A program made the translations under genes and the position numbers. From a virus: 41,739 nt of DNA. The notes below the pieces were generated by a model. The model worked only from the letters and a program-made list of their open reading frames with translations. It was not told the origin of the DNA and did no database searches. How positions within the stretch are numbered: the stretch's first letter is position 1; the number at the start of each line of letters is the position of its first letter. Below are positions 1 through 41,739 of this stretch, piece by piece. Location of the stretch: the IMG/VR virus record IMGVR_UViG_3300023174_000314, positions 1 to 41,739 of that record; one strand, given 5' to 3'.

Positions 1-145
1 TATTGGAACTATAGTGCTTACGCATCTGTGCATTGGCGGTATAACCAGAGGAAAGGTCAATAGCATTTCCGTTCGTATCGTTTGCACGAATAGTGAACGC
101 GAAGTTCGCTCCTTGATCCATGTCGTAGTTGATTGATATTGCCAT
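1..145 (-). CDS. Partial virion-associated protein, N-terminal 48 residues only
   Basis: The gene starts at the ATG at 145-143 and runs off the left edge, so only 48 codons are visible. The product begins MAISINYDMDQGANFAF and continues with an open frame to the edge. The ribosome site is a GAAGG a few bases before the ATG, and a late-type CTAAATAC box lies about 20 bases further upstream. It follows the tail-fibre genes in the same direction, so a virion or fibre-associated role is an inference from position. The visible part (polar, with short beta-strand-like segments) resembles N-termini of small structural proteins in T4-like cyanophages, but I cannot name a family. It is too short to say more. 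Confidence 0.7.
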   Translation of the reverse strand, partial: MAISINYDMDQGANFAFTIRANDTNGNAIDLSSGYTANAQMRKHYSSN

Positions 146-163
146 AATGCCTTCTTTGAGAAG

Positions 164-170
164 TATTTAG
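164..170 (-). promoter_or_regulatory. T4-type late promoter box (CTAAATA) for the left-edge gene
   Basis: On the minus strand the intergenic gap reads ACTAAATACTTCTC, then a GAAGG ribosome site and ATG. T4 late promoters consist only of a -10-like TATAAATA box read by gp55, gp33 and the gp45 clamp. The same CTAAATA core precedes several other genes in this window at similar spacing, which supports the call. Confidence 0.6.
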
Positions 171-180
171 TAAAATCCAA

Positions 181-1353
181 TTACGGGGGTATTACAAGGA
201 ACAAGGTGCTTCCGAGAGAAAGATCACCGGTGAAATCAGTACCTGTCATATTGTAATTACGCAATGAAGCACCTCCCGATTGTGCGCTGTCATCCGCGTC
301 CATAGTTATATACTTCCAACCAACATGAGTAGAACCTGTATCTAATGTACTTCTATTCCCACCAACACCGGTTGTGATTGCAGGAAGAGTACCAGGAGAT
401 ACAATATTCGCAGTATAGGTAATTGATCCTTCAAATCCATATAGCGTGCTAGATAGACCAGTAGTACTATAGTTTTTGCTACTCATCCAGGTTCCGGTAT
501 TTAACCCGCCATAAACACTAGATGTATTTACTCCAAATTTTCCTCTACTTCCTTTAGCACTTATTATGCCATAGCCAGTCGCAACTGCATTGCTTGCAGC
601 ACTAACCGACACGCCAGTAGGAGCGGCAAGAGCAGATGGAACATCGTTTGTATTTGCACTAAATGACTGTGTGGTTACAGTTTGAGAACCAAAGTATGTG
701 GCATTTCCTGTCACAAATGTGATTGATGCCATAGGACCGGAACCGCCTTCCCCGCTGCCCGATGAATAGGTTTTGGTTGCACTTAACCGTATGCACAGAA
801 TCTGCGAACCAGGCTCTATTACTACAAACGGAGAATGGGTTCTTTTGTCGTTTGGATCATATGGTGAAGTTTGTAATAAAGTTTTCCATAATCCTCCATG
901 TCCAAACCCGACATTACCTGGAGTACTCGCCGTAGCAGTTGTTCTTCTAACTAAATTTGGTCCAGAAAAATCATAATTTCCTACTGCATCATACCTATCC
1001 CAACGGCGAAATGCAAATGTTACTTGCTTGAGATCAGGCTGACGAACCCCTCCCCAAATTGCATTCCAATTTCCATTGTTGCATAAACCATTAGTGGAAG
1101 AAGTAGTGGTGGTAGAAGAAGTTTGATCCACTAAAGTTATACCCATACTTCCATCATAAGATCCAACTGGAACCAATTCCACGACATAGGCACGGGGAGG
1201 CCAAACCTTTGTGGGTGTTCCCGAATTGTTCAGCCATATTTCTTTTGCTGCTTTGGCTGTTCCGTTATCGTTTACCCATGCTGCATGAATGAGTTCTTTT
1301 GTCCCATCATTATTTACCCATAATCCGTGTCTATCGCTGTTTGGTATTGGCAT
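181..1353 (-). CDS. Tail-fibre-associated protein with N-terminal WVNN-DGT repeats (390 aa)
   Basis: I do not recognise a named family for the whole protein. The first 45 residues hold three copies of a short motif, W-V/L-N-N/D-x-G-T, at about residues 12, 26 and 40, a pattern seen at the N-termini of fibre or adhesin proteins of several phages. The rest is rich in Ser, Thr, Gly and Asn with alternating hydrophobic residues, as expected of a beta-structured fibre or tip, and ends in a hydrophobic strand. No signal peptide or membrane segment is seen. It lies directly after the large tail fibre, 24 bases downstream, so it may be a fibre tip or a fibre assembly factor; this is inference. The start ATG has only a poor ribosome site, which suggests coupling to the fibre gene upstream. 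Confidence 0.65.
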   Translation of the reverse strand: MPIPNSDRHGLWVNNDGTKELIHAAWVNDNGTAKAAKEIWLNNSGTPTKVWPPRAYVVELVPVGSYDGSMGITLVDQTSSTTTTSSTNGLCNNGNWNAIWGGVRQPDLKQVTFAFRRWDRYDAVGNYDFSGPNLVRRTTATASTPGNVGFGHGGLWKTLLQTSPYDPNDKRTHSPFVVIEPGSQILCIRLSATKTYSSGSGEGGSGPMASITFVTGNATYFGSQTVTTQSFSANTNDVPSALAAPTGVSVSAASNAVATGYGIISAKGSRGKFGVNTSSVYGGLNTGTWMSSKNYSTTGLSSTLYGFEGSITYTANIVSPGTLPAITTGVGGNRSTLDTGSTHVGWKYITMDADDSAQSGGASLRNYNMTGTDFTGDLSLGSTLFLVIPP

Positions 1354-1377
1354 TTTAGAATTTCAATGATTAGAGGA

Positions 1378-4300
1378 TTACACTACAAACCAAATAGAAC
1401 CTGCGGTGGGGAAACTTGTTACTGATGCTGGAGCAGAGGTGCTTATGTAAGATCTTGGTGCTGCACCATTTGTCCATCCACCAGGTGCGATAGATGCCGT
1501 AGCAGTAATACCACCACCAATATAGAGTGAACCACCAATTCCTACACCACCCGCCACCACTAGTGCGCCTGTACCAGTTGAAGTGGATGGGGATGTACTG
1601 GCGAATGTAACACCATTAGAGACATTGAGATGACTAGAATTGATACCACCTACAACATCAAGTTTTGTAGTTGGAGAAACTGTACCAATACCGACATTTC
1701 CAGCAGCATCAATTCGCAATCGTTCTGTCGCATTTGTGCCAAATCTCAATGGGGTGTTTTCATAATTCCACATATATGCAGAATTGTCATTCCAATAACC
1801 AACCATCAATCCATCTGTTGCTAGACTTCCTGTATCGGCATTTGTATAGTGAGAAGCAGCAGCCGTACTCGTAGTGTCGGAATGAATATGAATAAATTTA
1901 CCATTGGAATTTAATGTAGGAGTATCTGTACCGATACCGACATTACCATCCTTAAGAATAATCATTCTTTGTGCAAGAGTACCAGCAGAAGAAGTATAGA
2001 ATGCTAGATTTCCTGCGCGATTGCTAGCAGATCCATCAGTCAATACTGCTCTTATTTCGGCAATTGGTCTACGATCAGACGATTGGTTGTGACCGAATCG
2101 CAACACACCACCGTTATTTGCAGCAAAATCGGCGTTTTCAATATTGAGAACAGGAGAGTTTCCGTACAAATTGAACAAACTATTTGGATTACTTGTTCCA
2201 ATACCAATATCACCAGCATTAGTAATCCATAGACGCTGTGCATTATTAGTTATCAAAGCATGAGCATGATTTGAGAGTGTTCCGCTGTATGCTACACTAC
2301 CCCCTTGGGATGGATATGCAAATACTTGCGAGATTGTTCCATCGTCCACTATAGCAGATGGTGTATCTGTTGGACTGCTAATGTGTAATTTACGGGTTGG
2401 ATTACTTGTTCCAATACCCACATTACCAGCAGGATCAATCCGCATTCTCTCTGACGCAGTACCACCCTTTGTCGTAATGAATGTCATAAATGCATCTGCA
2501 CCGTTAGACCACGAACCGAGTGTCATTACTCCACTAGTACTATCATAGTTCAGTAGACCGATAGTTTCTGTTGGTTTGGCAGGTGTTGATCCGGTCAACG
2601 AACTATATGTAAGTCCTTTGGGGAATTTTACAGTTCCTTGAGCATCAATTCGCATACGCTCTATACCACCACCAAGTTTGAATTGTATGGGACCGTTTTG
2701 GCTTCCGCTATACAACAGCAATCCACCACCACTTGAATCATTTTCTAGTGAAGTCATGTTGGCGTGACTGCCTGCATTGTTTCCATACAATGCAACATAA
2801 CCGTTGGTAACATTGTTGTTTAGTGCAAGTCCTGCTAGTGCGCGTGTAGATGTTTGGTCTGTGTTGTAAACGGTGACAAATGTTCCAAAGTTGCCATTTC
2901 GTTGAACCGTAAGCGCACGACCTGTATATCCAGCCGCCCATGAAAGTGGCTGCGTACCAATACCGATGTTGCCAGCATTTCCAAGAACACCCGCAATTTC
3001 AACATTCTGCAAGGTCAGCGTGCTTCCTGCCAAAGCAACACTATCGCTTAGATCCTTGCGTAGATAACGAGTGTCGTGGTTGTGACCTGTCAGAATCAAC
3101 GCATCGGCTTCTCGCTTTGCACGGATGATGTAGTTGGTAAACAATCCGCCATCGCCCGTAGCAGTTCCACCAGTCGCTCCTGCGGTCAGGCTGAAACCTT
3201 CGCCCCTTGCGCCATATGGAGCATATTCACCGAACGGAGCCTTGCCACGAAGATCAGGAGCGAAAAAGTAACTACCATCCTTTGGTGAAAGGATGTCTAC
3301 AAGAACATTTGCACCAATATTACCGTCTACAGTTGAAAGACCAACTAAAGTAATTGTCGTTCCGTCTGCGGTTAATCCCGTATATGAATAGGTCTTGACA
3401 ATATTTGGACTATCGGTACCAGTTCTCTTGATAACCCTTACTGCTCCTGCAAGTGATCCAAGACCCAATGATCCAAGATTTGCAGTTCCACGATCTGGAC
3501 GAATTCGGATAAAAGTGTCATTATTGCTTGATGTTACAACACCGCGCATGGAATATGTGTAGCCAATTAGGTTGAACAGATCAACAAATCCTGATGCACC
3601 TGTTGCAGATAGAGCGCGACCATCACATGGCATCCAATTGTCATTATATTGAACATCGCTGACAGGAATTGATCCGCCAGAAAGCCCCATTGTCAATCCT
3701 GCAAGACCACCTGCATATGGCTGAATAACCCCAATTGGAATCATTCCGCGCATATAGACCTGATCTTGTGCGTATGGGAAGATTACATCGGCTTCATTAC
3801 CATAAACAATTCCCGAACTGGCACCCAATGCAACGAACAATGGCTGATAGAGTTGCGATGAAGGTACATTTGTATTAGTTGTAAGACCACCCTTTACCAT
3901 CCAGTCTAGGTAATAGGTTTGTCCCGTAATTGCTCTTCCGATACCAAGCAAGCCATTTGAAGCCAAATCCATGTAACCCTTCATGGTTACGGAGAATTCA
4001 TTTGCGCTAATGACTCTATCAACTATACCAAATGCTTCTGTAGATGTGCTGTTTGCCTGTGCGCCTGTAATTGTTCCTGGAGTTCCACTAGCAGCACCTT
4101 GCATGATTACAGCAACTGCTTGACCTGTAGTAAGACCGTGACTTGCTTGTGTAAATCTACGCTTGATTTGTCCTGCATTATGGCGTTCAGCGTAAATCTC
4201 ACCAATTTGATCGCTTACAGGGATTGTCCATGCACTTGCACCTGTGGTTGCATTTGCGCCATCAACCATGTCAACATTAGCAAAACGAATGAATGCATTT

Positions 4301-5325
4301 GCAGTAACTCCTGTATACTGCGAGGTTGCTCCTGCAATGATGTAGGCAACCGATGTGATTCCTGCCCCATTGTAGACATTGAGGTTGACATTGCTAGAGT
4401 TGGTGTCTTTAACAATACCAAAGTAAGGATTTAATCCGTTTTCGGTGAGCCATAGACGAGTTGAGGTAGATCCTGCTGCTTCAAAGATAAAAGTATTTGC
4501 TGTGGTTCCTGATGTTACAAAATCTCTGGCTATAAACTTGGAATTTACAAGTGCATTTGATGCAGATTTGGCACCATAATTTGTATTGATTGTCCAGTAC
4601 GAATTTGCAGAATTTACTGCATTATAATCCCACACAAACTCTTTATTTGGAATTCCACCAGTCATTGCAATAACCACGCCGCTTTTACTCAATGTACCAT
4701 CACTAGAAAAGGCACCCGCTGTTGATCCACTACCTGTAGTAGCCAAATATACAAATTGCGAAGCAATGCTTAATTGTCCTACTGTTGTGCTTGCCGCAGC
4801 ACCAACAACAGTAAGCGCACCCTTTACTCTTAAATCGCCCCAAAAGTCTAGAGTGGGCATATAAATTTCGCGGGGAAGCATATTTCTGGCTTGGACTTTC
4901 TTTGTCGTACCGGAAGCCCCTTGAGTTGTATCACTCAAATCTTGAACCACAAACCAATCATATGCGTTGACTTCAGACGCTAGTATATTTGCTCCGCCGG
5001 TAACGGTATAGGCTTGGTTTCCTGTGAGCGTATATGCATCTCCGCTGATGCTTGAAATGTCAAGACCAACAACTCCCGTCCAAGGCTTTGCAGATCCACC
5101 ACCTACACCTACACCATATCCTGCATTTACATTGACATACTTGACACCATTATATGCGGTGCCTGTAAGTCCATATGTAACATTTGTTCCTGCTCCATCA
5201 TCAATGTCATAGATGTTGACGGGATTGAGTGCGTCAACCATTTCATTTGTCTTGGCAAACCAAGTTTGAAAAGTGTCTGTTAGTTGAATCTTTTGGACAT
5301 CAATGACATTACCGGTGAGTGGCAT
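1378..5325 (-). CDS. Large tail fibre with tail-collar domain and GIGT repeats (1315 aa)
   Basis: A long fibre protein, probably the host-binding fibre attached to the baseplate. The N-terminus (MPLTGNVIDVQKIQLTDTF) looks like the attachment region of cyanophage-type fibres. Near the middle, about residues 525-730, is a phage tail-collar domain: IPIGVIQPYAG, then WMPCDGRALS, FNLIGYTY, and FAPDLRGKAPFG. The C-terminal half carries repeated N/D-I/V-GIGT-x-x-P units (for example NVGIGTSNP and DIGIGTSNP) spaced by beta-rich stretches, typical of trimeric beta-helical fibres. Such fibres often end in a self-cleaving S74 intramolecular chaperone; none is seen here, as the protein stops shortly after ALVVAGGVGIGG. 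It overlaps the preceding small gene by a single base (TAATG) and is transcribed with the baseplate genes. Receptor specificity cannot be read from the sequence. Confidence 0.85.
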   Translation of the reverse strand: MPLTGNVIDVQKIQLTDTFQTWFAKTNEMVDALNPVNIYDIDDGAGTNVTYGLTGTAYNGVKYVNVNAGYGVGVGGGSAKPWTGVVGLDISSISGDAYTLTGNQAYTVTGGANILASEVNAYDWFVVQDLSDTTQGASGTTKKVQARNMLPREIYMPTLDFWGDLRVKGALTVVGAAASTTVGQLSIASQFVYLATTGSGSTAGAFSSDGTLSKSGVVIAMTGGIPNKEFVWDYNAVNSANSYWTINTNYGAKSASNALVNSKFIARDFVTSGTTANTFIFEAAGSTSTRLWLTENGLNPYFGIVKDTNSSNVNLNVYNGAGITSVAYIIAGATSQYTGVTANAFIRFANVDMVDGANATTGASAWTIPVSDQIGEIYAERHNAGQIKRRFTQASHGLTTGQAVAVIMQGAASGTPGTITGAQANSTSTEAFGIVDRVISANEFSVTMKGYMDLASNGLLGIGRAITGQTYYLDWMVKGGLTTNTNVPSSQLYQPLFVALGASSGIVYGNEADVIFPYAQDQVYMRGMIPIGVIQPYAGGLAGLTMGLSGGSIPVSDVQYNDNWMPCDGRALSATGASGFVDLFNLIGYTYSMRGVVTSSNNDTFIRIRPDRGTANLGSLGLGSLAGAVRVIKRTGTDSPNIVKTYSYTGLTADGTTITLVGLSTVDGNIGANVLVDILSPKDGSYFFAPDLRGKAPFGEYAPYGARGEGFSLTAGATGGTATGDGGLFTNYIIRAKREADALILTGHNHDTRYLRKDLSDSVALAGSTLTLQNVEIAGVLGNAGNIGIGTQPLSWAAGYTGRALTVQRNGNFGTFVTVYNTDQTSTRALAGLALNNNVTNGYVALYGNNAGSHANMTSLENDSSGGGLLLYSGSQNGPIQFKLGGGIERMRIDAQGTVKFPKGLTYSSLTGSTPAKPTETIGLLNYDSTSGVMTLGSWSNGADAFMTFITTKGGTASERMRIDPAGNVGIGTSNPTRKLHISSPTDTPSAIVDDGTISQVFAYPSQGGSVAYSGTLSNHAHALITNNAQRLWITNAGDIGIGTSNPNSLFNLYGNSPVLNIENADFAANNGGVLRFGHNQSSDRRPIAEIRAVLTDGSASNRAGNLAFYTSSAGTLAQRMIILKDGNVGIGTDTPTLNSNGKFIHIHSDTTSTAAASHYTNADTGSLATDGLMVGYWNDNSAYMWNYENTPLRFGTNATERLRIDAAGNVGIGTVSPTTKLDVVGGINSSHLNVSNGVTFASTSPSTSTGTGALVVAGGVGIGGSLYIGGGITATASIAPGGWTNGAAPRSYISTSAPASVTSFPTAGSIWFVV

Positions 5326-5537
5326 TAGCGGTTCTCCTGCCGTTCAAGGAGTTGTCGGACAAGATCCTTCAACTCTGATACTTCTTGCTTCAGCGTATTT
5401 ATCTGTGAATTTTGAGACTCCATTTCGGCTTTTCGTCTTTCGTAAGCCTGAATGTCCTCTCGGTTGGTAAACAGCAAGGCACGGGAGTTTGAATCCCGTA
5501 CCATGTGTGGCTCTCCCTTGACCCGTTGGTGACTCAT
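5325..5537 (-). CDS. Small coiled-coil protein between baseplate and fibre genes (70 aa)
   Basis: A 70-residue basic and acidic protein whose C-terminal half (about residues 30-68) is a likely coiled coil, with Leu/Ile at heptad-like spacing in NTLKQEVSELKDLVRQLLER. The N-terminal part, with HMVRDSNSRALLFTNREDI, recalls small proteins found beside tail-fibre genes in T4-like cyanophages, though I know no assigned function. Its ATG overlaps the stop of the DUF4815 gene (ATGA) and its stop overlaps the fibre start (TAATG), so all three are translationally linked. A role in fibre trimerisation or fibre-baseplate attachment is plausible from context only. Confidence 0.75.
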   Translation of the reverse strand: MSHQRVKGEPHMVRDSNSRALLFTNREDIQAYERRKAEMESQNSQINTLKQEVSELKDLVRQLLERQENR

Positions 5538-8500
5538 GCTGCCGTGATTCTCAAGTTCTTGAACTTTGGAACGATGGTTGGATTCGTAGATGCCATGACG
5601 ATCTTGATTGCAAAGACTCTGAACTTGGGCTGACCTGTCAATCTAAATGCCATCTCCTGATAACCGCCAACGGTGGTATTGGAATAGGTATTTGCAGCAG
5701 TCAATTCGGTATATCCACGAAGATCAAACGGCAGACCTGTTCCGTTTTCGGGAGACATACGAGCATATACCTTGAAAGTTGTTTCTTGTGGATAGGATGC
5801 AAGCAGTTCAACCCTCAAGTTGGTTGCCTCCATGCCAGGTTCAAGAACAACACGCTTAGTAATATAACGAGCAGTTGCCTTTACAGTCGCTCCAAGTTGT
5901 GTAGAACTTGTTTCGTTTGTAGATCCTGCAAGACTTACATCTGCAATCTTATTTTCAATAATATTCGCATTTGCGCGATCCATATCAATAACTGGCGACA
6001 CATACGGATCAGATGTAGACATAGTGAAAGTCAATGTAGTGAACCCGTTATTTGCTCCTGTGAATGTAGTTGTAGATGTAGTTGATGTTTTGTTCAGATT
6101 CACAGAAGATCCAACAAGTCCAGATTCTGTCGTAGACAATGTGGTATTGGAAGGAACAATATTTGGAACATTGTAGCGAACTGCATGAGCATTCAAAATT
6201 CCGCTGCCATAGAATGCGGCTCCTGCTGCGCCTAGAGTGAAGGAAGCAGATGAACTAAAATTGCAAATATGGAGGAGGAATTTTGCATCTTCCGTATCAG
6301 TCTTTTGAACACCTGTAGAAGTCTGATTCTTGAATAGGCTTCTCGCGTAGGGCTGCTTGCTTGCGCGAACAGTAGATTCTGTTGAAGTTTGCTTCAAGAC
6401 ATCCATACCAACTTGCGAAGTGAAGATTTCAAAGTTATTGCTTGGAGTTACAAGCGAGAAAGCATATTCGCCTGGAGCAAGATATACCGGACTTGTGAAT
6501 GTAAAGTCGGTTCCTGCCGATGCGTCAGTAGAAGTAGTAATTGCAGATGAAAGAATAGTTGAATCGGAAAGCGGGATAAACTTTGAAGGATGTGGATATC
6601 CGTTTATAACAGGACGCAATACCATAGAGATTGGTGTATTGCTATTAGAATCCTTGCTCTTGAAGTAAAGTGTAACCTTCTTTGCAAAAATGCCCGATGG
6701 ATAGATTGCGGGATCAATGTAGAAACTCTGCGACAGCGGATCGGTAAATCCAAGCAATTTGGTGAATCCAGAACGCTGAACATCCTTACTGAAGATATTT
6801 GTGACTACTTTCTCCGAACGAACGCTTTCTCTGCGTGTCTGAACTGTTCGTGTGGTAATGATTCCATCCTTGACATTACCCCATATTCCTTGCGCGGGGA
6901 AGATGTAATCCGCCGCCGTAGTTGTAGATGTCAAATCATTGGTTGCACTATCAGTAAGACGAATATTCTTCTTTCCTGCGGCAAATGCGGCAAGAGGAAT
7001 GGTGAAGTTTACCGATGCGTTTCCTGCTACATCTGAAGTAATTCCTCCACCACCGCTAGCAGGAGTAAGTCCAATTCCATCTACGAACAAGTAAAGACCC
7101 GTATTTGGACGAAGATTGCTTGCCGATAGACCTACCGCAATGCTTCTTGCATACGGTATAATGTCCGATTTAACCTGCAAATCGCCAATATTGCTAACCA
7201 AGGAATTTGGAAGAATTTGATTATTTGCCGATGGCTGTGTAAGACGCGATCCGGCAGAAGACACAAAGATGCTTCTTGATGGATCGGAATTTATGGCAGA
7301 AGTTGAGATATTGTTTCTAGCAATACCAGACCAATTGGATTCCCAATCGTTCCATTGACTGCCAAAGCCTTTTGCTTCGCCTGGACCGGTTCCTGCCGCG
7401 ACTCCAAAGAGCCAAGCATCGTTTTCACCTTCGGTATTGATGCGAACAACGGGTGCTGTTGTATCGTCATACCAGAAATCACTTGATGGAGTTGATCGCA
7501 TGAATCCGAGATAGTTGAATACTCCTGCGGGATTTACATTCAAAGATGAGGTAGCAAGAGGTTGATTGATAAGAGGGGTTGTGATATAACCAAGGGTGTA
7601 AATCCCATCGGAAGAACCCGAAACAGAAGAAGCAGAAACTTGATTCAGACGGTATACGCGGTTTCTGAACGATGGACGCATTTCTGCATTTTCAAAATCA
7701 ATTGCAGCAGCATACATGGGATCTTGTACATCGCTTACTGCATGACCACGGAAGCCATCAACAAGAATTCCCTTCTTTGGAATTTCAAGACCAGCACTAT
7801 CCAAGATTGGAGAGTTTCTGACTTGCTGCTCAAGGATGTTGAGATTGCTGTAGTATTCTACATTGTCAAGACGATCTTCAAGATTGGCAATGTCTTGCAT
7901 TGTGTATCGCTTGTTCTCAACGCGCTTAATTTGTACATCATCTTTAGTTGTTGTATATCCGTTTAAGGTGACTGTATAAAGAGTCATCGCATCTGGATTG
8001 TCTTCGGGTGGCTGAGGGTTTACTGAAGGAATACCTGTCAAAACCTTGAAGTTGCGGTCACGCCCCAAGACAATCTTGTCGGTTCTTGGGAGATATGCAC
8101 TATAAGTAAATTTATTATCGTTAGATACGGATGGAGACTGAGCAGGAAGGACATATCCACTAAAAGTTCCATCATTCTGACGAACGGGTCGGAAATCAAG
8201 AACATCCGATAGTCTATACGAGCGACCGGTTGTTGGGCTAATGTAGACAGGAATATCCTTGTAATCTACCGATTGACTCAAATACGAATCAACCGTGAAT
8301 GGACCGGTTGCAGAAGAAGCATTTGCTTGGCTATGAACAAACCGAGTGAGGGTAATGTCAAAGTTTCCGGTGACTCCTGTACTGGTTCCTGGATTTACGG
8401 AAGATGACAATATCAACCGAGACCAATCATAGTAATTGTCTCTTTGTCCATTATCAAGTGTAAAATAGTTTAACAACTGTGTATTTGATGTTCCGTTTAA

Positions 8501-10483
8501 TGTTCCTGTGATAGAAGAAACGCTAACAACATCAACATAGGAAGTTGCTCCCTTGCCGACATATAGGAAATTCTTACCCAAAGAATCAACTTGGAAAGAT
8601 CCAGTAACCGCCGAAAGAGTCTCGGTTACAAGAGTTTTGTTTCTACGAATTACAGATGACCCAACAGATGACCCAATATCAGTCGTAGATATAACATAAA
8701 CATTTTGATTCGCTGCATTTGCTGTCAGAGTAAATTGCGAGGATGAAGCAAAACTTGCAGTAAATCCTACGGGCGCACCTGTTGTAGACAGTACAAAGAA
8801 ATCAACTGTAGGATTGGTAGTTGTAAACGGTGCAGATGTCGCAATAGCATATGTGTGATTTCCGTTGTTAGTAGCAATGCTTCCGCCCGCACCGTTTGCT
8901 CCAATTGCCACTTTGTAAATATTAAGGATTGCATAATTTACTCCGCTAACAGTACTTACTCTATCTCCCTTTGGAAGAGTAAAGAGCAATCCGCTGTCAT
9001 TTACATCCCCAAGTACACCAGTAGCACCGTTCCAGTTGATATTGAATGCTTGTTGTGCAGTTGCGCCACCTTGTATTGCATTTGCTGCCATGAAGATTCT
9101 TGTTGGAGCAGTCAGAGAATATGAACCTGTCAATGCAATGTCATAGATATAAGCCTTGTAGTTACTGCTTCCTACTGTTCCTTGTGGAACCAAAGCACGA
9201 ATTTTTGCAGTTCCAATGTTATTAAAGGTGGCACCAACTGCACCATCAGACAGGAAAACAGTTGGATTTGTTGATAAATCAAATCCAGTAAGACTATTTG
9301 CAGATCCACCTGGAGTTACCAACAGAGAAGGACCAATACTACCAATTGAGCGTTGATCCGTATATGTTGCCGTTGACGCTGCTCCTCTTGCTCTTGGCAA
9401 AGTAAGAACAGTTGTTCCTTGAGTCTCAAATTCATATCCAAAGATATATGCTTTGCCCTGACCAAGTTCGGCAGAAAGAGTTGCCCCTGCTGCGCCACCA
9501 ACAACATTACGATAAGTCATGTTGAGATCAAATGGCTCAACTGTATAATTACCACTTTCATCGTAAGTACGCCGAGCGAGAGTATCTTCAATTACGGCAT
9601 ACTGCGGATATAATTCCTTCTTTACTGTTTGACCATTGACAATACGAATGATCTCCGTAAAATCGCCACGGGCAAAGTTGGTTGTTGTGGTAACCGCAGT
9701 TGGATCAAATCCGTATTGAGTTAGTGTAAGATCAAGTTTAAACCGATCTGCGCCTGGTGCAGCATAGTTGTAGTAACCAAACGCAGGATCATTTAGAGTC
9801 TCGTCATCGGTCGCAGTCACAAACGATGGATTTGTTGCAAATCCAATTCTTGTAGTTGGATTGTTGTGAACTCTGTATTGTGCGCCTGTTGCTCCTGTTA
9901 CGCTATATGCACCGATCATCTGTGCATCGTGCATCACAAAGTAACCATCTATGAAGCGAACACCAGAATTCACCGAGATGACTGCGGAATCACCGAGAGC
10001 AGATACGGTGCTGTTACCAGAAAGTGAGAATGAAACTGAGTTTGTTCCTGCGGTTCCTGAAATCGTGGTATTGGTTGTCAGACCTGAACCACCACCGACA
10101 TAATCAAAATAGACAATACCAAATGGATCTATTGTGGACGAAGAAAGACCCGCCTCTGCATGGACAATTCTAGCCTGTGCAGAACCAACTGCTCCAACTA
10201 CTGCACCAACAAGACCTGTTACACTAGATACGCCAGATAGACCTGTGATGCGACCGTAACGGAGATAGTTTTCCGTGATTTGACCATCAAGGACAACCGA
10301 TCCATTTTCAAAGATGTTGGAACCAAATCGTTCAATTTGGTTCTGTAGAATGGTCTGCAACTGCGTGACTTCACGCGCCTGTAGTGCATAGCCAGGCTTG
10401 AACATGATGCGGAGGAACTTCTTGTCCTCATTGAAGTCATCATAATACGGATCTACATTGAATAGCGTGGGGTCGTATGACAT
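5534..10483 (-). CDS. DUF4815 virion structural protein, baseplate or fibre-attachment (1649 aa)
   Basis: The N-terminus carries the signature of the DUF4815 family found in T4-like cyanophage virions: FNVDPYYDDFNEDKKFLRI, then FKPGYALQAREVTQLQTIL and an I-x-x-FG segment. The long middle is beta-rich and Ser/Thr/Gly-rich. The extreme C-terminus (FAIKIVMASTNPTIVPKF and LRITAA) matches the closing motif I recall from large structural proteins of these phages. Position after gp8 and before the fibre suggests the role of T4 gp10/gp11-like pin proteins that link wedges to fibres; this is inference. Translation starts at an ATG behind a clear GGAGGAA. The gene overlaps the next small gene by four bases. 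Confidence 0.85.
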   Translation of the reverse strand: MSYDPTLFNVDPYYDDFNEDKKFLRIMFKPGYALQAREVTQLQTILQNQIERFGSNIFENGSVVLDGQITENYLRYGRITGLSGVSSVTGLVGAVVGAVGSAQARIVHAEAGLSSSTIDPFGIVYFDYVGGGSGLTTNTTISGTAGTNSVSFSLSGNSTVSALGDSAVISVNSGVRFIDGYFVMHDAQMIGAYSVTGATGAQYRVHNNPTTRIGFATNPSFVTATDDETLNDPAFGYYNYAAPGADRFKLDLTLTQYGFDPTAVTTTTNFARGDFTEIIRIVNGQTVKKELYPQYAVIEDTLARRTYDESGNYTVEPFDLNMTYRNVVGGAAGATLSAELGQGKAYIFGYEFETQGTTVLTLPRARGAASTATYTDQRSIGSIGPSLLVTPGGSANSLTGFDLSTNPTVFLSDGAVGATFNNIGTAKIRALVPQGTVGSSNYKAYIYDIALTGSYSLTAPTRIFMAANAIQGGATAQQAFNINWNGATGVLGDVNDSGLLFTLPKGDRVSTVSGVNYAILNIYKVAIGANGAGGSIATNNGNHTYAIATSAPFTTTNPTVDFFVLSTTGAPVGFTASFASSSQFTLTANAANQNVYVISTTDIGSSVGSSVIRRNKTLVTETLSAVTGSFQVDSLGKNFLYVGKGATSYVDVVSVSSITGTLNGTSNTQLLNYFTLDNGQRDNYYDWSRLILSSSVNPGTSTGVTGNFDITLTRFVHSQANASSATGPFTVDSYLSQSVDYKDIPVYISPTTGRSYRLSDVLDFRPVRQNDGTFSGYVLPAQSPSVSNDNKFTYSAYLPRTDKIVLGRDRNFKVLTGIPSVNPQPPEDNPDAMTLYTVTLNGYTTTKDDVQIKRVENKRYTMQDIANLEDRLDNVEYYSNLNILEQQVRNSPILDSAGLEIPKKGILVDGFRGHAVSDVQDPMYAAAIDFENAEMRPSFRNRVYRLNQVSASSVSGSSDGIYTLGYITTPLINQPLATSSLNVNPAGVFNYLGFMRSTPSSDFWYDDTTAPVVRINTEGENDAWLFGVAAGTGPGEAKGFGSQWNDWESNWSGIARNNISTSAINSDPSRSIFVSSAGSRLTQPSANNQILPNSLVSNIGDLQVKSDIIPYARSIAVGLSASNLRPNTGLYLFVDGIGLTPASGGGGITSDVAGNASVNFTIPLAAFAAGKKNIRLTDSATNDLTSTTTAADYIFPAQGIWGNVKDGIITTRTVQTRRESVRSEKVVTNIFSKDVQRSGFTKLLGFTDPLSQSFYIDPAIYPSGIFAKKVTLYFKSKDSNSNTPISMVLRPVINGYPHPSKFIPLSDSTILSSAITTSTDASAGTDFTFTSPVYLAPGEYAFSLVTPSNNFEIFTSQVGMDVLKQTSTESTVRASKQPYARSLFKNQTSTGVQKTDTEDAKFLLHICNFSSSASFTLGAAGAAFYGSGILNAHAVRYNVPNIVPSNTTLSTTESGLVGSSVNLNKTSTTSTTTFTGANNGFTTLTFTMSTSDPYVSPVIDMDRANANIIENKIADVSLAGSTNETSSTQLGATVKATARYITKRVVLEPGMEATNLRVELLASYPQETTFKVYARMSPENGTGLPFDLRGYTELTAANTYSNTTVGGYQEMAFRLTGQPKFRVFAIKIVMASTNPTIVPKFKNLRITAA

Positions 10484-10495
10484 TTATTCCTCCGA

Positions 10496-12841
10496 TCAAA
10501 ACTCAATGACGAGTTTGATCTCTTCCTCTTGGCTGTCCGAACGAAGAACAGGTCTCATGTTCTGTATGTATTGCACTTGCCCTGACCGATATTTGAGATC
10601 GGGGCTTTGACTGATTACGCTGACCAAGGCACTTGCATTGGCTCCTGCGGTATTTGTGTAAAGTATAGTATTTCCTGCCGCAATTGAACCTGTAGTAAAG
10701 ATCACCGACAGATCGCCAGTTGCACCAGAAGTATTCCAATTGATTGCCTTACCAACAGCGACTTGCGAGGAGCCGCTATAACCATAAACGGTATTATCTA
10801 ATGTAAAGGAGTTGGTTGTGAATGTGTCTCCTCCTGCGGGATTCAGGACGAACTTGTAGACTTGGCTGTAGGCAGTAGGAATACCTTCAACAACTTTAGT
10901 CTTTTCTACAATCTTGGCTAGTCCTGTCAGACCCGAATAGAACACCATATAACGATCTCTTACGCCAACAGTCTCTCCAATATTAAAAGTTCCATAAGCA
11001 TTCTCTAGGTAAATCTTACCTTGATTGTTGAGACCCGCTGCTGCATCCCAACGATAGATTCTTCCATTTGATCCCGAGAACTCAATATTCTGCGAGGCAT
11101 TGCCAACTCCGACTGTATTCATGCCTTGTGGGAAGATATTTGAGGCAGAAGAGAAGGTGGTAGCAGTTGTTGGAGTGACTGTCAGAACAAGAAGATCCCG
11201 TCCTTCCGTGCCTGCGCGTGTGCGCGAAGAAACATCAAACACATCCAAAGTTGAACCGATGACAGCACCCTGTACGGCAGAAGTAAAGGTTCCTGATACA
11301 TTGTTGACAACTAATTCCGAAGTTCCTGTATATCCTGTCAGTCCTTGTCTCCAAGAAACAACAGTACCAGTAGCCCCACCATAGGTTCCTGTTGTGGATT
11401 GATTTACAATTGAACCAACTGTAAATGATGCAGCATTTCCTGCCTGAACAGTTGAGATTCTGACTTGAGGATTGGCTAGATCTGGATTCTTGATGATTCC
11501 AAACTGACGGAACTCGTTTTGAGTTGTGATCTTGCCGCCTTCACCGCCGCTGTACTTTTTTACAATCATCAGTCCATTTGCGCCTAGTTCGGCAACAGGG
11601 TTTGAGCCGTGACCTCCTTGAGGGGAGACAATTGGAGTGGCAACATTTGCAAAGTTGGTGATGAGAGAGGCAGGAGTATTGGAGGCAAATGTCAATCCGG
11701 CAATTACCTTCAGATTGGCAAAAGTATAATTCATTCCCGTATCGGTCATTTCAAAGGAATCAACATAACGATAGTTGCCCGTTGCAGAAGAGTCAAAACT
11801 GACTGTTATATCAGCAACCGTTCGCAGAGGATCAAGCGTATTGTTTTTTGCTTTTCCATCGCCTTCTAGCGTGACATTTGGCACAATGGAGAACGAAGAC
11901 ACCGAACCCAAGAGACCAACGGTGAAAGGATTGGTGACTTCAATCGTAGCATAGTTTGCACTCGCACCTTGAGGAGTGTATGTACTAATGATGCGCCGTT
12001 GTCCCTGACCTTGACCCGAATCAATTGACAGCACCATGTTGTTGTAGTAACCGCTGATTGGTGCAAGATTGATTGAATACAAGTTTGCAGTCAATCCACC
12101 CGCAGCAACATCAGCAACTATGAGATTGGTAGTTGACGAGAATACACAACGGTCAGAGATCAGATAGTTGGCGTATTCGGGGAGGAAGTAGATGAAGACC
12201 ACTTCACCATCAACTGCTGCATTCTGAACCGCAAACTGCAAATACCGCTCATTATTGATGCCGAGAGTTTCAAGATTCTCTACAGGCATATAACCTGGAC
12301 GCAGAGTTCCGCTTGTCTTCAGCGAACCCTTGAGAAGGAATTTGCGGCGACTTTCCGTGATGGAGTACATATACTTCCAACGATATCCATCAGAAAGAGT
12401 CTTGACATCGGTGTCGGTGTGAGTGGGAGCAATTGTTGAAGGTGCATTGTAGTTGTTGTGAATGCACTTATAGACCCGCTCATCATCTACCAAGACATAG
12501 AAGATGTATGGATTGTCGCGGTTGAAAAGATCAACCGTAGGACGATATGGCTGATAGACCGCCCCAATCGTCCAATCGTAGCGAGGTACAACGATGCAAA
12601 TGTCATCCATCGTAATGCGCTTATGAGCAAGAGCGTTCTGCCAAAACTCAATTTCAGTCTGCTCGGTATCTGTGGCAGCGGGTGGCAGATTGTCAATTTC
12701 CCCTGCGGATGAGATCCAAGGAAGAGGCTTACCGATGGAGAGGAACCACTTGTCCGTGGACAGGCTATCAAACATCATAGCGAAACGATCTATGAAGGTT
12801 TGTTTGAAATTCTGACGGAACTTGTCGCAGACATTAGCCAT
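10496..12841 (-). CDS. 8: Baseplate wedge protein gp8, enlarged (781 aa)
   Basis: The first 190 residues and the last 30 match T4 gp8 by eye. The N-terminal part has SIGKPLPW (T4 ITFGRSEPW) and CIVVPRYDW (T4 VIPRRDW), followed by GYRWKYMYSI (T4 GYVWEYLFEI). The C-terminus RSGQVQYIQNMRP with SDSQEEEIKLVIEF parallels the T4 ending HSGEMIYMENRPP with TEEINILFTF. gp8 dimers bridge gp7 and gp10 in the baseplate wedge. T4 gp8 has 334 residues; here about 450 extra residues, beta-rich and Gly/Thr/Ser-rich, lie between the conserved ends. The ATG has an AAAAAGGA ribosome site, and an ATAAATAC late-type box lies in the 35-base gap upstream. The gene sits between a Cys-rich protein and the DUF4815 gene. 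Confidence 0.85.
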   Translation of the reverse strand: MANVCDKFRQNFKQTFIDRFAMMFDSLSTDKWFLSIGKPLPWISSAGEIDNLPPAATDTEQTEIEFWQNALAHKRITMDDICIVVPRYDWTIGAVYQPYRPTVDLFNRDNPYIFYVLVDDERVYKCIHNNYNAPSTIAPTHTDTDVKTLSDGYRWKYMYSITESRRKFLLKGSLKTSGTLRPGYMPVENLETLGINNERYLQFAVQNAAVDGEVVFIYFLPEYANYLISDRCVFSSTTNLIVADVAAGGLTANLYSINLAPISGYYNNMVLSIDSGQGQGQRRIISTYTPQGASANYATIEVTNPFTVGLLGSVSSFSIVPNVTLEGDGKAKNNTLDPLRTVADITVSFDSSATGNYRYVDSFEMTDTGMNYTFANLKVIAGLTFASNTPASLITNFANVATPIVSPQGGHGSNPVAELGANGLMIVKKYSGGEGGKITTQNEFRQFGIIKNPDLANPQVRISTVQAGNAASFTVGSIVNQSTTGTYGGATGTVVSWRQGLTGYTGTSELVVNNVSGTFTSAVQGAVIGSTLDVFDVSSRTRAGTEGRDLLVLTVTPTTATTFSSASNIFPQGMNTVGVGNASQNIEFSGSNGRIYRWDAAAGLNNQGKIYLENAYGTFNIGETVGVRDRYMVFYSGLTGLAKIVEKTKVVEGIPTAYSQVYKFVLNPAGGDTFTTNSFTLDNTVYGYSGSSQVAVGKAINWNTSGATGDLSVIFTTGSIAAGNTILYTNTAGANASALVSVISQSPDLKYRSGQVQYIQNMRPVLRSDSQEEEIKLVIEF

Positions 12842-12860
12842 TTAAGAGTCCTTTTTGGGG

Positions 12861-12867
12861 TATTTAT
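12861..12867 (-). promoter_or_regulatory. Probable late promoter box (ATAAATA) before gp8
   Basis: The short gap upstream of gp8 reads CATCATAAATACCCC on the minus strand, about 20 bases before the gp8 ATG. It fits the T4 TATAAATA late box except for the first base and would give the wedge and fibre genes a second late start. It differs from the CTAAATA core seen elsewhere here, so the call is tentative. Confidence 0.4.
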
Positions 12868-12876
12868 GATGAAAAA

Positions 12877-14112
12877 TCAAGGCATTCCTTCTACCATTAC
12901 TCCAACACCATTGCCTCTACATTGCACAGGAATACACATACCCGAGTCAGGATGCTCACTTGCGTATTTTTTAATAGCCTCACACCAACCTGGTGGCGGC
13001 GAACCGTCCTTCCATTCGGGTGTCCAAGTACATGGTTTAGCCAACACATGATTTGAAAATGAGAGAACATAGACACCATCGCAGTAACGATGTTCTTCTA
13101 CAGTTATCGTACATACCTCTGTACCAACGAGGACACGATAACTGCAAATTTTAGTTCCGCTAGTGGTGTTGCATCCAATTACTACCATACCTTTTCGGAG
13201 ACCTACCTGTGGATCAGTCGGATCTCTTGGTACGCTTGGATCATATATCGGCAGGTCTTCATAACCTCCTGGTTCGTATTCGCCTTCTGATGATCCATCT
13301 GTGTTGTATCCAATATTTTCCAATGTTACTGCCGTGCCTCCTGGGCATATTATGGACACCAATCTAGTATGAGATTTATCACATATGAATTGTTCTTTAA
13401 CATAACCACCAGGATTTGTGATAGGGTCAAATGGGCGATATATCTCGCCATTATCCGCATAAATTTCCCCATTTGGTCCTTTTGGCGTTAAGGTATACCC
13501 GCAGTCACAAGGAGGCAATTCGCCTAGACACTCTTCAGGTGTAAACTCATTACGCGCATTGGTGACACCAAGACCAAATCCAGTAGATATTGCCAATGGT
13601 TGACCATCAATTAAAGTGTTTTCAAGGAAATCGGAGAAATCAGAATAATTATGACCAGTTCCATTTTGACCAGTTATGGTTACACTATGACCACTCAAAC
13701 TAAACAATGTATCTAATATTTCGGAAATATTGGTATCTGTACTGTACTGTGTGAGTACTTTGTATGGCTGGTTTCCAATCATTATGTCCCCACTAGCAGG
13801 AAGTCCATATGCTTCGCGTACATCTGCCGATTTTGGAGGTGATGATTTGACCATATTGAATTTTGATGGTGAATACCCAAGTTCTGTTACTGCGGATATT
13901 GCTTCATATTCTCCTTTCTCAAAAGGAGTCTGTGCATTCACCAATGTTCGTGCATTCAATTGCGCCGACTTCAATGCAGTAGCATAGTTTGCTCTTGCGG
14001 TTTTAACTCCTTCAGGCGAAGAATCGTTATTCAACGCCGCATAATACGCATCCCGAATTGTTGCCAAGTTCGCTTCAATTGCCGCTTTGATTTGGTTGAT
14101 GTTATTTGCCAT
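12877..14112 (-). CDS. Cys-rich probable virion protein of unknown function (411 aa)
   Basis: No family is recognised. The N-terminal 60 residues are helical and Ala/Asn-rich (INQIKAAIEANLATIRDAYY), like an oligomerisation or attachment stalk. Residues 80-190 are mixed. All 13 cysteines fall in residues 195-411, including CLGELPPCDCG and MCIPVQC, among many Pro and Gly; this looks like a compact extracellular, disulfide- or metal-stabilised domain. There is no signal peptide, consistent with assembly in the cytoplasm onto a virion. The gene lies between two wedge genes, 35 bases from each, with an AAGGA ribosome site. A surface-exposed baseplate decoration or receptor-binding role is inference from position and composition. 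Confidence 0.7.
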   Translation of the reverse strand: MANNINQIKAAIEANLATIRDAYYAALNNDSSPEGVKTARANYATALKSAQLNARTLVNAQTPFEKGEYEAISAVTELGYSPSKFNMVKSSPPKSADVREAYGLPASGDIMIGNQPYKVLTQYSTDTNISEILDTLFSLSGHSVTITGQNGTGHNYSDFSDFLENTLIDGQPLAISTGFGLGVTNARNEFTPEECLGELPPCDCGYTLTPKGPNGEIYADNGEIYRPFDPITNPGGYVKEQFICDKSHTRLVSIICPGGTAVTLENIGYNTDGSSEGEYEPGGYEDLPIYDPSVPRDPTDPQVGLRKGMVVIGCNTTSGTKICSYRVLVGTEVCTITVEEHRYCDGVYVLSFSNHVLAKPCTWTPEWKDGSPPPGWCEAIKKYASEHPDSGMCIPVQCRGNGVGVMVEGMP

Positions 14113-14147
14113 TTTAATCCTTATTTCGGAATGCGTAATATTTCAGT

Positions 14148-17100
14148 TCACAATCCTGGAACAGAGTCGTCAAGACCTTGGGCTGTTGATGGCGTTGATG
14201 GTCTGAATGGTTCTATGCCAGGACTATTTCCACCATTTTTGCACGGTGGATGTTCAAGATTGCGATCCGTGATATAGTCATCAATACCATTGGGTGCATC
14301 TGCAATATCAACTCCACCGAATCCATATGGTCTCATTCCTCTATCTGGATCCCAATAGAACGGTCCAAAGAAGGGATCCCATCCTCTTCCGTGGTAAGGA
14401 TGACCATCGGCATCTCTTCCTGCTGGAACATTTGTCTTTCTCCAACCGCGTTGCGGAGGTATTTTGTTAAACTGGAATGGTGCTGATGGATTATCACTTG
14501 GTACATTGTATGGATTTGTCTGCGTTTCGTACCATCCTGGTGGGTTTACGAATGGATTGCCCCATGAAGGCAATTGTGGAATTGGTTGTTGGAAAGTATA
14601 AGGACTTGGTTTGTATGTTCCATCTTCCTGCTTGTCAAAGCAAACAGGAACTCCATAACAAGGAACAAATGTTGTCCATCCATCGTCAGGATGGGCATAT
14701 CCGTCAAAGCCCCAATCATCGGGACTTGACTGTGGAAGTTTGAATCGCCATGTAATTATAGGCTTACGAGTTATTGGATCTATTTCTATAGTACGAATCC
14801 ACCAACGACCATCATGGTTATAGATTTCACTACCATCATCGTCATTTACATAAATTGGTTGCAGATCCTTTGGTGGAATATCTGTGGGTAGATAATGATT
14901 TGGACCACCCAAGGGCAAATATCCTGGCATAGTTGGGGTTAGCGGCTCGTCTTTAGGGAAAGCGAACGGCTGTGAGCCAGGTTTCCAGAATGTCTTCAAC
15001 CCAAGAGGATCGCATTCTTCGCTGTATTTGAATACGGGCATCGTATCGTCTTTGCCCAATTGCCAGAACCAAAGATCGCGCTCTTTGATTCTATCATCCC
15101 AATACATTTTCCAAATGTCGGGATCATCTCCAATATCCGGTAGCCCTCCGCTAGGAACTCCTGTTGCCAAAGTAGTTCCGAATCTATACGATGGAGTTGT
15201 CTGATCTTCAGTTGATCCGGTAAAGCCCAATACATTGGTGCAATCCGTTAGACTGTTAGTTGCAGATGGAAGCGATGCATACTTGTGAGTAAATGCTATG
15301 CTTATCTCCGAGCCAGGTATTACCTTGCCATAGTAGTTCAGCATTCTGAAAGTGACGGTGTATGCCTTGCCAGCCGTACCGTCCGATGTGAATCCAGAGA
15401 TCTTAAACTGACCGTAGTTGGTTCCGCTCTTCCATTTCATAGCCTCGGGACGATAACGATACAACTTTCGCCCATCGCTGACTTCAACTTCCATCTGATC
15501 CGTGATCCAATATTCCATGTTGTTTGAATTCACGATGGTATAATTGAAAATAATTGTGCCGTTAGAGTAGACGGTGCTATTCACAAAATCTGCGCAATAA
15601 GTCAACTTTACCTGCGGAATGAGAGGTTGAATAATCAACTCATTTTTACAATCAAACTGCAATCCGACTTTACGATTCAAGAATGCCTCTGCTGTGATCT
15701 TACGGAACTCTGAACTTGTGGAGTAATTGAGCAATGCATGACGGCTTCCTGCGGCTGTCAGACTTCTTGCCCAATTCTGACGATTTGCAGTTGATCCTTC
15801 TGCCCACTCTGCCCAATATCCTGCTGACCCTGTTCCCCCACCAAGGAAATCGCCATATTGGGAACCAAGGATACGAGCAGCATATGGTTGTTCTTCTGTA
15901 GCAAGCGAGATATTTGGATTCTCGTTGATTGTGAAGTAGGGATAACCATATGTGGTATTCACTACGGCATTAGCCGTATAGCCACCTTCAGAAGGCAAGG
16001 CAGGATAGATGCCTTCCGAAGAGGTGCCAATTTTCAAGTTCCAAGAGTGATTTGATGCGGGGATGATATTGTTTGTCCAACGCTTGTAAAGATATGCTTC
16101 TACTGTCTCGCGCTCCTGCTTGGTGAGTGCGCGGTCATAGACAAGGACTTCGTGAACAACACCATTGAAGAAGTTCTGACCAAGACCAATTGTCAGTCGC
16201 TGACTTCCCGTGATTCCCTTGAGATTACCAATTGCAGTTCCTGCTTCGGTTCCATTGATAGTCAGGAAATTCTTGCCTTGACTGTAGATCTTGTTGACAA
16301 CAAAGTTCTTGAGATAAAGCGACTCGGTTGTTACAAGACTACTGTTAAAGTATTTTGAACCGCCCTGAACGGAAGGGGACATCCATACCCGAATGACATC
16401 GCCTGTCTTGATATCTTTTGCGGATACGGTATGTGTTTGATATTGGTTATATGACCAACTATTTGCCGCAAATCCATTGCTCATAGAACGAGAGTTCCAT
16501 TCAGCAATCTGATTAGGAACATCTACTTGAGAAAGAGATGTGGACTCTATAACTTGATCGTTTTGAGTCAGTATCGCTCTCCAAGGAGTAGAAAGACTAT
16601 CCGTCTTCATGTCCATGCTGAAATTGAATGAGCCATCTTCAGTTGCGACAAATTCTGCCATCTTCTGATAGCGATAGTATTTTGCATCGGGCTGGTCGTT
16701 GTTACTCTTCTTATCAAACTTCTTGACTTCTGTAAAATAGGAATAGGCTGCGGCAGTCAAGGAAGGATCGCTCTCCGCAAAGATTGAGGAAACTACAGAT
16801 GTATTTGTGTTTCCTGCGGTCACAGTAGAAAGGGTGTCTTTGAATGCGGAGTAAACTACAGAACTATTATTGTTTATTCTTGCAAATCTACCTGCGGTGG
16901 GAATAGTATGGGTAGCCGAATAATATTCATCTCCGTTAATATCGGCAAGAAACAAATTGTCTATTCCTGCGTGATTGCCCATTCCATAATAAGAGGCAAT
17001 TCTTGGATTTACTATAGCACTATCTACTATGTTTCTGCTGTAATCAACGCATACGGAATAGTCTTGATAATATTGACCTGTTGGCGCGGAAGTTGCGCCT

Positions 17101-19466
17101 ATCCCCTGCCCCCGCATCATACCAGCAACTAATGCGTTTCTTTGACTTGTGGCAACATCGGTATCGGGCAAGGGTCTTGGCGTGAATGCAACAAACAGGC
17201 TTCTTTGATTCAAGGCTGCGGTCAAACTTGGTGTAGTGAGAACCGATCCAAAGGTTCCCGAAGAACCTGTAAGGAGCAATCCGCCCATATCGGATACAGT
17301 TGGATAGCGGTTTTGCAAACTTGCGCTTGCAGTAAATCCGTTGCCACTTGAATCTGCCCACGCACCCACGGTCGCGCCTACCGCGCCCGTGAGGGTCTTT
17401 CCATCAAGCCAGATCTTGAGACCAGTTATTCCCTTGGGTGTGAAAGCGACTTGATAGTGAGCAGAGGTCAGACCTGTAAGACCTGTCGGGTTGCCTCCCG
17501 CACCGGTGATGGTGGCATCATCAATACTAGGCATATATGGCAATGATCTTCCATTGAAGAACAGACTGCCCATATCTCTATATGTGTAAAGAGTGTAGGG
17601 GGCATAGTTACCAATTGCATTGAGATCGGTTCTCTTTGCTACGGTATCTGTTGCAATTGTTTCCGCTGCACAGCGATTGACTACAACCTTGCCAAACATA
17701 CCCATTCCCGCAGGGTGAATGAGTCGGCGCAGGATATCCTTGTAGCGATCAATGACTACTTCAGTCAGTAGCACATAGGAGAAGTTCTGATAGTAATGGT
17801 TGTCCTGCATCACCTTGTTGGTGGAAAGGCGACCATCATTGTTGGAATAGTAACCTGGATAGGTGCAGAGAGTGCCAAGTGTGGTTGAAACTGCACCACC
17901 CGAACCAAAGGCAGAGTCAAAGGTTGTCAGCGGAGAGATTTCATAACCAATACCGAAGTTGTCAATACGAGTCTTTAGAATACCACCGTTGCCATCCACA
18001 TCTATGATTGTTGCGATTGCGCCTTGACCGGTGTCATTGGTTGCGGCAACTGAAAGCGGAGCAATTCCTTCGGTCTTGAGATAAGGAGTAATTGCTCCCT
18101 CACTTACCTGTGCGCCCCAAACATAGATGGATGAATTCGTACCACTATAGGGGAATAGACCGTATAAGCAATATGAATTTGCTGGAGCATTGTTGATTGT
18201 GAGAGTCATTGTAACACGCGCCCAACCATTACCTACATTTGTTATTGTGTATGAATGACCTGTGTGGGTGGCTGTGCTTGTACCCCCATTCTGATAGTTT
18301 AAAGTTGAGTTACCATTCAATTGAGCGGGAGTTGAACCCACCTGTGCCTTGAATGAATAAAATGATCCTCTCCAACCAGGGTCTCCTCCGACTGTTGTTT
18401 GCATCCACAATGCAATATCACAGTTACTTGCATCTACGGCTTTTATGTAGACACTATATGTTATGGTCTTTGAAGAACCATTCAAAACAATGTTAGGATT
18501 TTGGTAACAGTAATTGTTACCTGCGGCACCACTTGATATCAGTTTTGTCGCAGTATTGGAGCCATCCGGTGCTATAATTGAGTTTAACTGTGAGGTAGAT
18601 GTACCAGAATGAACCCATGCTTTTGATGCATCTGCAATCGCATTGCTCCACTTCAGCAAATTCTGCTTGTATGGTGTGATGCTTGGCTGAAAGAAGATGC
18701 GGTCGCCCTTGCGGTAGTTTGATCCCTGTGAGGATATGGAAACAGTAGAAACAACAGGATATATTCGTGTCTCTTGTCGCAAGACTCCGCTATTGTCTTC
18801 AAACTCAATACCAGCATAGTTGTTCAAGATACCGATATTTGCTTGGAATCTGCCGTTGATGTTGGTGAGATACAGTTCTGCAACTTGACGGCTTCCGATT
18901 TGGTAGGTGCTGACATCAATGACTCTGCCGCTTGCAATAACCGATCCATCGGTAGACCGCTGAACCACGGTCTTTCCACGAGCCTCAAAGATCTTTGATC
19001 CTAAATCATTTGAACAGCGAATGGAATACTTCTGAATCCACTTACCATCGGACAGCCGAAGGATGTCACGGGAAGGATAATAGAACTCTACAGCCGCATC
19101 GTAGAGAACACGAAACAGGAACTCATAGGTCTTTTCGGTTCCCTTGTTGCGATAGAATTCCTTGATGTTCTTGATGAGTTGACGAGCATCAACTGAATTG
19201 CCCTCGGCATTTACTGCAAACTCTTCGGGGAATCCTAGAAGGTATTCTTTCTTGAATGCAGCAACAAACTCCTCAATTGTCTTGTCTACATCTGCAAGAC
19301 CGTCCAAGGCAGCAGGAGTACGGACATATCCCTGATCGGCTTGCTGATCCAACCACTCATAATATGCCTGAACGAATGCGACCATTGTCGGATGGTCGGT
19401 CTGAACGAATTCAGGCAGACGATGAGCAATTATTGGGGATTGATTTTTGTCGTTTCCTGTTGCCAT
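14148..19466 (-). CDS. Giant gp7-position baseplate wedge protein with inserted carbohydrate-binding-like domains (1772 aa)
   Basis: The N-terminus (LPEFVQTDHPTMVAFVQAYY, then IKEFYRNKGTEKTYEFLFR and FYYPSRDILR) and a segment near residues 560-600 (DRYKDILRRLIHPAGMGMFG) match a large structural protein encoded next to gp6 in T4-like cyanophages, where it occupies the gp7 place. Three further modules can be seen. Residues about 265-468 resemble a jelly-roll carbohydrate-binding module (NLLKWSNA, GWARVTMTL, IYVWGAQVSEG, TPYLKT). Residues about 680-760 and 1060-1130 look like the two ends of one LamG/concanavalin-type domain (GLKIWLDG, VHEVLVYDRALTKQE), with another beta-sandwich-like stretch between them. 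The last 300 residues are rich in Pro, Gly, Trp and Asp. T4 gp7 has 1032 residues and no such modules. Six bases separate the start from gp6. Confidence 0.75.
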   Translation of the reverse strand: MATGNDKNQSPIIAHRLPEFVQTDHPTMVAFVQAYYEWLDQQADQGYVRTPAALDGLADVDKTIEEFVAAFKKEYLLGFPEEFAVNAEGNSVDARQLIKNIKEFYRNKGTEKTYEFLFRVLYDAAVEFYYPSRDILRLSDGKWIQKYSIRCSNDLGSKIFEARGKTVVQRSTDGSVIASGRVIDVSTYQIGSRQVAELYLTNINGRFQANIGILNNYAGIEFEDNSGVLRQETRIYPVVSTVSISSQGSNYRKGDRIFFQPSITPYKQNLLKWSNAIADASKAWVHSGTSTSQLNSIIAPDGSNTATKLISSGAAGNNYCYQNPNIVLNGSSKTITYSVYIKAVDASNCDIALWMQTTVGGDPGWRGSFYSFKAQVGSTPAQLNGNSTLNYQNGGTSTATHTGHSYTITNVGNGWARVTMTLTINNAPANSYCLYGLFPYSGTNSSIYVWGAQVSEGAITPYLKTEGIAPLSVAATNDTGQGAIATIIDVDGNGGILKTRIDNFGIGYEISPLTTFDSAFGSGGAVSTTLGTLCTYPGYYSNNDGRLSTNKVMQDNHYYQNFSYVLLTEVVIDRYKDILRRLIHPAGMGMFGKVVVNRCAAETIATDTVAKRTDLNAIGNYAPYTLYTYRDMGSLFFNGRSLPYMPSIDDATITGAGGNPTGLTGLTSAHYQVAFTPKGITGLKIWLDGKTLTGAVGATVGAWADSSGNGFTASASLQNRYPTVSDMGGLLLTGSSGTFGSVLTTPSLTAALNQRSLFVAFTPRPLPDTDVATSQRNALVAGMMRGQGIGATSAPTGQYYQDYSVCVDYSRNIVDSAIVNPRIASYYGMGNHAGIDNLFLADINGDEYYSATHTIPTAGRFARINNNSSVVYSAFKDTLSTVTAGNTNTSVVSSIFAESDPSLTAAAYSYFTEVKKFDKKSNNDQPDAKYYRYQKMAEFVATEDGSFNFSMDMKTDSLSTPWRAILTQNDQVIESTSLSQVDVPNQIAEWNSRSMSNGFAANSWSYNQYQTHTVSAKDIKTGDVIRVWMSPSVQGGSKYFNSSLVTTESLYLKNFVVNKIYSQGKNFLTINGTEAGTAIGNLKGITGSQRLTIGLGQNFFNGVVHEVLVYDRALTKQERETVEAYLYKRWTNNIIPASNHSWNLKIGTSSEGIYPALPSEGGYTANAVVNTTYGYPYFTINENPNISLATEEQPYAARILGSQYGDFLGGGTGSAGYWAEWAEGSTANRQNWARSLTAAGSRHALLNYSTSSEFRKITAEAFLNRKVGLQFDCKNELIIQPLIPQVKLTYCADFVNSTVYSNGTIIFNYTIVNSNNMEYWITDQMEVEVSDGRKLYRYRPEAMKWKSGTNYGQFKISGFTSDGTAGKAYTVTFRMLNYYGKVIPGSEISIAFTHKYASLPSATNSLTDCTNVLGFTGSTEDQTTPSYRFGTTLATGVPSGGLPDIGDDPDIWKMYWDDRIKERDLWFWQLGKDDTMPVFKYSEECDPLGLKTFWKPGSQPFAFPKDEPLTPTMPGYLPLGGPNHYLPTDIPPKDLQPIYVNDDDGSEIYNHDGRWWIRTIEIDPITRKPIITWRFKLPQSSPDDWGFDGYAHPDDGWTTFVPCYGVPVCFDKQEDGTYKPSPYTFQQPIPQLPSWGNPFVNPPGWYETQTNPYNVPSDNPSAPFQFNKIPPQRGWRKTNVPAGRDADGHPYHGRGWDPFFGPFYWDPDRGMRPYGFGGVDIADAPNGIDDYITDRNLEHPPCKNGGNSPGIEPFRPSTPSTAQGLDDSVPGL

Positions 19467-19472
19467 GACCTA

Positions 19473-21398
19473 TTATCTATTAGATGGGAACGCACTTGAA
19501 GTTTGCCGTCTTTCGGTTCTGAACGAGTCGGGAACCACGGTGATGTTGCTGTTTTCCTTGTCAACAACCAATATCTGATTGCGGCGAGTGAAGATGTCCT
19601 TGTTCAGAGGGATGATGGTCAGAGCAATTTCCGTGCTATCGGCAGGAAGGATGTAGGTAGGATTGAAATCCGTAAGGCTAATTACTCCATTGGAATAATT
19701 GAGGGTTCCTGCTCTTTCAACCAAAGTGATCTTTTCTGAGCCTACCAACTTGTAGATACGAATGTTTCCATAGCCATCGTCTTCCATATAGGCATCAACT
19801 TCGGTAACTCCATCGGTATCCAAATGTCCAAATGCGCTACTTGACAATACAGCAGGATAGCCATCAACAGGATGGTATACCTCGTTGTCAAAATTGAACT
19901 TGATGGTATAGACTCCCGATCTACCAACCACCGGCTCAAATCGCTTCTGCAACTTGATATTGGCATCGGTACTTGTGATGCTTTGATTGATGCCGTCTAT
20001 GAAGGTCACAAATTTTGAGAATCGGAAGTTCAGTCCAAACTTTCCAAGTCTTTCAGTCATATATGCATCAACTGTTGTAGACAAGAGTTTTTCAAGATCC
20101 GATGCTCCCATACCTGTCAAAGTCGGATCATAACGAACTGTCATATCAATGACCAAATAGGTGTAATCGGGATCTACTACTTCAGGAGTGATGCCCAAGA
20201 TATTCTTTCGTTGCAGAATAGTATTCTGAATGGACAACTTTTCAAGGGTAGAAAGTTTGGTTGCATTCTGTGGCTTGATTGAAACGAATACCTTGCCATA
20301 CTGTGGAGGATCGCTTTCCTCCCCACCCCATACAAGAATTGAATCTGCTGTAGTGTAGTCGCGGGTAAGGATTGTCTTATAATCTTCTGCGGTTACTGTA
20401 CGCTCCTGCGATTGATAGTTTCTTGGAGCATAGTAACGAATAGATTCAATGTCTTCAGGTTGACCTCCACCATAGGAAGTCTGTGGTGTTCCGTTTTCGT
20501 TGACGGCAATTGTTATCTTGGGGCTGACTCCTGAACCTGTTGTAGTGTTGTTTCCGGAATATTTGAAAGCCTGCACACCATTTGCATCATCTGCACGGGT
20601 CATCAAATACTCAATCAGAATGGCGTTTCCATCGCTTGGTCTTCTGCCAACGATTCCATCTCCAAACAGAATTTCATATTTTTGATCTTCGCCTTGCTGC
20701 AAGAAATATGCATTGGTGGAGCCATCAATAGAATTGATATCCGTTGCCAAAGCCCACACATCCACAATACCAGTAGTGTCTTTTGCTGATTTTGTGACTC
20801 TTACACGCAAAGTGCTTGTGTCTATCTGTGTCTCGGGAATAATGAACCGTTGGGCAGTATCTGCGCTGTTTACAATATAAGTAAAAGTCTGAAATCGTCC
20901 TTCTTTGATTTCAACCCCTCTGCAAACACAGTTGTTTCCTTCAAGAGTAACCTTGTAATTCTGCATTGGAAGGAAGGTAAACACCGATCCGCTTCCTGTA
21001 GCCACAAAAACATCGCCACGATTGATGAAGACTTCACCTCTGGCAACACTTGTTTTGAATGTTTCAAATGCAGTACTTGTCGTGGTGGGTGCAGTCCAAA
21101 CTACATCAACAGTTGCAGACGATGCCCGATAGGAACGAGGAGTATAACCGAGGCTCTTGGCAAGAGATACAACCGAATCCCTCTTGACTGCCGAATCAAT
21201 GAAGGCTTCGTTTGCTACCATGTTTGCATAGAACGCTTGATAGTGAGTGTTGTATGCAAGGAGGTCAAGGAGGATATTCATTCCAGAACCTTCAAAGTCA
21301 TAGTCCTTGAACTTATCTTGGCTCTTCAGAAATGTTTTCAGATTTGCCTTGATTGTGTCAAAATCAAGGTTGTCAATTGGAAGGTTTGGAGTAGTCAT
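19473..21398 (-). CDS. 6: Baseplate wedge protein gp6 (641 aa)
   Basis: The N-terminus (LDFDTIKANLKTFLKSQDKF, DYDFEGSGMNILL, LLAYNTHYQAFYANM, then EAFIDSAVKRDSVVSLAKSLGYTPRS) is characteristic of T4 gp6 and its cyanophage relatives, belonging to the baseplate J/gp6 superfamily. gp6 dimers form the inner ring that joins wedges around the hub. The length (641) is close to T4 gp6 (660). The middle carries the superfamily features DYTTADSILVWGGEESDPPQ and GKVFVSIKP. It overlaps gp25 by four bases (start region after GAGGAT), the conserved gp25-gp6 order of contractile injection systems. Confidence 0.95.
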   Translation of the reverse strand: MTTPNLPIDNLDFDTIKANLKTFLKSQDKFKDYDFEGSGMNILLDLLAYNTHYQAFYANMVANEAFIDSAVKRDSVVSLAKSLGYTPRSYRASSATVDVVWTAPTTTSTAFETFKTSVARGEVFINRGDVFVATGSGSVFTFLPMQNYKVTLEGNNCVCRGVEIKEGRFQTFTYIVNSADTAQRFIIPETQIDTSTLRVRVTKSAKDTTGIVDVWALATDINSIDGSTNAYFLQQGEDQKYEILFGDGIVGRRPSDGNAILIEYLMTRADDANGVQAFKYSGNNTTTGSGVSPKITIAVNENGTPQTSYGGGQPEDIESIRYYAPRNYQSQERTVTAEDYKTILTRDYTTADSILVWGGEESDPPQYGKVFVSIKPQNATKLSTLEKLSIQNTILQRKNILGITPEVVDPDYTYLVIDMTVRYDPTLTGMGASDLEKLLSTTVDAYMTERLGKFGLNFRFSKFVTFIDGINQSITSTDANIKLQKRFEPVVGRSGVYTIKFNFDNEVYHPVDGYPAVLSSSAFGHLDTDGVTEVDAYMEDDGYGNIRIYKLVGSEKITLVERAGTLNYSNGVISLTDFNPTYILPADSTEIALTIIPLNKDIFTRRNQILVVDKENSNITVVPDSFRTERRQTSSAFPSNR

Positions 21399-21802
21399 CT
21401 GATCCTCTGAACAATTATCGTGGTGCGGAAAGTCTGAACCGCGTTCTGTATCTGATACTGAACATCTATCTTGTATGCGTTTTCGTCCATCATGTCAAGG
21501 ATATCAACTTGAACTGCACGGATACGATTATCAAAAGAAACAATTGTATCCATGATCTTGCGCTTCATCTGAAACATGGTGATTTGCGATGCGGGTTCAA
21601 ATAACAGATCGGTAATTCCCGCATTGATTTCAGGATGAAACGGCTTGTCAAATTTCTTGAAGAGAAGCAAGTTCTTCAAAGCCTGCTTTACTGCATTTTC
21701 TCCGGTGACCGCAGATACATCGTTGGTCAATGGATCAATTGTAAGATCCATATCTAGATCGGAAACACGAAGAACAGGGTCTTTGATTGTTTTAATTGCC
21801 AC
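21395..21802 (-). CDS. 25: Baseplate wedge protein gp25 (135 aa)
   Basis: A gp25/GPW-family protein of typical length (T4 gp25 has 132 residues). Visible family features are DLDMDLTIDPLTNDVSAV at the N-terminus, the core VKQALKNLLLFKKFDKPFHP and the adjoining LLFEPAS. gp25 links the sheath to the wedges and forms the wedge core with gp6 and gp53. The start is GTG, chosen because AAGGAT lies seven bases upstream and the protein then begins MAIKTIKDP like its relatives. It overlaps the end of the preceding GAF-like gene by 11 bases and runs into gp6. Confidence 0.95.
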   Translation of the reverse strand: MAIKTIKDPVLRVSDLDMDLTIDPLTNDVSAVTGENAVKQALKNLLLFKKFDKPFHPEINAGITDLLFEPASQITMFQMKRKIMDTIVSFDNRIRAVQVDILDMMDENAYKIDVQYQIQNAVQTFRTTIIVQRIR

Positions 21803-22451
21803 TCTTGTGATCCTTTGCTAGTTGAAGTTCAATGTAGTTGCGCTGCTCTTCAAACATAGCGGCAAATTCCATTGGCTTATGCGGTGCAGTCTCCTCATCT
21901 AGCCAATCTAAATTGATGAAGCCAATGACCAAAGCGTCTTTATGAATAGGCAGAACCGCGAATGCTTCCGTACCTTTGCTTCGGCAATAGGTGCGAAGGT
22001 TAGATTCCGATAGATTCTTGACAAGATGAACTTGTGGTTCATCCTTCTTGACCAACTCAATCTTTTCCCATAGTAGCGTGGCAAGAACTGCTTGTAGATG
22101 CATATACTCATAGGCAACTCCATTGCTGCACGATTCGTGTGTCACGGACATACGCTTCATGGAAGAGCCATCCAAGAACTTGCCGCCATTATGAAACTGA
22201 AGGATTTGTATACGATCAGCACCACATTGATTTCGTAGAGTAGTCAGTATCTCTTGAACCTGACCATATCTACGGATATCGTCTACTGTGATTGCAGCCG
22301 TGATTGCGGCATCAATCTCCTCTTGCTTCTTCCAAGATTTAAACCGATTCTTCAGATAAGAAACACCCGCGACCATACCGGCTATGACACCAGTCAATCC
22401 CGATCCTACGCTCACCCAAAAATCAATGTTGTTATGCGGTTCTGCTGACAT
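21792..22451 (-). CDS. Membrane-anchored GAF-like domain protein in the baseplate operon (219 aa)
   Basis: Residues about 11-32 (FWVSVGSGLTGVIAGMVAGV onward) form one hydrophobic helix followed by basic residues KNRFKSWKK, a probable N-out/C-in membrane anchor or a tail-tip insertion helix. Residues about 62-212 have the look of a GAF domain: helix, then RIQILQFHNGG, a central variable loop, FAVLPIHKDALVIGFINLDW near residues 164-183, and a C-terminal helix. GAF domains bind small ligands or mediate dimerisation. I know of no T4 counterpart. The gene sits between the PAAR tip gene (two bases away, GGAGG ribosome site) and gp25 (11-base overlap), so it is co-expressed with the puncturing device. 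A virion, injection or host-membrane role are all possible; the sequence does not decide. Confidence 0.7.
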   Translation of the reverse strand: MSAEPHNNIDFWVSVGSGLTGVIAGMVAGVSYLKNRFKSWKKQEEIDAAITAAITVDDIRRYGQVQEILTTLRNQCGADRIQILQFHNGGKFLDGSSMKRMSVTHESCSNGVAYEYMHLQAVLATLLWEKIELVKKDEPQVHLVKNLSESNLRTYCRSKGTEAFAVLPIHKDALVIGFINLDWLDEETAPHKPMEFAAMFEEQRNYIELQLAKDHKSGN

Positions 22452-22453
22452 TG

Positions 22454-22741
22454 TTAGCCTCCACAGTACACATCTTTGCTTCCTGTGGCGATTGCAGAAC
22501 CACAGGAAAGGGGGTCACCGATCCGAGCCGCCTGTCGGCTATTGACAAAAACCATTGAGGAACCTTCTGCGGTATATGCTTTGTGGCAATTTGGACCGCA
22601 GCAATGTGATCCCCAATTGTCCAATTGACGATGCCATCCCTTGTTGTTCACGAACACATTCGTAGACCACGAAATGTTCTGACGGGGGGCATAGCATCCG
22701 TGACCTGAACATATGTCACCTTGTCTGTGTGCTGCGGGCAT
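22454..22741 (-). CDS. PAAR-repeat spike tip protein (95 aa, gp5.4-like)
   Basis: Small Cys/His/Gly-rich protein with the PAAR arrangement: MPAAHRQGD at the start, then SGHGC, and a second half with MVFVNSRQAARIGDPLSCG. PAAR proteins fold to a sharp metal-bound cone that caps the gp5/VgrG spike; T4 gp5.4 does this job. The length of 95 matches the family. It is encoded next to the gp5-like spike gene with only the 240-aa gene between, and has a strong AAGGAGT ribosome site. Confidence 0.92.
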   Translation of the reverse strand: MPAAHRQGDICSGHGCYAPRQNISWSTNVFVNNKGWHRQLDNWGSHCCGPNCHKAYTAEGSSMVFVNSRQAARIGDPLSCGSAIATGSKDVYCGG

Positions 22742-22750
22742 CGGAACTCC

Positions 22751-23473
22751 TTATGGCGGTCCAGGGAAAAATCCCTGTGCTTTCTGTGCTTCTAGATATT
22801 CAAGATTTGTGGCGGTTGCGCCATTTACAAAGAACTGATTCTTGATATTTAGGATTAAATAATCTCTATCCGATGACCAGTTATTCCGCAATCCGTACTC
22901 AAATGAGCCATCTACAAATACGCTTGGATTGGACTTGCTGAAGACTCGCGCAGTAAACCGAATTGGGATGTCAAACCCCACCCCATTCCTAAAATAGGAC
23001 GCAGAACCTACGGTGGCATAGTTTTGTTCGTCTATTTCGTAGTCGGGTGGAAGATTCAATCCAGAGACATATTGATCCATTTCCCCTGTTCTACCCGTCA
23101 GTTTGCCCGTATCCAAGTTTAAAACCATGTCAGGAGAAAAGTCTCCTGTAATCATCAAGAAACCAGGATCGGCAAATGTTGCTCCCGTGCAATAGACATA
23201 TGGGCTAGTGTTGTAAACCAGATATAGACTCCAGACGGGATCATCTGAGATGTCTTCTTGTTCAAAATACTTTCTTCTAGGCGTAATTGTGGGGAAATCA
23301 GAACCGCTATAGAAATAAGTTGAGGGTGATAGAGGAAAGTCTAGACGAAAGCATTCCCCACTTACGCCGTTTCCCGAAGGGACACCTACATCTGTGCCAT
23401 TTGGATAGTAGGTTGCCGGATCTACTTCTGACAGGATTCTATATTTCCCTTGCCAAAGGTATTCGGTCGCCAT
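22751..23473 (-). CDS. Baseplate-operon structural protein with a possible Ig/cadherin-like fold (240 aa)
   Basis: I do not recognise an experimentally named family. The sequence is beta-rich, with aromatic residues throughout and no membrane segment. Residues about 110-130 (MVLNLDTGKLTGRTG) followed by FTARVFSKSNP and FEYGLRNNW resemble the putative Ig domain pattern (He_PIG/cadherin-like) in which a Thr-Gly turn precedes a final strand. It sits between the gp5-like spike gene, overlapping it by one base (TGATG), and the PAAR gene, 10 bases further. That position suggests a hub or spike accessory protein, possibly an adaptor between spike and tip or an injected factor. This is inference from context. 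Confidence 0.6.
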   Translation of the reverse strand: MATEYLWQGKYRILSEVDPATYYPNGTDVGVPSGNGVSGECFRLDFPLSPSTYFYSGSDFPTITPRRKYFEQEDISDDPVWSLYLVYNTSPYVYCTGATFADPGFLMITGDFSPDMVLNLDTGKLTGRTGEMDQYVSGLNLPPDYEIDEQNYATVGSASYFRNGVGFDIPIRFTARVFSKSNPSVFVDGSFEYGLRNNWSSDRDYLILNIKNQFFVNGATATNLEYLEAQKAQGFFPGPP

Positions 23474-25251
23474 CAGAAGGAGCCTCCGTCCAAGACATCA
23501 GGCAGAATGACAGGCTGTGCAAACTCCGCAGGATAGGCAAGAACAGGAACGCTAGGAAGAAGATCAACTGTTGGCATATCGCTTGTCGGATCTGTATTTG
23601 CCATTCCTGTCTGACCAGGATATCCCTGAAGCAAAGAAGCCGCTTCGTTTGGAACTGCATAAAGGCTGATGGTCGGAAGACCAGGAAGTCCTGTCTCTGC
23701 TTGTGCCGCACCTGTTCCTCCTGCCATGACAAGATTGGAATCCTGAAGACCTGGCGAAGTTGATGGAATAGGAGGTAGGGATACTGCGGCAACGGGAGTA
23801 TTGGTGGTCTTTTGCTTGGTTTCTGATTCGTTGGTGAAAGCGGCTGCGGCGGCTGCTCCTGCTGCTGCACCAAGAAGTAGAATCTGTTCTGTCCTGATTG
23901 GAATCTTTGGAATTTGAATGTTAGTTCCAGTAAAGTATTGAGTTCCACCGACTTCAGCAGGAACAGCAGGAGCCGCAGCACCATTCAAGGTAGTTGTTGC
24001 TGCTGTAGTAGCAACAGATGCCTGTGTTGTTGCTGTTGATACCGCTGCTGTTGTATTCTGAACCGCAGGAGCAGAAGCCAATGCTCCTTGAGAAATCGTT
24101 CCCTCAGATTGTTGTTGTAGAGTTGATAAAGATGTGGCATTACCTGCAACTACTCCCCCCACATCAGCATCTTTTAGGGATGCAAGTGAGGTTGTCTGTG
24201 TGGGATTATTCGGATCGGGGAATTCTACTCTTCGCTTTGCAATCTTGTCTAGTCCACCAACGCTAACCTTGGAGGTGTTGATGCCTTCGGGATTGAGATC
24301 AATACGAGGAGCAACAAAGGTCATATTGCCATCACTCGCAACGGTATAAGAACCACCAACGCGATGCACCAAACTTCCCTTGGTGTGCATGATGACATTT
24401 CCATGTACCAAGGTTCTCATATCGCCATCTACTTCAATATGAAAGTCTTTGCCGACTTTCAATTGTGCCTTGCCTTCGTTTGTATAGAGAACATCACCTT
24501 TGATCATCATTGACTTTGAACCAATCGTCAGTTCATAGTCGCTTCCCTTGATCTTGGTGACACGAGAACCATCGGGACGAATTTCTTCAAAAGTTCCCGA
24601 CTTGTGATAACGATGCAACCGCTCTGCTGTAGGAGTATCATCTACTTCAAAGATATGTCCTGATTCGCTTTCATAGACATGGTTATGTGGATAAGTTGCA
24701 CCATAAGCCGACTTTGGTTCTGCCCAATGCCCCGTCAATGCAGTTGGAATCGTGGGGATACGCGCATCTGCGCGAGACTTAAGGATGGTATTCTCAAGAT
24801 TTTCACCACGCGCAAGGCGATTGGTATCCTGTTCCCCAATATAATCATCCAAAGGATATGTACCACTTGGATCGTAGAAACCTACATTTGAATCTTTTAT
24901 CACACCGAATTCATCGGCAGTAGGTATACCCGCAACTGTACCCATGATGATTGGATCTTGTGCGTGAGGACCATCGCGGAAGAATCCCACAACCCATGTT
25001 CCTGGAAGTATTCCTGTTGGAGATTGTCCCTTGCCGCTGATTGCTGCACTTGTGATCGGCTGCATAACCGATGCCCAAGGAAGGGATTCAGTTGGTATTA
25101 AATTCTTGTCATCGGTATGAAACCCATAAATGCGGACACGACAACGCCCGATCTTCAAAGGATCGTTGTTGTCTTCTACGACTCCGTGCCACCACACGAA
25201 GTCCATTTTGCCCATGTAATCGTTGGGATTCCCCTGCATCTCGTTCAACAT
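23473..25251 (-). CDS. 5: Baseplate hub spike protein gp5, lacking the lysozyme domain (592 aa)
   Basis: The N-terminal 110 residues form the OB-fold domain of the gp5/VgrG family (DFVWWHGVVEDNNDPLKIGRC, PGTWVVGFFRDG, DPIIMGTVAG). Residues about 200-310 contain the short repeats of a triple beta-helix needle (HIFEVDDTP, YELTIGSKSMMIKGD, HIEVDGDM, VASDGNMTF). The T4 protein has a lysozyme domain between these parts; here the link is too short and no catalytic lysozyme motif is seen, as in cyanophage gp5. The C-terminal 250 residues are low-complexity, rich in Ala, Thr, Pro and Gln. It is two bases from the gp27-like gene, with which it should form the hub. Confidence 0.88.
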   Translation of the reverse strand: MLNEMQGNPNDYMGKMDFVWWHGVVEDNNDPLKIGRCRVRIYGFHTDDKNLIPTESLPWASVMQPITSAAISGKGQSPTGILPGTWVVGFFRDGPHAQDPIIMGTVAGIPTADEFGVIKDSNVGFYDPSGTYPLDDYIGEQDTNRLARGENLENTILKSRADARIPTIPTALTGHWAEPKSAYGATYPHNHVYESESGHIFEVDDTPTAERLHRYHKSGTFEEIRPDGSRVTKIKGSDYELTIGSKSMMIKGDVLYTNEGKAQLKVGKDFHIEVDGDMRTLVHGNVIMHTKGSLVHRVGGSYTVASDGNMTFVAPRIDLNPEGINTSKVSVGGLDKIAKRRVEFPDPNNPTQTTSLASLKDADVGGVVAGNATSLSTLQQQSEGTISQGALASAPAVQNTTAAVSTATTQASVATTAATTTLNGAAAPAVPAEVGGTQYFTGTNIQIPKIPIRTEQILLLGAAAGAAAAAAFTNESETKQKTTNTPVAAVSLPPIPSTSPGLQDSNLVMAGGTGAAQAETGLPGLPTISLYAVPNEAASLLQGYPGQTGMANTDPTSDMPTVDLLPSVPVLAYPAEFAQPVILPDVLDGGSF

Positions 25252-25253
25252 GA

Positions 25254-26567
25254 TTAATAATCTCCACCAGAAGCAAAGGACTGAACCTCTGGAATCTGCT
25301 CGTCATAACCGTCTTTGGCAAGTTCCATCTTCATCGTATAGTCGCCGTGACCAATTTCGTGAACAATTGCCGTAATCATGTAATTGCCCGAAAGATAAGG
25401 ATCATACCAATCGTCCTTATTCTTTGGATCTTCTACGCTAGGAATGTCAACAGAGACAATCTCTCCGACTCTTCTACGAGAATCGCCATTCACGGTTATT
25501 GTCAGGGTATTTGTTCTGAATTGATTCATCTGCGATTGACGGCGAGTTGATACCTGATGCAATTCATCGTTGTCTTCTACCGTGTCATATCGGAAGGAGT
25601 GCTTCGGGTATAACTTTTGATATGCAGTTACATTTTCACTTAAATCGTCTTTGAGTTTTGAAATCAAAGGATATTTGGAAATTGTCGGGACTCTATCTCT
25701 TTGAGTGTTATAGGTATAGATTGCCGTATCCATTCGCTTACCCACAATATCAAGTGCAACCGCATTATTACCATATACACCCGCAACAATTTCTCGCATC
25801 TTGTCGCCACGGTCGCTGACCATGTAAGAAAGAATGTTATAGAATTCCTTCTTCATAAAGATCTGTCCAGTTGTGGGATTTCTTGCGGTAGGAGTGTGGT
25901 GATATTTGACTACTGGAGGTTGTTCCTTGAGTATGGAAAGTGGAACAAATTGATATTCGCCATCTAACGACTCAAAGAAAACATAATCGCAGGCTTCTGG
26001 CATCTCTTCTGCTGCTGATCTCTTTGCCAACCAATTGATTGCATACATTGGATTCCAATTAGGAATGACAATGTTTCTGTTTCCCAAAGTGGGACAAGCA
26101 TTGACATCCAAATCAAACAGATCGTTCATAATGTAAGTCACCATGTCGCTGTATGGCATATCGTTGAATGCCTTGGATACCCGAAGTTTGGCGTTGTTGT
26201 ATACGGGTTGCGATACAAATTCAAGGCGAACAAGTTTCTTTCCATCTCCATCAAGTTTGGAATCGGCAGACACCTTGAAGATCAAGAACTCCTTGGTCAA
26301 AAAGATGTTTCCCTCGTTTTCGCCAGGAGTTGCAAATGTTATCTTGATCTTTTCTCGTCCTGTGATTTGCAGATAACGAATGAGGTTCAAAGAATCCATA
26401 AGAACAACAAATCCAGACAATCCATTTGCAAATAGATCTTCGTAAATGTTGAACGAAATAAACTGCGAGCGAACATCCAATTCTGCCCCTGCCGCAGAAG
26501 TAATGGTGATAGAATCAATGAGTACATCACCTGGATTTAGAATCTTGAAGTTTGGAATTGAAGACAT
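25254..26567 (-). CDS. 27: Baseplate hub protein, gp27-like (437 aa)
   Basis: The product follows the gp27/GPD tail-hub fold: an N-terminal barrel segment (IDSITITSAAG, FNIYEDLFANGLSGFVVLMD), an insert domain (PYSDMVTYIMNDLFDLD, WNPMYAINWLAKRSAA, CDYVFFESLDGEYQFVPL) and a second barrel with GDSRRRVGEIVSVDIPS and YMITAIVHEIGHGDYTMKMEL. T4 gp27 has 391 residues and lies beside gp5 in the hub, as the gp5-like gene does here. The start is ATG overlapping the gp53 stop by one base (TAATG). The match is by fold pattern rather than close identity, so the symbol is given by role. Confidence 0.85.
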   Translation of the reverse strand: MSSIPNFKILNPGDVLIDSITITSAAGAELDVRSQFISFNIYEDLFANGLSGFVVLMDSLNLIRYLQITGREKIKITFATPGENEGNIFLTKEFLIFKVSADSKLDGDGKKLVRLEFVSQPVYNNAKLRVSKAFNDMPYSDMVTYIMNDLFDLDVNACPTLGNRNIVIPNWNPMYAINWLAKRSAAEEMPEACDYVFFESLDGEYQFVPLSILKEQPPVVKYHHTPTARNPTTGQIFMKKEFYNILSYMVSDRGDKMREIVAGVYGNNAVALDIVGKRMDTAIYTYNTQRDRVPTISKYPLISKLKDDLSENVTAYQKLYPKHSFRYDTVEDNDELHQVSTRRQSQMNQFRTNTLTITVNGDSRRRVGEIVSVDIPSVEDPKNKDDWYDPYLSGNYMITAIVHEIGHGDYTMKMELAKDGYDEQIPEVQSFASGGDY

Positions 26568-27421
26568 TAGATGAACAATCCTCTAAATTGTGTAACTATT
26601 CCATTCATAAATTCGGGCTTGGGAACACGAATGTTTCGTTTGCTTTCGTTGATATTGTATTCTTGGGTTCTATTGTTTATGGCAAGGACTTCAACGAAGT
26701 TAGGATCACTAACATATCTGTTGAGTATGGATGATGGGCTGTTGAGATCACTTGGCGGACCTTGGCGAGGATCCAAGGTATTTCCATCGCTATCTTCAAA
26801 GTGATGAACCGCATATTCATAGGGAACCATCTTGGTAAATGCAATCAATTTGGATGTATCGCCATCAACATATAGCCAAGCAAGACCATCAATTAATGAA
26901 AGAGGAGAATCCGAATCGGAATCAAACATAGAAGCCTGATCTCCATCTATAACAATGCAGTTGTAAGATGGATCCCACTTGATTATGTTTGCAGTAACAA
27001 CCGTTCCATCAGCCAAAGTTTGACTAATTGTGGATGCTCCCTTAAAATTTAAGATATTCTGATCTTGGAAAGTATTGGGAACTCTTGCTGTATCGGGATA
27101 ATAAAGCGCATATCCCTTGTATTTCTTTTGGAGTTTACTTTCAAGTTCGGCAGTTGAAAGAGGCCATTCAAATGTAGGATCGTGAATCTCGTTGAACAGC
27201 AAAATAGTCCAATATAGATCTACTCTATCGTAGATTCTATATGAAAGCATTTCTGGTCTTTCTCCATCTTGAATTGTATAGGGCAATGAAGTTACCGCAG
27301 AATTCTTGAAGTAATCGCTGATTTTGGCACGAACAGTAATATCCTTGACCAACATGACCTTTGTGAGATCCGTTGGATCGGTGACATATGATATTGACGG
27401 AAAATATGAGAAGTATGGCAT
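26567..27421 (-). CDS. 53: Baseplate wedge protein gp53 (284 aa)
   Basis: The family signature is clear: an N-terminal strand segment, then RPEMLSYRIYDRVDLYWTIL and LFNEIHDPTFEWPLS, matching T4 gp53 (RPEELANAIYGNPQLYWVLL, NDNYDPYYGW). gp53 clamps gp6, gp7 and gp25 in the wedge. T4 gp53 has 196 residues; the extra length lies in the C-terminal half, which ends in NRTQEYNINESKRNIRVPKP, a segment often conserved in cyanophage versions. It lies three bases after gp48 and overlaps the gp27-like gene. Confidence 0.92.
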   Translation of the reverse strand: MPYFSYFPSISYVTDPTDLTKVMLVKDITVRAKISDYFKNSAVTSLPYTIQDGERPEMLSYRIYDRVDLYWTILLFNEIHDPTFEWPLSTAELESKLQKKYKGYALYYPDTARVPNTFQDQNILNFKGASTISQTLADGTVVTANIIKWDPSYNCIVIDGDQASMFDSDSDSPLSLIDGLAWLYVDGDTSKLIAFTKMVPYEYAVHHFEDSDGNTLDPRQGPPSDLNSPSSILNRYVSDPNFVEVLAINNRTQEYNINESKRNIRVPKPEFMNGIVTQFRGLFI

Positions 27422-27424
27422 GGA

Positions 27425-28714
27425 TTAGTAGCCCTGATCAATACGATCTTGTGTAAGGATTTCCATTTCGCTGAATTTCAAGTTCAAAGTCATCTTTGTG
27501 GGTGCTGCACCCGAATCATCTGGTCGGAATGTAGTGAATGGATTGGTTCCGTATTTCACATCAATACTTGTCAATGCACATCTGGTAATTCTATTGAGAT
27601 ATAGGTTCTCTTTGTCCGTATTGACATAGGTTATTCTGAACTCCGCAGGGAAGTCAAGAAAGCGTCCACCCAATGCACGCGCAGGAAGAGCATGACGCTT
27701 GAATGTGCGAATGATGGAATAGATTTCATTCACTTCATCTTGATTTCTTGGGGCAAACTCAAACTCATACTCAAATGACCGTCTGTCTACACTTTCAAAC
27801 AGTTGTAAAACAAATGGATTCTTTGCCTTGCGATGTTGACCGGCTTCAACCAATTCTGCTAGATTTCCTTGATTAGATCCACCTTCAAGTCCCATCTTTT
27901 CCCCAATTTCATTCAATTTTTCGCCAAGTTCTTTTACAGTTCCCATTGCTATTTGCTTACTTAAGGCATCAGATGCCATTTTAGTAGAAGCATCCAAGTG
28001 TCCAGATGTTGCCATGCTTACCAAATTCTTGATGCCGCCTTGAACTCCCGTAGAGATTTGACCAATAGTGGTAAAGTCCTTTTCCGTATACTGTGTTCCA
28101 TATGAGGTAGCCACTCCACCTGGCATATAAAGAAATATAGTCTTGTTTGCTCGTCTGAGATTTCCGCCAATTCCAAGGGCTTCCTGTACAAAACTATCTT
28201 CGCCTTTTCCGAATGTATCAAGATTTTGCTTTCCTGCACCTATTACTTGTTTGGCGACCGTTGTTGCCATGCCTGATGTGAAAAAGTTGACTTTTTTCAA
28301 TGTACTTGAGGCTTGTCCAAAGAATCCCAGTATTCCAGTCTTTTTGTCGGTCAAGCCCCCCAAAACAGTACTGGTGACTAATGCATCAGGAACTAAACTT
28401 GTTGCAAGATTTGCCGCTCCTGATACCTTTTTAATCACACCATCAATAGCCCCTGCTGCCCTTGCAAATGCTGGCTTTTTGCTTTTTTCAGATGACAAGC
28501 CTTCGCCTTCATTCACAAAAATATCAAACACCATGAAATTTTGATGTTCGGGACTATCTCCCAAATCAAAGGGATAACGATAGAAAGATCTTTCTTCAGG
28601 AGAATACTCTACCGCCGATGTGCGATTGAGATCTCGGTCTGCTTGACCATCGGATGTCCCCTGAAAGGCTTTGCCATTTCCGTATAATCGTTGAATGAAG
28701 TTGGATGATTCCAA
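27425..28714 (-). CDS. 48: Baseplate tail-tube cap gp48, TTG start (429 aa)
   Basis: The C-terminal half (FVLQLFESVDRRSFEYEFEF, APRNQDEVNEIYSIIRTFK, FPAEFRITY, TLNLKFSEMEILTQDRIDQG) matches T4 gp48, which seeds tail-tube growth on the hub with gp54. The N-terminal half includes a Lys/Ala/Gly-rich linker and is longer than in T4 (364 aa). The reading frame is open to 28732, but I place the start at the TTG at 28714: AGGAG lies seven bases upstream of it, and the upstream TTG at 28732 falls on or before the predicted transcription start. It is the first gene of the minus late block, behind the CTAAATA box at 28742-28736. Confidence 0.9.
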   Translation of the reverse strand: MESSNFIQRLYGNGKAFQGTSDGQADRDLNRTSAVEYSPEERSFYRYPFDLGDSPEHQNFMVFDIFVNEGEGLSSEKSKKPAFARAAGAIDGVIKKVSGAANLATSLVPDALVTSTVLGGLTDKKTGILGFFGQASSTLKKVNFFTSGMATTVAKQVIGAGKQNLDTFGKGEDSFVQEALGIGGNLRRANKTIFLYMPGGVATSYGTQYTEKDFTTIGQISTGVQGGIKNLVSMATSGHLDASTKMASDALSKQIAMGTVKELGEKLNEIGEKMGLEGGSNQGNLAELVEAGQHRKAKNPFVLQLFESVDRRSFEYEFEFAPRNQDEVNEIYSIIRTFKRHALPARALGGRFLDFPAEFRITYVNTDKENLYLNRITRCALTSIDVKYGTNPFTTFRPDDSGAAPTKMTLNLKFSEMEILTQDRIDQGY

Positions 28715-28735
28715 GTTGGGTCTCCTGTGCAATCT

Positions 28736-28742
28736 TATTTAG
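28736..28742 (-). promoter_or_regulatory. Late promoter box (CTAAATA) of the minus-strand baseplate block
   Basis: The minus strand reads GCTAAATAAGATTGCACAGGAGA, placing the box 21 bases before the gp48 TTG with the ribosome site in between. It is one arm of a perfect 8-base inverted repeat shared with the plus-strand box at 28752. Confidence 0.75.
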
Positions 28743-28751
28743 CGTAATCTG

Positions 28752-28758
28752 CTAAATA
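28752..28758 (+). promoter_or_regulatory. Late promoter box (CTAAATA) of the plus-strand block
   Basis: GCTAAATACAAAATTGAGGAG on the plus strand precedes gp4. By analogy with T4, transcription should begin about six bases after the box, near 28764. TATTTAGC at 28736-28743 and GCTAAATA at 28751-28758 are exact inverted copies separated by seven bases. Confidence 0.75.
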
Positions 28759-28778
28759 CAAAATTGAGGAGAACCCCT

Positions 28779-29243
28779 ATTTCTAAAGGCAGTTACAAAG
28801 GTTTCTACACCCCGACCAATCCGCACAAGTATCGCGGCGATCCGAAGAATTGTGTCTATCGGTCGCTATGGGAAAGGCGGTTCATGGTCTTCTGTGATAC
28901 TAATCCGAATATTACGGAGTGGTCATCCGAAGAAGTAATCATTCCCTATCGTTCTCCGTTTGACAAGAAGATACACCGCTACTTTGTGGATTTTTGGATC
29001 AAGACCAAGAATAAAGATGGTCTAGAAGAGAACACCCTAATAGAGATTAAGCCCAAGAAGAAGACCGTACAACCCTCCATGCCCTCGGGCGCGGGTGCGC
29101 GTGTGAGTAGGGGTAAGATGACTGAGGTGAGGGATTGGATGGTCAATAGTGCTAAATGGGAAGCAGCACGGGAGTTCTGTGCCGACCGCAAGTGGAAGTT
29201 TCAAATTTTGACAGAAGATGACATCTTCGGAGCGAAAAAGTGA
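28779..29243 (+). CDS. 4: Head completion protein gp4 with TnsA-like nuclease motifs; probable ATT start (154 aa)
   Basis: The product matches T4-like gp4 (YKGFYTPTNPHKYRGDP, VYRSLWERRFM, IIPYRSPFDKKIHRYFVDFW, LIEIKPKKK). The order E32 (in SLWER), D71 (FVDF) and E89-x-K91 (EIK) is the PD-(D/E)XK pattern of TnsA-like endonucleases. gp4 acts at the head vertex before tail joining. The frame is open from a TTG at 28764, but that TTG overlaps the GAGGAG ribosome site and lies at the predicted transcript start. The spacing from GAGGAG and the family N-terminus both point to the ATT codon at 28779, giving (M)SKGSYKGF. A GC-rich stretch encodes a Gly/Ala/Arg insert near residue 104-111. The stop overlaps the next gene (GTGA). 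Confidence 0.85.
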   Translation: MSKGSYKGFYTPTNPHKYRGDPKNCVYRSLWERRFMVFCDTNPNITEWSSEEVIIPYRSPFDKKIHRYFVDFWIKTKNKDGLEENTLIEIKPKKKTVQPSMPSGAGARVSRGKMTEVRDWMVNSAKWEAAREFCADRKWKFQILTEDDIFGAKK

Positions 29244-29836
29244 GTCAAAAGGACGCTATTCAAGTTCTACGAAAAATGTTTGCGGAAGGGATAGACATCA
29301 CTACCCCCGAAGCGACCTTATGGCTTCGTAGAAATTTGAGGAACATTGGATTCATCAATCCCGCAAGCATCATCAAGACATCAGGAACCGAAAGTTCCAT
29401 TGTGAAGTTTGAACCTGGAAGCATTTATCTATTTGGTTACAATCCAAGAACTCAAATGGAATTGCCTTATTATGACACATTCCCAATGGTATTAGTGTTG
29501 AATTACACAGATAATGGGTTTATAGGTCTAAACTTTCATTATCTTCATCCCTCAAATCGTCAAGTGTTTTTTGATGCTCTTGCCAATTACCTAAATGATT
29601 ATGAATTTGACAAAAACCCAAATGCATACTTTAAAGTTTCCTATGCGACCCTCACGGCAGCAAAAAACTTGTCTGCCTACAAGCCCACAATCAAGCGATA
29701 CTACTACAAGAATGTTGTAACCAAGGTAACAGAAATACCCCCAATCTATTGGAAATTCATGTTGTTCTTGCCACTTGAACGGTTCAAGAAAGAAGTCAAA
29801 GAGAATGTCTGGAAGCAATCAAGAAAGAAAATCTAA
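29240..29836 (+). CDS. Conserved T4-like phage protein, possible gp2-type DNA end protector (198 aa)
   Basis: The core YLFGYNPRTQMELPYYDTFP, then GFIGLNFHYLHPSNRQ, is a pattern I recall from a protein conserved in T4-like phages, where it is sometimes labelled gp2; in T4 genes 2 and 4 are neighbours, as here. I cannot confirm the match to T4 gp2 from memory of its sequence, so the function is uncertain. The protein is basic at its C-terminus (ENVWKQSRKKI), compatible with DNA contact. It starts at GTG, overlapping the gp4 stop, with GGAG eight bases upstream; its stop overlaps the gp54 ATG (TAATG). Tight coupling with gp4 supports a role in head completion or DNA stabilisation. Confidence 0.6.
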   Translation: MSQKDAIQVLRKMFAEGIDITTPEATLWLRRNLRNIGFINPASIIKTSGTESSIVKFEPGSIYLFGYNPRTQMELPYYDTFPMVLVLNYTDNGFIGLNFHYLHPSNRQVFFDALANYLNDYEFDKNPNAYFKVSYATLTAAKNLSAYKPTIKRYYYKNVVTKVTEIPPIYWKFMLFLPLERFKKEVKENVWKQSRKKI

Positions 29837-30903
29837 TGGCTAATCTTTTCCAAAACGCATTGACTCTCTTCCCAAGTTTTTACTCATCGTTCTTTCCGCC
29901 CAATGTGGGACCAACTCAATTCAGCCAAACCTCTATATTTGCGGATTTTCTGTCAAATGCGGGGACAAATGGATTTGGGCTGTCTCAAAGATTTATCTTA
30001 TACATTGAAAGTCCTTGGTTGGACGAGCAACTGAATTTCAGGGGAACTCAATTTGACAAGAGATTGATGCTTCGTGCCTTTAGCGTAAATGTACCAAGCA
30101 AATACTTGTCTACGACTGACCGAGATATTGGTGGACCGAAGCGAAAAATACCATACACCGCAACATTTGACGATGATCTGACTGTTCAATTTTACTGTTC
30201 TCCCAACATGACAGAGTATATGTTCATGCAGAAATGGGTGGATAGTATTGTTAATCCTGTTTCAAGATATGTTTCGTTCTATGATGATTTTGCCAAACAC
30301 ACAAAGGTCACCTTGCTCTTCGTTCCCAATACCGTAAAAACGATGGATCAGATCATAAGTTTCTATCAAACAAACTCACTAAATGGTGTTCGCTTTACGG
30401 AAGTCTATCCAAGATCAATCAATGCAAATGGCGGAACACTAGAATGGGGTTCTAATACAAAACCATCATTTGTAAATGTCTCATTTGCATTCAGAGAAGC
30501 AGTAGATATAAGCACCTATGACGATAGATTGGCAGCAGAATTGCAGGCTTTATCCGAAATCAGCACAAATACCGAGCCAAGCGTAAAAGAAGATACCGCG
30601 ATGAACGGTAAAGTTGTCAAGAAGACCGCAGTAGATCTCATGGCAGAAAAGATTTACGCTGGAGGAAAAGGTCGTGTACAGAGTGCTACAGATCGGCTGT
30701 TCAATTTCCCCACCGATGGTACTCCAGTAGCAGACAATGGTGCGGTCAACAACTATAGCCCACCCCCATCCGTAAACAATAGCAACACATTCTCGGGGGT
30801 TCCTTCGGGGAATCAGGGAGGGGGAGGCAATTTCATAGGAAATCCCGCAGGAAATCCCGCAGGAACCCCAATAGCAGACAATGGCGGATTGCGAACTGTA
30901 TGA
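29836..30903 (+). CDS. 54: Baseplate tail-tube initiator gp54-like (355 aa)
   Basis: The middle of the protein follows T4 gp54 and the tube fold: LRAFSVNVPSKYLST, then IPYTATFDDDLTVQFYCSP, FMQKWVDSIVNPVSRYVSFY and FTEVYPRSINANGG with the closing FVNVSFAFREAVDIS. T4 gp54 shows the same order (MPENRLSYETD, LVISFRMDSEA, MQDWVNSVQDP, TTFDVTFAYR). gp54 binds gp48 and lets gp19 tube polymerise. T4 gp54 has 320 residues; here an extra C-terminal tail of about 100 residues is rich in Asn, Pro and Gly, with a twice-used T-P-V/I-A-D-N-G motif and repeated G-N-P-A. The gene overlaps the preceding one by one base and ends 41 bases before gp26. Confidence 0.82.
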   Translation: MANLFQNALTLFPSFYSSFFPPNVGPTQFSQTSIFADFLSNAGTNGFGLSQRFILYIESPWLDEQLNFRGTQFDKRLMLRAFSVNVPSKYLSTTDRDIGGPKRKIPYTATFDDDLTVQFYCSPNMTEYMFMQKWVDSIVNPVSRYVSFYDDFAKHTKVTLLFVPNTVKTMDQIISFYQTNSLNGVRFTEVYPRSINANGGTLEWGSNTKPSFVNVSFAFREAVDISTYDDRLAAELQALSEISTNTEPSVKEDTAMNGKVVKKTAVDLMAEKIYAGGKGRVQSATDRLFNFPTDGTPVADNGAVNNYSPPPSVNNSNTFSGVPSGNQGGGGNFIGNPAGNPAGTPIADNGGLRTV

Positions 30904-30916
30904 TCTTTCAACTTAT

Positions 30917-30923
30917 CTAAATA
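30917..30923 (+). promoter_or_regulatory. Late promoter box (CTAAATA) before gp26
   Basis: The 41-base gap reads TCTAAATACCATGATCCAAGGAG before the ATG at 30945, so the box, the spacing and a good AAGGAG ribosome site all match the other late sites in the window. Confidence 0.72.
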
Positions 30924-30944
30924 CCATGATCCAAGGAGATTAAA

Positions 30945-31670
30945 ATGGCTATACCTATTATTGCTACCCCAACATATGAATTGATTCTTCCTTCAACTGG
31001 CAAGAAAATCAAGTACCGCCCATTCCTAGTCAAGGAAGAGAAAATGCTTCTCTTGGCAATGGAAACAAAAGATTCCGCCCAAATTCAGACTGCAAGCAAA
31101 GCCGTAATTGCGGATTGTACTTTCGGGGAAATGGATGTTGAAAAGTGTCCTCCATTTGATCTTGAGTACATCATGCTTCAACTCCGCATCAAGTCAGTCG
31201 GAGAAACAGTCACTCCTAGTTTTAAGTGCAATAAGTGCGAAACTTCAAACGAAGTAGAAGTAGATCTGACCAAGATTAATGTAGTTCAGACTGAAGGACA
31301 TAGCAACACCATAAAGTTGTCCGATACTATGGGTGTTGTTATGCGTTATCCAACCATGTCGGATGATGATATTGCTCCTACAAGCAAAGAAGATTCTGAA
31401 AATGTCCTCAAGAATGCCGAAAGATCCATGCAGTTGATAGCATCCTGCATAGATGCAATCTATGATGGCGAAAAGGTATACAATACAAAGAACTTTACAA
31501 AGCAGGAAGTGATGGAATTCATAGAAAATCTTTCGCAAGGAATGTTCCAAAAGATTGCAACTTTCTTTCAAAATATGCCATCTTTGAAGCATGACATTAA
31601 ATTTGCTTGTGCCAAGTGTGGAGAGGAAAACAATCTTAGCATAAGAGGTGTTCAAGATTTTTTTACTTGA
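30945..31670 (+). CDS. 26: gp26-type baseplate/tail assembly protein with zinc ribbon (241 aa)
   Basis: The protein belongs to the T4 base-plate protein gp26 family as found in cyanophages: YELILPSTGKKIKYRPFLVK, a helical region, and a bipartite zinc ribbon with C95-x-x-C98 (FKCNKCE) and C222-x-x-C225 (FACAKCG). gp26 is needed for hub assembly in T4. It has its own late promoter and AAGGAG site. Just before its stop lies T TTT TTT, read in frame as codons 239-240, followed by a stem-loop, and the next ORF lies in the -1 frame. The gene therefore may encode two products, the 241-aa protein and a 306-aa fusion. This parallels tail assembly chaperones encoded just before tape measures in other phages. 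Confidence 0.85.
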   Translation: MAIPIIATPTYELILPSTGKKIKYRPFLVKEEKMLLLAMETKDSAQIQTASKAVIADCTFGEMDVEKCPPFDLEYIMLQLRIKSVGETVTPSFKCNKCETSNEVEVDLTKINVVQTEGHSNTIKLSDTMGVVMRYPTMSDDDIAPTSKEDSENVLKNAERSMQLIASCIDAIYDGEKVYNTKNFTKQEVMEFIENLSQGMFQKIATFFQNMPSLKHDIKFACAKCGEENNLSIRGVQDFFT

Positions 31671-31705
31671 TGATGCTGCATGATTCGTTGGCGAATCAAT
31701 TGCAG
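31658..31705 (+). promoter_or_regulatory. Candidate -1 ribosomal frameshift signal between gp26 and the next ORF
   Basis: Seven T residues (31658-31664) are read as T TTT TTT at the end of gp26. Eleven bases later begins a stem-loop: CTGCA plus TGATTCG (31676-31687) pairs with CGAATCA plus TGCAG (31692-31698 and 31701-31705), loop TTGG, with a two-base bulge. The gp26 stop TGA lies in the spacer. A -1 slip enters the downstream 65-codon frame at TAC TTG ATG. The geometry is that of known -1 frameshift sites, with a slightly long spacer. Confidence 0.6.
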
Positions 31706-31864
31706 ACTAATTTTATCATGCTGAAGGATCACAATTTTAGCCTCACGGAAATTGAAAACATGATTCCGTGGGAACGACAGATTTATATCGGTCTATTGAT
31801 TAACTATGTGAAGGAGCAAAAGGAAAGAATGGATCAAGAACAGGCTTCAATGAGAAGCGGATAA
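31670..31864 (+). CDS. Small tail assembly protein, gp51-position (64 aa)
   Basis: A 64-residue helical protein containing F-S-L-T-E-I-E-N-M-I-P-W-E-R-Q-I-Y, a motif I recall from small proteins encoded after gp26 in T4-like cyanophages and resembling tail assembly chaperone segments. In T4 the gene after 26 is 51, also needed for hub assembly, but T4 gp51 is much longer, so I give no symbol. The ATG at 31670 overlaps the gp26 stop (TGATG). No ribosome site stands at the right distance, so it is either made by coupling or as the C-terminal part of a -1 frameshift fusion with gp26. The tape measure follows 18 bases later. Confidence 0.75.
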   Translation: MMLHDSLANQLQTNFIMLKDHNFSLTEIENMIPWERQIYIGLLINYVKEQKERMDQEQASMRSG

Positions 31865-31882
31865 GCCTGTTAAGGAAAATAG

Positions 31883-34600
31883 ATGGCAGAAGACATAACC
31901 AATTCAAACGCAGGAAATTCCAACCAGTCTATGGAAGGATTCAAGGCTGTCTCTCAAAAGTTGGGAGAAAACGAAAAGGTTTTGGGCAAGATTGCCGAAA
32001 GTTCAAACGATACTGGCGAAAAGATTGGCGACCTTGTGAGAAGACATAAAGAGGGTAATGATACATTAAAAGAAGTAGCAAATAGTTTGAACAATCTTGA
32101 TGATTCAAACAAAAAAATGTTAGAAAATGCGGCAGAAGAGAAGAGAGAGGCAAAGGCAGGAGGAAAAGCAGGGGCAAACGAAGTTAAAACTGAAGGGGAC
32201 AAAAAGGAAAAAAAGGAAAAAGACAAGTCCATAAAGTCTATGACTGACTTTAATAAGTCATTAGGCGCAATTGTCAACAATCTCACACAGGCAAAAGACG
32301 ATCTCATGTCTGGTAAGTTGTTTAAGAAGATGTATGTTAATGTGTATAAAGGATTCAGGTCGTTCTATCGTGTGTTTGGGAATGTCCTTGCTGAAGGTGC
32401 GGGACTTTTGTTCGGAACGCTCTCTACTGCACTTCCTAAACTCATAAGCAATCTTGGGACGCTATTCAAGCCTATTACTTTTCTGTTATCAAAAGTGGGA
32501 TTAAATCTTAAAGGACCTACTGAGTTCTTTAGTAAAATAGCAAATTTCTTCAATGAAACTGGTCCATTTATAAACAAAACATTGGGATTTATTGAAAAGA
32601 CATTTGGTAATAAAGCAGGAACCATCTTCCTAGAAGCCTTTGAAATCGGAGCAAAGATTGGAAATCTACTTCCCTTTCTTGCGGTTATACCTACCGCAAT
32701 TGAAACGGTAATGTCTGCATTTGAAATGATTACAAAAGGTGATTTCAAGGGAGCATTCAAATCAATATTTGTTGGATTTGTCAAAGGGTTTGCGGCATTC
32801 TTTACCCTCGGTCTTTCCGACTTTATATTTGATTTCAATAAGATGTTTGAGACACTATCTCAGCCTCTTGATGCCGTTTTTAGTGTATTCAAAGATCTTT
32901 TCTCGGTAATTTATGATGTCTTTCAAAGTGTAATGGTAATAGTCATGGGCATTTGGAATGATTTATTGGCACCAATACTATACTCTTTGTGGACAGATGC
33001 ATTACAACCACTTGGTAAGGCACTTTCTGCGTTGGGAGATATGCTTACAAGCGTGGTGGGAACACTTTTCTCCATAGTTGCGGGTGTATTGAAACCATTT
33101 ACAACTGTATTCAGAATAGTCTTTAAAATAATTTACGAGACTATCAAATTTATGTGGGAATATGGCATTCGCCCAATGTTAATGCCTCTTACCTTTGTCA
33201 TATCAATATTGTTCAAAACACTTGGGACTATATTTGATGGCTTCATGTATATTTTTCAGGGCATCAAATGGGTATTTGATAAGATATCATTCTGGGTAAA
33301 TGTGTTTACCAAACTTGTTGATATGGACGGAGATAATGCATCGGGGGGGATCGCAGATTTCTTTAATTCCTTACGAGCAATATTTGATTGGATAAGAGGC
33401 ATTATCATAGATGGTTTTTTTGCCTATGTAGATTTCTGGTGGCAAGGGGTAAAACTAATTTGGGATAGAATAGTTTTTACTTGGAATCAACTTGTAGGAC
33501 ACATCATATATGCATTGGAATGGTGGGGAGATCTTATCAAATCTGCATGGAATTATGTTTTTGGTTTGTGGGATGATCTTACCGATGCTTTGGCATATGG
33601 AATGCTTTGGTGGTGGGACGCAATCAAATCTGCATGGAATTATGTTTTTGGTTTGTGGGATCAACTCACAGATATGCTTGCATACGGAATGCTTTGGTGG
33701 AAGGATGCAATAATTGCAGCATGGGATTATGTCGTTGGATTGTGGGATGAACTCACAGATATGCTTGCTTATGGAATGCTTTGGTGGAAGGATGCTATAT
33801 TTGCAGCATGGGATTATGTTGTTGGTTTGTGGGATGATCTTACCGATGCTTTGGCATATGGAATGCTTTGGTGGAAAGATGCCATATTTGCGGCATGGGA
33901 TTATGTTGTTGAATTATTCAACGAACTTACAGATGCCTTGGCATATGGAATGCTTTGGTGGAAGGATCTGATAGACGAAGGATGGAAGAAAGTTACCGAT
34001 ATATGGAACTTCATTGTTGATGCACTTGCAGAAGCATTGGAACCTGCAATGGAGCCAATAAATCTATTCTTGGATAAGTTGAAGCAAATATGGGATTACT
34101 TGATGGGCAAGGTAGACGCTGTTCTTGGATGGTTTGGTCTTGGAAGCAAGAAGCCAGAAATGAAGCAAGAGGCTCCTCCCCCTCCAGAAGAAATTCCAGA
34201 AACTCCTATTGCTGCTCCTGCTACACCTCCTGCCCCTCCCCCTGCTCCTGCTCCTCCTGCTAGACCAATTGCTTGGTCTCCTTCTTGGGGCGGACCTGCG
34301 ATTCCTTACAATGAAGGTGGAGATATTGCAATTCAGGATATGATGCGAGGAGAAAAGAAATCTAGCCTCTTCAAAGATTACAAAGACGAAGAGCAAAGTG
34401 CCAAGTATCAAGAATTAAATACTGAAATGAAAAAGAGAATGGCAATGGCTCAAGGAGGCGGTGGCGGTTCGCCCATTATCATCAACAACTCTCCGACCAC
34501 AAATGTAGGTGGAGGAGGTGGTGGCGGCGCAATGCCTGTTGTAATCTCTCCGACTCCTGTTAGAAACATGGATCCAACTCGCGGTCTCATTAATACCTAA
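31883..34600 (+). CDS. Tail tape measure protein with 29-residue Trp-rich repeats (905 aa)
   Basis: The N-terminal 120 residues are charged and helical, followed by several long hydrophobic stretches (about residues 170-480, such as LLPFLAVIPTAIETVMSAF) typical of tape measures that line the tail tube and are ejected into the host membrane. Residues 547-691 are five near-identical 29-residue repeats (WWKDAIFAAWDYVVGLWD and variants), with degenerate copies on either side. The C-terminus has Pro/Ala-rich and poly-Gly segments. T4 gp29 (590 aa) has this role; the identity of this gene rests on length, helicity and its position after gp26 and the small chaperone-like ORF. An AAGGAAA ribosome site precedes the ATG; no separate promoter is seen. 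Confidence 0.82.
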   Translation: MAEDITNSNAGNSNQSMEGFKAVSQKLGENEKVLGKIAESSNDTGEKIGDLVRRHKEGNDTLKEVANSLNNLDDSNKKMLENAAEEKREAKAGGKAGANEVKTEGDKKEKKEKDKSIKSMTDFNKSLGAIVNNLTQAKDDLMSGKLFKKMYVNVYKGFRSFYRVFGNVLAEGAGLLFGTLSTALPKLISNLGTLFKPITFLLSKVGLNLKGPTEFFSKIANFFNETGPFINKTLGFIEKTFGNKAGTIFLEAFEIGAKIGNLLPFLAVIPTAIETVMSAFEMITKGDFKGAFKSIFVGFVKGFAAFFTLGLSDFIFDFNKMFETLSQPLDAVFSVFKDLFSVIYDVFQSVMVIVMGIWNDLLAPILYSLWTDALQPLGKALSALGDMLTSVVGTLFSIVAGVLKPFTTVFRIVFKIIYETIKFMWEYGIRPMLMPLTFVISILFKTLGTIFDGFMYIFQGIKWVFDKISFWVNVFTKLVDMDGDNASGGIADFFNSLRAIFDWIRGIIIDGFFAYVDFWWQGVKLIWDRIVFTWNQLVGHIIYALEWWGDLIKSAWNYVFGLWDDLTDALAYGMLWWWDAIKSAWNYVFGLWDQLTDMLAYGMLWWKDAIIAAWDYVVGLWDELTDMLAYGMLWWKDAIFAAWDYVVGLWDDLTDALAYGMLWWKDAIFAAWDYVVELFNELTDALAYGMLWWKDLIDEGWKKVTDIWNFIVDALAEALEPAMEPINLFLDKLKQIWDYLMGKVDAVLGWFGLGSKKPEMKQEAPPPPEEIPETPIAAPATPPAPPPAPAPPARPIAWSPSWGGPAIPYNEGGDIAIQDMMRGEKKSSLFKDYKDEEQSAKYQELNTEMKKRMAMAQGGGGGSPIIINNSPTTNVGGGGGGGAMPVVISPTPVRNMDPTRGLINT
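33521..33955 (+). repeat. Five tandem 87-bp repeats inside the tape measure gene
   Basis: Units begin at 33521, 33608, 33695, 33782 and 33869, each starting TGGTGG and encoding a W-W-x-D ... A-Y-G-M-L unit of 29 residues. Units 1 and 2 share long exact runs, as do units 3-5. Diverged units flank them at about 33437 and 33956. All are in frame, so the array can change length by whole units. Confidence 0.92.
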
Positions 34601-34606
34601 AACACA

Positions 34607-34630
34607 ACCGCCACCCTTTCGGATGGCGGT
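34607..34630. terminator. Hairpin terminator between convergent tape measure and gp32
   Basis: ACCGCCA at 34607-34613 pairs with TGGCGGT at 34624-34630 around a short CCC/GG extension and TTTC loop. On the minus strand the stem is followed by TGTGTTTT, so it best serves as the intrinsic terminator of gp32; on the plus strand no T run follows, so any effect on the tape measure transcript would be through the stem alone. Confidence 0.65.
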
Positions 34631-34654
34631 CGTTGCGATTGACTGGGATTTTGT

Positions 34655-35584
34655 TCAGTCCTCTTCTGCCAACTTGCGGAAGTAGGCGAGAGCATCGTCC
34701 TCTCCTTCATCTGCCGCTGCTGCCTTTGGAGCGGGCTTCTTGGAAGCAGGCTTAACTGCCTCCTCGGTAGCCTTGTTGCTCTTGGCAAACTTCTGCGACA
34801 GAGACTCGCGCACAGGCTCTTCGTCAGCCTTCTTCTCGGGAGCCTCGGTGAAAAGAACCGTGTGCATACGATCCTTCAGTTCATCATAAGACTTGAACTG
34901 ATCGGGAGCAGTAAACGCAACAAGCGAATGCTCCTTCTTCCACAGAACCTCAAGTTCCGAATCCTCTCCATCAAGAAGAGCAGAGGGAGAATCAAACGAA
35001 CTCTTCTCATAGTTGACATAGCCACCGTCACCGATAGTAGCCTTCAACTTGAAGTTGCAACCCTGCCAGAAGTCAAACGGATTGATTGACTTCTCGTCAT
35101 CAAACTTGGGGTTCATCTTGTCGTTGATCTTCTCAAAGATCTTCGCACCATACTTGAAGAGGAATACCTTGCCCTCGTTCTCGGGATGGGCAGCATCCTT
35201 GACGATCAGGATATTGCTGATATAGGTCAACTTGCGCTTGCGGTCACGGGCGACAGTCTTGTCAGACTCAAGTCCGCTATTCCACAGTTCGTTATTGCCT
35301 TCGCAGATCGGACACTTCTTGCCGATGGTAGTGGGGCAGTTCTCAATCATCCAACCGCCCTTGCCCTTGAAGCCGTGCGAGAACACGCGCACCCAAGGAA
35401 TCTCTTCGCCTTCAATTGCGGGAAGGAAACGAATCACGGCATAACCGTTACCTGCCTTGTCGCGCTCAAGCGACCAGAAACGATCATCCTTCTCGTATCC
35501 CCCCTTGCTGTTCAACTTCTCCATCTCCTTGGAGAGTTGCTGCGTCATTGTCTGTGACTTCTTCTTTAGGTCTGAAAATCCCAT
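34655..35584 (-). CDS. 32: Single-stranded DNA-binding protein gp32 (309 aa)
   Basis: T4 gp32-type SSB. The N-terminal basic region (MGFSDLKKKSQTM) serves cooperativity in T4. The core has the zinc site H70, C83, C91, C94 (FSHGFKGKGGW, ENC, KKCPIC), equivalent to T4 H64, C77, C87, C90, followed by aromatic and basic OB-fold strands (GKVFLFKYGAKIFEKI, INPFDFWQGCNFKLK). The C-terminal 60 residues are Lys/Ala-rich and end in an acidic tail (DEGEDDALAYFRKLAEED) used to contact replication partners. Length 309 versus 301 in T4. It has its own sigma70-like promoter upstream and a hairpin terminator downstream, and it follows gp59, its helicase-loader partner. Confidence 0.97.
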   Translation of the reverse strand: MGFSDLKKKSQTMTQQLSKEMEKLNSKGGYEKDDRFWSLERDKAGNGYAVIRFLPAIEGEEIPWVRVFSHGFKGKGGWMIENCPTTIGKKCPICEGNNELWNSGLESDKTVARDRKRKLTYISNILIVKDAAHPENEGKVFLFKYGAKIFEKINDKMNPKFDDEKSINPFDFWQGCNFKLKATIGDGGYVNYEKSSFDSPSALLDGEDSELEVLWKKEHSLVAFTAPDQFKSYDELKDRMHTVLFTEAPEKKADEEPVRESLSQKFAKSNKATEEAVKPASKKPAPKAAAADEGEDDALAYFRKLAEED

Positions 35585-35628
35585 ATGTGTCGTATCCTTT
35601 CGTGTATTGGTGTGTATGAAGTATGGGT

Positions 35629-35656
35629 AGTATACAGGTATCTAGCCTGTGGTCAA
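35629..35656 (-). promoter_or_regulatory. Sigma70-type promoter for gp32
   Basis: The minus strand has TTGACC (35656-35651), 16 bases, then TATACT (35634-35629). Transcription would start near 35622 and give a leader of about 38 bases with an AAAGGAT ribosome site. The -35 element overlaps the gp59 stop codon, so gp32 can be expressed apart from the upstream operon. Confidence 0.68.
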
Positions 35657-36282
35657 GTACTTTCGCACAAGATTTTGCGGACAGATTCTTTGAGAGTTTG
35701 AAGATTGGCTGTGTGTTTTAGAAACCCACCGTAGCCAATCATGCGCCCTCGCATCTCGTCCCAAACGGGATCGCCCGATAGGGATGACTGCCAACTATTT
35801 GTAAATTCAAGCATCTGATCAAGAATACAGAAAGTCTCGGGCGAGATCTTCTTCTGCATCAACAGGCGCAGGATCTTGGGATGGTTCTTGTTCTCGCAGA
35901 TGAACAACTTGCTCCACGCATCAGGAGTGAAGTTATCGTGAATGGAAGCGTACTTGATGAGTGTCTTGATATCTTCACCAAACAGATAAGTCAGGCGTTC
36001 GTTTCGCTTACGCCATTCCAAGAAACGCTGATTTGCTTCTTCGCCAAGCATGGAACCGATCCACATATTGGGATTATCCTGCATTTGTGAAAGCAGGAAG
36101 TGAACCATGTTCTCTTCGCTTGTGTATCGCTTCGCCAACTTATCAAAGAAGTGGCGATCCTTTCGGTTCTCAAAAGTCTGTGGCTTCGGAGAGATCCTGC
36201 CATAGCGAAAGAAATCATACTTATCTCCTCTGAAGTGAGCCTTCATGGAGACATAGATCTTGTAGGCTTCATAGCCGTTCAT
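35653..36282 (-). CDS. 59: Helicase loader gp59 (209 aa)
   Basis: Matches T4 gp59 along its length: YEAYKIYVSMKAHFRGDKYD (T4 VYKLYLMIKQHMNGKYD), RKDRHFFDKLAKRY (T4 RRDKYFFQKLSEKY), MWIGSMLGEEA, and ISPETFCILDQML (T4 ISFETFILLDSFL). Length 209 versus 217. gp59 loads the gp41 helicase onto gp32-coated forks and gates late transcription and replication. It starts at the ATG overlapping the gp33 stop (ATGA) without a good ribosome site, so translation is probably coupled to gp33, and gp32 follows, as in the T4 cluster 33-59-32. Confidence 0.93.
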   Translation of the reverse strand: MNGYEAYKIYVSMKAHFRGDKYDFFRYGRISPKPQTFENRKDRHFFDKLAKRYTSEENMVHFLLSQMQDNPNMWIGSMLGEEANQRFLEWRKRNERLTYLFGEDIKTLIKYASIHDNFTPDAWSKLFICENKNHPKILRLLMQKKISPETFCILDQMLEFTNSWQSSLSGDPVWDEMRGRMIGYGGFLKHTANLQTLKESVRKILCEST

Positions 36283-36506
36283 AGGGGCAGTTTGGAATCC
36301 TTCTTCAGAAGATTGAGTCGTTGACCTTCAATCTTCAGGCGTTCCTTGATTGGTTTACTTAGGAGTTTTGAAACCGTATCAGGTTCCACTCCGTGCTTTT
36401 CGCAGATGTGAATAACAGCATCAAGATAGGATGGCTCCTTCTGAATCTTGACGAAATCCTCAACTTCTTTTGAGAAGTCTTGAGTGAGATTTACAATTGA
36501 ACCCAT
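36279..36506 (-). CDS. 33: Late transcription coactivator gp33 (75 aa)
   Basis: Short form of T4 gp33 (112 aa). Recognisable segments are PSYLDAVIHICEKHGVEPDT and VSKLLSKPIKERLKIEGQRL, the RNA-polymerase-binding core as seen in cyanophage gp33; the C-terminus ends LLKKDSKLPL, like the hydrophobic clamp-binding tail of T4 gp33 and gp55. gp33 bridges polymerase and the gp45 sliding clamp at late promoters, which here should be the CTAAATA boxes. Its ATG has CGGAG five bases upstream and the gene is directly followed by gp59. Confidence 0.88.
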   Translation of the reverse strand: MGSIVNLTQDFSKEVEDFVKIQKEPSYLDAVIHICEKHGVEPDTVSKLLSKPIKERLKIEGQRLNLLKKDSKLPL

Positions 36507-36508
36507 GC

Positions 36509-36724
36509 TTACTCCGTATAGGGGATTACACCAATTTCTTGAACAGCACGGCTAATGCCCCGTTCAATCTCTTCTTCGGATAGGAGCATGACAATCTCGT
36601 CCCCCTCCTTGCGGAAGATGCGGACGCAATGATAACGAGTGTCCTTGTCCATGTCAACGACATTCTCGTCCTTCTTGGTAAATAGTCCCTTAACCCACAA
36701 TACTAGTTTCTTTAGCCAGTTCAT
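36509..36724 (-). CDS. Small protein of unknown function with amphipathic N-terminus (71 aa)
   Basis: I do not recognise it. The start is placed at the ATG at 36724, behind CAGGAG, giving MNWLKKLVLWVKGLF, a basic amphipathic or weakly hydrophobic helix that could associate with membranes. The remainder is charged, with a strand-like segment (YHCVRIFRKEGDEIVMLL) and an acidic helix. The frame is open further upstream, but that would deepen the overlap with the nuclease gene. As placed it overlaps the nuclease 3' end by 35 bases and precedes gp33 by two bases, so it is expressed with the replication genes. Confidence 0.6.
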   Translation of the reverse strand: MNWLKKLVLWVKGLFTKKDENVVDMDKDTRYHCVRIFRKEGDEIVMLLSEEEIERGISRAVQEIGVIPYTE

Positions 36725-37388
36725 TCTTAATTTGCTCCTGTAGTTCTTCAAAGTTGTTCTTTGACCAATAGAGTTCAATAGACTTCTTCAGCCCCTCACG
36801 GGCATTCTTTGAGTCCTCAATAAACTCCTGATCTACGCCACTATCACAAGCAACAAGGATGACTGTTTGTGGCAACTTCTTCTGACCTGTGCGCTCAAGC
36901 CACATATGGGCATACGCACACGCCTGTTGGAAGTAGTTTTGAATATCAGACTTGCGCTTTTCCTTGCGAGATGACTTGAAGTCAATGATTGAAATCTCGC
37001 CATCGTAGTCAGCGATACAGTCAAACCGTCCCGCTAGGCGCAGGGTATCCGACCACAGCGATTCCTCTTGACCGTGGATATTGGTGATCTTGTCAAGATG
37101 CTTCTTGATAAGCATGAAGAGAGTCTTGTCGCCAAGCGGTGCAGACTTGACGGCTTCATGTTCACCCTTGAGGTAGGCTTCTGTGATTTCGTGGAGTTTG
37201 TTTCCACGGGAAATGGCTTGCTGTGAGATCTCCAAGTTCTTTGGATCGCTTCGCCACTTTGCCCAAAATTCCTTCTTCTCAAATCCTGTGACCGTAGTCA
37301 CCGAGGGATACCATTCGCCAGATGTGGGAGACTGATAGAATCTTCCAAGTTCAGGGATTTCAATTGACCGTAGTCTGGAAAAATTCAT
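36690..37388 (-). CDS. RecB/Cas4-type PD-(D/E)XK exonuclease (232 aa)
   Basis: A nuclease of the PDDEXK_1 group. Visible motifs in order: RGNKLHEITEAYLKG (His66, the RecB-family alpha-helical motif), GRFDCIAD with D123, IIDFKSS with D136-x-K138, and QQACAYA with Q155-x-x-x-Y159. All five key positions are present, so it should be active. Stand-alone nucleases of this group occur in many T4-like cyanophages, where they are thought to act in recombination or host DNA degradation. The ATG follows directly after the FmdB-type gene stop; no strong ribosome site is seen, suggesting coupled translation. Confidence 0.88.
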   Translation of the reverse strand: MNFSRLRSIEIPELGRFYQSPTSGEWYPSVTTVTGFEKKEFWAKWRSDPKNLEISQQAISRGNKLHEITEAYLKGEHEAVKSAPLGDKTLFMLIKKHLDKITNIHGQEESLWSDTLRLAGRFDCIADYDGEISIIDFKSSRKEKRKSDIQNYFQQACAYAHMWLERTGQKKLPQTVILVACDSGVDQEFIEDSKNAREGLKKSIELYWSKNNFEELQEQIKNELAKETSIVG

Positions 37389-37661
37389 TTAGTGCATCCA
37401 ATCTTGTTTGCTTTTCTTTTTCATATCATTACGAGGGTGGGCTTCTTTGACCTTTGCCATGACTTCCTGCCAACCTTTATCTGGCTTGGTAATACCGATA
37501 CGAACGGAATCCACAATAGAAGCCGCACCCACAACGATCTCAACCTTTTTCTTACCGCAGGAAGGACACTTCTTCTTTGTTGGTTTCTCCATATCGGCAA
37601 TACGGAGCATCTCATCAAAGGTATGCCCACAACCCCCACATTTATAATCATAGAACGGCAT
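37389..37661 (-). CDS. FmdB-type zinc ribbon protein (90 aa)
   Basis: The N-terminal half is the FmdB/CxxC-CxxC-SSSS zinc ribbon: MPFYDYKCGGCGHTF with C8 and C11, then KKCPSCGKKKVE with C32 and C35. The C-terminal half is basic (KVKEAHPRNDMKKKSKQDW), consistent with nucleic-acid or protein binding. Proteins of this type are common in T4-like cyanophages; their role is not established. It has an unusually strong AAGGAGGT ribosome site and a CTAAATAC late box inside the 3' end of the upstream gene, so it can be made late even though its neighbours look early. Confidence 0.85.
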   Translation of the reverse strand: MPFYDYKCGGCGHTFDEMLRIADMEKPTKKKCPSCGKKKVEIVVGAASIVDSVRIGITKPDKGWQEVMAKVKEAHPRNDMKKKSKQDWMH

Positions 37662-38229
37662 TCTGTACCTCCTTGTCAGGTACAGTATTTAGGAGCCACC
37701 AATCAGGAGTAGGACGATTCGTCCACTTGCCTAACTTTGCCTTGCCGCCAATGTAATACTTCTTGTATGCAGTTACAGAATCGCCTACAACCTTGTATTC
37801 GTCAGGCATTGCTTGTGGTGGTTCGCGGAACCCCTTCTTGCCCTTGAGATTCTTGGGAGGATTGCGTAGTTCTTGCCAACAACGATTCACTACAGCATGA
37901 GTCTTGCCGTAGCGATGCGTGTATTCCTTGCATAGATGCGTGAGCAATTGGTAGAGCCAAAGATACTGATCTTCGGATTCTCGCGCCCATACAGCAGAAG
38001 GATGATTGATATGCGATGCAAGGAACAGGCTTACATTCATGCGCGGATCTTCCAAAGACCAACGCTTGAGTTTACGATTGTTGACAACGGCAACAGACTG
38101 CTTGCCGTCAAGAAGACGATGTGCAGTAGACAGTAGTTGCGTGTATTCAAGAATCATCTTGACCGTATGCTTGTCGTTGTGCATACGGGCGCACTTGCTT
38201 GGATCGGGATCTAAGTAAAAAATGTTCAT
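37648..38229 (-). CDS. Conserved T4-like phage protein of unknown function (193 aa)
   Basis: Recognisable as a protein found in many T4-like phages, but without a function I can name. Conserved-looking segments are MNIFYLDPDPSKCARMHNDK with HTVKMILEYTQLLSTAHRLL, then HPSAVWARES, LCKEYTHRYGKTHAV and AYKKYYIGGKAKLGKW near the end. The His, Asp and Lys pairs in the first motif could form an active site, which is a guess. It starts 22 bases downstream of tRNA-Glu with no obvious ribosome site and overlaps the zinc-ribbon gene by 14 bases, the overlap carrying that gene's start. Confidence 0.75.
   Translation of the reverse strand: MNIFYLDPDPSKCARMHNDKHTVKMILEYTQLLSTAHRLLDGKQSVAVVNNRKLKRWSLEDPRMNVSLFLASHINHPSAVWARESEDQYLWLYQLLTHLCKEYTHRYGKTHAVVNRCWQELRNPPKNLKGKKGFREPPQAMPDEYKVVGDSVTAYKKYYIGGKAKLGKWTNRPTPDWWLLNTVPDKEVQNAVL
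37686..37692 (-). promoter_or_regulatory. Late promoter box (CTAAATA) before the zinc-ribbon gene
   Basis: Within the last codons of the upstream gene the minus strand reads CCTAAATACTGTACC, followed by AAGGAGGT and the FmdB-type ATG about 25 bases from the box. The spacing equals that of the structural late sites. Confidence 0.6.
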
Positions 38230-38250
38230 GTGTTTGATTATAACAGAAAG

Positions 38251-38324
38251 TGACCCTAAAGGGATTTGAACCCTTGTTATTCCCGTGAAAGGGGAGTGTC
38301 CTAGACCAACTAGACGATAGGGCC
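38251..38324 (-). tRNA. tRNA-Glu (anticodon UUC)
   Basis: Read on the minus strand: acceptor GGCCCTA pairs with TAGGGTC (one G-T pair), the D arm is GTCTAGTTGGTCTAGGAC, the anticodon arm is CTCCC-CTTTCAC-GGGAA with anticodon TTC, and the T arm is AAGGG-TTCAAAT-CCCTT. The discriminator base is A. The first anticodon-stem pair is a C-A mismatch. The CCA end is not encoded. The sequence is close to bacterial tRNA-Glu in the D and anticodon loops. It lies in the early-type operon between the acidic protein and the gene at 38229. Confidence 0.93.
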
Positions 38325-38330
38325 AAAAGG

Positions 38331-38348
38331 ACGGTGGTCGATCACCGT
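38331..38348 (-). terminator. Hairpin between the acidic protein gene and tRNA-Glu
   Basis: ACGGTG and CACCGT form a perfect six-base stem with a six-base loop; on the minus strand it is followed by CCTTTT seven bases before the tRNA 5' end. It could be a weak terminator or a processing site that frees the tRNA precursor. Confidence 0.4.
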
Positions 38349-38366
38349 TGCCAAGGTGGAGTTTAA

Positions 38367-38642
38367 TTAAAACGCATCGTCTTCGTCATCCCAATCATCG
38401 TCCTCATCGGACTCTTCATCGGAATCAGAATCTTCAAACTCTTCGTCTTCGTCATCCCAATCATCGTCCTCATCGGACTCTTCATCGGAATCAGAATCTT
38501 CAGACTCTTCGTCATCTTCAAAGTCATCGTCATCATCCCAATCGTCATCCTCGTCTTCTGAGATGGGATCGTAATTGGAAGGATCGGCGGGATCCAATGC
38601 GAGGAGTTCAATCTCCATTTCCATGAGATCAATGATTGGCAT
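38367..38642 (-). CDS. Extremely acidic repeat protein, DNA-mimic-like (91 aa)
   Basis: No family is recognised. The first 28 residues (MPIIDLMEMEIELLALDPAD onward) could form a short helix; of the last 63 residues 49 are Asp or Glu, with Trp and Phe at regular positions (DDDWDDEDEEFED) and Ser in SDSDEESDE. Residues 46-89 include two copies of a 22-residue unit. Such charge density is found in proteins that mimic DNA or bind basic proteins; here this is inference. The start is the ATG at 38642, overlapping the previous stop (TGATG) with AAGGAGGA seven bases upstream; a longer frame exists but is not needed. It is the second gene after a strong sigma70-type promoter, so early expression is likely. 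Confidence 0.75.
   Translation of the reverse strand: MPIIDLMEMEIELLALDPADPSNYDPISEDEDDDWDDDDDFEDDEESEDSDSDEESDEDDDWDDEDEEFEDSDSDEESDEDDDWDDEDDAF
38378..38509. repeat. Two tandem 66-bp copies within the acidic protein gene
   Basis: 38378-38443 and 38444-38509 differ at one base that I can see. The unit encodes 22 residues and keeps the frame, which points to a recent in-frame duplication. Confidence 0.92.
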
Positions 38643-38863
38643 CAGTTGTCCTCCTTCACGGGGAAGACATCGGACTCCTTGACCCAAAAGTGTTCATAGG
38701 GAGCGGTGTCCCCGATCCATTCAGGGGAGTACACGCTGACAAGGAACTGCGAACCCCACACGGGATCGCGCTCCACACGCTTGACCTGACCGACCTTATT
38801 AAGTGACTGCACGAACACCTTCTGTGGCTTCGGGCGCGGCTTGCTTTCCAACTTCTCTGACAT
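38642..38863 (-). CDS. Small protein of unknown function, possible SH3-like fold (73 aa)
   Basis: I do not recognise it. The N-terminus is basic and Pro-rich (MSEKLESKPRPKPQKVFV); the rest (VGQVKRVERDPVWGSQFLVS with VYSPEW and HFWVKESDVFPV) looks like a small beta barrel of SH3 or KOW type, with several Trp. It is the first gene of the minus operon behind a consensus-like sigma70 promoter and a hairpin leader, with AGAGGT before the ATG, and its stop overlaps the acidic protein start. Early expression and a host-interaction role would fit but are unproven. Confidence 0.72.
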   Translation of the reverse strand: MSEKLESKPRPKPQKVFVQSLNKVGQVKRVERDPVWGSQFLVSVYSPEWIGDTAPYEHFWVKESDVFPVKEDN

Positions 38864-38891
38864 TACAATATACCTCTTATGAGGATTTACA

Positions 38892-38924
38892 CGCCGACTC
38901 CAAACGCTTGGAGTGTCTTCGGCG
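38892..38924 (-). promoter_or_regulatory. Stem-loop in the leader of the minus-strand early-type operon
   Basis: ACTCCAA and TTGGAGT (38897-38903, 38908-38914) form a perfect stem around ACGC, extended by CGCCG/CGGCG after a five-base bulge on one side. It would lie at the 5' end of the minus transcript, 30 bases before the ribosome site. It may protect the 5' end or control read-through; no T run follows. Confidence 0.5.
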
Positions 38925-38934
38925 CGTTGGAATG

Positions 38935-38963
38935 AGTATAACCCATGCAGATTCTTTTGTCAA
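38935..38963 (-). promoter_or_regulatory. Strong sigma70-type promoter, minus strand
   Basis: TTGACA (38963-38958), 17 bases, then TATACT (38940-38935): a full -35 match at ideal spacing and five of six -10 bases. Predicted start near 38928, driving 38863, the acidic protein, tRNA-Glu and perhaps further genes. Confidence 0.78.
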
Positions 38964-38968
38964 CCCCC

Positions 38969-38996
38969 TTGACAGAAAAATCTCTTATGATAAGAT
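38969..38996 (+). promoter_or_regulatory. Divergent sigma70-type promoter, plus strand
   Basis: TTGACA at 38969-38974, 16 bases, then TAAGAT (38991-38996). The predicted start is near 39003, almost at the ATG at 39004, so the mRNA would have little or no leader. The two TTGACA elements of the divergent pair form a perfect inverted repeat with a five-C spacer. Confidence 0.45.
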
Positions 38997-39003
38997 AGAG
39001 CGT

Positions 39004-40143
39004 ATGGCAATCAATTCAGAGAAAGCCCATTGGGGTCTAGAGCCTCAATGGACAGACATTTCTAAAGATCCAATTGAACAGTCCTGCGCTCTTGCTAGGG
39101 CAGAGAATTGGTATCACCATATGGCGAGTGAGGATGACCGCCGCCGTTGGATTTTTGAATTTATGAAGTCCCATAAGTTTACGGACGCACAGATCAAGTC
39201 ATACGGTCGCACGGGGCGAGTATCGGTAGATGCCGATGAAGTGGCTCCGAACGAACCAGGATGCAATCTAGGGGCATTGGCGCGGCTTGTGACGCTAGGT
39301 GCGCCTGTTCCTGAAGTCCGCAAGGAGAGGCTCCTGCGTGGAGTCCGATATCTTGTAGCCAAGGGGCTGACCATCCGTGAGGAAGAAAAGGCGGATGCAG
39401 TTCCCAATATTCAAGATCGTATCCGCGAACAAGTTTCAAATTTGATCGCTGAACTTGAGCAACTTGAAGATGCGTTCTTTGTCGGCAAGACAACCGAATA
39501 CAAGGGCTGCAAGGATATTGAAGATTACATCAAGAGCAAGAACATTCGTGGGGTTCAGGCTAGCCGAGTCGCTGAATGGTTCAAGCGCAGAATTGATCCG
39601 ATTGAGACCGTGCTTGAGGGCAAGGCAGACGAGCAGTTGAAGGAGGGATACTCCATCTATAGCAAGAAGCAACTCAAGGAATACTTGAAGTGGCTCAACT
39701 GCCTCATCATCGCGTGTCAGCATCAGGTTGAAGTCTCAAAGAAACTTCGTGCGCCTCGCCGCCGTAAGCCAAAGGATCCCGTCAAGGCAGTCAAGAGCCT
39801 GAAGTTTAAGAAGGAAGATACGACTTGGAAGATCAAGTCCGTTGCTCCTTATCGGATCATTGGTGCAGAGAAGGTTGTCTTGTTCAATACCAAGACTAGA
39901 GTTTGTACCATCCTTGAAGCAGAGACCCGCGAGGGACTTTCTGTGAAGGGAACTACGATCATTGGATTTGATTCTTCAAAGTCCAAGTCTAAGAAACTTC
40001 GCAAGCCCGAACCCCTCCTCAAGGCTATCCGCGAGGAAGGCGGCATTCGTTCTGTAAAAAATGCATTTGGTCAGTCCAATACGGCAGAAAAAGATGCAAA
40101 GGGTCGGGTAAATGAGGATACAGTAATCCTTGTGACCTACTAA
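39004..40143 (+). CDS. Conserved hypothetical protein (379 aa)
   Basis: I cannot name a function. The sequence is helical and charged in the first two thirds (IREQVSNLIAELEQLEDAFF, KQLKEYLKWLNCLIIACQHQ), then has a very basic segment (APRRRKPKDPVKAVKSLKFK) and a beta-like C-terminal domain ending KGRVNEDTVILVTY. The C-terminal pattern (VLFNTKTRVCTILEA, GTTIIGFD, KLRKPEPLL) resembles a conserved hypothetical protein of T4-like cyanophages. The frame is open upstream to 38803, but that part crosses the divergent promoter; the ATG at 39004 gives MAINSEKAHWGLEP. There is only a weak ribosome site, matching the near-leaderless promoter prediction. Its stop lies inside the next late promoter box. 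Confidence 0.78.
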   Translation: MAINSEKAHWGLEPQWTDISKDPIEQSCALARAENWYHHMASEDDRRRWIFEFMKSHKFTDAQIKSYGRTGRVSVDADEVAPNEPGCNLGALARLVTLGAPVPEVRKERLLRGVRYLVAKGLTIREEEKADAVPNIQDRIREQVSNLIAELEQLEDAFFVGKTTEYKGCKDIEDYIKSKNIRGVQASRVAEWFKRRIDPIETVLEGKADEQLKEGYSIYSKKQLKEYLKWLNCLIIACQHQVEVSKKLRAPRRRKPKDPVKAVKSLKFKKEDTTWKIKSVAPYRIIGAEKVVLFNTKTRVCTILEAETREGLSVKGTTIIGFDSSKSKSKKLRKPEPLLKAIREEGGIRSVKNAFGQSNTAEKDAKGRVNEDTVILVTY

Positions 40144-40146
40144 ATA
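40140..40146 (+). promoter_or_regulatory. Late promoter box (CTAAATA) before the DUF6433-like gene
   Basis: ACCTACTAAATAGGTAGGACAAGGAG: the box contains the stop codon of the preceding gene and lies 22 bases before the ATG at 40169, with AAGGAG between. Confidence 0.6.
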
Positions 40147-40168
40147 GGTAGGACAAGGAGCATACACC

Positions 40169-40591
40169 ATGCAATTACTGATCTCTGAAATTTTGACCAA
40201 GGTCGCTGAACAGAAGACTCCAAAGGACAAGGCGAATGTTCTTCGCGCTCATTCAACAACTGCATTGCAGGAAGTCCTCCGATATGCTTACGATCCCAAG
40301 GTAACTTGGTATTGCGAAAAGGCACCATCATACACCGCCGATCCCTCGCCCGAAGGATTGTCATTTACTACGCTGATGCTTGAATACCGTAGGTTCTACT
40401 TGTATACCAAGGAGAATCCCGTGGCAGAGAAGCGTAAGAACGAACTACTCACTCAACTATTAGAATCCCTCCATCCAACGGAGGCAATGGTTATTGAGCA
40501 GATGATTGCTGGAGAAATTCCAGGAATTGACCGCGAGGTTGTTGATCTCGCATTTCCAAATTTAATTTCTACAAAGGTAGTAAAGACATGA
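40169..40591 (+). CDS. DUF6433-like conserved phage protein (140 aa)
   Basis: All-helical small protein whose layout matches a conserved T4-like cyanophage family I recall as DUF6433: an N-terminal LLISEILTKVAEQKTPKDKA, then LRAHSTTALQEVLRYAYDPK with VTWYCEKAPSY, and LLESLHPTEAMVIEQMIAGE near the end. The function of the family is not known. It has a CTAAATA late box and an AAGGAG site, so it is probably made late, possibly as a virion or assembly component. Its stop overlaps the ATG of the next small gene (ATGA). Confidence 0.8.
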   Translation: MQLLISEILTKVAEQKTPKDKANVLRAHSTTALQEVLRYAYDPKVTWYCEKAPSYTADPSPEGLSFTTLMLEYRRFYLYTKENPVAEKRKNELLTQLLESLHPTEAMVIEQMIAGEIPGIDREVVDLAFPNLISTKVVKT

Positions 40592-40767
40592 GTCAGCAAG
40601 GTAATGTTGATCGGGATGGTCGTCCACTAGAACGAGCCGATAGCAGAACAAGTCAGAAGAAGCATTTGAAGCATCATCGCAATTTGTCAGATAGTCTGGT
40701 ATCTCACGATATTGAAGAAGATGATTTCTTCTACGAGACAAAGGAGAAGTTCCACCGTGGTCGCTGA
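40588..40767 (+). CDS. Small charged protein following the DUF6433-like gene (59 aa)
   Basis: A 59-codon frame starting MSQQGNVDRDGRPLERADSR at the ATG that overlaps the previous stop (ATGA). It is rich in His, Lys, Arg, Asp and Glu and ends in acidic and aromatic residues followed by KFHRGR. No family is recognised. The tight overlap upstream, the 11-base overlap with the next frame downstream and the strongly hydrophilic composition argue that it is real. Confidence 0.65.
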   Translation: MSQQGNVDRDGRPLERADSRTSQKKHLKHHRNLSDSLVSHDIEEDDFFYETKEKFHRGR

Positions 40768-40966
40768 TCCAAGAACCAAGCCAGAAGATGAATTTGAAGA
40801 TCTAGAGGGGGATGTCCATGAGGAAACTCCCTATGATACAGAACGCCTCACGCGCACACGCGCACATGCGGGTGTACACGCGCACACGCCCGAGTGGGCA
40901 TACGCGCCCGAGAGCGCACGGGCGCAGAGGCGTGAGCGTAATCAGTTTTGGAGTAGAGTACTGTAA
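40757..40966 (+). CDS. Possible small Arg/Ala/His-rich protein over a GC-rich island (69 aa)
   Basis: The frame most likely starts at GTG 40757, with AAGGAG ten bases upstream, giving MVADPRTKPEDEFEDLEGD. The first 30 residues are acidic and ordinary in composition; from about residue 31 the coding DNA becomes a GC-rich alternating purine-pyrimidine tract and the protein becomes Arg/Ala/His-rich (RTRAHAGVHAHTPEWAYAPE). It ends by overlapping the 3' end of the convergent resolvase gene by 25 bases. Either a short gene has been extended by an expanded tract, or the tract is a DNA element and coding is incidental. Confidence 0.5.
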   Translation: MVADPRTKPEDEFEDLEGDVHEETPYDTERLTRTRAHAGVHAHTPEWAYAPESARAQRRERNQFWSRVL

Positions 40967-41517
40967 CCGTACTTGCAGATGAAATAAGAGTCCACGATAT
41001 CGGATACGGGACTCGCTACTTTCTTGGAATCGGGGCTGATCTCCTTTTGGAGGTTAGCCCCTGTTTCTTTTACAAAGGCATCATACATCTTGTCCTTGTC
41101 GGCGTTGCCCTTGCCACTTGCAAACTTCTTAACAACGGTAGGACCAACAAGATGGAATGGAACTCCTGCCTTCCACATCTTCCATTTCAACAATCCACCA
41201 TTCTCACCAAGATTGAAGACTTTACCTTTAGCACCAAGAGCATAGTCTTCCATGTAGACAAGATCGCAATCCTTGACAAGATCCAATGCCCAATTTGAAA
41301 TCTTGTCGTAACGATCTTCACCTCTGCCAAACTCATAGACTTCCCATTCAGGATAATCCCAACCCTTGCAATACAATCCTGAAGCCGTATACACAGTTGC
41401 GTGTTTCTTGGTTTCGGTGAGGTAATGCGACTTGCATTGAGAAAGAGAAAAGCCATCACCGCTATGAACGGTAATGGCTGGTGAGCAGAGGGAGTAATCT
41501 ATTCCTGCGATCTTCAA
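40942..41517 (-). CDS. RuvC-like Holliday junction resolvase, TTG start (191 aa)
   Basis: RNase H-fold nuclease with the four RuvC acidic positions visible: D7 (IAGIDYSL), E90 (LVYMEDYALGAKG), and D173 and D176 (VSDIVDSYFI), plus a basic motif VVKKFASGKGNADKDKM near residue 129. The length fits the phage RuvC family. It would cut branched DNA before packaging; T4 uses the unrelated gp49 for this. The start is TTG at 41517, overlapping the stop of the upstream small gene as TTGA, which implies coupled re-initiation; no in-frame ATG precedes the essential D7. Its 3' end overlaps the convergent frame by 25 bases. Confidence 0.88.
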   Translation of the reverse strand: MKIAGIDYSLCSPAITVHSGDGFSLSQCKSHYLTETKKHATVYTASGLYCKGWDYPEWEVYEFGRGEDRYDKISNWALDLVKDCDLVYMEDYALGAKGKVFNLGENGGLLKWKMWKAGVPFHLVGPTVVKKFASGKGNADKDKMYDAFVKETGANLQKEISPDSKKVASPVSDIVDSYFICKYGYSTLLQN

Positions 41518-41723
41518 GCAGAAGTATTTAGCACTTCTACTTGAGGAACAGGCTGACTATTCAACTTTTCCTCTAGAACCTTCTTCTCCTTTTCAAGAAT
41601 TTGAACTTGTGCCTCCAACAGAATGTTGTCAGCAGTCAGTTGATTTACCTTCTTGTGAAGAATTGGAATGAGGATGGTTTCGTTGTAATTCTCTGTCGCT
41701 GTTTGCTGTGCTGGTGTGAACAT
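41514..41723 (-). CDS. Small coiled-coil protein (69 aa)
   Basis: Starts at the ATG at 41723 behind AAGGAGA. Residues about 25-55 (VNQLTADNILLEAQVQILEK with EKKVLEEKL) form a clear leucine-heptad coiled coil; the ends are polar. It is not a recognised family. It runs into the resolvase gene with a TTGA overlap, so it is probably an expression leader or partner of the resolvase. Only 16 bases of its upstream region are in the window, so its promoter is not visible. Confidence 0.75.
   Translation of the reverse strand: MFTPAQQTATENYNETILIPILHKKVNQLTADNILLEAQVQILEKEKKVLEEKLNSQPVPQVEVLNTSA
41525..41531 (-). promoter_or_regulatory. Possible late box inside the coiled-coil gene
   Basis: GCTAAATACTTCTGCTTGAAG on the minus strand repeats the exact CTAAATACTTCT of the left-edge promoter. 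However, it ends only seven bases from the resolvase TTG, so a transcript from it would be leaderless. It also encodes L-N-T of the small protein, so it may be chance. Confidence 0.3.
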
Positions 41724-41739
41724 GGTTTCTCCTTATGAT

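Follow-up and report, generated by a model that had tools for sequence, protein, structure and literature searches.

We find that gene 26 of a T4-like myovirus very probably yields two tail assembly chaperones, a short and a long form, by a -1 slip on a run of seven Ts; from the sequence evidence laid out below, we put the probability of this reading at about 0.93. The window, by which we mean the whole 41,739-nucleotide stretch analyzed (IMG/VR record IMGVR_UViG_3300023174_000314), is part of such a virus, with baseplate, tail lysozyme, head closure, gp32-like and other genes that match T4-type families. The author of a preliminary description of this DNA was not aware of any account of frameshifting for T4-type gp26. 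This has to be revised, given that Vladimirov, Gautam and Davidson (Virology 2022, 566:9-15) are cited for T4-like tail assembly chaperones (PMC10885494 PRFect; PMC12846349 Adele) and, by the account of these citing papers, reported poly-T -1 signals in some T4-like TAC-N genes and, in other T4-like phages, a short gene accompanied by a separate, fused long one. By sequence these chaperones are of the same family as the window pair (T4 gp26/gp51), and gp26 and gp51 are presumably named in that study. As far as the citing papers tell, the principle is thus already known for T4-like phages, and the frameshift reading is right but not new in kind.

Gene 26 (30945..31670, + strand) encodes a short tail assembly chaperone (TAC-N) of 241 aa that belongs to the T4 gp26 family, and in profile searches its product matches PF12322 (E 1.2e-67) and phrog_150 (baseplate hub; E 3.7e-74) over the full length. 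At its 3' end the gp26 frame reads ...GTT CAA GAT TTT TTT ACT TGA, in which T TTT TTT (31658..31664, + strand), split as T|TTT|TTT, forms a putative -1 frameshift site, and the zero-frame TGA (31668..31670, + strand) ends the short form and overlaps an ATG at 31670-31672. The -1 frame extension (31664..31864, + strand; 66 codons and a stop) opens with TAC, whose first base is the final T of the heptamer, and would be joined to gp26 residues 1-240 as residues 241-306 to give a long form of 306 aa with the predicted junction peptide ...GVQDFFYLMMLHDSLANQLQTNF... The heptamer in its correct phase, the -1 relation of the next ORF and the limits of the fused part had all been proposed in the preliminary description; the first was read directly from the letters, the second follows from the ORF coordinates, and the computed fusion length agrees with the third.

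Profile searches with the small ORF hit phrog_634 (gp51, 'baseplate hub assembly catalyst'; E 1e-22) as well as the C-terminal part of phrog_150, and the assignment of the extension as a gp51-tail domain draws additionally on an alignment with T4 gp51. Directly 3' of it lies the tape measure protein gene (31883..34600, + strand), which matches the tail length tape measure families phrog_58, phrog_1272 and phrog_305 with E values of 5e-15 to 2e-12; the chaperone locus is therefore immediately followed by the tape measure gene, as a locus of the G/GT type requires. In-phase T TTT TT(T/C/A) is rare, with only 2 sites in the 14,293 codons of the long window ORFs. The other site, at window position 33415, falls within the tape measure ORF and is probably due to chance.

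Under the proposed mechanism, most ribosomes would halt at the TGA, and the short form of 241 residues would be set free. In a minority, the tRNA-Phe occupying both the P site and the A site on TTT TTT would re-pair one base back; these ribosomes would bypass the TGA and read on to 31864, giving the long form of 306 residues, which carries an additional helical domain at its C-terminus; an upstream GAGGTG and a downstream stem would enhance the slipping. By analogy with lambda gpG/gpGT, the short and long forms would together coat the tape measure protein, the product of the gene that follows; the extension may help to recruit tail tube or hub parts. That they act as chaperones of the tape measure protein we infer from position, family and the lambda system.

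The heptamer is conserved throughout the relatives, which were drawn from IMG/VR (close and distant) and from named phages. The set holds 91 loci including the window, or 52 non-redundant loci at 90% nucleotide identity, with gp26 identity down to ~33%; the Ackermannviridae and the two-gene Tevenvirinae-type phages, both without the heptamer, lie outside it. An in-phase T TTT TT(C/T/A) is found in all 91 loci (52/52 non-redundant), always with a -1 extension of 55-72 codons that is conserved as coding sequence, with a bias toward third-position substitutions. The last base of the heptamer is C in 30, T in 20 and A in 2 of the non-redundant loci. The codon before its two phenylalanines is GAT, AAT, AGT, GCT, TCT or TTT; the residue thus differs between loci (D/N/S/A/F), with a constant T as third base. 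As background, NNT TTT TTY accounts for 56/374 (15%) of the other Phe-Phe pairs in the long ORFs of these loci, and the naive chance product over the 52 loci is ~1e-43, an indication only, since the loci are related.

One apparent exception, phage IME-SM1 (KR560069), has a +1 relation. Its slippery run (L090 2220-2235) is one T shorter than that of its sister Mendera (L125), which reads GAT TTT TTC GGC TGA followed by the usual -1 extension. Of 16 matching Menderavirus records, the listed ones apart from IME-SM1 have one base more, and we rejected IME-SM1 as a counter-example because its sister records carry the additional T. The missing T is probably a homopolymer indel that arose as a sequencing error; it makes IME-SM1 gp26 appear longer in the deposited annotation. 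Exact 20-mer matches in three Bacillaceae genomes were likewise set aside, as chance; they lie inside one conserved ORF of 555-560 codons which, judged by eye, presumably resembles a PilB/GspE-type ATPase.

A natural control is provided by T4, in which genes 26 and 51 are divergent neighbors. T4 gp51 matches PF12322 (E 4e-52) and phrog_150 (E 3e-84) along its length, so by homology it is a full-length gp26 paralogue that carries an additional tail at its C-terminus. This tail, residues 201-249 of T4 gp51, is what an alignment of the -1 extensions hits, with an hhalign E value of 2.8e-8, compared with 0.61 for gp26. T4 thus encodes by two divergent genes what the window would make from one by the predicted frameshift, and the homology of the extension to the tail of a gp26 paralogue supports the earlier proposal that gp26 and the small ORF are a T4-type equivalent of G/GT, that is, a short and a long chaperone. 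In several T4-type phages gp26 keeps the Phe-Phe pair as TTC TTT after GAG/GAA and the heptamer is gone; its absence goes together with a gene of its own for the long form. Given that the two phenylalanines persist there without it, the heptamer is, on this comparison, retained for its nucleotides, beyond the residues that they encode.

In a midpoint-rooted tree, which does not give the order of events, T4-type gp26 and T4-type gp51 each form one clade, apart from the single-gene phages. The frameshift form is also present within the Straboviridae, in Aeromonas phage 65 and Schizotequatrovirus. In AlphaFold models the gp26 chain ends at the shift site in a short helix, where T4-type gp51 continues into more helices. 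Fold searches of the PDB with the gp26 and gp51 models yielded nothing significant; among the matches listed for the gp26 model, the HK97 tail assembly chaperone 2OB9 had the highest probability (0.69; E 0.84, 55 columns), and a sequence search of the PDB with a T4-type gp51 profile returned nothing relevant.

The small ORF has ATGs of its own at 31670 and 31673, in the TGATGATG overlap with the gp26 stop, and ribosomes ending at the TGA could by translational coupling reinitiate there and make a free small protein. This overlap, the TAATG or TGATG of some relatives (L031, L038, L040, L087, L093) and public records that annotate the small ORF as its own gene (baseplate hub assembly catalyst gp51) are what such coupling would predict, but we regard it as improbable. 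As had been noticed before, the small ORF has no ribosome site at a normal distance: the closest Shine-Dalgarno-like element, GAGGTG, sits 19 nt upstream of the first ATG, by its spacing too far for ordinary initiation. Against coupling, 29 of 51 non-redundant loci have no ATG or GTG ahead of extension codon 18, although the codons before the first such start are conserved and spell the peptide R/L-I-x-L-S-H-D/N-S-L-x-N-Y-Y. An L, H, L and F among these codons are kept in 27-28 of the 29 loci, and substitutions there number 188, 160 and 396 at positions 1, 2 and 3, biased to the third position; a protein started later would therefore miss this part. Earlier TTG starts are present in some loci. 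An invariant heptamer would also be needless for reinitiation, and in T4 the tail exists only fused to a gp26-like domain. From these comparisons, reinitiation is not the conserved mechanism, and in the window it may add a little free small protein from the ATG at 31670.

Less probable still is transcriptional slippage, in which RNA polymerase would add or drop a U on the T run and so fuse the frames in some of the mRNAs. Seven Ts in the window, and runs of at least seven in some other relatives, would suit it, but in 30 of the 52 non-redundant loci the site reads T TTT TTC, and such a run of six Ts is usually too short for efficient transcriptional slippage. The fixed phase, together with a last base that may be C, T or A, instead fits codon-anticodon re-pairing, as expected of a -1 slip by the ribosome.

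Two elements around the heptamer are candidates for raising the rate of slipping, and both probably do so. The Shine-Dalgarno-like GAGGTG (31645..31650, + strand) ends 7 nt before the heptamer and is predicted to form a duplex with the 16S 3' end at -12.3 kcal/mol; across the family, the upstream stretch pairs 1.0 kcal/mol more strongly than synonymous shuffles (Wilcoxon p 2e-4, with loci that are not fully independent). Downstream, after an 11-nt spacer (31665-31675) that is rather long, a 12-bp stem-loop with a 2-nt bulge (31676..31705, + strand) is present just as previously described, with an RNA fold of -14.0 kcal/mol and a z of about -2.8 relative to dinucleotide-shuffled sequences. Close relatives for a comparison of this stem fell into just three distinct lineages, and in the relative L004 (67% aa identity) this stretch folds into another stem (z -3.7 to -4.5). 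Over the 52 loci, downstream folding has a mean z of -1.1, with 37% below -1.5. We rejected a universal downstream stem, given that lineages differ in their stem and many are without one. The T run with its phase and the -1 relation, on which the earlier proposal could have failed in relatives, both stand (91/91 loci); downstream stems are strong in the window lineage and in some others, and are not family-wide.

In the Ackermannviridae (Kuttervirus, Vibrio 1.255.O, D507; loci L084 2690-2890, L085 2720-2910, L094 2200-2440 and L110-L124), the layout of gp26 and a -1 extension is kept and the heptamer is absent, the junctions reading CTT TTT CGC TAA, CTT TTC AAG TAA or ATT TTC ATT TAA. The Kuttervirus-type extension has no early start codon, and its junction DNA is nearly invariant though the gp26s of its members are only ~71% identical, which together suggest a non-canonical -1 site in these loci. 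A broader evolutionary reading, to which we give somewhat less than an even chance, is that the shift is governed by a conserved upstream SD-like element and fast-changing, lineage-specific stems, that the Tevenvirinae/Twarogvirinae escaped it via a single gene duplication, and that the Ackermannviridae keep the -1 relation with a non-canonical site.

The layout resembles that of lambda G/GT, reportedly worked out by Levin in 1993 and by Xu, Hendrix and Duda in 2004, in which a short protein with a -1 slippery heptamer near its 3' end is said to be followed by a -1 extension and then the tape measure gene. The likeness to the window is one of layout, in all four of these parts; the lambda heptamer is G GGA AAG, in contrast to T TTT TTT in the window, and gp26 is larger and has CxxC pairs. 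The TAC locus of Vandenendeviridae/Andersonviridae, as in phage Adele, has a conserved T-rich -1 site at the TAC-N 3' end and, like the window, a -1 frame that is always open and lies 5' of the tape measure gene, although its motif is GTTTTT and the phage families are different (PMC12846349).

In T4 itself, gp26 and gp51 are counted among the hub assembly chaperones in a review on the assembly of the tail (PMC3004832). Cyanophage gp51 was described by Sullivan et al. 2010 as having ~20% of the T4 length, without the first ~200 residues, and a frameshift is not among the proposals for the short protein in the parts of that paper available to us (PMC3037559). This cyanophage gp51 is the same small ORF as the window extension and, on our comparison, the N-terminal part that it misses is the one supplied by gp26. 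Many cyanophage records have no annotated gene where the -1 extension is found, and others enter it as a hypothetical protein or a separate gp51 (hits H65, H69, H77, H78, H82, H87, H91). DLP6, phiM19, RHph_I1_18 and OLIVR6 have an extra hypothetical ORF of ~120-150 aa after the chaperone extension, before the tape measure gene or a large ORF in its place (L088 2374-2820, L089 2394-2813, L091 2375-2755, L092 2317-2682).

Given that the principle is already published, the value of these results lies mostly in confirmation, in extension to the lineage of the window and in the clean natural control in T4, where the two phenylalanines are kept and the heptamer is lost. They also correct annotation: the truncated gp51 of cyanophages and many T4-like phages would be an extension of gp26 and no separate protein, and the gene pair would be widely mis-split. 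They support the view that gp26 and gp51 of T4, both hub assembly factors, are a short and long chaperone pair. If the broader evolutionary reading is true, the chaperones of T4-like phages would constitute a ready natural series on the loss and replacement of recoding.
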